Positions 1-53,106 of a DNA stretch of 53,106 nt are shown piece by piece (the first letter of the stretch is position 1; the number at the start of each line of letters is the position of its first letter). Origin of the DNA: an uncultured bacterium (lineage in GTDB: Bacteria > Cyanobacteriota > Vampirovibrionia > Gastranaerophilales > Gastranaerophilaceae). Under the pieces are notes generated by a model. The model was not told the DNA's origin, ran no database searches, and saw only the letters and a list, made by a program, of their open reading frames with translations. The translations under genes were made by a program, and so were the position numbers. The stretch lies in assembly GCA_902774905.1 (NCBI GenBank), contig CACYKF010000009.1, positions 1-53,106 of the forward strand, read 5' to 3'.

Positions 1-431
1 GTTGGGGTAGAAACCCCAACTTACTTATTACTCAAAAAACGAGAATTTTGTCATTCTGAATTTATTTCAGAATCTTAAAATTCTCGTTTTTATATTTTTT
101 GTTGGGTTTCACCCAACATGCAAGCTCCATCACTATCATAGGCTTTTACAATAGTAGAAAGTAGTGTGGGCAAAATGTAATGTGCCCACAAAGATAATAA
201 AGATGGGCACGCTTTCGCTTTGCCCATCCTACATAACTTAAAAGCCTCATTTTTATTTTTTTGTTGGGTTTCACCCAACCTACAGGCTCTGCCGAAAAAA
301 ACAATTCCAGCCGTTTTAATTTGGTGCAAATAATTGCACCCTACTCACTATTTAATAATATGCAAGTTGGGCTTTCAGCCCAACAAATAAAATGTTGGGG
401 TAGAAACCCCAACTTACTTATTACTCAAAAA
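1..431. repeat. Cluster of GTTGGG palindromes and related intergenic repeats
   Basis: This stretch holds no convincing gene. The hairpin GTTGGGGtagaaaCCCCAAC followed by ttacttattactcaaaaaa occurs at 1-40 and again at about 393-431. A second palindrome, GTTGGGCTTTCAGCCCAAC, lies near 366-384 and a third, GTTGGGTTTCACCCAAC, near 101-117 and 263-279. A pair of TGGGCAC/TTTGCCCA arms lies near 205-230. A TGTCATTCTGAATTTATTTC repeat lies near 49-68. The first two hairpins recur side by side at 29821-29872. The overlapping reading frames here run through the palindromes and have no ribosome binding site, so I treat them as spurious. Confidence 0.75.
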
Positions 432-485
432 ATGAGTGAAGATTTTTATAATCTTATAAAAAATGATTTGATAAAAGTTTTGTAG

Positions 486-598
486 TATATTTGTCAAAAT
501 TAATTTGATTTTTTAGTATTTTTCACTTACATTAATATTAATTGTTGTTAAAAACAGCAGTTGTGGGTTTAATGAGACAAAAAGGAATAGGAGCGAGA
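486..598 (+). promoter_or_regulatory. Upstream region of the hydrogenase operon
   Basis: This AT-rich gap must carry the promoter for the hydrogenase genes. A possible pair is TTGATT near 505 and TACATT 17 nt downstream, matching consensus at four positions in the -10, so it is weak. A TAGGAG Shine-Dalgarno at 588-593 precedes the first gene. Confidence 0.3.
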
Positions 599-1096
599 AT
601 GATGGAAGACAATTCTCGTAAAATCGACACAAAGAAATTGGACTCAATTATTGAAGCCTGCGGCGGAGATAAGTCCCATTTAATTGCGATTTTACAAAAG
701 GTACAGGAAGAATACAAATATCTCCCTGAAGATGCACTAATTTACATTGGTACAAAGATAGAAGGCTTATCACCTGCAACCGTTTACGGTGTTGCAACAT
801 TTTATGCACAATTTTCTTTGGATCCGAAAGGTAAATACGAAATTAAAGTATGTGACGGAACAGCATGCCATGTTCGTGGTTCAATGCCTGTTTTGAACGC
901 AATCAAAGCACATTTAAAACTCGAAGACGGCAAAATGACAACATCTGACGGTTTATTCTCTTTGGAAACAGTCAGTTGCTTAGGTGCTTGCGGTCTTGCA
1001 CCGGTTTGCGTTATAAACGGTAAGGTTTATCCTCAGATGACATCTGATGCCGTTAAAATAGTTTTAGACACTCTTTTAAAACAGGAAAGAGGTTAA
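599..1096 (+). CDS. hydC: NADH-dependent [FeFe] hydrogenase subunit, NuoE/HydC-like
   Basis: This is a thioredoxin-fold [2Fe-2S] subunit of the NuoE/HndA/HydC family, 165 residues, close to the usual family length. The four cluster ligands are visible as Cys85 and Cys90 (C-x4-C) and Cys127 and Cys131 (C-x3-C). It passes electrons within the soluble hydrogenase complex encoded by the next two genes. The reading frame is open upstream to 542, but TAGGAG at 588-593 fits the ATG at 599 (or 602) and the family N-terminus begins here. It is the first gene of hydC-hydB-hydA; the next gene starts 4 nt after the stop. The gene order and the subunits are those of the electron-bifurcating type, which couples NADH and reduced ferredoxin oxidation to H2; that function is inferred. 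Confidence 0.9.
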   Translation: MMEDNSRKIDTKKLDSIIEACGGDKSHLIAILQKVQEEYKYLPEDALIYIGTKIEGLSPATVYGVATFYAQFSLDPKGKYEIKVCDGTACHVRGSMPVLNAIKAHLKLEDGKMTTSDGLFSLETVSCLGACGLAPVCVINGKVYPQMTSDAVKIVLDTLLKQERG

Positions 1097-1100
1097 TGAT

Positions 1101-2954
1101 ATGGCAAATTTAAACATTGATATTACAAAAGAGCAGGAAAATGCTCGTAACGAAATAAAAAAACAGGGCTTCCGAGTTCTTGTTTGCGCAGGTACAGGAT
1201 GTGTTGCAAACGGTTCTTTGCAAATTATTGAAAAATTTAAAGAACTTGGTGCAGATGTATCTGTTATGTCTGATTATGACAAAGTTACCATTGTACCGAC
1301 AGGATGCCATGGTTTCTGCGAACAGGGTGTTTTGGTTGTATTCCCTGATCTGGATTTAACTTATGTAAAAGTAAGACTTGATGATGTTGAAGAAATATAT
1401 GAAGCACTCAAAAATAATCAGGTTGTAGAAAGACTTTTATATACCGATCCTCACACAAACGAAAAAGTTCGCAAAAATGAGGATATTAATTTCTATGCAA
1501 AACAAACAAGAACCGCTCTTGCAAACTGCGGTGAAATGAACGCAGAAAGTATTGACGAAGCAATCGCTTTGCGTGCTTACGAGGCTTTATCAAAAGTTTT
1601 AACCGAAGGTAATCCTGATGCGGTTATTGATGAGATTATCAAATCAGGCTTGCGTGGTCGTGGCGGCGGCGGCTTCCCGACAGGTCAAAAATGGAAGTTC
1701 ACTGCAGCAAACAAAGGCGGAAAATCTTATGTAGTATGTAACGGTGACGAAGGTGATCCGGGTGCGTTTATGGATCGTTCCGTTATGGAAGGCGACCCTC
1801 ATAAACTACTTGAAGGTATTGCTATCGCTGCTTACGCAGTTGGTGCAGACGAAGCATATATTTATGTTCGTGCAGAATATCCGCTTGCAATTAAACGATT
1901 GAGAAAGGCTATTGCACAGGCAGAAGAAAGACATTTCTTAGGCGAAAACATTATGGGTTCAGGGTTTAACCTGACTATTCATATCAAAGAAGGTGCAGGA
2001 GCATTTGTTTGCGGTGAAGAAACAGCACTTATTGCCTCAATAGAAGGCGAAAGAGGTATGCCAAGACCAAAACCTCCATTCCCGGCGAATAAAGGTTTAT
2101 TTGGCAGACCGACATTAATTAATAATGTTGAAACACTTGCAAATGTACCTGTTATCATTTTAAAAGGTGCCGACTGGTTCAATTCAATGGGAACTGAAAC
2201 CTCAAAAGGCACAAAAACATTTGCACTAACAGGTGAAGTTAATAATACCGGTTTAATCGAAGTTCCTATGGGAACAACATTAAGAGAAATAGTATTTGAT
2301 ATCGGCGGCGGTATCAGAGGCGGAAAGAAGTTCAAAGCCGTACAGATAGGCGGCCCGTCAGGCGGATGTTTGACAGAAGAACATCTTGATATCCCAATGG
2401 ATTACGATAACCTTATCAAAGCGGGAGCAATGGTCGGTTCAGGCGGTCTTGTTGTTATGGCAGAAGACACCTGTATCGTAGAAGTTGCAAGATTCTTTAT
2501 GAACTTTACCCAAAACGAATCATGCGGCAAGTGCGTTCCTTGCAGAGAAGGTACAAAAAATATGCTGAAAATCCTGCAAAAAATCGTTGCAGGTAAGGCT
2601 ACAATGAAGGATTTGGATTTGCTGGAAGAAATCGCACACACTATTAAAGACGGTTCGTTGTGCGGTTTAGGTAAAACTGCTCCAAACCCTGTACTTTCAA
2701 CTCTAAAATATTTCAGAGATGAATATATTGCACACATCAAAGATCACAAATGTCCGGCAGGTGTTTGTACTGCAATGAAAAAGATTGTTATTCAGGAAGA
2801 TCTTTGTAAGGGTTGTACAAAATGTGCAAGAAATTGTCCGGTCGAAGCAATTTCAGGTGAAATTAAACAACCGCATCACATTGACCAGTCTAAATGTATT
2901 AAATGTGAGGCGTGTCTGAAAAATTGTCCGTTCAAGGCAATCGTTTTGGAATAA
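1101..2954 (+). CDS. hydB: [FeFe] hydrogenase flavoprotein subunit, NuoF/HydB-like
   Basis: This 617-residue protein is the FMN- and NAD(H)-binding subunit. In order it shows an N-terminal thioredoxin-like [2Fe-2S] domain (Cys29, Cys34, Cys69, Cys73), the NuoF FMN-binding loop GRGGGGFPTG near residue 186, an SLBB-type middle region, the NuoF [4Fe-4S] motif ESCGKCVPC near residue 475, and a C-terminal two-cluster ferredoxin with CKGCTKCARNC and CIKCEACLKNC in the last 60 residues. Both ends are extra relative to complex I NuoF, and they are typical of HydB/HndC in trimeric hydrogenases. The start follows a GGAAAGAGG site. Lying between HydC and HydA, it should be the hub where electrons from NADH and ferredoxin meet. 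Confidence 0.93.
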   Translation: MANLNIDITKEQENARNEIKKQGFRVLVCAGTGCVANGSLQIIEKFKELGADVSVMSDYDKVTIVPTGCHGFCEQGVLVVFPDLDLTYVKVRLDDVEEIYEALKNNQVVERLLYTDPHTNEKVRKNEDINFYAKQTRTALANCGEMNAESIDEAIALRAYEALSKVLTEGNPDAVIDEIIKSGLRGRGGGGFPTGQKWKFTAANKGGKSYVVCNGDEGDPGAFMDRSVMEGDPHKLLEGIAIAAYAVGADEAYIYVRAEYPLAIKRLRKAIAQAEERHFLGENIMGSGFNLTIHIKEGAGAFVCGEETALIASIEGERGMPRPKPPFPANKGLFGRPTLINNVETLANVPVIILKGADWFNSMGTETSKGTKTFALTGEVNNTGLIEVPMGTTLREIVFDIGGGIRGGKKFKAVQIGGPSGGCLTEEHLDIPMDYDNLIKAGAMVGSGGLVVMAEDTCIVEVARFFMNFTQNESCGKCVPCREGTKNMLKILQKIVAGKATMKDLDLLEEIAHTIKDGSLCGLGKTAPNPVLSTLKYFRDEYIAHIKDHKCPAGVCTAMKKIVIQEDLCKGCTKCARNCPVEAISGEIKQPHHIDQSKCIKCEACLKNCPFKAIVLE

Positions 2955-2970
2955 ATAAAGGAATAAAAAA

Positions 2971-4740
2971 ATGACAGAAGAAAATAAGAAAACATTAATA
3001 ATAGAAGGTAAAGAAGTTGAGTTTACGGACGAACCGAATTTGCTTGAAGTTATCAGAAAAGCAGGAATGAATGTTCCTACATTCTGTTACAGACCTGATT
3101 TGACTTCTTTCGGTGCCTGCAGAATGTGTGTTGTGGAAGTTGAATATCCAAACGGAAGAAAAATTATCAATTCATCCTGCACAATGCCTCCGGAAGCAAA
3201 TATTAAAGTATATTTAAATACTGAAAAAGTTCGCCGTATCAGAAAAACTGTTCTTGAATTGCTTCTTGCAAATCACGACAGAAAATGTTTAACCTGCGAC
3301 AAATCAGGCGACTGTGAACTTCAAAAATATGCAGAAGAATACAATATCAGAGATATTCGTTTCCCTGACAAATCAGAAAAAGAATATTTGCCTATAGACG
3401 ATTCCAGCCCGTCATTTGTTCGTGACCCGAATAAATGTATTCTTTGCGGTGCGTGTGTTCGTGCTTGCAGCGAATTTCAGGGACATTCGGTTTTAGGCTT
3501 TGCAAACAGAGGTTCTAAAACAAAAGTTCAGCCTCTAAACGGCAGACCAATCGGTCAGGTTGATTGTATAAACTGCGGTCAGTGCGTTGCAGTTTGTCCG
3601 ACAGGCGCCTTGACAATCAAAAACGAAGTCGATTTGGTTTGGGATGAAATCAACAATCCTGAAAAAACTGTTGTTGTTCAGATGGCTCCGTCTGTTCGTG
3701 TAGCATTAGGCGAAATGTTCGGACTTGAACCGGGTGAAAATACAATAGGGAAAATCAACGCTGCATTAAGAAGATTAGGTTTCAAATATGTATTTGATAC
3801 AAACTTCTCTGCAGACTTGACTATCACTGAAGAAGCAACTGAATTTTTGGAAAGATTAAAATCAGGACAAAACTTGCCTATATTTACCTCTTGCTGCCCT
3901 GCTTGGGTAAAATATTTGGAAACACTACATCCTGATATGCTGCATCATTTATCATCCTGTAAATCACCAATGAGTATGATGTCATCAACATTGATTGATT
4001 TGATGCCAAAATATTTTAATATTGAAAGAAAAGATCTTACAATTGTTGCTATTATGCCTTGTACCGCTAAAAAGTACGAAGCAAAACGCGAACAGTTATA
4101 CACAGATAACAGACCTGATACAGATATAGTCCTTACAACAAAAGAACTCGGTGCAATGATTAAAGGTGCAGGTATTGACTTTAAAAATATTGAACCGGAG
4201 CAACCTGATTCACCGTTTGGAGAATATTCAGGCGCAGGTACAATCTTTGGGGCATCAGGCGGGGTAGCAGAAGCCGCCGTAAGAACCGCTTACGAATATG
4301 CAACAGGCGAAGTTTTGAATGATGTTGATATCAAAGAAATCAGAGGAACTTCTAATCGTTCAAAAAGTGTTGAACTTGATATCAAAGGAACAAAAGTTGT
4401 TGTTCGTGTTGTTTCAACAATGGTTGAAGCAGAAAAAGCGATTAAAGAAATCAAAGATGGCACTGCTAACTTCCAGATGTTAGAAGTTATGGCTTGTCCG
4501 GGCGGTTGTATCAATGGCGGCGGTCAGCCAAACAGCCACAATGATTCGTCAATCAAAGGTAAACGCGCTTGCGGTTTATATAAGGAAGATAAAGAACTTC
4601 CGATTAGAAAGTCGCACATGAATCCATCTATTCAGAGACTTTATCAACAGGATTTTGAACATCCGGGTTCACACAAAGCCCACGAATTGTTGCACACAAC
4701 CTACCGTAATAAATACAACGGCTCATATAGAGATATTTAA
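2971..4740 (+). CDS. hydA: [FeFe] hydrogenase catalytic subunit
   Basis: This 589-residue protein is an M3-type [FeFe] hydrogenase. It begins with a plant-type [2Fe-2S] domain (Cys39, Cys50, Cys53), then the His-ligated [4Fe-4S] motif HDRKCLTCDKSGDC, then a two-cluster ferredoxin (CILCGACVRAC and CINCGQCVAVC). The H-cluster motifs are all intact: L1 TSCCPAW near residue 306, L2 MPCTAKKYE near 363 and L3 EVMACPGGCINGGGQP near 506. The C-terminus carries the small-subunit domain. All catalytic cysteines are present, so the enzyme should be active in H2 metabolism. An AAAGGA site precedes the ATG. No maturation genes (hydE, hydF, hydG) are in the window. A terminator follows at 4767. Confidence 0.96.
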   Translation: MTEENKKTLIIEGKEVEFTDEPNLLEVIRKAGMNVPTFCYRPDLTSFGACRMCVVEVEYPNGRKIINSSCTMPPEANIKVYLNTEKVRRIRKTVLELLLANHDRKCLTCDKSGDCELQKYAEEYNIRDIRFPDKSEKEYLPIDDSSPSFVRDPNKCILCGACVRACSEFQGHSVLGFANRGSKTKVQPLNGRPIGQVDCINCGQCVAVCPTGALTIKNEVDLVWDEINNPEKTVVVQMAPSVRVALGEMFGLEPGENTIGKINAALRRLGFKYVFDTNFSADLTITEEATEFLERLKSGQNLPIFTSCCPAWVKYLETLHPDMLHHLSSCKSPMSMMSSTLIDLMPKYFNIERKDLTIVAIMPCTAKKYEAKREQLYTDNRPDTDIVLTTKELGAMIKGAGIDFKNIEPEQPDSPFGEYSGAGTIFGASGGVAEAAVRTAYEYATGEVLNDVDIKEIRGTSNRSKSVELDIKGTKVVVRVVSTMVEAEKAIKEIKDGTANFQMLEVMACPGGCINGGGQPNSHNDSSIKGKRACGLYKEDKELPIRKSHMNPSIQRLYQQDFEHPGSHKAHELLHTTYRNKYNGSYRDI

Positions 4741-4766
4741 TTAAACATTAAATATTATTAATTTAT

Positions 4767-4803
4767 AAAGCGTGAATTTTATATACATAAAATTCACGCT
4801 TTT
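4767..4803 (+). terminator. Terminator of the hydrogenase operon
   Basis: A near-perfect hairpin with arms AAGCGTGAATTTTA and TAAAATTCACGCTT ends in TTTT, 26 nt after the hydA stop. It would also work on the other strand for the converging small gene. Confidence 0.85.
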
Positions 4804-4834
4804 GCATACTAATATATCTTACATATAGCAAATT

Positions 4835-5179
4835 TTATTTAGATTTTTTCCCGACAGAATAATTTGCATGAATATAATCCGGAGAATTCGGATCATAAAT
4901 ATTTGTTTCACGAATAAATTTTTCTTTTTCTTTTAATGTTTTTGCATCTATACCTTTATTTTCGGCTTTCTCAGTAAAAAATTCTCCTACACCTTTGATA
5001 AGACTTTTAAATTTATTCAACATTTTTTCAGTTGTTGTCATCAATTTTGAACTATTGTCTGAAACAGGTTTTCCTTCAGATGCAAATCTCTTTTCTGTCA
5101 TTGAAAACGAGCGACTTGCTTTACTTTTATTTAATTTGATATTCTTTTTTGGAAATACATTTACTATTTTTGAAATCAT
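4835..5179 (-). CDS. Small basic protein of unknown function
   Basis: I do not recognise this 114-residue protein. It is rich in Lys and Ser, has no signal peptide or membrane segment, and contains a predicted amphipathic stretch in the middle (around residues 50-75, with KFKSLIKGVGEFF). The ATG is preceded by GAAAGG at a good distance, which supports translation. It lies alone between two terminators, converging on the hydrogenase operon. A role in the cytoplasm is possible, but nothing in the sequence assigns one. Confidence 0.6.
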   Translation of the reverse strand: MISKIVNVFPKKNIKLNKSKASRSFSMTEKRFASEGKPVSDNSSKLMTTTEKMLNKFKSLIKGVGEFFTEKAENKGIDAKTLKEKEKFIRETNIYDPNSPDYIHANYSVGKKSK

Positions 5180-5274
5180 TTACAAACCTTTCAATTTTCT
5201 GCCACACAAAAAGTTATAAAATAAAAAGACAAAAAATATTGCTGTTATCTAAACATAACTTTACAATCCGTAAT

Positions 5275-5304
5275 AAAAGACCTTTCGCAAAACGAAAGGT
5301 CTTT
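5275..5304 (-). terminator. Terminator downstream of the OmpH-like gene
   Basis: Perfect arms AAAGACCTTTCG and CGAAAGGTCTTT with a short loop lie 21 nt beyond the stop codon of the OmpH-like gene; on the minus strand the hairpin runs into TTTTATT. Confidence 0.8.
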
Positions 5305-5325
5305 ACAAATAATTTTTCTTAAAAA

Positions 5326-5781
5326 CTATTTGATAATTTTAGCAACTTCATCAGTTATATCTTTACCGCCGTAAAGAACAATACCTTTGCTCAATACAAC
5401 ATCATAACCATCTGCTTTTGCTTTTGCTGCAATTTGAGCAGAAATAGATTCATCAATTGCTTTCAATTTTGCAGCGTAATCAGCATCCATTTTTTCTTTC
5501 TTAGCCTGCAATTCTTTGTTGTACTTTTCTTCTGCAGCCTGTTTTTTCTTAGCATCAGAAATTGAAGCGACATCTTTTCTTGCTTTTTCAATAAATTTTA
5601 CAATTTCCTGAGCTTTAGCCTGCTGGTCTTTTTTCAAAGCCTGAACCTGCGCTGAAGCATTTACAACAACAGGTACATCTACTATAGCAACTGAAAAATC
5701 AGCCGCTTTAACAGCAGAACCAAATGTTAATCCACCCAATAATAAAGCAGTAACTGCTAATGTTCTCAATGATTTTTTCAT
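5326..5781 (-). CDS. OmpH/Skp family periplasmic chaperone
   Basis: This 151-residue protein has a clear Sec signal peptide (MKKSLRTLAVTALLLGGLTF, cleavage likely after VKA) followed by the Skp layout: a short beta segment (VAIVDVPVVV), a long charged Lys/Ala-rich coiled coil at about residues 45-115, and a C-terminal beta segment (VVLSKGIVLYGG). Skp-like proteins hold unfolded outer-membrane proteins in the periplasm, so the gene is good evidence for an outer membrane. The start follows AAGGAGAG. It is divergent from the TpsB-like outer-membrane locus, whose product is a plausible client. Confidence 0.85.
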   Translation of the reverse strand: MKKSLRTLAVTALLLGGLTFGSAVKAADFSVAIVDVPVVVNASAQVQALKKDQQAKAQEIVKFIEKARKDVASISDAKKKQAAEEKYNKELQAKKEKMDADYAAKLKAIDESISAQIAAKAKADGYDVVLSKGIVLYGGKDITDEVAKIIK

Positions 5782-5872
5782 AATAAACTCTCCTTATTGA
5801 CTAATATATACTACCACAAATGTATATTTTTATCCAGTCTTCATCCGTTTGATTGATATTTTTGTAACATTC

Positions 5873-5901
5873 TTTACATGGGTTGATTAATTTAATATAA
5901 T
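5873..5901 (+). promoter_or_regulatory. Promoter for the TpsB-like locus
   Basis: TTTACA at 5873-5878 and TATAAT at 5896-5901 are separated by exactly 17 nt. Transcription would start near 5908, giving a leader of about 135 nt before the first ATG. The leader contains a hairpin with arms ATTTTTACA and TGTAAAAAT near 5929-5953. Confidence 0.65.
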
Positions 5902-6000
5902 TTCATTAGTGGCAAATAATATTTTTACAGGTTTTTGTAAAAATGTTGTAATATAAAGTTCTTATTTATTTTATTTGTAAGACAATATACTTAAAGATAT

Positions 6001-6016
6001 ACAACTGGATATATAA
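6001..6016 (+). repeat. 16-bp direct repeat, copy 1 (upstream of short secreted protein)
   Basis: ACAACTGGATATATAA occurs here and at 6346-6361, each copy a short way upstream of a start codon with similar spacing. This copy contains TATAAT at 6012-6017, so it could be a promoter element, or a leftover of tandem gene duplication. Confidence 0.7.
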
Positions 6017-6042
6017 TTTAATAGTAGAAAGTGAATAGGATA

Positions 6043-6339
6043 ATGGAAAAAGTTAACATTTTGAAAAAGTTACTCGGTTTAGTTACACCTGTATTCGTTT
6101 GCACCCTTTTAACATTGATGCCTGCATCAGCAGATATGGTATCAAATGCAGGTTTAATTCCGGCAGGATTTGGGTACACTCACGGCAGAATACCTGTTGT
6201 TAAATCAACGGGCAGACCTGAAATCCACGATGCCGCAATCATGAGATATGACAAAAACAGCCGTATCAAAGATGACGGGGATGAAGAAAATTCAGGTAAT
6301 CAACAAGGCAATACCTACGAAAACAGGCAACAATTTTAA
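6043..6339 (+). CDS. Short secreted protein related to the N-terminus of the adjacent TpsB-like protein
   Basis: This 98-residue protein has a signal peptide (ending near PASA) and then a hydrophilic segment. It resembles the first 70 residues of the next gene: both have a signal peptide followed by a segment of the form HDxxxxxxDKxSR (HDAAIMRYDKNSR here, HDRDMINFDKSSR there). The start at 6043 is chosen because its upstream bases align with those before the next gene (aaagtgaataggata versus aaaggtgaaaagata); an in-frame GTG at 6031 is the alternative. No POTRA or barrel follows. It may be a partial duplicate retained as a small periplasmic protein. Function unknown. Confidence 0.6.
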   Translation: MEKVNILKKLLGLVTPVFVCTLLTLMPASADMVSNAGLIPAGFGYTHGRIPVVKSTGRPEIHDAAIMRYDKNSRIKDDGDEENSGNQQGNTYENRQQF

Positions 6340-6345
6340 ATAAAC

Positions 6346-6361
6346 ACAACTGGATATATAA
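6346..6361 (+). repeat. 16-bp direct repeat, copy 2 (upstream of TpsB-like gene)
   Basis: Second copy of ACAACTGGATATATAA, 18 nt before the TpsB-like ATG and overlapping no coding region. Confidence 0.7.
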
Positions 6362-6379
6362 AATAAAGGTGAAAAGATA

Positions 6380-8344
6380 ATGAAAAGATTAGGAAAATTA
6401 AGAACATTCTTTGGTGTAGCAATGGTTGCATCTGTTTGTTGTATTCTTTCATCCTTACCGGCAAATGCGGCAGGAATGGATGTATACAATCAGGCTAAAT
6501 TTGAACAAGGCGCATCAACGCAGCACGACAGGGATATGATAAATTTTGACAAAAGCAGTCGAGAAGAAGCAGTTGATTATAACAAGTATAATCAAAGACG
6601 CTACGGCACGGGTGGAAGCGCAGTAACAAACTCTGCAACACCAAATAATGATTATATGAAAGCAACAATTGATGAAATCGGGACAAAAGGGGTTTACATC
6701 AATTCTATTGAGGTTTCGCCGTCTGAAATTTTATCAAGAGATGAAATTAATGGTGTAATCGGTCAATATGTTGGTAAGAATGTATTTATGAGCGATATTC
6801 AGGAAGCAATCAACGGACTTAACAAATTGTATGCCGAAAAAGGCTATGTTACCGCAAGAGCATATTTACCTGAACAAACCGTTTCAAACGGAAACATCAA
6901 AATTGAACTTATTGAAAGTAAAATCGGTAAAGTTACCGTTACAAATAACAGATATACAACAAGTAACTACATCTTGAAGCGTATGCCGGAAAAATCAGGT
7001 CAATTATTTGACATTGTTGATTTGGAAAAAGATGTTTTGGACTTTAACAGATACCACGATGGCGTAAACCTTAGTGCAAATCTTAAAGCAGGTGAAACTC
7101 CGGGAACAACCGATATCGAATTGACTGCGCAGGAAACATTCCCATTACACATTATCGGTATGATGGACAACGCAGGTCGTAAATCAACAGGTGTTTTAAG
7201 AGGTGGTCCTGCTATCGTTGTAGATTCTTTGTTCCACCAAAGAGACCAAATGTCAATCGGTTCATACTTCTCAAGAGGTGCAACAAGCCCGTTCTTTGAT
7301 TACAGTATTCCTGTTAACAAAAAAGACGGTCGTGTAGGGTTTTCATTCTCCTCCACATTCTCAAGAGTTGTAAACGGTGGTGAAGTACTTAACAGATTAG
7401 GTTTGAGAAGTAACTCTTATGTATACAGTTTGTACTATGACCAGCCAATCGTAAGAACAAGAGGCTTTGAATTCAAGACTTACGCAGCAATGAACTACAA
7501 GCGTTCAAGAACATGGTCTAAATATGATGATATTTTAGGACCTTATGGATTTAATAAATTAACCCAGATTACAAGCCTTGATGCAGGTTTCAATTTGAGA
7601 AAAGACACAAAATACGGTATTTGGTATTTGAATCAAATGGCAAGTATGGCATTTCCTATATTTGACAGCGAATCCTGCTACTTCAAATATTCCGGAAGTG
7701 TGTTAAGATTACACGATTTCTCTCACGGCTTTATCGGTCAATTGAGAGCAAATTACCAAATTATACCTAACAACAAACACATACCTTATATGGACTTGTT
7801 CCAAACAGGTGGTTTGGCAACAGTAAGAGGTTACTCTGAAGGTATAATGATGGGTAAAAACGGATATATGGTCAGTGGTGAATTGATGTTCCCGCTATTA
7901 CCAAGAACAATAACAACAAAAGACGGCAGAACTCGTAACTTCATAGGCAACTACATTAAAGGTGCTGTATTTGCGGATACTGCAGGTGTTTTCCCTGTTC
8001 ACAGAGAAGATTATCTTGAAAGTTACTTTGTTGCATCAATCGGTATGGGTTTAAGAGTTCAATTACCGGGCGATTTAAGTGCGAGATTATATTGGGGCTT
8101 CCCATTAGTTAACAACAAGTACGAAACTGACAGAAAAATGGGAAGATTCCATTTTGAATTAACAGTAGAACCTGACTTAGACAGATTACTTGCAAAAAGA
8201 CAAAAGGCTCCTGTCGTAGCACCACCTGCTCCGGAACCTGTTGCAGAACCGGAGCCGGAATTACCGCCAATGGAATTACCTAATAACTATGATGATGTCA
8301 GACACTATGACTACATGTTAGACGGAAGTGCAACAGCATTATAA
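6380..8344 (+). CDS. Outer-membrane beta-barrel with POTRA domain, TpsB/ShlB/FhaC family
   Basis: This 654-residue protein has a signal peptide (cleavage near PANAA), a linker, and a POTRA segment at about residues 95-235 (VYINSIEVSPSEIL, then YAEKGYVTARAYLP, then IKIELIESKIGKV). The rest is beta-barrel, with many alternating Tyr/Ser/Arg strands. The family signature of the lumen loop, VRGY, is present in GGLATVRGYSEG near residue 487. TpsB proteins move large passenger proteins across the outer membrane. No TpsA-like passenger is next to it. Oddly, the barrel is followed by about 45 extra residues rich in Pro and Glu (PAPEPVAEPEPELPP), whereas family members normally end with the last strand. 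AAAGGTG precedes the ATG. Confidence 0.88.
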   Translation: MKRLGKLRTFFGVAMVASVCCILSSLPANAAGMDVYNQAKFEQGASTQHDRDMINFDKSSREEAVDYNKYNQRRYGTGGSAVTNSATPNNDYMKATIDEIGTKGVYINSIEVSPSEILSRDEINGVIGQYVGKNVFMSDIQEAINGLNKLYAEKGYVTARAYLPEQTVSNGNIKIELIESKIGKVTVTNNRYTTSNYILKRMPEKSGQLFDIVDLEKDVLDFNRYHDGVNLSANLKAGETPGTTDIELTAQETFPLHIIGMMDNAGRKSTGVLRGGPAIVVDSLFHQRDQMSIGSYFSRGATSPFFDYSIPVNKKDGRVGFSFSSTFSRVVNGGEVLNRLGLRSNSYVYSLYYDQPIVRTRGFEFKTYAAMNYKRSRTWSKYDDILGPYGFNKLTQITSLDAGFNLRKDTKYGIWYLNQMASMAFPIFDSESCYFKYSGSVLRLHDFSHGFIGQLRANYQIIPNNKHIPYMDLFQTGGLATVRGYSEGIMMGKNGYMVSGELMFPLLPRTITTKDGRTRNFIGNYIKGAVFADTAGVFPVHREDYLESYFVASIGMGLRVQLPGDLSARLYWGFPLVNNKYETDRKMGRFHFELTVEPDLDRLLAKRQKAPVVAPPAPEPVAEPEPELPPMELPNNYDDVRHYDYMLDGSATAL

Positions 8345-8373
8345 TAAAAATAATGTAATATAAAATGATAAAG

Positions 8374-8409
8374 CAAAAGTCGTGATTATAAGTCACGGCT
8401 TTTGTTTTT
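8374..8409 (+). terminator. Terminator after TpsB-like gene
   Basis: Arms CAAAAGTCGTGA and TCACGGCTTTTG form a hairpin with one G-T pair, followed by TTTTTG. Confidence 0.85.
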
Positions 8410-8432
8410 GTAGAAAATATCAAATAAAAATA

Positions 8433-8467
8433 TAGACTTTAATTATTCATACTGATAAAATGTATTT
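8433..8467 (+). promoter_or_regulatory. Promoter placing the start at the receiver-domain ATG
   Basis: TAGACT at 8433-8438, 17-nt spacer, TAAAAT at 8456-8461, then 6 nt to the ATG at 8468. There is no Shine-Dalgarno, so the transcript is predicted to be leaderless. Confidence 0.6.
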
Positions 8468-8848
8468 ATGAAAATTTTAATTGTAGATGATGTTCCGGGT
8501 TGGATAAAGTTTCATCAAACCAATATTGAATATCTTAATATCGAAAATTTAGAAATTGATACTGCGATAAGCGCAAATGAAGCATTAAATAAAATAGAAG
8601 TATCACTCGACGAACCTTATGATGTCATTTTTACGGATTTACAAATGGAAAGCAATTATCTGCCAAAACTTGCAGGAGAATGGCTGATTGAACAAATAAA
8701 AATGTTTGACGAATATAAAAATACAAAAATTACTATTATTTCTGCATCAGAATCTATTGAACAAATTGCAAAACGCTACAAAGTTAATTATCTGTCAAAA
8801 TTTACTGCAAGAAACTCTGATTCTCAAATATACAGGCAATTTATCTGA
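8468..8848 (+). CDS. Stand-alone response-regulator receiver domain
   Basis: This 126-residue protein is a CheY-like receiver with no output domain. The acidic pair DD at residues 7-8, the phospho-acceptor Asp57 in IFTDLQM, the Ser/Thr position in TIISAS near 95 and Lys111 in YLSK are all present, so phosphorylation looks possible. A short gap (71 nt, containing a weak TTTACCCtgtcGGGTAA hairpin) separates it from a radical SAM gene in the same direction. No histidine kinase lies nearby. The target of the receiver is unknown; a partner role with the radical SAM protein is speculation. Confidence 0.8.
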   Translation: MKILIVDDVPGWIKFHQTNIEYLNIENLEIDTAISANEALNKIEVSLDEPYDVIFTDLQMESNYLPKLAGEWLIEQIKMFDEYKNTKITIISASESIEQIAKRYKVNYLSKFTARNSDSQIYRQFI

Positions 8849-8919
8849 TATTTACCCTGTCGGGTAATTTATTTTTGACTTTACGGGTTTAATATAAATC
8901 TTGTAAAGGAGTTTAAAAT

Positions 8920-9777
8920 ATGAATACAACCATTCGCAAGTCACAAATTGCCACATTAAAAAGTTTTGACAATTTATTTATAGAAATGAGCGAAAAATAC
9001 TGCAACCAAAAGTGTAAGCATTGTTATATAGATTTCCCCGAATTTAAAAAAGTTCAGGACTTTATAGAAAAAGAAACCATAGAAAATGCTCTTTCAGAAC
9101 TAAAAGACACGGATATAAAATATATTTATCTGACGGGTGCAGAGCCTATGACTCATCCTGATTTTAATACAATATTGAGATTATGCCTAAAAAAAGCAGA
9201 TGTGTGCATCTGTACAAACGGCTCATTTATAAACGAAAAAAAAGCACGATTCTTAAAAAAAGTTGAAAACGAATCAAAAAACGAAATTTTTTTTCGTATA
9301 AGTCTTGACCATTATGACGAAATGAAAAATGATGAAGTAAGATACAGAGGAGCATACAGACAGGCTGTTTTCGCAATAAAGCACTTGCTAAAATATGATT
9401 TTACGCCATTCGTAATCGTCACTAATTTTTACAGAGAAAATAATAAAGTATTAAAAAATGAATTTTGCAAATTATTCTGTGAATATGATATTAAACCATC
9501 ACAGATAATAATCAACAACTATTTTGACAAAAATTCGGTCATTAATGATGAAACTATCACGACAAAAGAATGGAACAGGCTTGACTGTGAATATGGAAGA
9601 CTTCTGACTTCAAAAGGAATCTATGCCTGCCCGTTTCTGTCAGGAGATTACAGAGGACGCTGCGGAAGCAATTTTAAAGATTTCGCAGACAAAACTCCGA
9701 TTGAAACAAACTACTGTTCAACCTGTATAAATAATTCCCAAGAAATGTTTTCGGTTAATTTTGAAAATCTGAATTAA
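8920..9777 (+). CDS. Radical SAM protein with Cys-rich C-terminus
   Basis: This 285-residue protein has the radical SAM CxxxCxxC motif as CNQKCKHC near residues 28-35, followed by the TIM-barrel pattern (YIYLTGAEPMTHP, matching the GGEP motif in relaxed form, and ICTNGS). The C-terminus holds more cysteines (CPFLSGDYRGRC, then YCSTC), which resemble a short SPASM/twitch-type cluster region. Such proteins often modify peptides, but no precursor peptide gene is obvious beside it. The start follows AAAGGAG. The stop overlaps by 3 nt the stop of the converging pilO-like gene. Confidence 0.82.
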   Translation: MNTTIRKSQIATLKSFDNLFIEMSEKYCNQKCKHCYIDFPEFKKVQDFIEKETIENALSELKDTDIKYIYLTGAEPMTHPDFNTILRLCLKKADVCICTNGSFINEKKARFLKKVENESKNEIFFRISLDHYDEMKNDEVRYRGAYRQAVFAIKHLLKYDFTPFVIVTNFYRENNKVLKNEFCKLFCEYDIKPSQIIINNYFDKNSVINDETITTKEWNRLDCEYGRLLTSKGIYACPFLSGDYRGRCGSNFKDFADKTPIETNYCSTCINNSQEMFSVNFENLN

Positions 9778-10370
9778 TTTACCGAATCCTGAGCATACAG
9801 TTTCAATTTAAAATTAATCAGCAATATTTGCTTATTTTTCTTATAAGGAACAATTTCAACAGACTGAATATCAAGAAAATGATCATGTTTATACAATTCT
9901 TTAAGAAAATTGTTATAACTTGAATAAGTCGCAATCATTTCCATATTTAGACGAGCAGCCTTATATTTACCGCCTGCACCTTTTACAAAAGCATCATCTT
10001 TTGGATCGTACTCATATTTAATTGTACGAACCTTGATTTTATTTGCTCTTATAAGTTGCAAAATTTCAGTAAATTCGCCCTGAATAATTGCCTCTGTATT
10101 CATACCTGATGCGGCAGGTTTATAAAACGGTTTACTTTTTGATGCTTCTTCTGCAGTTTTCTTTGCTTCAGCAGCTTCTTGAGCGATATATTTATCTAAT
10201 TGTGCCTTTTTTTCTACCAACAATTGCTCTTTGGCAGCAATGTCATTTTTGTAACTTATTATATCCTGAACATTTGTCGCAAGTTTCATACCGAGATATA
10301 CGGTCGCAATAAAAGCAACGACAACTATCAAAATCGGGACTATAAACTGTTTTAACTTCTCATTATCCAT
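9774..10370 (-). CDS. pilO: PilO-like inner-membrane protein
   Basis: This 198-residue protein has a short cytoplasmic N-terminus, one membrane helix (IVPILIVVVAFIATVYLGM, about residues 9-28), a coiled coil with many Glu/Lys/Ala (about 35-80), and a C-terminal alpha/beta domain ending in beta strands. This is the layout of PilO/GspM. Together with the PilMN fusion upstream it would form the inner-membrane alignment complex of a type IV pilus or type II secretion machine. The identification rests on layout and neighbourhood more than on motifs. GAGG lies upstream of the ATG. No PilQ or PilP follows. Confidence 0.65.
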   Translation of the reverse strand: MDNEKLKQFIVPILIVVVAFIATVYLGMKLATNVQDIISYKNDIAAKEQLLVEKKAQLDKYIAQEAAEAKKTAEEASKSKPFYKPAASGMNTEAIIQGEFTEILQLIRANKIKVRTIKYEYDPKDDAFVKGAGGKYKAARLNMEMIATYSSYNNFLKELYKHDHFLDIQSVEIVPYKKNKQILLINFKLKLYAQDSVN

Positions 10371-10397
10371 ATAAATATTAAATCCTCTACCTTATTT

Positions 10398-12065
10398 CTA
10401 ATTTGTCGGCTGACCTTGATTATCAGGATTATTTGGATCCTGATTATTATCCTGCCCCATATTGCGTAATGCGTTCATAAATGATGATAACTGACCTTCG
10501 TCCATATTTGTTATTTCAAATGCATAAGGCGCACTGCTCAAATTAGATGGATTTTGTATAACCTCATCTAACGAAGATGATTTCAAATCCAATTTACTCA
10601 AACGCAATTTTGATTCAATAAGAGAATCTTTCATGTTTTGATAGAACACATACACATCTTCTACAGTATTTGCATAACCCTGAACATCAATATAACCTTC
10701 ATCACCGGTCATGAAATAACTCAAATACAAATTCTTTGGAATAGAATCTCCAAGTGCAGCATAAGCCATAATTTTTGTTCGATTATTTTTCAAAACTTTT
10801 TGAATTTCTCTGTATGGGTCAAATCCCGGACCGCCTTTATTTTGATAATTCTTTAATTGTGCCGTAATATTAGCAATTTCTGTATCAAGTTCTTCTATTT
10901 GACTTTGATATTTTTGACTTATAAATGAAGTAGAAATCCAACCCAATGACAACGGAACAACAAGAGCAACAAGCAAAATTAAACTATAAAGCATTGCTTT
11001 TGGTTTTGTCAAAACAATCGTTTTATCTGCGCTTATTGGAATTTCTATAATATCGTTTCTTGCATAGCCATCAATACAAGTCAGAAAATTTACATTAACA
11101 GGGTAAATTGACGGATCAGGAAACATACCAAGTAAATGAAGTGAAACCTCTGCCTGTTGTTCAGGAATAAGCGATTGCACAATATTTGCTGCCAAAGGTT
11201 TTTTACGGTATTTATTATCCTCAATTACGATAATCCTGTTTGAAAACTGCAAACGCTTTGATAAATCTCTTGCCGAAACCAAATCCGTTTCGGAAATAAT
11301 AACCAAAGACTGAGCAGACGAACTCATCAATGCAATTTGTGCGGCATTATCAATAGCAGAATATATTTCATCACCTTCAAAAGATTTGATAGGTAATGGT
11401 TCTTCATAAAAATCCTGAAGAACTTTCCCCTGAAAACCAAAAAGTTGAAACCCGCTATTATTAACAATCATCAAACTCCAATTTGAAACATCGGAGTTCA
11501 TCTCTTGTTCAGCAAAACCGCAACTTATAAGACCTTTTAAGTCAGTAAATAAAGAACAGGTTATTTCAATTAAATTTGACCCCATCTCTTTGAACATATT
11601 TCTAAAGTTTTCCATAACTTCAGCCTGGATAGCAGTATAGAAAATACTTTTGGTATCAGTATCCAAAGATATAGGAGCATCAAACCAATAAGGAACAGGG
11701 TCAGTCCTTTTAAAGATATAAGTTTGGTCAAGTTCACTGAATACAATATTTTTAATATTTTCATCATCACTTGTAATAGGAATATTATCCTTATATCCAA
11801 ACCATATTGTCGGCAAACTCAAATGCACATTGCATTTTGAGGGAGTCAGATTACATTCTTCAAAAAGTTTTTCAATTTTTGCACTAAAAATATCGTAATC
11901 TGAAATTTCTCTTATTGATTCATTATATTCAATGGAAGCATTAGCATACGTTTTCATAAGTTTTGTATGCGGATCAACAACACCAAGTTCTATACGATTA
12001 GTAGCCGAAACGGCAATATAAACCTCAGTCGCTCCTCCCAATATACTATCTAAAAAATTTGCCAT
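10398..12065 (-). CDS. Fused PilM-PilN type IV pilus assembly protein
   Basis: This 555-residue protein combines two parts. Residues 1-340 resemble the actin-like ATPase PilM (opening VYIAVSATNRIELGVV; a second phosphate-loop-like region LMIVNNSGFQLFGF). A membrane helix follows at about 367-390 (AMLYSLILLVALVVPLSLGW), then a coiled coil and a PilN-like alpha/beta domain (PKNLYLSYFMTGDEGYIDVQGYA). The tail is rich in Asn, Pro and Gln. PilM and PilN are normally separate proteins that bind each other through the PilN N-terminus, so a fusion keeps the two in a fixed ratio. An AGG lies 7 nt before the ATG. PilO follows after 27 nt. Confidence 0.7.
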   Translation of the reverse strand: MANFLDSILGGATEVYIAVSATNRIELGVVDPHTKLMKTYANASIEYNESIREISDYDIFSAKIEKLFEECNLTPSKCNVHLSLPTIWFGYKDNIPITSDDENIKNIVFSELDQTYIFKRTDPVPYWFDAPISLDTDTKSIFYTAIQAEVMENFRNMFKEMGSNLIEITCSLFTDLKGLISCGFAEQEMNSDVSNWSLMIVNNSGFQLFGFQGKVLQDFYEEPLPIKSFEGDEIYSAIDNAAQIALMSSSAQSLVIISETDLVSARDLSKRLQFSNRIIVIEDNKYRKKPLAANIVQSLIPEQQAEVSLHLLGMFPDPSIYPVNVNFLTCIDGYARNDIIEIPISADKTIVLTKPKAMLYSLILLVALVVPLSLGWISTSFISQKYQSQIEELDTEIANITAQLKNYQNKGGPGFDPYREIQKVLKNNRTKIMAYAALGDSIPKNLYLSYFMTGDEGYIDVQGYANTVEDVYVFYQNMKDSLIESKLRLSKLDLKSSSLDEVIQNPSNLSSAPYAFEITNMDEGQLSSFMNALRNMGQDNNQDPNNPDNQGQPTN

Positions 12066-12178
12066 ATATAACCTGTAATTTTCTTTACTATAATCCTATT
12101 TTTATTATACAATATATTTTAGAAATAAAAAAATCTTAACATAAATTTACACCCTGAAAGGATAATATTCTTAAGCAA

Positions 12179-13087
12179 ATGGCAAATATAATCGAAAAAA
12201 TTAAAGCATTGAAAACACAGAAAAATGCAATTGTATTAGCACACTGTTATCAGCCTGTCGAAGTTGATGAGGTTGCTGATTATGTCGGAGATTCCTTATA
12301 TTTAAGTCAGGTTGCATCTAAAACTGATGCAGACATAATAGTTTTTGCGGGAGTATATTTCATGGCTCAGACTGCAAAACTGCTTTCCCCCGATAAAAAA
12401 GTTTTATTACCCCAAATCGAAGCAGGATGCCGAATGGCAGATATGTTAAGCCACAGACAACTAAAAGAATTTATGGCGCAACATCCGTCATTACCGACAG
12501 TATGCTATGTAAATTCAACAGCAGAAGTAAAAGCAGAATGTGATATATGCTGCACAAGTTCAAATGCGGAAAAAATTGTAAAAAGCCTTGGTAAGAGCAA
12601 AATTTTGTTTGTTCCTGATACTTACTTAGGTAAATGGGTTGAAAAACAACTCGGCAATGTCGAAGTAATTACATATCCCGGTTTTTGTCCGACACACCTG
12701 CAAATCAGACCGCAAGACATTGAAAATGCAAGAAAAAAATACCCGAATGCACTTGTTCTTGCACATCCTGAGTGCCACATGTCAGTGTCTTCAATTGCAG
12801 ATTTTGTCGGAGCAACATCAGGCATAATGAATTATGTTTCCAAAAGCAAAAATAAAGAATTTATTATTGCAACAGAACAAGGTGTTGTGGATAGGTTAAC
12901 AAGGGATTACCCAAACAAAAAAATTATCCCTATAAAAAACAATATAGTTTGCCCAAATATGAAAATGACATCCTTGGAAGATATTTTATATGTTCTTGAA
13001 ACAGAAGAAAATGAAATTTTTGTTGAAAAAGAAATTGCAAAAAAAGCAGTTAATTGCCTTAACAGAATGCTTGAGGTTTCAAAATAA
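12179..13087 (+). CDS. nadA: Quinolinate synthase
   Basis: This 302-residue protein makes quinolinate from iminoaspartate and dihydroxyacetone phosphate in NAD synthesis. The family opening IVLAHCYQPVEVDEVADYVGDS is nearly canonical. The three [4Fe-4S] ligands fit Cys84 (EAGCRMADM), a Cys in CDICCTS near 125 and Cys259 (VCPNMK). AAAGGA precedes the ATG. No nadB or nadC follows; instead the stop overlaps the next start by 1 nt, so rlmB is translationally coupled to it. Confidence 0.95.
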   Translation: MANIIEKIKALKTQKNAIVLAHCYQPVEVDEVADYVGDSLYLSQVASKTDADIIVFAGVYFMAQTAKLLSPDKKVLLPQIEAGCRMADMLSHRQLKEFMAQHPSLPTVCYVNSTAEVKAECDICCTSSNAEKIVKSLGKSKILFVPDTYLGKWVEKQLGNVEVITYPGFCPTHLQIRPQDIENARKKYPNALVLAHPECHMSVSSIADFVGATSGIMNYVSKSKNKEFIIATEQGVVDRLTRDYPNKKIIPIKNNIVCPNMKMTSLEDILYVLETEENEIFVEKEIAKKAVNCLNRMLEVSK

Positions 13088-13839
13088 TGGAAGATAATTT
13101 TGATATAATCTACGGAAAAAATTCCGTTCTTGAGGCACTAAATGCCGGCAACAGAGAAATAAACAAAATTCTTATTTCAAAAAATATTCATACTGATCTA
13201 AAAATTGCCAAAATTAAAGAACTCGCTCAAAGTAAAGGTATAATTTTTCAGTTTGTAGGAAAAGAAAAATTTCAACCTTATGAGCAATTTAACCATCAGG
13301 GAATAATTGCACAAATTTCTCCGATTAAGTATATGGAACTTGATGATTTTATTGAAAAATCAGAACAAAAAGACGGATTCCGTTCTCTTGTTATATTAGA
13401 CGGTGTTGAAGATTCTCACAATTTGGGCGCAATAATAAGAACATGTGTCTGCGCCGGAGTTGACGGCATCATTATCCCGTCACGAAGAAATGTTTTGGTA
13501 AATTCCGTGGTCGAAAAAATCAGCGCAGGAGCAATTAATTTTATCCCCATAATAAAAGTCAATAGCCTGATTAACGCAGTTCAAAGATTGAAAGAAAACA
13601 ACTGGTGGATAATTGCAACTGATGCTTCAGCAAAAGATAATTACTATGATATAAAATATGATGATATGAATTTTGCAATCATAATGGGGGCAGAACACGC
13701 AGGAGTTTCAAAATCATTATTAAAGGCTTCTGACTTTACTGTAAAAATCCCTATGCAAAATAACTTTAATTCTCTTAATGTATCAAATGCCTTAAGTGCA
13801 GTAATTTTTGAGACATTAAGACAAAAATTAAAGAAATAA
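13087..13839 (+). CDS. rlmB: 23S rRNA 2'-O-methyltransferase, TrmH/SpoU family
   Basis: This 250-residue SPOUT methyltransferase has an N-terminal substrate-binding domain (IIYGKNSVLEAL), then motif 1 NLGAIIRTC near residue 112, motif 2 IIMGAEHAGVS near 198 and motif 3 SLNVSNALSAVIFE near 229. The length and first domain match RlmB, which methylates G2251 of 23S rRNA; other TrmH-family RNA targets cannot be excluded. Its start overlaps the nadA stop (TAATG). Confidence 0.88.
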   Translation: MEDNFDIIYGKNSVLEALNAGNREINKILISKNIHTDLKIAKIKELAQSKGIIFQFVGKEKFQPYEQFNHQGIIAQISPIKYMELDDFIEKSEQKDGFRSLVILDGVEDSHNLGAIIRTCVCAGVDGIIIPSRRNVLVNSVVEKISAGAINFIPIIKVNSLINAVQRLKENNWWIIATDASAKDNYYDIKYDDMNFAIIMGAEHAGVSKSLLKASDFTVKIPMQNNFNSLNVSNALSAVIFETLRQKLKK

Positions 13840-13879
13840 AATCAGTTTTATGCTATTATAGTAATATAAAAGGAGAAAA

Positions 13880-14896
13880 ATGAGCAAAGAATTTGACAGT
13901 TTTGGGATAATTTCCGATGAAATATCTGATGAAAGCGTTGATTTTCACAAACTTCAACTTGAAAATGAAGATGAGGAACAAGACGGAGAAGATGTATTAA
14001 AATCTGTTGAAACACCAAAAGTTCAGGAGAGTTTGGGGTCTGTAAATGCAGATGACAGTGTAAAAATATATTTGCGACAAATTGGTAAAATTCCGCTTCT
14101 TACAACAGAGGAAGAACTTGAACTTGCAAAAAAAATTCAGGAAAAAAATGACCGTTTTGCAAAAGATTTACTTGTTAATGCAAATTTAAGACTTGTTGTC
14201 AGTATCGCGAAAAAGTATATTGGCAGAGGCTTGTCATTTTTGGATTTAATTCAGGAAGGGAATGTTGGTTTAATCAAAGCCGCAGGTCGTTTTGATTACA
14301 GTAAAGGCTACAAGTTTTCAACTTATGCAACATGGTGGATTCAGCAGTCAATAACAAGAGCCATTGCAGACAAAGCAAGAATTATAAGACTGCCTATCCA
14401 CATGATAGATTCAATAAGTAAAATCAGAAAGGCAACTCTTGATTTAACTTCAGAACTTGGCAGAACTCCTACAAAACAAGAAATTGCATACAGAATGGGA
14501 TTATCCGTTCAAAAATTAACATCAATTATAAAATCTGCACAATCAACAATCAGTATGGACACGCCGGCAACAAATGACGAAGAATCCTCAAAAATTGCGG
14601 ATTTTATCGTTGATAATTCGACAATTACACCTGACAGTCGTGTTTCTCAGGATAATTTGCTTGAAGATATAAGAACAATTCTAAACCAATTAAGCCAAAA
14701 AGAGCGTGATGTATTGATATTGCGTTACGGGCTTGATAATAACGGAGAGAAAAAGACCTTAGATGAAATAGGCTCAAGTTACGGAGTTTCAAGAGAAAGA
14801 ATTCGTCAAATTGAAACAAGGGCAATTTCTAAACTCAAAAAACTTTGTAAAAACGAAAAACTTCGTGACGGTTTAGTTAATTATTTTGCAACATAA
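13880..14896 (+). CDS. Sigma-70 family RNA polymerase sigma factor, primary type
   Basis: This 338-residue protein has region 1.2 ([17 protein letters not shown]), region 2 with the -10-binding block [17 protein letters not shown], region 3 ([14 protein letters not shown]) and region 4 with the -35-binding helix-turn-helix ([19 protein letters not shown]). The acidic N-terminus of about 65 residues is short compared with long RpoD proteins and similar to group 1/2 factors of Cyanobacteria. It is a good candidate for the housekeeping factor that reads the TTGAxx-17-TAtAAT promoters in this window. AAGGAG precedes the ATG; a TATTAT with TGC extension lies upstream near 13851. Confidence 0.92.
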
Positions 14897-14900
14897 ATTT

Positions 14901-15332
14901 ATGAAAATAAATAGAATACAAAATTATAATACAAATTTCGGAGCATTGATATATAAGCCAAAAGCCTCGCAGTATCTTGCGACTCTTGGTCAAAAAGCAT
15001 TAGCCGACATTAATGTTGTTGAAAAAAAATTATCTGATACAAAATTTTATGATCTCGAAATCAGAGAACAACCTGTAATCAGACAACCAAACGGGGACAA
15101 AATATATTCGCCGTTTAATATAAACAAGTCAGGCAATTACATGATTATCAGAGGCAAATGCGGTGGTCAATCAGTTTCGGCAAAAATAAAATTTGACAAA
15201 AAAAGTGATATGCTTGAAGTTTATAATGATATAACTGAAAGCGAAACCCAAATTATGCGAACAGGCAAAATTGTAAAATATTTAGACCGATATGAAAAAG
15301 AAAATAAAGTGACCATATATAATTTACCATAA
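14901..15332 (+). CDS. Unknown small protein coupled to the sigma factor
   Basis: I do not recognise this 143-residue protein. It has no signal peptide or membrane helix; the C-terminal half alternates beta-like segments (NYMIIRGKCGGQSVSAKIKF, then MLEVYNDIT). The ATG at 14901 lies 4 nt after the sigma factor stop and has no Shine-Dalgarno, so it probably depends on coupling. The N-terminus MKINRIQNYNTNFGA resembles the starts of other unknown proteins in the window. A terminator follows. Confidence 0.7.
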   Translation: MKINRIQNYNTNFGALIYKPKASQYLATLGQKALADINVVEKKLSDTKFYDLEIREQPVIRQPNGDKIYSPFNINKSGNYMIIRGKCGGQSVSAKIKFDKKSDMLEVYNDITESETQIMRTGKIVKYLDRYEKENKVTIYNLP

Positions 15333-15354
15333 TAACATTTCGATTAAGATTTAT

Positions 15355-15393
15355 AAAAAAGAGCGCTAAATAAATATTTAACGCTCTTTTTAT
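15355..15393. terminator. Bidirectional terminator between unknown gene and groEL
   Basis: Arms AAAAGAGCG and CGCTCTTTTT enclose an AT-rich inner stem (TAAATA/TATTTA). It serves the converging genes on both strands. Confidence 0.85.
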
Positions 15394-15411
15394 TTTATAT
15401 TATGTACTTAA

Positions 15412-17073
<1,662 letters not shown>

Positions 17074-17076
17074 TTA

Positions 17077-17361
17077 TTATTCAATTATTGCTAATGCATC
17101 ATTAATTGACAAAATTTTGTATTCTGCTCCGTCAACTTTTACATCTGTTCCTGCATATTTTGCATATAAAATTTTATCACCAACTTTTACATCCATTGGT
17201 TGTCTTTCATTTTTATCATTTAATTTACCTTCGCCTACTGCTACAACTTCACCCTTCTGAGGTTTTTCTTTTGCGCTGTCCGGAATGAATATTCCGCCTG
17301 AAGTCTGCTCAGTATCTTCAATAACTTTAATAACAATTCTGTCACCTAAAGGTTTAATCAT
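17077..17361 (-). CDS. groS: 10-kDa co-chaperonin GroES
   Basis: This 94-residue lid of the GroEL chamber begins [12 protein letters not shown] and has the mobile loop [16 protein letters not shown]. An AAAGGAGAG site fixes the start at 17361; the frame is open further upstream but the extra residues do not fit the family. The upstream region to the divergent gmk shows no CIRCE inverted repeat (TTAGCACTC and its complement), so HrcA control is not evident. Confidence 0.97.
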
Positions 17362-17483
17362 AATTTCTCTCCTTTCATATTGACATGACAATGCCAACAT
17401 ATTTTTTACCTAATCTATAAAACATTTATATAACAATTTTATTAAATAATTAAAATTTTTAAGGAAAAATTAATTATTCATTG

Positions 17484-17495
17484 TATAATTAATAC
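17484..17495 (+). promoter_or_regulatory. -10 element of gmk, leaderless arrangement
   Basis: TATAAT at 17484-17489 is followed by 6 nt and the gmk ATG. No convincing -35 is seen and there is no Shine-Dalgarno. Confidence 0.55.
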
Positions 17496-18059
17496 ATGGA
17501 TAAAAAATTATTTGTAATTTCAGGTTGCTCAGGTGTTGGGAAAGGCACAGTTATAAATGAATTTATGAAACGAAATTCTGATGATTTTATTTTGTCTGTA
17601 TCCTGCACAACAAGAAAGCCCCGTCCGAATGAAATTGACGGAGTAAATTATTTTTTCATATCAAAAGAAGAATTTGAAAAAAATATTAAAGAAGATAAAT
17701 TTCTTGAATACGCACAATTTGCCGAAAATTATTACGGGACAAAGAAAAAATATGTTCAGCAAAAAATGAAAGACGGATACAATGTTATATTAGAAATTGA
17801 CACTCAGGGCGCATTACAGGTAAAAGAAAAAATGCAGCAGGCAGTTTTGATTTTTATTGCACCGCCAAGTTTTGAAGAACTTGAAAACCGCCTGAGAGGT
17901 CGTCATACAGAGGACGAAGTAACTATCCAAAAGCGTCTTGCACAAGTCAAAATAGAACTTGAACGCTCTTTAAAATATGATTATACAGTAATAAATGACA
18001 ATATAGAGCGTGCAGTTGAAGAAATTGAAAGTATCGTGAGGGAAAATGTTGCAGGGTAA
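17496..18059 (+). CDS. gmk: Guanylate kinase
   Basis: This 187-residue enzyme phosphorylates GMP to GDP. It shows the P-loop SGCSGVGKGTV at residues 9-19, the GMP-binding segment SCTTRKPRPNEIDGVNYFF near 35-53 and the lid region RLRGRHTEDEVTIQKRL near 132. It heads a run of overlapping genes; coaBC starts inside its last codons. The rpoZ gene that often follows gmk is not here. Confidence 0.96.
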   Translation: MDKKLFVISGCSGVGKGTVINEFMKRNSDDFILSVSCTTRKPRPNEIDGVNYFFISKEEFEKNIKEDKFLEYAQFAENYYGTKKKYVQQKMKDGYNVILEIDTQGALQVKEKMQQAVLIFIAPPSFEELENRLRGRHTEDEVTIQKRLAQVKIELERSLKYDYTVINDNIERAVEEIESIVRENVAG

Positions 18060-19224
18060 ACATATATTACTTGGCATAACAGGCGGAATTGCGGCATACA
18101 AAATCTGCACACTTATTCGTGACTTCAAAAAAGTGGGCGCCGAGGTAAAAGTAATTGCAACCCCTAATGCGTTAAACTTTGTCACAAAACTTACTTTGCA
18201 AAATTTATCTCAAAACGAAGTTTATATTGAGGAATTTGATATAAAAAACTGGAAGCCAGAACATATTTCGCTTGCAGATTGGGCAGATATTATGCTTATT
18301 GCACCCGCAACAGCCAACACCATAAGTAAAATTGCTCAAGGAATTGCGGATAATTTGCTCACTTCTGTTGCCTGCGCATTTTCAAAAAAAATGATTATCG
18401 CTCCCGCTATGAATGTCAATATGTGGAACAATGATGCAGTTCAAAACAATCTGAAAATATTACAAAAAAGAGGGATAGAAATTTTAGAACCTGAAAGCGG
18501 ATTTTTGGCTTGCGGATATATGGGAAAAGGCAGGCTTTGTTCATTAGACAAAATATATAATGCAGTAGAAGAAACACTAAAATATTCCCAAAAACTAAAA
18601 GGGCAAAAAGTTGTAATCACCGCAGGCGGAACAGTAGAAGAAATTGACCCTGTGCGCTATATTTCAAATTATTCATCAGGCAAAATGGGTTTAGCACTTG
18701 CAAAATCGGCTCAATCTATGGGAGCGGAAGTTGTATTTATTACAACAAAAGACTTTGATGTCCCGTTTAAAAAGGTTTTGGTAAAATCTGCACAAGATAT
18801 GCAAAATGCAATCAATGAAGAATTTGATACCGCCAATTATATAATAATGGCAGCCGCAGTCGCAGATTACAGAGTAAAAGAATTCTCTGAACAAAAAATA
18901 AAAAAAGAAAATAATGACTCAATTACTCTTGAACTTGTCAAAAATCCGGATATTTTGGCAGACTTATGTAAAAACAAAACTTCCCAAACAATTGTCGGTT
19001 TTTGTGCGGAAAGCGAAAATCTTATGGAAAATGCCAAAACCAAAATAGAGAAAAAAGGCTGCGATTATTTGGTTGCAAATGATATTTCGAGAAAAGATAT
19101 CGGATTCAATTCTGACGAAAATGAAGTAACAATTTTATCACAAGACGGAGCAATTAAGAAAATTTCAAAGGCATCAAAAAGTGTTATTGCAAGAAAGATT
19201 TGGGAATGTATAAGTACGAAATAA
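18046..19224 (+). CDS. coaBC: Bifunctional phosphopantothenoylcysteine decarboxylase/synthetase
   Basis: This 392-residue protein makes 4'-phosphopantetheine in CoA synthesis. The N-terminal flavoprotein decarboxylase shows GITGGIAAYK, the PAMNVNMW motif near residue 121 and the catalytic flap Cys in ACGYMGKGRL near 159. The C-terminal synthetase begins at about 186 with VVITAGGTVEEIDPVRYISN and SSGKMG. It overlaps the gmk end by 14 nt; a TTG at 18049 is an alternative start. GAGGGA lies just upstream. Confidence 0.95.
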   Translation: MLQGKHILLGITGGIAAYKICTLIRDFKKVGAEVKVIATPNALNFVTKLTLQNLSQNEVYIEEFDIKNWKPEHISLADWADIMLIAPATANTISKIAQGIADNLLTSVACAFSKKMIIAPAMNVNMWNNDAVQNNLKILQKRGIEILEPESGFLACGYMGKGRLCSLDKIYNAVEETLKYSQKLKGQKVVITAGGTVEEIDPVRYISNYSSGKMGLALAKSAQSMGAEVVFITTKDFDVPFKKVLVKSAQDMQNAINEEFDTANYIIMAAAVADYRVKEFSEQKIKKENNDSITLELVKNPDILADLCKNKTSQTIVGFCAESENLMENAKTKIEKKGCDYLVANDISRKDIGFNSDENEVTILSQDGAIKKISKASKSVIARKIWECISTK

Positions 19225-19898
19225 CAAAAAAAATAGAACAATTTGCGCCATTAGAAACCCAAGAGGACTGGGATTGCTCCGGTTGGGCGGTAAATATTGA
19301 AAATTATGACGAAATAAATAAATTAATGCTTTGTTTAACAGTCACAAATGATGTGGTAAGACAAGCAAAAGAACAAAACTGTGACATGATTATTTCACAC
19401 CACCCATGCTTTAGTGTTCCGTTAGAGTGGTCAAAAATTAATATTTACAGTACCCATACAAATACTGACAAGGCTCAAGGCGGTACAACTGATACTATAA
19501 TTGACAAACTCAGACTTTCTGAATACAAAACAAATATTGAACACGAATTTTTAAGAATAATTGATTACAATACAACAATACAGGATTTTAGCAGATTACT
19601 AAAACAAATTTCCCCAAATGCGAGGATTATTAACAATAATCAAATAACCGAACTTAAAAAAATCGCTTTTTGCGCAGGTTCGGGTAGTGAATTTATACAG
19701 GATGCAAAAGAACTTGGAGCAGATTGTCTTGTAACAGGAGATTTGAAGTTTCATACCGCACTTGAAAGCCCTATAGTTATATACGACATAGGACATTTTG
19801 AAAGTGAAATATTAATCTTGCCTGTTTTTGAAAAAATTATAGGAAATGATGCAAAAATAGTTTATGCGGATGAACACAGTCCGTTTGAATTGATATAA
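19206..19898 (+). CDS. NIF3/YbgI (DUF34) family metal-binding protein
   Basis: This 230-residue protein has the family metal ligands: HHP in IISHHPCFSV near residue 64, the His/Asp cluster in STHTNTD near 80, and the C-terminal DIGHFESE near 195. The opening DWDCSGWAV corresponds to the usual W-D-N-S-G block. Family members are dinuclear metal proteins often assigned as GTP cyclohydrolase-like, but the true role is unsettled. It overlaps the coaBC stop by 19 nt; a TTG at 19200 is an alternative start. Confidence 0.85.
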   Translation: MYKYEITKKIEQFAPLETQEDWDCSGWAVNIENYDEINKLMLCLTVTNDVVRQAKEQNCDMIISHHPCFSVPLEWSKINIYSTHTNTDKAQGGTTDTIIDKLRLSEYKTNIEHEFLRIIDYNTTIQDFSRLLKQISPNARIINNNQITELKKIAFCAGSGSEFIQDAKELGADCLVTGDLKFHTALESPIVIYDIGHFESEILILPVFEKIIGNDAKIVYADEHSPFELI

Positions 19899-19907
19899 TA
19901 TTTTGTT

Positions 19908-20663
19908 ATGAATATTTTTAAAATTATCAAAGAACTATATACAGGCAAAGAAAATCTTGTTGCCCAAACGACAATATTTGCATTAGTCGGAATTATGGCA
20001 ATATCTTTTAATGAAGTAATATCCGTTTTTACAGGAAATACTTTATATGCAATATTTGCAGTTCCTGACGGAAATGAAACTATTATATTTTCAATGCTCG
20101 GTATTATGATTTTTATATTTTTCACAGGATATATTTACAAATTTATTCATGAAAATTACGATTGCGAAAAAGCGCAACTGCCGACAATTTCAATGGATTG
20201 TTTTACATGTTTTGCCAAAATAATACCGGTAATTTTTGTATGGGGAATATATCTCGGGCTTGCAGGTTATTTGGGATTGATATTATTTGGAGTAAATCAT
20301 ATTGAATTTTATGCTTATGCCATATTTTTACTTGTAATTTTGCCATTTATAAATATGGTATTTGTAAGATTTGCAAAAGATTTTAAATACAACTTAAAGA
20401 TATTCAACCCGTTAAGCGTTGCAAAAATAATGAAGAAAACTTTTGTTCAGGTATTTTTATTCATTCTTCAGTTTGTCGCTTTAGGCGCAATTATATCATT
20501 TTTGAGCGGTTTAGGATTTAAATCTGCAATTGACGCACAGTCAAGAATAGCACAACTTTTATGCGTTCTCACAGTGTTATGCGTATCATCATATTTCCAA
20601 CAGGTTTTGAATCTTGCATATTATAAAGGATTAACGGAAATAATAAAAAAGAACGAATTATAA
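19908..20663 (+). CDS. Multi-pass membrane protein of unknown function
   Basis: This 251-residue protein has about six hydrophobic helices, starting near residues 22-45, 60-80, 104-130, 135-155, 178-202 and 212-230. I see no catalytic motif. It resembles generic DUF4013-type integral membrane proteins in size and helix spacing, though I cannot assign it. Nine nt separate it from the NIF3-like gene. TATAAT at 19894-19899 with TGAACA 17 nt upstream lies 8 nt before its ATG, so it may have its own near-leaderless transcript. Confidence 0.75.
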   Translation: MNIFKIIKELYTGKENLVAQTTIFALVGIMAISFNEVISVFTGNTLYAIFAVPDGNETIIFSMLGIMIFIFFTGYIYKFIHENYDCEKAQLPTISMDCFTCFAKIIPVIFVWGIYLGLAGYLGLILFGVNHIEFYAYAIFLLVILPFINMVFVRFAKDFKYNLKIFNPLSVAKIMKKTFVQVFLFILQFVALGAIISFLSGLGFKSAIDAQSRIAQLLCVLTVLCVSSYFQQVLNLAYYKGLTEIIKKNEL

Positions 20664-20767
20664 AGTGAATAGTGAATAGACCTTTGCAAATGAAAAATTT
20701 GTTTTCATCCGATAATGACTATTCACTACTCAAAGTTCACTATTCACTTTTTATTCTATTCACTTTG
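20664..20767. repeat. GTGAATAGTGAAT palindromic element, copy A
   Basis: Tandem GTGAATA units begin directly after the stop of the membrane protein and inverted units (TATTCACT) close the element. The core reads GTGAATAGACCTTTGCAAAT then ATAATGACTATTCAC. Copies B (42556-42668) and C (49412-49521) share the tandem ends and the core. It can fold as a long hairpin between converging genes. Confidence 0.8.
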
Positions 20768-20769
20768 CA

Positions 20770-21903
20770 CTATTTCTTTGCAGGTGTAACCTGATTTGCA
20801 TCTTTTTGCATTTGTTCTAATTGTTTGGTAAGTTTTTTGGTTATTTCATCAGGGTTATACTGCTTATCAACATATTCTATATTTGCTTTTTTCTTTGCTG
20901 CGTTAAGAATATCATCAAGCGCTTTAATTTCTTTTTCACTTGTAAGGCTTTCTTTTAAATTATTCTTAACTTTTTCAAATGACTCAACACCTGCAGGGCG
21001 TCTGTCAGTAACCAAAATTACATGATAACCGTACTGAGTTTTAACAGGACCAACAATTGTATTTGGTTTTGCTCCGAAAGCGGCTTTTGAAAATTCAGGA
21101 ACCATAACTTTTGCTTCAAAATAGCCCAAATCTCCGCCTTTTTGAGCACTTGTAGTATCATGAGAATATTTTTTTGCATATTGACTAAATTTTGTTGTAT
21201 CAGCCTTTAATTCATTTGCAATTTTATTTGCAAGTGCTTCACGCTCTTTTACTGTCGCTTCAATTTTTTTATTCATTTCTGATTCGGCAAGTTCTTTTTT
21301 ACCATTATTTGTAATTTCCTGTGCAATCTGCATCGGATCTGTCATTAAAAGAATGTGATATGCTCTAACCTGTTCTCCGTGTTTAAATTTGTTAATATTT
21401 TTGTTATAAAAATCTTTTACTTCTTTATCGGAAACTTTTACATTTTTTGCAGTCTGAGCGAGTTTCTGCATTTTTACCTGAGTTTTAATATCAGATTTAA
21501 ACTGACTTATGCTTACATTGTTTTGTTTTAGCATATTTGCCAAATTATCTTTTCCGCCGACTTTATCAATAATTTTATCTATCGCTTTATCAACATCTTT
21601 GTTTGAAACTTTTATTCCTCTTGCTTTTGACTCCTGATCAAGAAGTTCCTGAATAACAAGTTGAGTAATAACTGCGCGTTCTGTCATAAGATACAAAACA
21701 CCATCTTTATCTTTTTTGATATCTCCCATCCCCATTTTTGCAAACGGTGAGGCTTCAATTTGTTTGTCCATAAGTTTGTCAAAGTCATTTTGAGTAATTA
21801 CTGCATCATTAACTTTGATTATTGCCTGCGAATTTTTTAAACCGCAACCTGTAAATAACATTCCTGCAACAAGTAAAGTTGCTAAAAGTTTGGTTGATTT
21901 CAT
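20770..21903 (-). CDS. SurA/PrsA-like peptidyl-prolyl isomerase lipoprotein
   Basis: This 377-residue protein carries a lipoprotein signal (LATLLVAGMLFTGC, lipid-modified Cys20), a SurA-type N-terminal helical region (residues 30-170) and a parvulin domain from about 180 (YHILLMTD) to 315 (KGGDLGYFEAKVMVPEF, then TQYGYHVILVTDRR). The C-terminus is helical and Lys/Gln rich. It should help fold exported or outer-membrane proteins from a membrane anchor. GAGGG precedes the ATG, and mfd lies directly upstream on the same strand with a 21-nt gap. Confidence 0.9.
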   Translation of the reverse strand: MKSTKLLATLLVAGMLFTGCGLKNSQAIIKVNDAVITQNDFDKLMDKQIEASPFAKMGMGDIKKDKDGVLYLMTERAVITQLVIQELLDQESKARGIKVSNKDVDKAIDKIIDKVGGKDNLANMLKQNNVSISQFKSDIKTQVKMQKLAQTAKNVKVSDKEVKDFYNKNINKFKHGEQVRAYHILLMTDPMQIAQEITNNGKKELAESEMNKKIEATVKEREALANKIANELKADTTKFSQYAKKYSHDTTSAQKGGDLGYFEAKVMVPEFSKAAFGAKPNTIVGPVKTQYGYHVILVTDRRPAGVESFEKVKNNLKESLTSEKEIKALDDILNAAKKKANIEYVDKQYNPDEITKKLTKQLEQMQKDANQVTPAKK

Positions 21904-21924
21904 TAATTTATCCCTCTCTATTTT

Positions 21925-24900
21925 TTAATATTCGTAACTAACCTTGCGTATATAATAAAACAAATCATTCAAAATGTTAAATATTTCATCAAAATTTACA
22001 TAAGAAGTGTTTACAATAAAAACAGATTTTCCTTCAGTACAAGTTTTTGGCGCAATTGTAAATTTTATTTTTCTTGAAATGTTTGACGGCAAGGTTCGTG
22101 CGACAAGATTCCATTCCGCCTGAGAATAAGGAGTGTAAATTCTTATATTGTCCTGCGTTTCTCTGATTACACCAATTTTAATTTCTGTTGCACCGAGTCT
22201 TAATCTGATGAGTTTAATTAGATTTTCGACAGGTTCAGGCGGTTTAGCAAAACGGTCTTTCCACTCATCAACTATATAATCAAGTTCTGTTACGGATTTT
22301 ACATCCGCTAATCGTTTATATTCAATCATCTTTTGTTCGGATGAACCCACCCACTCATCAGGAATGTATGCCGTTACATTTATATCAACTATTGTCGGTT
22401 GAGTACGGTCAATTTTTTCACCCTGTAACTCTTTTACGGTTTCTTCCAATAACTCACAATAAGTATCAAATCCGACATTTACCATGTGACCATGTTGTTT
22501 TGTCCCTAAAATATTCCCAACACCTCTGATTTCCACATCACGCATGGCAATTTGATAACCGCTGCCGAGCGTTGTAAATTCTTTTATGGCTTTTAGCCTA
22601 TCTGTTGCATCTTTTGAAAGTTCTTTACTGCGTTTATACAGACAATAACAATAAGCCTGTCTTTCACTTCTGCCGACACGCCCTCTTAACTGATAAAGTT
22701 GCGCAAGTCCGAATTTATCAGCACCATGAATTATCATTGTATTGGCGTTCGGAATATCAATTCCGTTTTCAATAATTGTTGTAGCAAGTAAAATATCGTA
22801 TTCATGATTGGCAAAATCGACAATAACCTCTTCAAGTTGCTTTTCGTCCATCTGACCATGCCCGACAGCAATTCTTGCATTTGGTACAATCCTTTGCAAA
22901 AGAGTTTTCATTTCCATAATAGTTTCAACTCTGTTATACAAATAAAATACCTGCCCTTCTCTGTCAATTTCATGATTAATTGCATTACGAACCATATTTT
23001 CGTCCCAATTTCCGACATAAGTCTTAATCGGCAAACGATTTTTAGGCGGAGTATTAATTAAAGAAATATCTTTTATTCCTGATAGTGACATATAAAGCGT
23101 TCTCGGGATTGGTGTAGCCGACATTGAAAGAATATCAATATTTTCTCTCAACTGTTTTAGTCTTTCTTTGTGCCGAACTCCGAAACGATGTTCTTCATCA
23201 ATGACCAAAATTCCCAAATCTTTGAATACTATTCCGTCTTGCAAAAGTCTGTGAGTTCCCACAACAACATCACATTCACCCGTTGCAAGATGCTTTATTG
23301 TTTCTTTTTGCTCCTTTGGAGTTCTAAATCTTGATAAGAGTTCGACTTTTACCCCAAACGGCCTGAATCGTTCTTCCATTGTTTGATAATGCTGAAGCGC
23401 AAGAATAGTTGTCGGAACAATTACGGCCGCTTGTTTACCGGAAGTTATTGCCTTAAAAATTGCCCTCATTGCTACTTCTGTTTTGCCAAACCCGACATCC
23501 CCACAAATTAGTCTGTCCATGGGCTGAGAAGATTCCATATCGGATTTGACCTCGGTTATTGCTTTCAGTTGGTCGGGAGTTTCGGTATATTCAAATGCTT
23601 CTTCCATTTCTATCTGCCAATTTGTATCAGGCAAAAATTCAATTCCCTGCTGCATTTTTCGTCTTGCATACAGTCTTAATAAATCGTAAGCAACAGTTTC
23701 TACCGCTTTTTTAACTTTAGTTTTTGTATTTTCCCAATCACGACCGCCCATTTTTGACAATTTAGGTTTTGCAGTACCCGAACCTCTGTATCTGCACAAA
23801 AGATTTATTTGCTCTGCAGGAATATGCAATCTGTCTTTGTTTGCGTACTCAATAGTCAGATAATCTTTTAACTGTCCGTCAATTTCCTGTTTTGAAAGCC
23901 CTTTATATATCCCTAAACCGTGAATTGTATGAACAACAAATTCACCGACTTTTATATCGTTTATATTTTCAATAAATTCAGGCTTTTCTTTGAAATAAGA
24001 TTTTTTGGTCGAAGTGATTTCTTTGGGGCGTTTGTTAAACATCTCCCTGTCAGTTATTATTACAGTTTTAAAATCTTCTAATATACAACCGCCGCAAACT
24101 GTTGAAGGCTGAAAATCAATATTGAAAATTTCACGCTCCGAGAGAATTTCTTTAACTCGTTCAGGATAATCTGTTGAGATTATAATTTTATAATTGGCAC
24201 ATTCTGTTATATAGTTTGAAATATCATCAAGATTAGCCTCAAAATTGCGCAGCGGTTGAGAATTAAACTCAATTAAATCAAACATGCTTCCGTCGATAAA
24301 ATTATTAAACCCAATTTTTTGAAAATATGAAGTTTCTCTCAAAAAATCTTCGTATGAAAAATGATTATTTAAAGATTGCTTCGTTTTTAAAAAACCGCTT
24401 TTAATATTTTCCTCGCGTCTTTTTTTGTAATCTTCATCAAGAAATTCATATTTTGAATAGATTTCTGTGGTTTCATCAAAAACAATCACATAATCTTTAA
24501 AGTAATCTAAAATGCCGGTCAGTTGCTTATTAAAATACCCCTGATAAACCTCTATTCCTTCAAAATAGTTTTCTTCCGGCACATCATCATCAAGTTCACC
24601 CTGCAAAGTTCTTACCAAGTCCTCTTGCCCTGCGGTGATGAATTTATAAACAGGATAAATGGTTGTTTCTTTTGCTTTTTCAACCGATTTTTGAGTTTCA
24701 TTATCAAAATAGCGGATATCAACAACCTCATCTCCCCAGAGTTCAATACGGACAGGATGGGAATTCAGTGAAAAAACATCTGCAATATCCCCTCTTATGC
24801 TGAATTCCGATATATCGCTGACCATTGTTGTCTTTTTGTAACCCAAATTAACCAACTGCCTTGAAAATTTACCTAAATCGAGAGTGTCACCCACTTTGAT

Positions 24901-25302
24901 TTTCAGACAATTTTTTTTGAAAAAATCCTCGTTAGGGAATTTTTCAAGCAGCGATTTTACGGGGCAAATAACAACATTTGGCTTATTTAAAAGGATTTCA
25001 ACCTGACGGGCATAATCATACAGGTTCGGACTGACCGTTTCGTACATAGAAACATCCTGAAACGGCATAATTTCAGCATCAAGGTCAAAAATGGTTTTCA
25101 GATCGCTTTGATATTTCAGGGCGTTTTGTTCTGTTGATGTAACCATAAGAATTTTTTTCTTTGCGTAAGTTTTAATTTTGGATAATAAAAACAGGCGCAA
25201 AAAAGTTGTCAAACCTGTTACGGCAAAAGACTCTCCCTCTTTTAACCTTGCCCTGAACCGCTCATAAGGATAGGGAATATCATTTTCGTTGATGTTAAAC
25301 AT
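21925..25302 (-). CDS. mfd: Transcription-repair coupling factor
   Basis: This 1125-residue ATPase removes RNA polymerase stalled at DNA damage and recruits UvrA. It shows the UvrB-like N-terminal region (EGESFAVTGLTTFLRLFLLS), the CarD-like polymerase-interaction domain (VGEFVVHTIHGLGIYKGL near residue 480), the helicase Walker A GDVGFGKTEVA near 620, the DEEH box in VIDEEHRFGV, and the RG-motif region RGVGNILGTKQHGH near 940. The start at 25302 is chosen because a promoter (TATAAT 25309-25314) overlaps the TTG start proposed further upstream. Confidence 0.97.
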   Translation of the reverse strand: MFNINENDIPYPYERFRARLKEGESFAVTGLTTFLRLFLLSKIKTYAKKKILMVTSTEQNALKYQSDLKTIFDLDAEIMPFQDVSMYETVSPNLYDYARQVEILLNKPNVVICPVKSLLEKFPNEDFFKKNCLKIKVGDTLDLGKFSRQLVNLGYKKTTMVSDISEFSIRGDIADVFSLNSHPVRIELWGDEVVDIRYFDNETQKSVEKAKETTIYPVYKFITAGQEDLVRTLQGELDDDVPEENYFEGIEVYQGYFNKQLTGILDYFKDYVIVFDETTEIYSKYEFLDEDYKKRREENIKSGFLKTKQSLNNHFSYEDFLRETSYFQKIGFNNFIDGSMFDLIEFNSQPLRNFEANLDDISNYITECANYKIIISTDYPERVKEILSEREIFNIDFQPSTVCGGCILEDFKTVIITDREMFNKRPKEITSTKKSYFKEKPEFIENINDIKVGEFVVHTIHGLGIYKGLSKQEIDGQLKDYLTIEYANKDRLHIPAEQINLLCRYRGSGTAKPKLSKMGGRDWENTKTKVKKAVETVAYDLLRLYARRKMQQGIEFLPDTNWQIEMEEAFEYTETPDQLKAITEVKSDMESSQPMDRLICGDVGFGKTEVAMRAIFKAITSGKQAAVIVPTTILALQHYQTMEERFRPFGVKVELLSRFRTPKEQKETIKHLATGECDVVVGTHRLLQDGIVFKDLGILVIDEEHRFGVRHKERLKQLRENIDILSMSATPIPRTLYMSLSGIKDISLINTPPKNRLPIKTYVGNWDENMVRNAINHEIDREGQVFYLYNRVETIMEMKTLLQRIVPNARIAVGHGQMDEKQLEEVIVDFANHEYDILLATTIIENGIDIPNANTMIIHGADKFGLAQLYQLRGRVGRSERQAYCYCLYKRSKELSKDATDRLKAIKEFTTLGSGYQIAMRDVEIRGVGNILGTKQHGHMVNVGFDTYCELLEETVKELQGEKIDRTQPTIVDINVTAYIPDEWVGSSEQKMIEYKRLADVKSVTELDYIVDEWKDRFAKPPEPVENLIKLIRLRLGATEIKIGVIRETQDNIRIYTPYSQAEWNLVARTLPSNISRKIKFTIAPKTCTEGKSVFIVNTSYVNFDEIFNILNDLFYYIRKVSYEY

Positions 25303-25316
25303 ATATGTATTATAGC
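25303..25316 (-). promoter_or_regulatory. Extended -10 promoter of mfd, leaderless arrangement
   Basis: On the minus strand TGCTATAAT is followed by ACATAT and the mfd ATG, a 6-nt gap. There is no Shine-Dalgarno. Confidence 0.65.
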
Positions 25317-25408
25317 AAAAATTTATCAATATAGGTTTGCCTTGTCAGACGATTTAAAAACTTTAAAGTTCATTTTATTTTTTAACTGATATGAAAGGAG
25401 AAAATAAA

Positions 25409-26704
25409 ATGACTTTTAATGCTTTAAAAGAAAAAGGTTTACCATTAGAAAAACAAGTACGCACATGGCACGATATTGCACACAGAAAATACAACAAAAA
25501 TGAGGTTGATTGTTATTCCCGCACCCGTCAGATTTTGATGAACGGAATCGAAGTCGAAGCGTGGAATTTTAAACATAATTTTGCAAGACTATGTCAAGAC
25601 CAAGACACATTGGAATTTCTTGCTCAAACAAAGCGTATTGAAGATGCACAACAAACTACAATAAATTGGCTTGCACCATGCGACCAGTCAGTTTTAGAAA
25701 CAACTTTGGGTTATGAACAGGTTGCGGTAGATTTAACCGCATGGATGGCGCAAAATGAGCCTGACCCTTATGTCAAAGAAACTTTTGATTTTGGTTTGTT
25801 AGAAGATTTTGACCACTTATACAGATATTCGCAGTGGGCATATATGATTCACGGAATTACCCCAAATGCCGTTGTTCAGGGTCAGACTGATGTAATTTTA
25901 GGGCGTCCGACACAAAACCACCACAACTGTAATATTGTAAGACTTCGCAAACACTATGACAAAGCAACAGCAACTCCGCAAACAAAAGTTAATATCTTAA
26001 CCCTTGTTGCAGGCGAACAACAAACTCACAACTATTACGGTGAACACGGGTTTGCATACGGAAGCGAGTTATTAAGAGAAACTTATGCAGAAATCAAAGA
26101 TGTCGAAGAAGAACATGTTACTATGTATGAGTCTTTAATTGACCCGTCTGAATCCTTCTACGAAAAATTACTGCTCCACGAATTTACTGAAGTCTGCACA
26201 TACCACAACTGCATGACTGACGAAAACAATGAAATGCTAATGCCGATTTGGGAAGAATTTTTGGCAATGGAACTTGATCATTTGCAGACTGCGGCAAAAT
26301 TATTCAAAAAATATGAAAAACGCGACCCTGAAGAAGTTATCGGCGAAGATATTGTTCACCCGTGTCACTTTACATCGCAAAAAGACTATGTTGAAAAAGT
26401 ATTGCGTGCAGAAATTGACAAGCGTTTAGGTTCAGATAAAGATTATCAATTTACAAAAGATATTCCTGATGATTGGGCAAGTTATTGGGTTCAGGAAACC
26501 GCAGGAAAAGACGGTTCACCATCTGAAGTAACCATTCGTGTAATTGCTGAACAAAAAAGCAGAGATTTGGTTTGTGCTTCTGATGAACTCAAAAAAGATT
26601 TACCGAAACTTGCAAAAAAATCAATGCAAAAAGACGGTATGACCTGCGATACGGTAACACCGGAAGAATACGAAAAAATGTCGAAAGAAGAATTTGAATT
26701 GTAA
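25409..26704 (+). CDS. Unknown 431-residue protein, possibly ferritin-like
   Basis: I cannot name this protein. It is mostly helical and carries Glu/His pairs of the ExxH type in long helices: LGYEQVAVDLTAWM near residue 92, EHVTMYESL near 232, LLHEFTEVCTYHNC near 251 and FLAMELDHLQTAAKLF near 285. Such pairs are the hallmark of di-iron four-helix bundles (ferritin/rubrerythrin type), so a di-metal site is plausible. The C-terminal 120 residues look like a separate alpha/beta domain. An AAGGAG site at 25394-25399 supports the second ATG, 25409, over 25391. The codon pattern suggests high expression. A repeat cluster follows. Confidence 0.6.
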   Translation: MTFNALKEKGLPLEKQVRTWHDIAHRKYNKNEVDCYSRTRQILMNGIEVEAWNFKHNFARLCQDQDTLEFLAQTKRIEDAQQTTINWLAPCDQSVLETTLGYEQVAVDLTAWMAQNEPDPYVKETFDFGLLEDFDHLYRYSQWAYMIHGITPNAVVQGQTDVILGRPTQNHHNCNIVRLRKHYDKATATPQTKVNILTLVAGEQQTHNYYGEHGFAYGSELLRETYAEIKDVEEEHVTMYESLIDPSESFYEKLLLHEFTEVCTYHNCMTDENNEMLMPIWEEFLAMELDHLQTAAKLFKKYEKRDPEEVIGEDIVHPCHFTSQKDYVEKVLRAEIDKRLGSDKDYQFTKDIPDDWASYWVQETAGKDGSPSEVTIRVIAEQKSRDLVCASDELKKDLPKLAKKSMQKDGMTCDTVTPEEYEKMSKEEFEL

Positions 26705-26880
26705 TATCTTATTTCACCCTCTCCCTTTGGGAGGGGGTTGAATTTTTATGTGTTAAAAGAACATTAAAATTCAAGGTAGTAAATATTACAACACATTATA
26801 AACCGAATTTACCCTCTCTTGAATTTCTAATGCTCAACATTATTTCGCATTGAAATTCTTTTCTCTCCATCGGAGAGATA
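26705..26880. repeat. Two facing copies of the ACCCTCTCCC element
   Basis: A first half (CCCTCTCCCtttGGGAGGGGG, then GAATTTTTATG and CATTAAAATTC) faces a second half on the other strand (ACCCTCTCTTGAATTTCTAA, then CGCATTGAAATTC, ending CTCTCCatcGGAGAG). The same module occurs near 46105-46171, 48054-48122, 52828-52901 and 52903-52978. Confidence 0.75.
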
Positions 26881-26888
26881 GTTTTTTA

Positions 26889-26903
26889 TGCTAAAATTTT
26901 ATT
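26889..26903 (+). promoter_or_regulatory. Extended -10 promoter, leaderless arrangement
   Basis: TGCTAAAAT (TAAAAT at 26892-26897) is followed by TTTATT and the ATG at 26904, a 6-nt gap without Shine-Dalgarno. Confidence 0.6.
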
Positions 26904-27551
26904 ATGAAGAAAAAAGCAAATATTCAAAAGTTAAAAGATTACGGATTTAAGAAAAACAAAGACAAATACAGTTATTCGGTTGATATTATGAACGGAGATT
27001 TTACTCTCAATATCGACATAATAAACGAAAACGAAATAAAAACAGAACTAATTGAAAAGGCTTTTAATGAACCATATACCCTGCATCTTGTCGAAGATGC
27101 ACAAGGAACTTTTGTCGGGGAAATTCGTGAACAATATCAGCAAATTTTAAATGAAATCAAAGAAAAATGCTTTGAAATAAAGGCTTTTGAATGGGAGTAC
27201 AGTTACAAAATTCTTGATTATGCAAAGAAAAAATACAACTCGCCTGCCGAATATTTATGGCCAAAATTTCCACGCAACGCAATATGCAGACGACAGGACA
27301 ATGAAAAATGGTATTTTGCGATTTTATCCGTTCAGGGTTCAAAAATCGGACTTGATACAAATGAAATTGTCGAAGTAATAGATTTGAGAGCACAAGTTGA
27401 AGATATCCCAAAACTTATTGAACAACCTAATCTTTACCCTGCATATCACATGAACAAAAAACATTGGTTTACTGTTGTTTTAGACGGTTCCGTTCCGATT
27501 AAAGAGATATACAAATATATTGATATAAGTTATGAACTTGCAAAAAAATAA
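26904..27551 (+). CDS. MmcQ/YjbR (DUF419) family protein
   Basis: This 215-residue protein ends with the YjbR-type domain: KFPRNAICRRQDNEKWYFAI in the middle, then YPAYHMNKKHWFTVVLDG and a final helix (EIYKYIDISYELAKK). The first 90 residues form an additional alpha/beta region seen in longer family members. The fold is that of CyaY-like DNA-binding or scaffold proteins, but no function is established. The stop is only 4 nt from the stop of the converging XRE gene. Confidence 0.75.
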   Translation: MKKKANIQKLKDYGFKKNKDKYSYSVDIMNGDFTLNIDIINENEIKTELIEKAFNEPYTLHLVEDAQGTFVGEIREQYQQILNEIKEKCFEIKAFEWEYSYKILDYAKKKYNSPAEYLWPKFPRNAICRRQDNEKWYFAILSVQGSKIGLDTNEIVEVIDLRAQVEDIPKLIEQPNLYPAYHMNKKHWFTVVLDGSVPIKEIYKYIDISYELAKK

Positions 27552-27555
27552 AATA

Positions 27556-27792
27556 TTATAAATCAACTTTTGAAATGTCTGTTAATTCTGATACGCTCAT
27601 CCCAAAAGCATTTGCTATTTTTGCAAGTGTCAATGTTGTAGGACTGCTTTTTGCACGTTCTATGGCTCCAACAGAATTTTTGCTCAAATCGGCATACTCT
27701 CCAAATTGTTCCTGAGACCACCCTCTTTTGGTTCTTTCAATTTTTATTTTTAGACAAATTTTATTGTTTATTTCTAATGCACTCTTGTCCAT
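27556..27792 (-). CDS. XRE-family helix-turn-helix regulator
   Basis: This 78-residue protein is a single Cro/C1-type helix-turn-helix domain (SQEQFGEYADLSKNSVGAIE as recognition region; LTLAKIANAFGMSVSELTD as helices 4-5). The start at 27792 is supported by a promoter placed 6 nt upstream, while the upstream ORF extension would read through that promoter. It is divergent from a 64-residue gene, with a palindrome between them that is a likely operator, so it probably controls itself and that gene. Confidence 0.85.
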   Translation of the reverse strand: MDKSALEINNKICLKIKIERTKRGWSQEQFGEYADLSKNSVGAIERAKSSPTTLTLAKIANAFGMSVSELTDISKVDL

Positions 27793-27798
27793 ATAACA

Positions 27799-27827
27799 AT
27801 TATGAGAGTTGACAAATACTTTTTCAA
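27799..27827 (-). promoter_or_regulatory. Promoter of the XRE gene, leaderless arrangement
   Basis: On the minus strand TTGAAA (27822-27827), 17 nt, CATAAT (27799-27804), then 6 nt to the ATG at 27792. Confidence 0.65.
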
Positions 27828-27837
27828 GCATATACTA

Positions 27838-27869
27838 TTGTCTTATAGACAAGTTATCTTGCCTATAAG
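27838..27869. promoter_or_regulatory. Palindromic operator candidate between XRE gene and small gene
   Basis: TTGTCTTATAGACAA (27838-27852) is a perfect palindrome with TTGTC arms around TTATA, and the half-site CTTATAG recurs inverted as CTATAAG at 27863-27869. It lies just upstream of the XRE promoter and before the divergent small gene. Confidence 0.5.
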
Positions 27870-27882
27870 AAAGGATTATTAT

Positions 27883-28077
27883 ATGTCCAAACATAAATCA
27901 AAATTTGGATCAGGCGAATTGGAAGAATTATTGAATAAAGCAGTTTTGTTTATTGAAGTCGCAAAAAATTCTTGCTTTTATCAAGATAATTATGCAGAAG
28001 GAGAAGTTCTCGAAAATGCCATAAATTATTTATATGATGTGCAGGATATTTTGCTTGAAGCGGAATATAAATCGTAG
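27883..28077 (+). CDS. Small acidic protein of unknown function
   Basis: This 64-residue protein has an AAGGA site 9 nt before its ATG. It is Glu-rich and predicted helical (LEELLNKAVLFIEVAKNSCF, then LENAINYLYDVQDILLEAEY). It is divergent from the XRE regulator across the operator candidate, so it is probably repressed by it. I do not recognise the family; a regulator-partner or toxin-antitoxin role is possible but not shown. Confidence 0.65.
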   Translation: MSKHKSKFGSGELEELLNKAVLFIEVAKNSCFYQDNYAEGEVLENAINYLYDVQDILLEAEYKS

Positions 28078-28099
28078 AATAGTACTGGATAATACATAC

Positions 28100-28134
28100 T
28101 TGATTTTCAGAAAAAAAATTTGTAAAATGCATCT
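28100..28134 (+). promoter_or_regulatory. Promoter of 243-residue paralogue 1, leaderless arrangement
   Basis: TTGATT (28100-28105), 17 nt, TAAAAT (28123-28128), 6 nt, ATG at 28135. The same layout with the same -35 precedes paralogue 2. Confidence 0.7.
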
Positions 28135-28866
28135 ATGGGTATGAAAATAGACAAAATAGATAAGATAAATCCTGTTGGAAATCTTGATTTATACAAGGTT
28201 CGTGAGGTTATAATCTCAAGCAAAATTACTACAGACCAAAAAATCAAGTTTATAAAAAAGAATCACTCTGAAATTTCACATCTTGTTGATGAAAAAATTT
28301 CAAGTTCGGATTTTAAGACAATAATGAATAATCGCCCTTTAATATTGTTTAAGCCGTTAAAAAATTCTTATACAAAAGCAGGTGACAAAAAACTTCTTGC
28401 AATAGCACTCGGGATTAAACCGAACGAAGTTGATAATTACATAAAGAATATAAATCTTCAGGTACGCTCCATGCAGGATATAAACACAATGGGGATTTCT
28501 AAAGATAATTATGAAGAAGTTAAAACTTATATATTTCGCCACGGAGAAAAAGAACAGGTTATAAATTTTCTTGACTATGAACTTTCTCACGCAAAAAATA
28601 TTTTGCATGTTTTATACCACACATTAGAATACAATTCGGGCGGAGTTGCAGATTATTTTATACGCCCTATTCACAGACTTGATAATGGTACAATGCTTGG
28701 GATTTATAATGTTGTTGATAAAAATTTAAAAGCCGGTCGTGCATCAGGAAAAATTTCTGATGTTCAGGCACAGGAAACAGCAGAGTGGGCTCTTGCGCGA
28801 ATTTATAAAATCCAAAATAATCAACGGCTTCAAAATGCTATCAAATTAAAAAAAGAACTGGAATAA
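28135..28866 (+). CDS. Unknown protein, paralogue 1 of a 243-residue pair
   Basis: I do not recognise this family. It aligns over its full length with the gene at 30465: shared blocks include NLDLYKVRE versus HLDLYKVRE near residue 16, ALGIKP near 91, NILHVLYHTLEYN versus NILDTLYHTLDYN near 165, HRLDNGTMLGIYNVVDKNLK versus HRRLDNKTMLKVYNVIDKNL near 190, and a similar C-terminus (WALARIYKIQNNQ). It is helical, without signal peptide. The ATG at 28135 or 28141 may be used. The conserved His, Asp and Arg positions could mark an enzyme, but that is not established. Confidence 0.75.
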   Translation: MGMKIDKIDKINPVGNLDLYKVREVIISSKITTDQKIKFIKKNHSEISHLVDEKISSSDFKTIMNNRPLILFKPLKNSYTKAGDKKLLAIALGIKPNEVDNYIKNINLQVRSMQDINTMGISKDNYEEVKTYIFRHGEKEQVINFLDYELSHAKNILHVLYHTLEYNSGGVADYFIRPIHRLDNGTMLGIYNVVDKNLKAGRASGKISDVQAQETAEWALARIYKIQNNQRLQNAIKLKKELE

Positions 28867-28942
28867 TTGTTTAATATTATAATTTTCACGCAAATTTTAT
28901 TTTTACGAATTTTATATATCTGTATATAGAAGGATTAAAGCA

Positions 28943-29815
28943 TTGAAAATTTTAAATATACAAAGTTACACAAACAAATTCACCCCGAAAATATCGTTTT
29001 GTAATAATGATAGCACTCATAAAGAGAGCCTGAATAAAGATGAATTTTATAAAGATAATTTTAATGATACATACAATACCGAATACAAACCTGTAAAATA
29101 TGAAAAAACAACATTAGTAAAAGGCAGACCGCTGATGTTAAAAAGAGAACAAATGTTCAGACCAAGCAAAGATTCATTCAGAGAAAACGAATTATTCTAT
29201 GACGATATAGATTCTATAGATTATGTCTCGAAAAAATATGATAATGATGATATTCCGGTAGACCTAAATCTTTTGATGGCGCCTTTTAGAAGAATTTATA
29301 AAGAATATGCTCCTGACACAGACTTTACTATAGATAATTTTGGGGATTGTTATGAGGTCATATATGAGCCATGGAAAAATGCTCTTGTTAAAAAATCAGA
29401 AAAAGAACAAGAAAAAGATGAAGAAATAATATACGAAGAACTCAGAGCCATAGAAAAAGCAGACTATAAAACAATTAAAGATATATTTAAAAGTTCATCA
29501 ATTTTAAAAAACTGCAGGGAACAGGTTGATTGCGATTTGTGTAATCTTGCGGTAAAAATATTTAGAAATTCAAAAACTTGGGACGATACAGAAAAAGGAA
29601 TTATGGACGAAATTAAAATTCCGATTTACAAAAAAGTTTACGGTGGTATTAGTCCAAAAAAATATGAATATGTTGATAAATGTATTCGTTCCGGATATTC
29701 AAATGAAAGTATTCTGGATTTTTTGCGTGATTTTTATCCCGGATATGTTCTTGATTTAAGTTCAATAATGACAAAAGAAGAAGCGCAGGAACATAATAAA
29801 AATTGTGGGGAGTAA
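28943..29815 (+). CDS. Unknown 290-residue protein with TTG start
   Basis: I cannot assign this protein. It is rich in Asp, Glu, Lys and Tyr, has no signal peptide, and holds a Cys-containing stretch in the middle (ILKNCREQVDCDLCNLAVKI near residue 195). The start is TTG, supported by AGAAGGA 9 nt upstream. The N-terminus MKILNIQSYTNKFTPKISF resembles that of the protein at 14901. It sits between the two 243-residue paralogues. Repeats follow directly after the stop. Confidence 0.65.
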   Translation: MKILNIQSYTNKFTPKISFCNNDSTHKESLNKDEFYKDNFNDTYNTEYKPVKYEKTTLVKGRPLMLKREQMFRPSKDSFRENELFYDDIDSIDYVSKKYDNDDIPVDLNLLMAPFRRIYKEYAPDTDFTIDNFGDCYEVIYEPWKNALVKKSEKEQEKDEEIIYEELRAIEKADYKTIKDIFKSSSILKNCREQVDCDLCNLAVKIFRNSKTWDDTEKGIMDEIKIPIYKKVYGGISPKKYEYVDKCIRSGYSNESILDFLRDFYPGYVLDLSSIMTKEEAQEHNKNCGE

Positions 29816-29947
29816 TAAGTAAGTTGGGCTTTCAGCCCAACTAAATAAATGTTGGGGTAGAAACCCCAACTTACGATTGTCGTGTCGCAAACAATGATTG
29901 CTCACTGCGTAAAGGTCGGGATTACCCTCACCCGTATTTTTTAAATG
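29816..29947. repeat. Composite repeat: two GTTGGG hairpins plus CAAACAATGATTGCTCACT block
   Basis: The hairpins GTTGGGCTTTCAGCCCAAC and GTTGGGGTAGAAACCCCAAC (29823-29872) are arranged as at 366-417. They are followed by CAAACAATGATTGCTCACTG and CGTAAAGGTC, then TACCCTCACCCGT, which recur in inverse orientation at about 46152-46212. Confidence 0.75.
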
Positions 29948-29971
29948 TATTATCTTTTTTAATCAACAGAA

Positions 29972-30256
29972 TTAAATTCTGTTTTTCCAAACTCCGCCTT
30001 TTCTGTCAACAAGTGCATCATAACAAGACCAAATTCTGAAAACACCTGTCAAACCCAAAACTGCATGTGTAACATTTTTTTCATAACCATTATCATTCAC
30101 AGCCTGACCAATTCCCGGCCAAATTAAAAGTGATAATGCCGCTGCACCGACAGAACGACCGCTGACATGACCATTTGTACCATGAGTTCCGGCAAATGCA
30201 GGTGCTGATGCAGATAATATAAATAATGCCATAAATGAAATCAATAACTTTTTCAT
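29972..30256 (-). CDS. Small secreted protein with hydrophobic segments
   Basis: This 94-residue protein begins with a signal peptide (KLLISFMALFILSASAPAFA) and GGAGGGA lies before its ATG, which decides the start over an upstream alternative. The mature part has two weakly hydrophobic stretches (AAALSLLIWPGIGQAV and HAVLGLTGVFRIW) that could be membrane segments, in a TM2-like spacing. Function unknown. Confidence 0.7.
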   Translation of the reverse strand: MKKLLISFMALFILSASAPAFAGTHGTNGHVSGRSVGAAALSLLIWPGIGQAVNDNGYEKNVTHAVLGLTGVFRIWSCYDALVDRKGGVWKNRI

Positions 30257-30283
30257 ATTCCCTCCTCTAAAATTCCCTGACAA

Positions 30284-30429
30284 TTATAATCTAATTTCTA
30301 AAAAATAGCAAATAATAAGGGATAACAAATGTCATTCTGTCTTATTTACGCCAGAGTTGACGAGTTCAGAACTTGGTTACTAAAAAATGTGGCTTAAGCA
30401 TTTTTACAGTTTGCAGTGAAAATAAAATG
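30284..30429. repeat. Intergenic stretch with a TGTCATTCTGTCTTATTTAC repeat
   Basis: TGTCATTCTGTCTTATTTAC at 30330-30349 also occurs at 31423-31442, next to tRNA-Arg. I see no gene here. Confidence 0.6.
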
Positions 30430-30464
30430 TTGATTTATTAAGTCAAAATGTATAGAATACTCAT
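30430..30464 (+). promoter_or_regulatory. Promoter of 243-residue paralogue 2, leaderless arrangement
   Basis: TTGATT (30430-30435), 17 nt, TAGAAT (30453-30458), 6 nt, ATG at 30465. Confidence 0.7.
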
Positions 30465-31196
30465 ATGAATATATCAGTTGGCAGAATAAATTCAATTCAA
30501 TCTGTAGGACACCTTGATTTATATAAGGTTCGTGAAATTATGACTTCTAATAAAATAACACAAACAGAAAAAATAAAGTTTCTGCAGGAAAATCATGATA
30601 AAATCAAAAGTTTGGCAGAGGAAAAGATTTCAGGTACTGAATATGAAAAAATGATAGATGTCAGACCATTAAAACTTCAAAATCCACTAAAAAACATAGG
30701 TATCAAATATGTTGATTGGAAACTTACGGCTCATGCTCTTGGTATAAAACCTCCTGAAGTTAAGGGATATATGGGAGATATTGTTAATAAATTGGCGACA
30801 ATGGAAGATTTAAAAACTTTGGGAATTACCGAAGATGTTTATAAGACAATTAGAACACACGTTTATCGTATGGGTTCAAAAAAACAGGTAATAATCAATC
30901 TTGATTATGAATTGCACCATACAGAAAATATACTGGATACACTTTATCATACTTTAGATTATAACTTCTTGGGAATTGCAAATTATTTTATGTTTCCTCA
31001 TCGCAGACTTGATAATAAGACTATGCTCAAGGTTTATAATGTAATAGATAAAAATTTGAAATCACGTAGTGAATCAGGAAGAATTTCTGAATCCAATGCA
31101 TTAAGCACGGCAGAATGGGCACTTGCAAAGATTTATGAAATTCAAAATAATCAACATTTCCAAAATGTAATAAAACTAAGAAAAGAATTGGGATAA
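30465..31196 (+). CDS. Unknown protein, paralogue 2 of a 243-residue pair
   Basis: This is the same length as the gene at 28135 and similar throughout, roughly half the positions being identical by eye in the best blocks. Variation is concentrated in the middle (residues 95-130). The identical length and promoter layout imply a whole-gene duplication with its control region. A strong terminator follows. Confidence 0.75.
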   Translation: MNISVGRINSIQSVGHLDLYKVREIMTSNKITQTEKIKFLQENHDKIKSLAEEKISGTEYEKMIDVRPLKLQNPLKNIGIKYVDWKLTAHALGIKPPEVKGYMGDIVNKLATMEDLKTLGITEDVYKTIRTHVYRMGSKKQVIINLDYELHHTENILDTLYHTLDYNFLGIANYFMFPHRRLDNKTMLKVYNVIDKNLKSRSESGRISESNALSTAEWALAKIYEIQNNQHFQNVIKLRKELG

Positions 31197-31221
31197 GTTT
31201 TCACACAAAAATAAAAATATT

Positions 31222-31253
31222 AAAAGGGACTAGTATAAACTAGTCCCTTTTAA
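31222..31253 (+). terminator. Terminator of paralogue 2
   Basis: Perfect arms AAAAGGGACTAGT and ACTAGTCCCTTTT with a 4-nt loop, 25 nt after the stop. Confidence 0.85.
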
Positions 31254-31271
31254 TTTACCCTGGATGCGATT
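31253..31271. repeat. 19-bp copy of the tRNA-Arg 3' end (direct repeat, left)
   Basis: The 19 bases ATTTACCCTGGATGCGATT match exactly those at 31437-31455, which include the 3' end of tRNA-Arg. The two copies bracket 165 bp of GC-richer DNA holding an inverted repeat (GTCTTGCTTTT with AAAGCAAGAC, near 31307-31343). The arrangement looks like a footprint of insertion or tRNA duplication. Confidence 0.7.
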
Positions 31272-31402
31272 TATCACTTCGCTCGCCTTAGATGTGACTA
31301 CGCGTCTTGCTTTTTATGGCAGGTGTGCCAAAAGCAAGACCGCTCCGCACTTGGCTCGCTCGTTCCGAACGCATAGCGGCGTTCTCATCGCTATCTCATT
31401 AC

Positions 31403-31439
31403 AAATAAGACAGAATAACATTTGTCATTCTGTCTTATT

Positions 31440-31440
<1 letters not shown>
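31403..31440 (-). terminator. Hairpin directly after tRNA-Arg
   Basis: Arms AAATAAGACAGAAT and ATTCTGTCTTATTT form a perfect 14-bp stem with a 10-nt loop; on the minus strand it begins at the tRNA 3' end and could stop its transcript. Confidence 0.65.
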
Positions 31441-31513
<73 letters not shown>

Positions 31514-31525
31514 TCAAACTCTTTG

Positions 31526-31541
31526 CATAAACTATATTATC
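31526..31541 (-). promoter_or_regulatory. GATAATATAGTTTATG upstream of tRNA-Arg
   Basis: This 16-mer, read on the minus strand, ends 12 nt before the tRNA and contains TATAGT and GATAAT as -10 candidates. The identical 16-mer is part of both terminal inverted repeats of the element at 45818-46245. Confidence 0.45.
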
Positions 31542-31579
31542 ACGAAAAGATTTTCACGCAAGTAGTTTTAATTATTATA

Positions 31580-31609
31580 AATAACCGCAATATATTTTGC
31601 GGTTATTTT
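31580..31609 (-). terminator. Terminator of the 122-residue gene
   Basis: Arms AAATAACCGCAA and TTGCGGTTATTT lie 9 nt beyond the stop codon at 31618. Confidence 0.7.
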
Positions 31610-31617
31610 ATCTTATA

Positions 31618-31986
31618 TTAATCTTCGTCATCATCATCTTTTTTAATTTTATCAACAACCATTTTTGCCATTTCTTTGGCAATAACTTTTTGGGTATCTT
31701 CAGGGCAGTTTTGCAACATATTCATTGCTGTTCTCAAAGTTGTATCAATATCGTACCATCTGCCTCGACGATTATCATCTAATCCAGAACCGACAGCATT
31801 TATAATATCATCAACCGCCTCAAATTTTTCATCTTCAATGTTATGTTCAATAATAATTTTGATAAGATTTAGCGCAACTCTAATCTGAGTCTGATCATCT
31901 GTTTCTTCCAAAGTTCTGACCGCTTCCGATAAAACAGGGTCTTTGTCATACCAGCGTCTGTGTTGATTTGAATACTCTTCTTTCAT
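31618..31986 (-). CDS. Unknown acidic protein with two internal repeats
   Basis: This 122-residue protein is built of two related halves: HRRWYDKDPVLSEAVRTLEE then IRVALNLIKIIIE, and RGRWYDIDTTLRTAMNMLQN then KVIAKEMAKMVVD. The RWYDxD start of each half is conserved. It ends in a run of Asp, Lys and Glu. No signal or membrane helix. GGAG before 31986 fixes the start; the frame open upstream runs through an intergenic repeat and is spurious. Function unknown. Confidence 0.7.
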   Translation of the reverse strand: MKEEYSNQHRRWYDKDPVLSEAVRTLEETDDQTQIRVALNLIKIIIEHNIEDEKFEAVDDIINAVGSGLDDNRRGRWYDIDTTLRTAMNMLQNCPEDTQKVIAKEMAKMVVDKIKKDDDDED

Positions 31987-32010
31987 AATTCCGTTCTCCT
32001 TTGCTTTCCT

Positions 32011-32081
32011 GTCATGCTGAACTTGTTTCAACATCTATTAATTTAATTAAATTGATAGACCCTGAAATAAATTCAGAGTGA
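32011..32081. repeat. CATGCTGAACTTGTTTCAAC intergenic palindrome
   Basis: TGTCATGCTGAACTTGTTTC faces CCTGAAATAAATTCAGAGTG. It is a member of the widespread bacterial repeat type whose units read TGTCATNCTGAAnTTNTTTC; another unit lies at 49-78. Confidence 0.7.
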
Positions 32082-32083
32082 CA

Positions 32084-32359
32084 TCAACCGTTTTTAAATG
32101 TAACCCCTTTAGTTCCTTTTGGATATTTCCAATCTATACATTTATGTTCACACGCAATTCTGCATGCCCCGCACTCAAGGCAGTTTTCAAAATTGATTAT
32201 CAATTCCTGCTTTTCTTCATTCCACTCATAAACTCCCGCAGGACAAATATATGTGCAGTTTCTTGATACACAATTTTTGCACTTACTTTGGTCAGGGTTC
32301 AAGTGCGACTCATTATCAGGTGTATATTTTAGCGTATATAATTTTTGATCTAAATTCAT
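32084..32359 (-). CDS. fixX: FixX-like ferredoxin
   Basis: This 91-residue protein has two cysteine groups of a FixX/EtfQO-type ferredoxin: CKNCVSRNCTYICP near residue 27 and CLECGACRIACEH near 63. It lies downstream of fixC with an ATGA overlap, and a GGAG sits 9 nt before the ATG. FixX passes electrons with FixC between electron-transfer flavoprotein and a quinone or ferredoxin. No fixA or fixB is in the window. Confidence 0.9.
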   Translation of the reverse strand: MNLDQKLYTLKYTPDNESHLNPDQSKCKNCVSRNCTYICPAGVYEWNEEKQELIINFENCLECGACRIACEHKCIDWKYPKGTKGVTFKNG

Positions 32360-33654
32360 ATCAATATACTCCATACAAGTCTAATCAATGCCCAAATATC
32401 TTTTAATAGTTCGCTAAACTTTCTGTCAGTAAAAATACTTTTTATAAATTTGCGGTAATTCTCCCTTTTAGGTGTACCGTCAACAGTTGTAAACATTTCA
32501 AAGAACGAATTAATTTTCTTTAAATAGTAACACATAAACGCCTTTTTGCGTTCGTGAGCAATAGGCATAAGTTTACGGTAAGTTTTCAAATCTTTCATTA
32601 TAAAAGAATTTTGCAATTTCTTTTCATAATTTTTCAGAGTTTTTCTTGAAAAATCACCTTTTTCAAACGCTTCAACAGCGGTTTCGGCTGCAAGTTTACC
32701 CGAAATCATTGCAAGATTTGTACCTTCCCAATGCAAATTATTTACAAGCATTGCCGCATCTCCAACAACCATTACCCCATTATCACAAAGTTTTGGCACT
32801 TTATTATAACCGCCCTCAGGAATCAGATGCGCACTGTATTCTTTTAAAGTTCCACCCTCAATTAATGGTGCAATTGTCGGGTGCTGCTTTAATTTTTCCA
32901 AAACCTCAAACGGTCTGTAATTATTCTCAACCAAATCGTCTAATGTAACGCCAAGCCCAATTGTTACGGAATCCGCATTTGTGTACATAAAACCCAAGCC
33001 CAAAACTCCGAGCATAGACCCGCCAAAAATTTCACCAATTACACCTTCATCATCTTTGACATTAAATCTTTGGTTAATCGTTTCCTTATCGAGTTTTATA
33101 ACCTCTTTAACGCTTAGAGCAACATCTTTAGTTTCAATTTCTTTTCTTAATTTTAACTGTTTTGCAAGAAGTGAATTAACACCGTCAGCCAAAACGACAA
33201 TATCTGCATAATAGTCTTCAAGTTCGGTTTTTATCCCGACAACTTTTGTGCCGTTTTTAATAAGTTCTCGAACTACCGTTTGTTCAACAAGAATAACCCC
33301 TGCTTCTTTTGCTTTTTGCGCCATCCATCTGTCAAACTTCCCTCTGATAACCGAATAACTCTCATTCCCGTCTTTACGGTAAGCAATAGAAGTTGAATCT
33401 TCTTCGCCTAAAATCATAAAATTATGAGTGATATTACGCCTTTCTAAAGGTGCTTCCTGTTCAAAATTCGGGAAAATTTCTTTGGTCGGTTTTGTATAAA
33501 TTGCACCGCCAAAAACATTTTTACTGCCGGCAAACAGTCCCCGTTCAATTAAGACAACCTCTCTGCCTGCTCTTGCAAGTGTAATAGCACAAGCAATTCC
33601 CGCAGGTCCTGCACCAACGACTATAACATCGGTTTTATTGCTCTTTGTTAACAT
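32356..33654 (-). CDS. fixC: FixC-like flavoprotein oxidoreductase
   Basis: This 432-residue FAD protein begins with the dinucleotide-binding motif DVIVVGAGPAGIACAITLARAG and has the ETF-dehydrogenase pattern in VVGDAAMLVNNLHWEGTNLA near residue 290. It belongs to the FixC/EtfQO family. AGGAG 4 nt before the ATG sets the start at 33654. With FixX it should link an electron-transfer flavoprotein to ferredoxin or quinone; in an anaerobe a bifurcating role is possible but the Etf subunits must be found elsewhere. Confidence 0.92.
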   Translation of the reverse strand: MLTKSNKTDVIVVGAGPAGIACAITLARAGREVVLIERGLFAGSKNVFGGAIYTKPTKEIFPNFEQEAPLERRNITHNFMILGEEDSTSIAYRKDGNESYSVIRGKFDRWMAQKAKEAGVILVEQTVVRELIKNGTKVVGIKTELEDYYADIVVLADGVNSLLAKQLKLRKEIETKDVALSVKEVIKLDKETINQRFNVKDDEGVIGEIFGGSMLGVLGLGFMYTNADSVTIGLGVTLDDLVENNYRPFEVLEKLKQHPTIAPLIEGGTLKEYSAHLIPEGGYNKVPKLCDNGVMVVGDAAMLVNNLHWEGTNLAMISGKLAAETAVEAFEKGDFSRKTLKNYEKKLQNSFIMKDLKTYRKLMPIAHERKKAFMCYYLKKINSFFEMFTTVDGTPKRENYRKFIKSIFTDRKFSELLKDIWALIRLVWSILI

Positions 33655-33674
33655 ATCACTCCTTATTCTTTTCA

Positions 33675-33703
33675 ATTATACAATAAAATGCACTTTGTGT
33701 AAA
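33675..33703 (-). promoter_or_regulatory. Promoter of fixC-fixX
   Basis: On the minus strand TTTACA (33698-33703), 17 nt, TATAAT (33675-33680). The transcript start would fall near 33668, giving a leader of about 14 nt that carries the AGGAG. Confidence 0.7.
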
Positions 33704-33737
33704 TTAGTTAAATTGCACCTAAAAAGGATAATTTATA

Positions 33738-33772
33738 TTGGATATTTTTCAAAAAAATATTATAATAATTAT
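33738..33772 (+). promoter_or_regulatory. Promoter of small secreted gene, leaderless arrangement
   Basis: TTGGAT (33738-33743), 17 nt, TATAAT (33761-33766), 6 nt, ATG at 33773. Confidence 0.7.
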
Positions 33773-34165
33773 ATGAAAAATTTATTTTTAGTATTCATAT
33801 TATTTACGCTGTGCATTATGCCTGTTATGAGCAAGGAATCAGAAGAATGGGAACATATTGCCCCGAATAATTATGTTTATAAAGACGGAATTAACGGTTT
33901 AGAAAATATCTACGGCTATTCATTCTTACTAAAGGCATATAACAAAGGACAATATGAACCCGTAAACGGCAAACAGGTTCATTATACATTAGGGCAATAC
34001 GAGATAAACTGTGCAAAACGAACATACAAAATCGGTGTATTGGATTCTTATGATGAAAATGACAGTTTTATAAACGGAGATTACAACAAATTTGCACAAT
34101 TTCAGCCGGTTGTCGAGGGTACGGCAATTTATGTAATGACAACAAAATTGTGTAAATTCAAATAA
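33773..34165 (+). CDS. Small secreted protein, unknown
   Basis: This 130-residue protein has a signal peptide (NLFLVFILFTLCIMPVMS) and a beta-rich mature part (QVHYTLGQYEINCAKRTYKI, then AIYVMTTKLC). The pattern of a two-Cys secreted beta protein resembles surface-adhesin-like or lipocalin-sized domains, but I cannot assign it. Start chosen by promoter position; the upstream extension is spurious. It is the first of three genes here that look envelope-directed. Confidence 0.7.
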   Translation: MKNLFLVFILFTLCIMPVMSKESEEWEHIAPNNYVYKDGINGLENIYGYSFLLKAYNKGQYEPVNGKQVHYTLGQYEINCAKRTYKIGVLDSYDENDSFINGDYNKFAQFQPVVEGTAIYVMTTKLCKFK

Positions 34166-34166
34166 A

Positions 34167-34991
34167 TTATTTTTTCTTTTTTAATTTACCTGCATGTTCT
34201 GCACGTTCTTTTGTCATGTATTCCATTGCAAGATTTTTGAGTAAATTTATTTTTTCTTCAAACAAACCATTTTTAGGATAATCTTCAAAATCAAAATCTT
34301 TTACCATAAAACCCTTGCTTTTTAAATCTTTCGCAACTGTTCTCTGGTGCTTATATGCTTCAATTTCACTGATAAGGGAGTATCGCATATCCTGAATATA
34401 ATCAATTTTTTGACGAACACTCAAACCTCTTAAAAATTTTTTTGTTTGATTTTTGATTATTTTTAAAGCATCCCTTTTATCCCGTTTTAATTCAACAACC
34501 TCAGGACAGTAGTAATAAGTATCATAAAAATTATCGTATTTTTTCCCTGTTAACCCTTGCTTATTCAAACTCTGCAATCGTGATAAGTATTTTGGGTGAT
34601 AAATATCATCAGCAAAGTGCTGAACTTCATGCACAAATGATGGTATATGGACACTTCTTACGGAAGATGATATTCCTCCCATTCCGATAGAAATTGCTTT
34701 TATATCTCTATTTGTATTAAAAAGGACTTCACAAATTCCCACGCAATTTTGACTATCTTCTTCTGCTAAATTTTGAACAATAATTTTTATATTTTTGTTC
34801 GGTAAAATATCGGTAATTTTTTTCTGCAAATCATTAAAATGCAAAATTGTATAATCATCTTTTAATTCAGAAGATAAATTTTGATATAATTTTTCGGTGA
34901 AAGCATCTGCTTTTGCCTGTCTTTGTGCAAATGAACCTTTTGTGATTTCATAAGGCAACTTTACACTGCTAATTAATTTATTAACTATCAT
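34167..34991 (-). CDS. Putative zincin-type metalloprotease-like protein
   Basis: This 274-residue protein contains HEVQHFADDIYHP near residue 128, which fits the HExxH zinc motif of zincins, preceded by a beta strand (SVHIPSFV) as in active gluzincin folds. The rest is Lys-rich and helical. No signal peptide is evident; the first residues MIVNKLISSVKLPYEITKGS are unlike one. The start is uncertain: TATAAT lies 4 nt before 34991, and ATG 35009 or TTG 35012 are alternatives. The activity and substrate are unknown. It is divergent from the WG-repeat gene. Confidence 0.6.
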   Translation of the reverse strand: MIVNKLISSVKLPYEITKGSFAQRQAKADAFTEKLYQNLSSELKDDYTILHFNDLQKKITDILPNKNIKIIVQNLAEEDSQNCVGICEVLFNTNRDIKAISIGMGGISSSVRSVHIPSFVHEVQHFADDIYHPKYLSRLQSLNKQGLTGKKYDNFYDTYYYCPEVVELKRDKRDALKIIKNQTKKFLRGLSVRQKIDYIQDMRYSLISEIEAYKHQRTVAKDLKSKGFMVKDFDFEDYPKNGLFEEKINLLKNLAMEYMTKERAEHAGKLKKKK

Positions 34992-35022
34992 ATTGATTAT
35001 AAAAATCATCAAAATTTTTTTT

Positions 35023-35036
35023 GCTATAATTAGATT
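35023..35036 (+). promoter_or_regulatory. Extended -10 promoter of WG-repeat gene, leaderless arrangement
   Basis: TGCTATAAT (TATAAT at 35025-35030), 6 nt, ATG at 35037; no Shine-Dalgarno. Confidence 0.65.
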
Positions 35037-35945
35037 ATGAAAAAATTTTTGGTTATTTTTAGTCTTTTATGTCTTTCTTTTATGCCTGCTATTGCAGACA
35101 ATACAATCGACAGGGGTTTTACCAATGATGATGTAATTCTATATCAGGTTAATGAAAAGTGGGGTCTCAAAGACAAAGACGGTTCTGTGTTAACTGATGC
35201 GATTTATAAAAAAATGATTCGTATAGGGTATCATACTTGGCTTGTGCAGGCAAAAAACGAAAAATTCGGACTAACTGACGAAAAGGGAAACATAATAATT
35301 GAACCAAAGTATCGCCACGCAGAAAGAATTTTGGGTAAATATGTAAAATTTGGGGACTCAAATAATTTTGGTTTATATAATGAATACGGACAGATTATTA
35401 TTCCGCACAAATACCAAAAAATTGACCTTCTATTTGGCAGAATGTTTTTGACCTACAAAAAATACAAATACGGAGTAATGAATTTTGAAGGTAAAGTTCT
35501 TTTAGATAATGAATTTGATGATATATATATGCCTTCTCAAAGTGTAATGAGAATTTTATACAAAGGTGATTGGTACGAGATTGAAAAAGCGGATTCAGGA
35601 CAATTACTTCTTCCTGAAAATGCAAGAGAACATATCTATGACAAAGATACCGGAATAAATTTATACAAATTTATTAAAGAAACAGGTGTTGTTTCAGGTT
35701 ATTCCGTATTGACATTGTCTGATTATGTGTTGAAAATAGTATCATCCATTTCGCCTGCACACGAAGAAACAATTGATGAACTTATGCTATCCTATGGTGC
35801 AGACACGATTAATATATACAAAAAATTCAGTTGGGTGCCAAAATATCCTATAACTTATGCCCAAAAATATTATCAGATAATCAGAAATCCGAATACAGGA
35901 CCTTTGACAGATTTTCGAAACGACCTCAAACGCAAAATGAACTAA
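35037..35945 (+). CDS. Secreted WG-repeat protein
   Basis: This 302-residue protein has a signal peptide (MKKFLVIFSLLCLSFMPAIA) and about four WG-type repeats in residues 30-175: KWGLKDKDGSVLTDAIYKKM, KFGLTDEKGNIIIEPKYRHA, NFGLYNEYGQIIIPHKYQKI and KYGVMNFEGKVLLDNEFDDI. The C-terminal 120 residues are helical and non-repetitive. WG-repeat (KWG) proteins are beta-structured and often extracytoplasmic, with no single known role. Confidence 0.85.
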   Translation: MKKFLVIFSLLCLSFMPAIADNTIDRGFTNDDVILYQVNEKWGLKDKDGSVLTDAIYKKMIRIGYHTWLVQAKNEKFGLTDEKGNIIIEPKYRHAERILGKYVKFGDSNNFGLYNEYGQIIIPHKYQKIDLLFGRMFLTYKKYKYGVMNFEGKVLLDNEFDDIYMPSQSVMRILYKGDWYEIEKADSGQLLLPENAREHIYDKDTGINLYKFIKETGVVSGYSVLTLSDYVLKIVSSISPAHEETIDELMLSYGADTINIYKKFSWVPKYPITYAQKYYQIIRNPNTGPLTDFRNDLKRKMN

Positions 35946-36044
35946 TTATATAAACATTTGTTACAAAAAATTTTCATGCTGAAATCTTGTTTTTTTAATT
36001 GTTTTTATATATTTGAATATAAAAACACCCAAGGAGAGATAGTG

Positions 36045-36422
36045 ATGGCTGAAGAGATTACATCAATTGAAGAACTGAAAAGAGCCCAGGCAGCAGCACA
36101 ACAACAAGGAACAAGCATTACAAATTATTCGGAATGGGAATCTATTCTGGAAGATTTTGATATTGCAGGAATACAATCAACAGGAACTTACGCAGGAGAT
36201 GTAAAACTTCATAATCAAATTATGGCACAAGTTGAAGACATGATTGCCGAAACTGTTGAAGAACAAAATGCGCAAAAAGTTCAACCTCAGCACGATGAAC
36301 TTACAAAAACAGACCAAAAAACAGCACAGGATAAAGAACAAGTCGTAAAAGCAAATGTTGTAAATGCCACAAGTTCAACAATTATGGCTGACTATATGAA
36401 ATACTATCATTTACTAAGTTAA
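36045..36422 (+). CDS. Unknown Gln-rich cytoplasmic protein
   Basis: This 125-residue protein is acidic and rich in Gln, Ala and Thr with predicted coiled-coil character at both ends (IEELKRAQAAAQQQ near the start). AAGGAG at 36031-36036 supports the ATG at 36045 rather than the earlier open frame. It has no signal peptide. Its stop overlaps the lepB stop by 4 nt. Function unknown. Confidence 0.65.
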   Translation: MAEEITSIEELKRAQAAAQQQGTSITNYSEWESILEDFDIAGIQSTGTYAGDVKLHNQIMAQVEDMIAETVEEQNAQKVQPQHDELTKTDQKTAQDKEQVVKANVVNATSSTIMADYMKYYHLLS

Positions 36423-37108
36423 ATAGTATCTTTTAATCGGTGCAAAACTCTTATACGGTTTACCGGCCAGAAAATAAAGACTGCTCTGCCTATAAAGCGG
36501 TCTTTTTTTAATACCCCCCAATAACGGCTGTCCTGAGAATTTCCTCTGTTATCACCCATCATAAAAAATTCATCATCTTTCAGATTAAACGGACCACACT
36601 TCATAATTCTGTCGTCAGCAATCATCCTTTGAGGTAAAGGCGCCGGACAAAGAGGATATTCATAAACACTTTTTATATAATTTTCCTTATATTTTTTATC
36701 ATTTATATAGACAAATGCGGAGCCGTCATTTTCAAATTTTATTTCAACTTTATCTCCCGGAAGTCCTACAACACGCTTTATATATGCAACATCTTTGCAC
36801 AATATACCAGTAAGCCTTGAAATTAAAGACAAAGGCATATTTGACAATTGGGTTGAAGGAGGATAAAATACCATAATATCGCCCCTTTTGGGAACACCAA
36901 AAAATCTTGAAAAGCGCTCTACAACAATTCGGTCACCCTCAATGAGTGTCGGATTCATGGAACCTGAAGGAATCCAGCGAACCTCACCTATAAAAAATCT
37001 TATTATAACAAGCATTACAACAACAAAAATTACCGTTGTGATTGTTTCTCCCCACCAGGTTTTATTAAAATCGTCATATTTTTCTTTTAATTCTTTATAA
37101 CTAATCAT
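36419..37108 (-). CDS. lepB: Signal peptidase I
   Basis: This 229-residue enzyme cleaves Sec/Tat signal peptides. It has one N-terminal membrane helix (ITTVIFVVVMLVIIRFFIG, about 22-40), the catalytic Ser in PSGSMNPTL near 51, the Lys in AYIKRVVGLPGDKVE near 108, and box E GDNRGNSQDSRYWG near 192. It is the last gene of the mur-fts operon and overlaps the previous stop by 8 nt. Confidence 0.96.
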   Translation of the reverse strand: MISYKELKEKYDDFNKTWWGETITTVIFVVVMLVIIRFFIGEVRWIPSGSMNPTLIEGDRIVVERFSRFFGVPKRGDIMVFYPPSTQLSNMPLSLISRLTGILCKDVAYIKRVVGLPGDKVEIKFENDGSAFVYINDKKYKENYIKSVYEYPLCPAPLPQRMIADDRIMKCGPFNLKDDEFFMMGDNRGNSQDSRYWGVLKKDRFIGRAVFIFWPVNRIRVLHRLKDTI

Positions 37109-38030
37109 TACCTAACAACTCCAAAAAATTTTCCAAACCCTTCTTATATACATTTTGCGGTAATTTTTCGATATTCGCACAAGCCGTTTTGATATAATTA
37201 TTCAACAAATCACGGGTTTTTTCAAGTCCGTTTACATAATTATCGGGACTGCCGGCATAAATTACGGGAGCATTATAAATACCTTCAGTAATATCATTTC
37301 TGACGGGTTTTGAACTGTCAGATGATGTTAAATTCATCAAATCATCCCGTATCTGAAATGCTATCCCTGTATTAATCCCAAAATCAGATGCCATCTGCTT
37401 TATTAAAGATTTTTCACAATTCTGAGGCTTTAGTCGAAGAATCTCATTATTGAACGACTCTGAATGACAAATAAACGGAGTAATTAATGCCGTTTCAAAA
37501 AGATATGCCGTTTTGTTTTTTGATTTTTCGATATAATCTTCTATTGTACTTATTTTAAACCTGTCAAAATTTTGATTTATTTCACCAACACACATTTTAT
37601 TGAGAGTATTTGAAAAGTTTTTTAATAATTCAACAGAACCAAGTTCAGTTACAATTTTCATAGCAACTGAAAGCAAATAATCCCCGCAAATTACTCCCAA
37701 TTTATTTCCAAACTCACAAGCAACAGTTTTTAAACCCCGTCTTGTATCACTCTCGTCAATAATATCATCATGAATCAAAGAAGCACTGTGAATAAGTTCG
37801 ACAGATGCAAGCGCTTTAAGTTTTTCATCACTAATATTCCCATAAAGAGACTTATAAAACAAAATTGATAACAACGGGCGTATACGTTTTGAAGGGGCAT
37901 TAAGAAAATTTATTATATGAGAATTCAGTGGTTCTCTTGTTTTGACATTCCGAACCATAAATTTTTCAATAAACTCTATTTCGTCTTTGGCGAGTTGTCT
38001 TATATCGGCATATTTTTCTTCAAATGTCAT
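37101..38030 (-). CDS. Polyprenyl diphosphate synthase
   Basis: This 309-residue trans-prenyl transferase has the first Asp-rich motif in LIHDDIIDESDTRRG near residue 90 and the second in QIRDDLMNL near 225. The second motif is a shortened DDxxN/L form, so I would check the metal site. Long-chain (octaprenyl or solanesyl) products are usual for this type; it may make the chain for quinones or undecaprenyl-like carriers. It starts in an ATGA overlap with ftsQ. Confidence 0.88.
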   Translation of the reverse strand: MTFEEKYADIRQLAKDEIEFIEKFMVRNVKTREPLNSHIINFLNAPSKRIRPLLSILFYKSLYGNISDEKLKALASVELIHSASLIHDDIIDESDTRRGLKTVACEFGNKLGVICGDYLLSVAMKIVTELGSVELLKNFSNTLNKMCVGEINQNFDRFKISTIEDYIEKSKNKTAYLFETALITPFICHSESFNNEILRLKPQNCEKSLIKQMASDFGINTGIAFQIRDDLMNLTSSDSSKPVRNDITEGIYNAPVIYAGSPDNYVNGLEKTRDLLNNYIKTACANIEKLPQNVYKKGLENFLELLGND

Positions 38031-38989
38031 TGTTGCTGCTTTTGTTCTTGTTCTTTTTTATCCTGCGCATTTTTAATATCTTTTAGGTCTTTTTCCGTCT
38101 GAAGTTTGAGATAATTTACATTATCCCAACTCAAATCGACAAATTTGATTTTTTCATCGACGCTGTTAAGTTTAGGAAGAATTGTATGTATTCTTTTAAT
38201 TCTTTCAAATACAAGACTGTCTAAGACCCCGAGTCTGATATTTGTTGATTCAATTTTTATGTAAACATCATTTGGATTACGCATATCTACATAGCGAACT
38301 TTTTCACCTGAATATGACTCAACCTCTTTTGCAATTTTATCTATATCTTTAACCCTTTGAACTGTCCAATCCCTACGAAATTCAGGATTTTTTACAATAA
38401 TTCTTAATGTAGAATCGGACTCTGCAAGATGCATAAAGTTTTTATTTGTAACCATTATATTATCAGTCGTAACAAAAGCAACAGGTATTTTATTTAATTC
38501 GGTTTTTATTACAGCCATAGGTTCTCTTTCTCTTACTATAATCTGTATTCGTGCAGGAAAACCGTATCTGCGGACATAAACCTCTTTTATTGCAGGAATT
38601 TTCATCAATTCATTTTTAACAGGATTCACAGACATAATAAATATCGGAACATGGTTTACTTTCAATTCCCTTAAAGAATTATAAAAAATATTAAGAGGTA
38701 CAAGTTTATTGTTTATAATTTCAATTGTCTTACCGTCAGGCTTTAAAAAAGCATCTTCCCTCAAATACCAACCGGGAAGCATAATTATTCCATAAATACA
38801 CCCCACCATGCAGACAAAAAGCAAAAAACTAAAAAATGCTTTCAATCGTGACATTTTTTTTATTTTTTTACGCAGTTGACGCTCTTTCTGTTTCATGTGA
38901 ACAGAATGTTTGCCCTTTTCCACCGCCTTTTCAATTTGCTGTGAATATGTAGAGCCTTTAAATTCGTTACTTTCGTTATCAGACATCAT
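38027..38989 (-). CDS. ftsQ: Cell-division protein FtsQ-like
   Basis: This 320-residue protein has a charged cytoplasmic tail, a membrane helix (KAFFSFLLFVCMVGCIYGII, about 50-70), a POTRA region (IPAIKEVYVRRYGFPARIQI near 130) and a beta domain. This is the layout of FtsQ/DivIB, and it lies directly after murB and ddl as in the classical dcw cluster. The tail is unusually rich in Lys and Gln. Confidence 0.85.
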   Translation of the reverse strand: MMSDNESNEFKGSTYSQQIEKAVEKGKHSVHMKQKERQLRKKIKKMSRLKAFFSFLLFVCMVGCIYGIIMLPGWYLREDAFLKPDGKTIEIINNKLVPLNIFYNSLRELKVNHVPIFIMSVNPVKNELMKIPAIKEVYVRRYGFPARIQIIVREREPMAVIKTELNKIPVAFVTTDNIMVTNKNFMHLAESDSTLRIIVKNPEFRRDWTVQRVKDIDKIAKEVESYSGEKVRYVDMRNPNDVYIKIESTNIRLGVLDSLVFERIKRIHTILPKLNSVDEKIKFVDLSWDNVNYLKLQTEKDLKDIKNAQDKKEQEQKQQQ

Positions 38990-39942
38990 TATTTATTCAG
39001 CCCCGCACCGTTTAAAATAATTTGTACCAAATCATCATAACTTATACCCATAACTTTGCACTGGGCAGGCAAATCACTTGTATCTGTCATTCCCGGAGAA
39101 GTATTTATTTCAATTACATAAGGAACACCGTCATTTCCTATCATCAAATCAACTCTTGAAACACCTCTGCAGCCTGTTATTTCGTGTGCCTTAACGGAAA
39201 TTTCTTTAACTTTCTTTGTTAAATCTTCACTTAATCTTGCAGGAAGAATAAAATCTGACATGCCTGCAGTGTATTTAGCCTCAAAATCGTACCATTCATT
39301 TTTCGGTCTTATTTCAAGAATTTCAGTTGCAAAATTTTTGCCGTCTTGTTCTAAAACACCAACTGTTACAAAAAAACCGTCAATAAATTCTTCTATCAAA
39401 ACATCGTCATTAAATTTTATTGCTTCTTCGTAGGCAGATTTCAATTCCTCTCTTGAATTAACCTTGGTCATTCCAAAACTTGAGCCTTCGGAAACAGGTT
39501 TTGTTATAACAGGAAATTTTAAATCAGTGGTTAATGTTTCTAAATCATCACCCTTACGCACAAATGCCGATTTTGCAAGCGGAATATCAGGACAGGTTGA
39601 AAGAACTTTTTTAGTGTATTCCTTATTCATACAGATTGCGGAACTCATTACACCACAACCCGTGTACGGAATTTGCAGAATTTCTAAAACCCCCTGAATA
39701 CAACCGTCTTCACCATATTTACCATGCAAAGCGTTGTATGCATAATCAAATTTACCATCTTTTAATTTTTGTGCAATATCTTTGTCCACTTCAACAAGTT
39801 GAGCATTTTTATAACCAAGTCTTTGTAATGCACCAAAGCAATTTTTACCCGAACGGCGTGACACTTCGGCTTCTGATGACATACCTCCGCATAATACGGC
39901 TATTTTTGCATTTTTATCTATTTTTGAGTTAATTTCTGCCAT
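38989..39942 (-). CDS. ddl: D-alanine-D-alanine ligase
   Basis: This 317-residue ATP-grasp ligase makes D-Ala-D-Ala for peptidoglycan. Visible motifs are AVLCGGMSSEAEVSRRSG at the start, YNALHGKYGEDGCIQG, KPVSEGSSFGMTKV and EINTSPGMTDTSDLP near the C-terminus. GAGGA lies before the ATG, which overlaps the murB end by 25 nt. Confidence 0.97.
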   Translation of the reverse strand: MAEINSKIDKNAKIAVLCGGMSSEAEVSRRSGKNCFGALQRLGYKNAQLVEVDKDIAQKLKDGKFDYAYNALHGKYGEDGCIQGVLEILQIPYTGCGVMSSAICMNKEYTKKVLSTCPDIPLAKSAFVRKGDDLETLTTDLKFPVITKPVSEGSSFGMTKVNSREELKSAYEEAIKFNDDVLIEEFIDGFFVTVGVLEQDGKNFATEILEIRPKNEWYDFEAKYTAGMSDFILPARLSEDLTKKVKEISVKAHEITGCRGVSRVDLMIGNDGVPYVIEINTSPGMTDTSDLPAQCKVMGISYDDLVQIILNGAGLNK

Positions 39943-40820
39943 AATTTCAGTTCCTCTTTACTTTTATTTCCCAAATATTTTATTTCGGGTTCAAGTTCAA
40001 TATTATAAACCTCTTTTACCCGTTTTTTCATTTCACACATCAATTCAAGCACATCTAAGGATTTTCCGCTGCCTGTATTAACAATAAAATTTGAATGATT
40101 GCGCCAAACTCTGACATCTCCAATCATAATCTCTTTTGCACCGACACTTTCTAACAGTCTGCCCGCAGGATTACAAGGCGGATTTTTAAATATACTTCCG
40201 CAATTAGGCAGAGCAAGTGTCGGTTGATGTTTTCTGCGAAAGTCAAGATTTTCGTCCATTTGTTTTTTTATTTCGTCAGAATTTTTCGTTGTCAATTCAA
40301 ATTCTGCTTTTAACACTATCAAATCGTCTTTTTCACAACGGGAAGTTCTGTAATCAAAACCCATACGGTCTTTTTCAAAAGTAACAAGCCCGATTTTCCT
40401 TGAATAGCAAAGAACGGATGTAATGCAATCACTTATACACTGACCGTGTGCCGATGCATTCATATAAACTTCACCACCGACACTTCCCGGGAAACCTATC
40501 ATAAATTCCAATCCTGATAACCCCGCTTTGCAAACTTCCTGAGAAAGTTTTGGACCTTTAACACCACATTCTGCCGTAACTTTGTTACTTTCAATAGTAA
40601 TATTATTCAATTTATGGGTTAAAATTACTTTTCCTTCATATCCGGCACTTGAAACAAGAGTGTTTGACAAATTCCCCAAAACAGGGATGTTGGGGTACTT
40701 TTGCAAAAGCCGAACAAATTCATCAACATTGTCAGGGAAATAAGCCTCGTCTATTTTTCCGCCAATTTTAAATGTTGTGTAATTTTTTATCTCAAAATCT
40801 TTTTCAATATAATCAGTCAT
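39918..40820 (-). CDS. murB: UDP-N-acetylenolpyruvoylglucosamine reductase
   Basis: This 300-residue FAD enzyme reduces the enolpyruvyl group in peptidoglycan synthesis. It shows YTTFKIGGKIDE at the start, the VLGNLSNTLVS nucleotide loop, GFPGSVGGEVYMNASAHG with catalytic Ser later in LPNCGSIFKNP, and GDVRVWRNHSNFIVNTG near the C-terminus. A separate promoter lies upstream, so it can be transcribed apart from murC. Confidence 0.96.
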   Translation of the reverse strand: MTDYIEKDFEIKNYTTFKIGGKIDEAYFPDNVDEFVRLLQKYPNIPVLGNLSNTLVSSAGYEGKVILTHKLNNITIESNKVTAECGVKGPKLSQEVCKAGLSGLEFMIGFPGSVGGEVYMNASAHGQCISDCITSVLCYSRKIGLVTFEKDRMGFDYRTSRCEKDDLIVLKAEFELTTKNSDEIKKQMDENLDFRRKHQPTLALPNCGSIFKNPPCNPAGRLLESVGAKEIMIGDVRVWRNHSNFIVNTGSGKSLDVLELMCEMKKRVKEVYNIELEPEIKYLGNKSKEELKLWQKLTQK

Positions 40821-40829
40821 TATATTGCA

Positions 40830-40858
40830 ATTATAGTACAGGATTATGACCGGTGCAA
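40830..40858 (-). promoter_or_regulatory. Promoter of murB
   Basis: On the minus strand TTGCAC (40853-40858), 17 nt, TATAAT (40830-40835). The ATG at 40820 follows after 9 nt, so the leader would be 2-3 nt with no Shine-Dalgarno. Confidence 0.65.
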
Positions 40859-40869
40859 TTTATTACATT

Positions 40870-41127
40870 TTATATCTTATTTTTTGCCTCTGCGCTTTGC
40901 AAAATTCTTTTATCTCTTTCAAAAATATCCGCATCAAGTTGTTTTCTTGCGCTGATTGCCTGCTCAAATCTTTGAGAAATCGCTTCAGCATCATGAATAC
41001 TCTTTTGGGAATCACCGTTTTTGAGTTGCTTACAGTATGAACCCATACAGTTAAAAACCATCGGATTATTAATTTGCTCACGAATTGGTTTATGAACACT
41101 TTTGGGTATCGTTAAAATATGTACCAT
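40870..41127 (-). CDS. Small unknown protein between murC and murB
   Basis: This 85-residue protein has AAAGGAG before its ATG and lies 14 nt after the murC stop, so it is co-transcribed. It is basic and polar with a helical end (AISARKQLDADIFERDKRIL) and three Cys. No membrane helix. I do not recognise it. Another frame overlaps it, but this one has the ribosome binding site. Confidence 0.65.
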   Translation of the reverse strand: MVHILTIPKSVHKPIREQINNPMVFNCMGSYCKQLKNGDSQKSIHDAEAISQRFEQAISARKQLDADIFERDKRILQSAEAKNKI

Positions 41128-41141
41128 TATAAACTCCTTTA

Positions 41142-42545
41142 TTATTTAACCTGCACTTCTTTACTCAAGTTCATAAGTTCAGAACCAAGTTTTGTGATAG
41201 TTCCTGCACCTAAACCAATTACAATATCGTTTGGTTTCAATTCTTTATACAATTCTTTTGCAACTTCTTCCATAGTACCCGAAATATGACGACAGAGGAT
41301 ATCTGACTTTTCTTTAAATTCTGAAACAAAAGCTTTTGAATTTACCCCGACTATTTCGTCTTCGCTTGCTGCGTAAACATCAGTCACAATAAGTTCGTCT
41401 ATTCCGTCAAATGCTTCCATAAACTCATTCCAAAGATTTTGCAAACGGGAATATCTGTGAGGCTGAAATACTGCGATTATGCGTTTGTCTTTAAATGATT
41501 TTGAGCAGGACAATGTTGCTTTAATTTCTGTCGGGTGATGCGCATAATCATCATATATTTGGACTCCATTAAACTCCCCAACCTTTTGAAATCTTCTGCC
41601 CATACCGGTAAATGTTGCAAAATGCGGATTAACCAAATTCATATCAACACCTGATATATGTAAACTTGCCCAAACAGCAAGCGAATTATAAACATTATGC
41701 ACCCCTTTAAGACTGATTTGAAGATTTGTTTGAAATTCATCTTTATAATAAATATCAAAAGTTGTGTAATCCTGTCCGTAAACAATATTTTTAGCACAAT
41801 AATCGGTATTTCCGCCGATAGAAAATGTCATAAATTTAGCGTTATGCGCAAGTTCGTGAACGGAAAAATATTTAACAAGTCTTTTTACACCCTCATTATC
41901 CATATTTGCTAAGATTATGCCGTTTTCTCTCATATTTGAAATGAAAGTTTCAAAGGTTTCCAATATAGATTCTAAACCGTTTTTGTAAAAATCGAGATGG
42001 TCAGGTTCCAAATTGTTTACAACTACAAGATTCGGACTGTATTTAACTATCGTTCCGTCACTTTCGTCAAGTTCAGCGATAAAATATTTAGCATGTGCGC
42101 AATTTGCGTTTGTGTTGATTTCAGGAATAATACCACCGACAACATAAGACGGCTTTAAACCTGCTTTTTCCGATACATAAGAGCAAAGTCCCGAAGTTGT
42201 AGTTTTGCCGTGAGTTCCTGAGTATCCTATAAAATATTCTTCCCCTCGTGAAATTTCGGCAAGTAAATCAGAACGGTGCCAAATCGGCAACCCGAGGCGC
42301 TTCGCTTTCTGAATTTCAGGGTTGAACTCACGAATAGCGGTACTTGCAACCACTATACAATCGTCAGGCAAATTATCTTCATTATGCCCGATATAAACTT
42401 TTGCGCCTAAATCACGAACGCTTTTTACATATTTGCTGTCATTAATATCAGAGCCGGAAACTTCATAACCGTTTTGCAAAAGATATTTTGCCAAACCGCT
42501 CATTCCTACTCCGCCTATTGCTATAAAATGATATTTCTTTTTCAT
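41142..42545 (-). CDS. murC: UDP-N-acetylmuramate--L-alanine ligase
   Basis: This 467-residue Mur ligase shows HFIAIGGVGMSGLAKYLL at the start, the P-loop SGTHGKTTTSGL near residue 110, the ELDESDGT motif near 160, and YDDYAHHPTEIKATL near 335. AGGGT precedes the ATG. It opens the envelope gene run on this strand. Confidence 0.97.
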   Translation of the reverse strand: MKKKYHFIAIGGVGMSGLAKYLLQNGYEVSGSDINDSKYVKSVRDLGAKVYIGHNEDNLPDDCIVVASTAIREFNPEIQKAKRLGLPIWHRSDLLAEISRGEEYFIGYSGTHGKTTTSGLCSYVSEKAGLKPSYVVGGIIPEINTNANCAHAKYFIAELDESDGTIVKYSPNLVVVNNLEPDHLDFYKNGLESILETFETFISNMRENGIILANMDNEGVKRLVKYFSVHELAHNAKFMTFSIGGNTDYCAKNIVYGQDYTTFDIYYKDEFQTNLQISLKGVHNVYNSLAVWASLHISGVDMNLVNPHFATFTGMGRRFQKVGEFNGVQIYDDYAHHPTEIKATLSCSKSFKDKRIIAVFQPHRYSRLQNLWNEFMEAFDGIDELIVTDVYAASEDEIVGVNSKAFVSEFKEKSDILCRHISGTMEEVAKELYKELKPNDIVIGLGAGTITKLGSELMNLSKEVQVK

Positions 42546-42555
42546 AATTACCCTG

Positions 42556-42668
42556 TCTTAATAAATTGTGAATTGTGAATCGTGAGTAGTGAATTGACAT
42601 TTACAGATTAGATTTGTTTTATTATGTGCAAAGCACCAATAACGACTATTCACAATTCACTTATCACT
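42556..42668. repeat. GTGAATAGTGAAT palindromic element, copy B
   Basis: GTGAATTGTGAATCGTGAG opens the element and CTATTCACAATTCACTTATC closes it; the core keeps TTGACATTTACAGATTAG and AATAACGACTATTCAC. It fills the gap between the murC start and the gatA stop. Confidence 0.8.
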
Positions 42669-42676
42669 TTTAATAT

Positions 42677-44140
42677 TTATATATTTGCTATTTTTGTCCA
42701 AAAGTCATTTGACTGCTCAAACTGATAAGCAAAGTTGAACAATCTGCCTTCTTCAAATTGAGGTGCTAAAATCTGCAACCCAATTGGCATACCTGAATTG
42801 TCAAATCCCGCAGGAACACTTATCCCGGGAATACCTGCCAAATTACATCCGATAGTTGCAATATCTGTTAAATACATTGCCAAAGGATCAGATGCTTTGG
42901 CTCCAAGTTCAAATGCACTGTTAGGACAAGTCGGTGAAATCAATACATCAACTTCTTTGAACGCATTAACAAAATCCTGAGTAACCAATGCCCTCATCTG
43001 TTGTGCTTTTTTATAGTAAGCATCATAATAGCCTGCAGAAAGTGCATAAGTACCAAGCATTATACGGCGTTTAACTTCCGGTCCGAAACCTTCTGCTCTT
43101 GTTTTTGTGTACATTTCCATAAGATTTTTTGCATCAGGTTTTCTGTAACCGTATCTTACACCGTCAAATCTTGCAAGATTTGAACTACATTCAGCAGTTG
43201 CCAAAATATAATAAATACCGATTGAATATTTGATGTGTTTTAGTGAAATTTCTTTGACTTCACATCCGAGTTTTTTGTATGTTTCAATCGCGTTTTCAAC
43301 TGCCTTTGCAACTTCAGGCGAATTACCTTCCCCCATAAGTTCTTTTATAATACCGACTTTTTTACCTTTAATGTCATTTTTCAAAAAGTCTGCATAATGC
43401 TCAACAGGCATATTGAGTGATGTTGAATCCTTAGGGTCATGCCCTGCAATAACTTCCAACAAATTAGCAGCATCTTCAACACTTCTTGCAAACGGGCCGA
43501 TTTGATCTAAAGATGAAGCAAATGCGATTAGACCGTATCTTGAAACTCTGCCATAGGTTGGTTTCATACCAACAATTCCGCAAAATGATGCAGGAAGCCT
43601 GATTGAACCGCCTGTATCAGAACCAAGCGCCAAAGTTGCTTCGCAAGATGATACGCTTGCTGCCGAACCGCCTGATGAACCGCCCGGAACTTTATTCAAA
43701 TCCCACGGATTGTGAACTTTTTTAAAAGCAGAGTTTTCGTTTGATGAACCCATAGCAAATTCGTCTAAATTTGCTTTACCGACAATTGGCACAAGATTAT
43801 TCAATAACTTTTCCGTAACCGTTGCGTTAAAAGGTGATACAAAATTTTCCAAAATTTTTGATGATGCGGTAGTTTTTGAACCGACCAAATTCATATTATC
43901 TTTCAATGCTAAAGGAATACCTGCCAAAAGCGGTAATTCTTCCCCTTTTGAGATTTTTTCATCAACTTTTTTTGCGGTTTCAAGCGCAGTATTTTCTGTC
44001 AAAGAATTGAATGCGCCAAGTTTTTCATCTAAATCGTTTATTCTATCTAAAGCGGCTTTTGTAAGTTCAACCGCCGAAATTTCTTTATTTTTCAATGCCT
44101 TGCTTTGTTCAGAGGCAGTCTTTTTCAAAAGTTCAATCAT
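42677..44140 (-). CDS. gatA: Glutamyl-tRNA(Gln) amidotransferase subunit A
   Basis: This 487-residue amidase makes Gln-tRNA (and often Asn-tRNA) by transamidation. Its catalytic Lys is in ALKDNMN near residue 79, and the Ser-cisSer-Lys signature [20 protein letters not shown] with [16 protein letters not shown] is intact near 154-185. AAGGAGAGG lies before the ATG. No gatB or gatC is adjacent. Confidence 0.97.
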
Positions 44141-44178
44141 ATCCTCTCCTTAAAAACTGTTTGCTAATCTTTGAGGAT

Positions 44179-44207
44179 ATTTTATGACAAACATAAACCA
44201 TAAGCAA
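44179..44207 (-). promoter_or_regulatory. Promoter of gatA
   Basis: On the minus strand TTGCTT (44202-44207), 17 nt, TAAAAT (44179-44184). The leader of about 30 nt carries the AAGGAGAGG site. Confidence 0.6.
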
Positions 44208-44221
44208 GGAAATATTTACCC

Positions 44222-44941
44222 CTATGCTTTCATTTGCATAGGGCCTTCTAATGATGCGGTTACAAATTGTTTTGTATAAGGAGTATCCTGTTTTAACAAT
44301 TCATCAGGAGTACCTTCAAATACGATTTTACCGTCATAGAGCATAATTACTCTGTCTGCGGTTCTTGTAATAGTTGACATCTGGTGCGTAACCACAATAG
44401 ATGCAGCATTTATTTCATGCTTCAGACGAACAATATAATCTTCTATTAAAGTTGATGACATCGGGTCTAAACCTGCAGTCGGTTCATCATAAAGAATTGT
44501 ATTCGGCTGAGTAACTATCGCTCTTGCAAAACTTACACGCTTCTGCATACCACCTGACAGTTCTGACGGGAACTTATTTTCTATCCCCTGCAAGCCGACA
44601 AGTTCAAGTTTTTGGGCTACAATTTCATGCAACTGTTCTTCATTATACAATTTTCGAAGTTCTTTTCTTTCTCTGAGTGCAAAAGAGATATTTTCAAAGA
44701 CATTCAAAGAATCAAATAATGCGGAATATTGGAACACCATTGCAATATCGCCCTCTGAAGTTATAATTTCACCGTTATCATAAGGGATTAAGCCCGAAAT
44801 GAGTTTTAAAACAGTACTTTTACCTGAACCTGAAAACCCCACTATCGCAAGAATTTCACCGTCATTAACTTTAAATGAAATGTCATTTATGATAACTTTA
44901 TCTTCAAAACTTTTTACCAAATTTTTTACTTCAATACTCAT
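44222..44941 (-). CDS. MlaF-like ABC transporter ATP-binding protein
   Basis: This 239-residue ATPase has Walker A GFSGSGKST near residue 35, the signature LSGGMQKRVSFARAI near 137 and Walker B ILYDEPTAGLDP near 158, with the H-loop His in VVTHQMST. Together with the permease upstream it matches the Mla lipid transport system. AAAGGAC precedes ATG 44941; the frame is open further but those residues do not fit. No MCE (MlaD) substrate-binding gene is next to it. Confidence 0.9.
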   Translation of the reverse strand: MSIEVKNLVKSFEDKVIINDISFKVNDGEILAIVGFSGSGKSTVLKLISGLIPYDNGEIITSEGDIAMVFQYSALFDSLNVFENISFALRERKELRKLYNEEQLHEIVAQKLELVGLQGIENKFPSELSGGMQKRVSFARAIVTQPNTILYDEPTAGLDPMSSTLIEDYIVRLKHEINAASIVVTHQMSTITRTADRVIMLYDGKIVFEGTPDELLKQDTPYTKQFVTASLEGPMQMKA

Positions 44942-44955
44942 TTTTTTGTCCTTTA

Positions 44956-45765
44956 TTAAAAGAAAAATAACATCGCAAAAATCATATCCCAAATAACTAT
45001 TGAGATAAATGACCATACGACCGCTTTTGTAGTGGCAAGCCCGACACCTTTGGCTCCGCCTTTTGCAAAATATCCGCAGGTACAACTTATAAGCGCAATT
45101 GTTCCGCCAAAAACAGCGGCTTTTGTAAGGCATACCCACAAATCTTTCATATATAAACCTAACCAGACAGATGTAAAATATGCCCTGTATGAAAGACCGG
45201 AGAAAATATTTGAAGCCACACCGCCTAAAATTACTCCGAAAACAGATGCAATAATTACTATAACAGGCATCATAATTATACCGGACAGCACCCTTGGTGT
45301 AAACAAATGTCCGACAGAATCAACACCCAAAACATCAATGGCATCAATCTGCTCTGTTACCCTCATTGTAGCAAGTTCGGATGCCAAAGATGAACCTATC
45401 ATTGATATAATGGCAAAACCTGACATTATAACACCGACTTCCCTGACGGTTAAAATAGTCATCAGCATACCAATTAAGCCTGAACCGCCTTGTTTTACCA
45501 TCTCATTTGCAACTTGCGACGATACAATAATTGAGGTCATTCCGACAATTGAAAGAGTAATCGGTAATGAACTTATGCCAAATCTTTCACACTGAACAAA
45601 AAGTTCTCTAAACTGAACTCCGTCAATAAAAATTCGTTTGGTCATCCTCAGTCCCATTTGAGCAATCTGACCAATAGTAGAAATAAAATGTTTTGTCTCT
45701 AAACCCAATGACGAAAACACTTTATAAGTTGCGGATTTTTTCCAATATTGTGCAATCGTAAACAT
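44956..45765 (-). CDS. MlaE-like ABC transporter permease
   Basis: This 269-residue membrane protein has the MlaE pattern: an amphipathic N-terminal helix, five hydrophobic helices and the conserved segment ELATMRVTEQIDAIDVLGVDS with PRVLSGIIMMPVIVI near residues 130-165. It would move phospholipids or related lipids between the membranes with MlaF. MlaF starts 14 nt after its stop. Confidence 0.92.
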   Translation of the reverse strand: MFTIAQYWKKSATYKVFSSLGLETKHFISTIGQIAQMGLRMTKRIFIDGVQFRELFVQCERFGISSLPITLSIVGMTSIIVSSQVANEMVKQGGSGLIGMLMTILTVREVGVIMSGFAIISMIGSSLASELATMRVTEQIDAIDVLGVDSVGHLFTPRVLSGIIMMPVIVIIASVFGVILGGVASNIFSGLSYRAYFTSVWLGLYMKDLWVCLTKAAVFGGTIALISCTCGYFAKGGAKGVGLATTKAVVWSFISIVIWDMIFAMLFFF

Positions 45766-45777
45766 AAAATAATTATA
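45766..45777 (-). promoter_or_regulatory. -10 element of mlaE-like gene, leaderless arrangement
   Basis: On the minus strand TATAAT (45772-45777) is followed by TATTTT and the ATG at 45765. A TTTTCA lies 17 nt further up. No Shine-Dalgarno. Confidence 0.6.
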
Positions 45778-45817
45778 CCACAGTTTGTCTGTTGTGAAAA
45801 TAAAAACAATAAGTATT

Positions 45818-46245
45818 TACATAAACTATATTATCGGTAGTCATTGAGAGATTAAAACTTTCTACCTGTTCACTTTTCTTTTTGATTGCGATGCAAAAAG
45901 AAAAGTGAACCGAAAAGAAAAACACGCTAAGGAACAATACCGCCTTCAGCGGTATAAGACTGCTGACGCAGTAATATGCGTTTTTGCCTGTCGGCAAAAA
46001 TCTCTTAGCGCGCCTAAAACTACGGCGCGCATTAACCCCTCACCCCTACCCCTCAGCCATACGGCATACAGGCTCACGCAACTCACAAGTTCGTTGGTTC
46101 GCTTTGTATCCCCTTGGGAGAGGGTAGTTTTTCAATGCGAAGTATAAGCATTAGAAAAACGGGTGAGGGTATATACAGACCTTTACGAAGTGAGCAATCA
46201 TTGTTTGTTTGTTTCATCAAAACTACCGATAATATAGTTTATGTA
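45818..46245. mobile_element. Structured non-coding element with 24-bp terminal inverted repeats
   Basis: The 24 bases at 45818-45841 (opening TACATAAACTATATTATC) are the perfect inverted complement of those at 46222-46245. Inside lie successive hairpins: CACTTTTCTTTTTG/CAAAAAGAAAAGTG (45869-45909), ACCGCcttcaGCGGT, ACTGCtgacGCAGT, TTTTTGCCtgtcGGCAAAAA and GCGCGCC/GGCGCGC. The right half adds the CCTTGGGAGAGGGT repeat module and the block shared with 29882-29945. No protein of credible length is encoded. It has the size and ends of a MITE, but no transposase or target duplication is visible, so the mobile label is an inference. Confidence 0.55.
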
Positions 46246-46253
46246 TATAAAAA

Positions 46254-46283
46254 ACAAACGGATTATCTTTAATCCGTCTGTTT
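46254..46283 (-). terminator. Terminator of cobO
   Basis: Arms ACGGATTA and TAATCCGT form a stem extended by ACA/TGT; on the minus strand it runs into GTTTTTTAT about 24 nt past the cobO stop. Confidence 0.75.
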
Positions 46284-46306
46284 TCCTCTCTTCTTAATAT
46301 ACTTTA

Positions 46307-46840
46307 CTAATATTCAATACCCTGTCTTGCCATAACACCAATATCAAAATAGTGCTTGATAGGCTTCATTTCAGTAACCAAATGAGCCATAGCAATAAGT
46401 TCAGGGTGCGCATAACGACCTGTTAATACAACTTCAAGATTTTCAGGCTTATGCAACAAAACATCTTTAATATCGCTGACTTTAATCATATTCATAGCGG
46501 TACAAATATTTATTTCATCCAAAATAACAAGTTGATATTCGCCTGAATTAATAGCCTCTTTTGCTTTTTCCCAACCTTTTTTTGCTTCTTTGTAGTCCTC
46601 TAAACATACATTGTGAGAATAACAAACTCTGTCCATTCCAAATTGGATTACTTCCAAATTTGGTAAAAATTTTGATGATGAAAGCATTTCACCATAAGTT
46701 GTCGCACCGTCACCTTTTGTAAACTGAATAACCAAAACTTTCCAGCCATGACCTAATGCACGCAAAGCAAGACCTAATGCTGCTGTTGTTTTGCCTTTTC
46801 CATCCCCGGTATAAATTTGTATATAACCATGCTCTAACAC
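46307..46840 (-). CDS. cobO: Cob(I)alamin adenosyltransferase, CobO/BtuR family
   Basis: This 177-residue enzyme adds the adenosyl group to cobalamin or its precursors. It has YIQIYTGDGKGKTTAALGLA with the P-loop near residue 14, and LVILDEINICTAMNM near 108 as in BtuR. The start is GTG at 46840, 8 nt after GGAGG. It is a single gene, without other cobalamin genes and without a recognisable cobalamin riboswitch upstream. Confidence 0.93.
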   Translation of the reverse strand: MLEHGYIQIYTGDGKGKTTAALGLALRALGHGWKVLVIQFTKGDGATTYGEMLSSSKFLPNLEVIQFGMDRVCYSHNVCLEDYKEAKKGWEKAKEAINSGEYQLVILDEINICTAMNMIKVSDIKDVLLHKPENLEVVLTGRYAHPELIAMAHLVTEMKPIKHYFDIGVMARQGIEY

Positions 46841-47284
46841 TTAAACTACCTCCGGACTACACTTTCTCTGTCCCTATAATAAACTATTTTCCCATAAAAT
46901 TTAATCGTTCAATGGATGGATAAATGAAGTAAAAAGAAAAAAATTTTCTTATTGCTTGTTTAAGAATCTCGTTCCCGATTAAGTAAATTCATAATAGAAT
47001 AAATTTTGAATTTTGACCAATGTTTTTTTTTACTCATGCCAAAGTTTTTACAATTATTTTTTGTAAAAATCTTAAAATTAAGAGTTTGAGGAAGTTTGCA
47101 CAATTATCAATTTCCAAAGAAAAATTTACAATAAATTTGTAAAAAAAGGTTAAAATACTCTTGCACAACTCGGAACATGAGAACACAGTTGAATTTTCCC
47201 CCATGCCTGAATTGTGAAGATTTTTTAATAATTGCCAATGGTATTTTTTTTTATTATCATGAACAAAAAAAGGGACGGGGAATT
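46841..47284 (+). other. Long AT-rich region upstream of thyX
   Basis: No gene is supported here. TTTACA near 47125 and TAAAAT near 47151 could be promoter parts but their spacing is too long. A frame joined to thyX is open from 47177, yet its residues lie outside the family. Confidence 0.4.
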
Positions 47285-48004
47285 ATGGAAGATAGAAACA
47301 ATAAACCGATTGTAAAACTTATATCAAAACCAAAAGACATGCTTCGTACTGTTTATACGGCATGCAGAACTTGTTACAGTGCTGATACACCGATAAATAT
47401 TTATGAAAATTCGACAGACGAAGAAAAAATGTTAAAACTTATTAAAAATGTTGTTGCTTCAGGACACCATTCAACAATAGAGCATATTCAGGTTAGTTTT
47501 GCAATATCAAATGTTTCAAGAGCATGCACTCATCAACTTGTGCGCCATCGTTTGATGTCTTTTTCTCAAAAATCTCAAAGATATGTTCAGGAAAAAGGGC
47601 AGTTTGATTTTATTATTCCGCCTACTATTGATAAAAATCCCGAACTAAAAGAAAAATTTATTTCATTTATGGGCGAAATTTCAAGTAAATATCAGGAATT
47701 TGTAGATGCCGGGATTCCGGCGGAAGATGCCAGATTTGTTCTTCCAAATGCCACTTCATCTTCTCTTGTTGCGAGTTTAAATTTGAGAGAACTTATTCAC
47801 CTTGCACAGTTAAGACTTTGCACAAGAGCGCAATATGAAATCAGAATGATGGTTAAAGCAATGTGTGATGAAATTACAAAAGAAGAACCTTGGCTAAAAG
47901 AATACCTCGTTCCAAAATGTGAATTTAACGGTTTTTGTGACGAACACAAATCCTGCGGGAGAAAAATTACAAAATCAGAACTCTTTGAAAAAGCAGGGAT
48001 ATAA
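47285..48004 (+). CDS. thyX: Flavin-dependent thymidylate synthase
   Basis: This 239-residue enzyme makes dTMP using FAD and methylene-tetrahydrofolate. The ThyX signature RHRLMSFSQKSQRY near residue 81 matches RHRxxSxxxxSxRY, and the ligands near LNLRELIHLAQLRLC and AQYEIRMM are present. ATG 47285 follows ACGGGGA. It replaces the ThyA enzyme, as is common in anaerobes and in Cyanobacteria relatives. Confidence 0.95.
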   Translation: MEDRNNKPIVKLISKPKDMLRTVYTACRTCYSADTPINIYENSTDEEKMLKLIKNVVASGHHSTIEHIQVSFAISNVSRACTHQLVRHRLMSFSQKSQRYVQEKGQFDFIIPPTIDKNPELKEKFISFMGEISSKYQEFVDAGIPAEDARFVLPNATSSSLVASLNLRELIHLAQLRLCTRAQYEIRMMVKAMCDEITKEEPWLKEYLVPKCEFNGFCDEHKSCGRKITKSELFEKAGI

Positions 48005-48053
48005 TTTGCAAGTTTGGAGTTTGTCTGTTTGAAGTTATTTACAGATATTATTT

Positions 48054-48122
48054 TCCCTCGACCATTGGGAGAGGGTGGAATTTCAAAACGAGGTACGAGT
48101 TTTAGAAATTCGGGTGAGGGTT
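48054..48122 (+). repeat. GGGAGAGGGT repeat module abutting dtd
   Basis: CCATTGGGAGAGGGTGGAAT, then AATTTC..GAAATTC arms and a closing GGGTGAGGGT. The closing GAGGG lies 5 nt before the dtd ATG and serves as its ribosome binding site. Confidence 0.7.
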
Positions 48123-48124
48123 GC

Positions 48125-48562
48125 ATGAAAGCATTAATACAAAGAGTAAAAAGAGCATCAGTCACAATAGAGGGGAAATTATTTTCTTCAATTGACAGTG
48201 GTTTGCTTGTATTTTTGGGGGTTCAAAAAGGTGACAGCAAGGAAAATGCCGATAAACTTTCCCAAAAACTTGTTAATCTGCGCATTTTTGAAGGCGAAAA
48301 CGAAAAAATGAACCTGTCCCTAAAAGATGTCGGTGGACAGATGCTTGTGGTTTCGCAGTTTACCCTATGCGGAGACTGTAAAAAAGGAACAAGACCAAGT
48401 TTTGACAACGCAGAACTACCTGACAAAGCAAATGAACTTTACAAATATTTTGTATCCCAAATAAAAAATCAGGGAATTAAAACTCAGACAGGCAGTTTTG
48501 GTGCAATGATGGATGTTGAACTCATAAATGACGGCCCTGTGACATTTATGGTGGAAAAATAG
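48125..48562 (+). CDS. dtd: D-aminoacyl-tRNA deacylase
   Basis: This 145-residue enzyme removes D-amino acids from tRNA. It begins [17 protein letters not shown], has [20 protein letters not shown] near residue 74 and [20 protein letters not shown] near the end, which are the conserved active-site motifs. The open frame extends upstream through a repeat module; the real start is 48125. The stop is 1 nt from the prmC stop on the other strand. Confidence 0.96.
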
Positions 48563-48563
48563 A

Positions 48564-49397
48564 TTAAATCTGCCCTAAAATCACCCTGTCAATATTTGCG
48601 AGATCTTTGACTATTTGAATATTTTTAAATCCCGTATTTTTCATTATTTGTGCAACTTCAAGAGATTCATTTATCCCGAGTTCAAAAAGCAAATATCCGT
48701 TTTCATTAAGAAATTTCGGGGCATCTTTAATTATTTTTTCATAAAATTCAAGCCCCTTTTCATCTTTTGTATAAAGTGCAGTTTCCGGTTCAAATCTGAC
48801 CTCTTTTTGAATATTCTTTTTCATGGACGACGGAATATATGGCGGATTAGAAACAATTACATTAAACTTTTCATCCTCTCTTATCATGGAGAATAAATCG
48901 GATTTTCTAAATAACGCACGATTAAAAAGTTTTAAATTTTCCATATTTTTAAATGCAGTTTCAATCGCGTCAAAAGATATATCAGCACCGATTACCGTTG
49001 CATTTGTAAGTTTTGCAACCATGCAGGCAATACAACCTGAACCCGTTCCGATATCAAGCACCGTTTTAAAATGGTTTTCTTTTATAATTTCAACCGTTTT
49101 ACGAACAAGAATTTCTGTTTCATCTCTCGGTATCAAAACAGACGGATTTACAATAAATTTTTCGCCCATAAAATCGGCTTCACCAATAATATACTGAATA
49201 GGCTGACGGGTTGATGCACGCAGTTTTGCCTTTTGTTCAACGATTTTGAGTTTTTCTTCGTCTAATTTTTTACCCATAATAATATCTGCAACACCATAAC
49301 CGGCAAAATGTTCTATAAGCATTTTTACTTCAATATTTGCTTCGTTTTGCTCAATTCCGGCATCTGTTAAAATTTTTACTATATCAGTTATTAACAT
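48564..49397 (-). CDS. prmC: Release factor glutamine methyltransferase
   Basis: This 277-residue SAM-dependent enzyme methylates the GGQ Gln of release factors. It shows the N-terminal helical domain, VLIPRDETEILV near residue 85, motif I VLDIGTGSGCIACMVAK near 112, and the catalytic NPPYIPSS near 184. GAGGA precedes the ATG. The usual prfA partner is not adjacent. Confidence 0.95.
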   Translation of the reverse strand: MLITDIVKILTDAGIEQNEANIEVKMLIEHFAGYGVADIIMGKKLDEEKLKIVEQKAKLRASTRQPIQYIIGEADFMGEKFIVNPSVLIPRDETEILVRKTVEIIKENHFKTVLDIGTGSGCIACMVAKLTNATVIGADISFDAIETAFKNMENLKLFNRALFRKSDLFSMIREDEKFNVIVSNPPYIPSSMKKNIQKEVRFEPETALYTKDEKGLEFYEKIIKDAPKFLNENGYLLFELGINESLEVAQIMKNTGFKNIQIVKDLANIDRVILGQI

Positions 49398-49411
49398 TTA
49401 ATCCTCTTTTT

Positions 49412-49521
49412 ATGTGAATAGTGAATTGTGAGTTGTGAAGTGACCTTTACAAATTAGTTAGTTATCAAATGTACGATAGCCTGATAATGTCTGCTCACCA
49501 TTCACACCTCACTATTCACGC
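49412..49521. repeat. GTGAATAGTGAAT palindromic element, copy C
   Basis: GTGAATAGTGAATTGTGAG opens and ACCTCACTATTCAC closes it; the core keeps TGACCTTTACAAATTAG and GATAATGTCTGCTCAC. It overlaps the last codons of the gene at 49502-50002. Confidence 0.8.
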
Positions 49522-50002
49522 TAACATCGTGTTCTGTAATAATTTTATCAATTTCTTCCATTGCTTCAAGTTTTGAAGACAACTCTTTTTTCTCAAGTCC
49601 GTATTTTTTACATAATTTTTCGTAGTAATAAAGTTGTTTTTTTGTAGGAGATTCTTTGGACATTTTCACTTTTTTAAGAAATTCACGCTTTTGCTTTTCA
49701 AAAGCCTTGTTTGCCTCTATTATCGGCCTTTGACTTTCTTTGTAATCATAATATTTTTTACATTCATGAATATATTTTTCGGTATCTTTTTTAAACCAAT
49801 CTTCAAACAAAATATCTTTCAGAAACTCAAACCTTGAACAATTCATCTCAAGATAATATTTTTCATCATCAATAAATTTATCAAAAATCTGCGATTCGGA
49901 AAGTTGCGGATTTTTTTTGACAAATGCACGCAAATAGTTGCATAACGCTGATTTTTGATTCTTAGTAAAATCAGGATAAATTTGTTTTTTAACCTCATAC
50001 AT
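49502..50002 (-). CDS. Unknown Lys-rich helical protein
   Basis: This 166-residue protein is Lys/Glu/Tyr rich and coiled-coil-like in residues 90-125 (EANKAFEKQKREFLKKVKMS). No signal peptide or membrane helix. The start at 50002 is set by a promoter ending 6 nt upstream; a GTG at 50026 is the alternative but overlaps that promoter. The last residues and the stop lie within repeat copy C. Function unknown. Divergent from the 777-residue gene. Confidence 0.7.
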   Translation of the reverse strand: MYEVKKQIYPDFTKNQKSALCNYLRAFVKKNPQLSESQIFDKFIDDEKYYLEMNCSRFEFLKDILFEDWFKKDTEKYIHECKKYYDYKESQRPIIEANKAFEKQKREFLKKVKMSKESPTKKQLYYYEKLCKKYGLEKKELSSKLEAMEEIDKIITEHDVSVNSEV

Positions 50003-50008
50003 AAAGTT

Positions 50009-50037
50009 ATTATAAGCAATTTTCACTATATTGGCAA
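50009..50037 (-). promoter_or_regulatory. Promoter of Lys-rich unknown gene, leaderless arrangement
   Basis: On the minus strand TTGCCA (50032-50037), 17 nt, TATAAT (50009-50014), 6 nt, ATG at 50002. Confidence 0.7.
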
Positions 50038-50080
50038 AATTTTTTATTTTTTATTTTATAGTAAATATAAAGAGATTTTC

Positions 50081-52414
50081 ATGAAAACAGAAGCTATAAA
50101 CCAAATCCGCAATAATGTCCGCACAAATTATAATCAAACTTCTGCAGGCATTAAACACAGACAAATAATAAATATGACAAGTTTGCCCGACACTTACCCT
50201 GCGGTTTATTTTACGGGTAAAAAAATTACTGATATAAATGAGGGCAAAAATAAACTATTAAAACAACTTGATGAAATTTTAAAAGAAGATGCACCAGAAG
50301 AAGAAATAAATCAAACCGAAATACAATATAAAAGTTTGCGGCTTATGATGAGATTAAAAAATCAACTTGAAAGGCTTTATGCAGAAGGCGAAATCCTTTG
50401 GGCTGACAAAGTTTTAAATCCTCAGCAAAAATACAGTCGTGCAATGCAGATTAAAAAAGAAGTTAATGCGATAAAAAATGTCTATGACCGGGGTTATCTT
50501 TACATTGTGCAAAAAAATAATATAGCAGACGAAAAAACCGATTATGTATTGATTAACAAGTTCAAATCATCGGTCGCAGAAGATAATTTTAATCTTAAAA
50601 AAACATTTATGGATTATTACCAACCTATGAATGATATTCATTCCATAAAAGAACTTAAAAAGAGATACCCCAAAATTCACATTCCGTCTAAACCCGAAGA
50701 TGTTATTGCCCGCAAACTTGAAAGCACAATAACAAGAGATTTTTATGAAGATTTAGATGATGCTTTTATACTAAAAGACAAGAAAAAGGCAAAAGAACTT
50801 TTATCTGCTAAAGTTTTGCAACTGTTGAATGACAATATAAAAATTAAATCGCAGGAAGAAAAAGACAACGCATACAAAAAACTCATAGGACCGACTGTTA
50901 AAGCAATCAGCGCAAGGTATTACAAACTGCACAACACAAAATCTTTTTCATCAGTTCCGGAATTTCGTAAACAAAATAAAAATCTTCTCTCCGAAAATGA
51001 TATAAAACTTTTAGGAATAAATTATGAAGATTTTGTACTGAGTGTTTTAAAAGAGCAATATACAAATTTCAAAAACCCAAATGAAATCGTATATTCAAAA
51101 AACGGAACAACTATAAAAGTTTCATCAATTAAAGACCCTGACTACAAATTTGAAAAAATTCCAAGCAGAATTATGAAACTCATTCAGGATTCAGAAAAAG
51201 TCAGAACATCACAAAGAGATTACAAAAACTATACAACAGATAACTTCAAGAAAAAACTTGAATTTTACGCAGAAAAATTTGACGAAAGCGAACGACTTTT
51301 ACACACAATAGTTCAGTTTGATTCCTGCCTGTTTGGAGAAGATGATATAAAAATGTTAGTCAAATTTTTACATGGTGCAGACAAAGTTTGGGACGGTGAA
51401 AAAACAATTAAAGAACTTGAGGAATATATTAGCGACAATTCAATTAAACCAACTCACACCGAAAGAATAAATGCTATTGAAGAAAAAAAACGGGTAGAAG
51501 CAATAAAAGCAGAAAATAAAAAAATTGCAACTTTGCGCAATCTTCAAGAAAATTTTGATACCCGCATAAATATTCTTTATGAAAATAACCTGAATTATCT
51601 TGCAGAAATATATTCAAAATACAAACCTTCAAGCCTTGATGAACAACAAATAAAAATTGCCCAAACGATAACGGATACTATTGATAAAAATATTCATGGG
51701 AATTCTCTGAAAAACAAAGAAAAAGCGGAAACCCAACTTATGAGGGTAAGCCGTTATATTGAATATTTAACCTCTGATAAAGAAAACCCTGTTTTTAAAA
51801 ATGCCGTAAAATATGCGACAAATTCAGACGATAAAACAGATATTGAAAAAGCAGGAAAATATATTCTCAATGCGGAATTTATAAAAAATTACCCTCAAAG
51901 TCTTGAACTTGCTTCAAATAAAGAAATTGCAGAAAAAATTGCACAGGAATCAAATCCGGACAAAGCAGTTGAATACCTTTGCAAATATGATGATTACAGA
52001 GATTTAAACGCAAACGAAAAAACAAAAATTTCAAATATTTTAAACATTTTTGATACAAAAGATTCAACAGAAAAATTTATAATAAAAAACATAGTTGAAA
52101 ATGACTATCTGAACACAGACACCTCTGCAGTTGCAAAACTAACCGATGACGGCAGTAAAAAAGCAAAAGCAACAATGAGCAAAAATGCCAAAAATCAGAT
52201 TTATGACCATTATAAATTCCCTAAATGCCTGATGTATTTTGATGCATTTGAAGATGCCCTGACACATTTTGCGGTTAATAAAAATTCGTCGGGAATAAAG
52301 AAAGTTGTGAGCACAGATGCAAACGAACTCAAAATAAAAGGTCATGACGACAGACTTTTTGCCTACAACAATTCATACTATTTTGATGAATTTTCACTAA
52401 ACGGGCTTCATTAA
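50081..52414 (+). CDS. Large Lys-rich protein of unknown function
   Basis: I do not recognise this 777-residue protein. It is almost wholly helical, rich in Lys, Asn, Asp and Glu, with no signal peptide and no membrane segment. A block near residue 40 reads YPAVYFTGKK, after which the helical part begins. Long charged stretches (around residues 470-500, with EEKKRVEAIKAENKK) suggest coiled coils. The ATG at 50081 is chosen over the earlier start because the extension has no binding site and overlaps the divergent promoter; TATAAA lies 9 nt before it. It may be a large cytoplasmic scaffold or an exported effector; neither is shown. Confidence 0.7.
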   Translation: MKTEAINQIRNNVRTNYNQTSAGIKHRQIINMTSLPDTYPAVYFTGKKITDINEGKNKLLKQLDEILKEDAPEEEINQTEIQYKSLRLMMRLKNQLERLYAEGEILWADKVLNPQQKYSRAMQIKKEVNAIKNVYDRGYLYIVQKNNIADEKTDYVLINKFKSSVAEDNFNLKKTFMDYYQPMNDIHSIKELKKRYPKIHIPSKPEDVIARKLESTITRDFYEDLDDAFILKDKKKAKELLSAKVLQLLNDNIKIKSQEEKDNAYKKLIGPTVKAISARYYKLHNTKSFSSVPEFRKQNKNLLSENDIKLLGINYEDFVLSVLKEQYTNFKNPNEIVYSKNGTTIKVSSIKDPDYKFEKIPSRIMKLIQDSEKVRTSQRDYKNYTTDNFKKKLEFYAEKFDESERLLHTIVQFDSCLFGEDDIKMLVKFLHGADKVWDGEKTIKELEEYISDNSIKPTHTERINAIEEKKRVEAIKAENKKIATLRNLQENFDTRINILYENNLNYLAEIYSKYKPSSLDEQQIKIAQTITDTIDKNIHGNSLKNKEKAETQLMRVSRYIEYLTSDKENPVFKNAVKYATNSDDKTDIEKAGKYILNAEFIKNYPQSLELASNKEIAEKIAQESNPDKAVEYLCKYDDYRDLNANEKTKISNILNIFDTKDSTEKFIIKNIVENDYLNTDTSAVAKLTDDGSKKAKATMSKNAKNQIYDHYKFPKCLMYFDAFEDALTHFAVNKNSSGIKKVVSTDANELKIKGHDDRLFAYNNSYYFDEFSLNGLH

Positions 52415-52519
52415 AAAAAATAAGCACAAAAAAGCGTAACGAAGCACAATCGTTTCGACTTTTCGCAAACCGCACAAATTTATGTGCGTATCGATCCTCA
52501 TAAAACCGTGTTACTAAGT
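52415..52519. other. Intergenic stretch with small hairpins
   Basis: It contains CGCACA/TGTGCG (about 52469-52486) and no gene. It could terminate the 777-residue gene, but the U-tract is poor. Confidence 0.4.
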
Positions 52520-52699
52520 CTATCTACCGAACAAATCACGAACAGAAAATTTGCGGGTTTTGTTGGACAAGCCAAAGTCCAGCAACTTTCGTTTAATCGG
52601 ATTCGTTTGACGAGAAATGACAGATTGTTCAGAAACTTCATTAACTCTTTCTCTGGTATCATCTATTACTTCAAAGTTTTGTCTGCTTTTCTCATCCAT
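52520..52699 (-). CDS. 59-residue unknown protein
   Basis: This short frame opens with ATG 7 nt after a full promoter and reads as a polar protein: an acidic first half (VIDDTRERVNEVSEQSV) and a basic second half (KRKLLDFGLSNKTRKF, ending RDLFGR). The ordered charge distribution and the promoter support a real gene despite its size. No family recognised. It is transcribed toward the 777-residue gene. Confidence 0.55.
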   Translation of the reverse strand: MDEKSRQNFEVIDDTRERVNEVSEQSVISRQTNPIKRKLLDFGLSNKTRKFSVRDLFGR

Positions 52700-52735
52700 A
52701 GATTTGATTATACCTCGTTACTCTTATATAAACAA
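52700..52735 (-). promoter_or_regulatory. Promoter of the 59-residue gene
   Basis: On the minus strand TTGTTT (52730-52735), 17 nt, TATAAT (52707-52712), then 7 nt to the ATG at 52699. Confidence 0.65.
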
Positions 52736-52827
52736 TTTTTAAAATCAAAAATTGCATGATTTTATATAAAAAGTATATATTTGTTACATATCTTTACAAA
52801 ACAATTGAACTTACATTGTTGAACTAC

Positions 52828-53018
52828 CCTATCTCCCCTACGGGGAGAAAGGAATTTCAATGCGAAACAAAGTTGAGCATTAGAAATTCAAGAGAGGGTT
52901 TATCCTATCTCCCCTGCAGGGAAAGTAATTTTTCAATGTGAGAAATTTATTTCGAACATTAGAAAAATGAGAGAGGGTAAAGTTCGTTCCCCACCTAACC
53001 TCCCCCTTAGGGGAGGAA
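52828..53018. repeat. Two tandem copies of the CCCTATCTCCCC module plus a CTCCCC hairpin
   Basis: Copy 1 (52828-52901) has CTCCCCtacGGGGAG then GAATTTCAATGCG...CATTAGAAATTC and GAGAGGGT. Copy 2 (52903-52978) repeats the order with diverged bases. A hairpin CTCCCCcttaGGGGAG follows near 53000-53015. The remaining bases to the window end show no gene. Confidence 0.75.
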
Positions 53019-53106
53019 CTTATGATATATTTTGTCATTGCTGAACATGGCAGGCAATTAGTTACATGTTTTGTACATAAAAAATATTATGAGAATATCT
53101 CGATAA

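Follow-up and report, generated by a model that had tools for sequence, protein, structure and literature searches.

A non-coding element between mlaE- and cobO-like genes of a Gastranaerophilales genome, probably an invertible cassette of a dispersed family with dif-like ends

The element studied here occupies positions 45818–46245 of a 53,106-nt stretch of DNA from an uncultured bacterium of the Gastranaerophilaceae, the whole of which is called the window below. It lies 3′ of a cobO-like gene and 52 bp upstream of the start codon of an mlaE-like gene, and both genes are on the minus strand and read leftward, so that the divergent and convergent neighbours described in the first-pass annotation were an error. 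The features of the site, together with the beginning of another family member at the end of the window, are as follows.

44956–45765, minus strand: mlaE-like permease gene (PF02405), downstream of the element
45814–45841, minus strand: left 28-bp dif-like Xer site
45814–45824: outer XerD-type arm of the left site, TATTTACATAA on the plus strand
45825–45830: spacer of the left site, ACTATA
45831–45841: inner XerC-type arm of the left site, TTATCGGTAGT
45842–46221, no strand: non-coding cassette interior
45868–45910: hairpin module 1, with a 17-bp perfect stem
45937–45955: hairpin 2, ATACCGCCTTCAGCGGTAT
45959–45972: hairpin 3, ACTGCTGACGCAGT
45981–46000: hairpin 4, TTTTTGCCTGTCGGCAAAAA
46008–46030: hairpin 5, GCGCGCC...GGCGCGC
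46036–46169: CCCCTCACCC...GGGTGAGGG module, with separate copies elsewhere, a shorter one at window 48062–48121
46222–46249, plus strand: right 28-bp dif-like Xer site, in inverse orientation to the left site
46222–46232: XerC-type arm of the right site, ACTACCGATAA
46233–46238: spacer of the right site, TATAGT, the reverse complement of the left spacer
46239–46249: XerD-type arm of the right site, TTATGTATATA
46258–46277: terminator-like hairpin between cobO and the element; its leftward reading ends in GTTTTTT right at the element edge
46307–46840, minus strand: cobO-like corrinoid adenosyltransferase gene (PF02572), upstream of the element
53074–53106, plus strand: start of another family member, TACATAA-AAAATA-TTATGAGAATATCTCG..., within which the contig ends

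Both ends of the element consist of TACATAAACTATATTATCGGTAGT (45818–45841 on the plus strand and 46222–46245 on the minus strand, 0 mismatches), and the perfect 24-bp inverted ends claimed earlier were thus borne out at their exact coordinates; the inverted repeat reaches 28 bp at 96% identity (45814–45841 and 46222–46249, one mismatch). The 22-base inner part of TACATAAACTATATTATCGGTAGT has no further occurrence within the window, the chance expectation from shuffles being none. The interior also agrees with the earlier description of at least five serial hairpins and further repeat modules that no protein fits, as five hairpins at 45868–46030 are followed by the CCCCTCACCC...GGGTGAGGG module, and just two open reading frames (74 and 80 aa) are found inside the element, neither giving a plausible protein. 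Each strand of the element folds much more stably than dinucleotide shuffles do, with z values of −12.3 and −12.1. The GTTCA...GAAC hairpin (45868–45910 and its copies) occurs in at least five stem versions, in which the pairing is almost always perfect and the loop is variable. Interior modules also stand alone, without dif-like ends, at window 48062–48121 (GGGTGAGGG type) and at 29824–29944, where a GTAAGTTGGG... palindrome is accompanied by a module fragment. Further, a solo dif-like core, TGCATAA-ACTATA-TTAT, adjoins a tRNA-Arg gene (31440–31513) at window 31524–31540, and its spacer is identical to that of the element at 45818–46245.

Copies of the ends, which the first-pass annotation had proposed to search for, are present elsewhere in the genome of origin and in its relatives. 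In that genome (1.99 Mb, 51 contigs) the element gave 81 blastn matches, and its ends gave 28 matches with up to 3 mismatches (0 for the reversed control) or 38 in a search with a looser core. Matches to the element were found in 17 of the 40 genomes searched, the genome of origin counted, mostly within the same genus. The element therefore belongs to a set of dozens of short non-coding cassettes found in Gastranaerophilales-type genomes from the rumen. They are 0.2–0.6 kb long, non-coding and palindromic, stand alone at dozens of chromosomal sites, and combine a small number of end modules with interior palindromes in mosaic fashion. A terminator-like hairpin lies directly before 7 of 76 cassette ends, orthologues included, compared with 0.9% of control positions. 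The genomes sampled are drafts, in many cases MAGs (G002 has a listed contamination of 8%), and many contigs, that of the window among them, end inside family copies, so that some end pairings rest on separate contigs. We found no literature describing such repeats in Melainabacteria/Gastranaerophilales, or MITEs with dif-like ends.

Read outward, the ends of the window element have the form ACTACCGATAA-TATAGT-TTATGTAWAWA, in which six bases separate an 11-bp arm that finishes in ATAA from one that opens with TTAT. This is the layout of an Xer/dif site, where 6 bp stand between two 11-bp arms bearing ATAA and TTAT on their inner sides, and work on Acinetobacter identifies the ATAA-central-TTAT motif as what decides XerC/XerD binding and cleavage (PMC11705084). 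Across 76 cassette ends, the consensus is aaTACCGATAA-N6-TTATGTAAAtA. These arms agree in both half-sites with those of the likely dif of the host, for which the consensus is cATaCCgATAA-TATATA-TTATGTAAA, and the spacer alone differs; none of the cassette ends examined has the spacer TATATA.

The candidate dif, CCNATAA-TATATA-TTATGTAA, is present in 49 of 60 genomes of the order, at about one copy each, when up to 3 mismatches are allowed. Its distance from the cumulative GC-skew maximum is 30 kb in G061 and 39 kb in G005, where it falls on the skew plateau. In G000 it lies at about 21199–21223 of contig C7 (the L145/L146 junction), inside an mnmC-like gene whose homologues are L489–L518. In 22 homologues, gathered by the downstream protein alone without use of the motif, the codons TTA CAT AAT ATA TAT TAT are near-invariant, with one L codon and one Y residue deviating, whereas for conserved residues elsewhere in the gene the commonest codon is used 71% of the time. 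A previous codon test on genomes chosen by the motif was discarded as circular. The reading of TACATAATATATATTATAGGTA as a mere coding stretch (LHNIYY) of the mnmC-like gene was overturned by the nearly single copy, the skew position and the codon fixation at the DNA level. Based on the codon invariance and the skew position, the TATATA-spacer site inside the mnmC-like gene is therefore very probably the dif of the order. A dif within a conserved protein-coding gene, with six LHNIYY codons frozen at the DNA level, is unusual.

The spacers vary from locus to locus, and within a locus they match. Among 40 element pairs picked regardless of spacer (two of them false), 32 had an identical spacer at both ends, compared with a mean of 4.2 and a maximum of 13 in 10,000 shuffles. 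Taken by genome, matching was found in 9 of 10, 8 of 11, 7 of 7 and 8 of 10 pairs in four genomes (P ≤ 0.00015 each). The two ends of a pair agreed in only 57% for the inner arms and 40% for the outer flanks. In published pdif inversions, the 6-bp spacers involved are the same or nearly so (PMC13141974).

The site of the window element was then compared with that in G002 and G015, which have 96% identity to the window over cobO. Flanks and outer arms are nearly unchanged in both, while the interiors all differ among the three species, and the whole element measures 428, 456 and 378 bp; in G002 the cassette has the orientation of the window with different modules, and in G015 it is inverted and has still other modules. 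Ends unique to this site and a sequence kept constant among relatives, the outcome that would have told against the first-pass view, were thus not observed. Clean two-ended inversion between sister species was found at five loci (the mlaE/cobO site, L012, L007/L057, L026/L235, and L230 versus G002), and unchanged orientation at about nine; the comparable loci are few and orthologous loci are not independent. At L012, G000 has the flipped form, and G049 and G002 are concordant. At L026/L235, the outer-arm mutation TACATAG keeps its flank when unrelated inner ends are exchanged, which places the crossover within the spacer plus TTAT, that is, within 10 bp. At L007/L057 and L026/L235, the inner sequences have little or no homology outside the 17-bp core. 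The inversions are unlikely to stem from assembly errors, as the repeated core (17–28 bp) does not reach the length of a read.

No promoter-like site was found within the window element, and the mlaE promoter-like sequence, TTTTCA-17-TATAAT at 45800–45772, lies outside it; flipping is therefore unlikely to switch mlaE by promoter movement, and no sign of gene switching through flipping was seen at the mlaE/cobO site. By default, the family is viewed as a tolerated or selfish repeat that draws on the recombination system of its host.

With regard to the recombinases, G000 encodes two full-length Xer-type proteins of 290 and 304 aa, with XerD and XerC as their best NCBIfam hits; the scores of both fall just short of the XerC/XerD equivalog cut-offs and exceed that of the general subfamily. 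Counterparts of both were found in the six genus genomes tested. The cassette carrier G049 has solely these two Xer recombinases and one phage-type integrase. Based on these gene contents, XerCD would be the most economical catalyst of the inversion.

The site anatomy, the matched spacers, the inversion in place with a crossover in the site core and the interior replacement are all established by comparison, and we consider it probable that the window element belongs to a dispersed, MITE-like family of invertible non-coding cassettes that XerCD recombines at their dif-like ends. In the window element, the XerC-type arms face inward and the XerD-type arms outward, with one 6-bp spacer common to both ends; XerC and XerD would catalyse its inversion. 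The spacer match would be required for recombination, so that each locus would recombine mostly with itself. No copy seen has the TATATA of the likely dif; a spacer in common with it would be expected to produce large rearrangements. The interiors were probably traded between copies, either by Xer exchange at equal-spacer loci or by homologous recombination in shared modules. L203 and L204 of G002 (contig C26, spacer AACATA at both, 61 kb apart) have their flanks joined crosswise in G015 (C13:35903–36141 and C8:14880–15147), a rearrangement that breaks at the cassettes; a 61-kb inversion between them was not accepted as proof of inter-locus Xer recombination, as the G015 junctions are degraded, and it stays a hint. 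A broader proposal, whose chances we judge to be about even, is that a selfish family has taken over XerCD/dif, with dozens of cassettes per genome that flip, swap contents and avoid recombination with dif, continually reshuffling the intergenic landscape and perhaps spreading thereby.

How the family spreads is a separate matter, as inverted Xer sites give no account of it. Three loci are filled in G049 only, the element being absent in three or four relatives, and no dif-like arm was found at these empty sites in the relatives, which suggests that both ends arrive with the element. TA stands at the outer edges of most cassettes, but the empty sites do not display it as one lone copy. Target duplications, which the first-pass annotation had suggested looking for, could not be established, as none was readable from any empty site read; a TA duplication as proof of IS630-type transposition was rejected because the empty sites give no sign of it. 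The losses seen, at L012 in G015 (which reads T8-GTAAGG), L216 in G002 and L217 in G000, resemble small-homology deletions, those at L216 and L217 lying at ATAA or TATGT microhomology and leaving a solo site. Solo sites as ancestral targets with half-site duplication are not needed, and relatives are filled at L012 and L216. No transposase-enclosing element was found among the loci read. Both a transposase acting on the ends and Xer-mediated integration are possible routes of spread.

The strongest competing explanation is that of an ordinary composite MITE, moved in trans by a TA-targeting transposase of the IS630/Tc1-mariner type, whose orientation changes by homologous recombination between the ends or by reinsertion. 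Such an origin would fit the multiple copies of 0.2–0.6 kb, the non-coding content, the inverted ends with TA at most outer edges, and the lineage-specific-looking insertions at the three loci of G049. However, no target duplication was readable at an empty site, and no transposase-enclosing element was found among the loci read. Neither transposition nor recombination over 17 bp would be expected to give locus-specific matched spacers, or a crossover confined to 10 bp where inner homology is lacking, and the arms are those of the likely dif of the order. We therefore regard this origin as unlikely. The composite MITE named in the first-pass annotation is nevertheless apt as a description of a multi-copy, non-coding mosaic with inverted ends; it fits less well for the ends themselves, which behave like matched Xer-type sites and not like transposase termini.

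A local tyrosine invertase is a considerably weaker candidate. Two tyrosine recombinases of FimB/FimE size (181 aa) are encoded in G000 and could be local actors, the dif likeness then being a half-site style common to tyrosine recombinases. However, G049 is without such a protein, yet has cassettes and shows inversion differences, G022 and G017, where the element gave no match, encode small proteins of a similar kind, and the arms fit the likely dif in both half-sites. We place slightly less weight still on hairpin-templated correction, that is, quasi-palindrome repair that would match the ends, with orientation changes as rare homologous events and no dedicated recombinase. The elements are strongly palindromic, internal stems are perfect across several versions, and solo-site deletions at microhomology exist, all as such correction would have it; but the process itself produces no DNA inversion, and of some 14 loci that could be compared among close species, five show clean inversion, with little or no inner homology past the core at L007/L057 and L026/L235. 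The structured RNA locus (an sRNA or cis-regulatory RNA bounded by repeats) that the first-pass annotation had also offered has a negligible probability, because the extreme folding stability that would speak for it is equal on both strands, as palindromes have it, the interior is swapped and inverted at one site between sister species, no promoter-like site lies inside, and an Rfam search gave no match at the gathering score, the best hits falling so far below that they were set aside as noise.

Xer recombination is usually viewed as a guardian acting at one chromosomal site; phages and islands take advantage of it at dif, and gene modules do so on plasmids. If the preferred reading of XerCD-recombined cassettes is true, XerCD can serve many chromosomal loci at once, the cassettes offer a measure of Xer activity along the chromosome, and a class of MITE-like palindromic repeats is tied to site-specific recombination. 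The matched, locus-specific spacers further predict both orientations within one population, of which, if mixed, a MAG displays one form only.

Several known systems resemble the cassettes in part. IMEX use host XerCD and dif-like sites and integrate at dif with directly repeated ends; both are accessory DNA with dif-like sites, but the cassettes are dispersed, have inverted ends and do not qualify as IMEX. In phase-variation switches run by tyrosine or serine recombinases, an invertible segment likewise lies between inverted sites with cores matching per locus, whereas the flipping segment at the window site bears no promoter or gene. MITEs and composite palindromic repeat families are also short, non-coding, multi-copy and mosaic inside with inverted ends; the cassettes differ from them in their dif-like ends with locus-specific matched spacers and in inverting in place. 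The pdif and chromosomal dif modules of Acinetobacter likewise have 28-bp XerC/XerD sites in inverse orientation at their borders, with an ATAA-N6-TTAT core, recombine at equal or near-equal spacers, invert, and get replaced at fixed sites (PMC13141974, PMC12907356, PMC11705084). The window site shares with dif modules the segment between two inversely oriented Xer sites, but its interior is non-coding, whereas dif modules contain genes for resistance or toxin-antitoxin systems and are located mostly on plasmids or in module islands; moreover, adjacent Acinetobacter modules have common sites, and the cassettes here each own a matched-spacer pair.

A scan of GTDB genomes with the window arms and a free spacer also returned single dif-like sites in unrelated phyla (e.g., Nocardia and Arthrobacter). 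In Ectobacillus panaciterrae DSM 19096, about 20 copies of TACATAA-N6-TTATCGGTAGT, with mostly TCAGTG as spacer, form another multi-copy dif-like family (L377, L378, L392, L398, L404, L410, L411, L414, L425, L427, L431 and others). Many viral contigs have a common dif-like site with the spacer GTAACC in the conserved context TATTTCCCGAAAGTCTTGTTTACATAAGTAACCTTATCGGTAGT (L440, L441, L443–L445, L447, L448, L450, L451, L454, L455, L457, L458, L460, L461, L463 and L464), which is possibly the attachment site of Xer-using phages.
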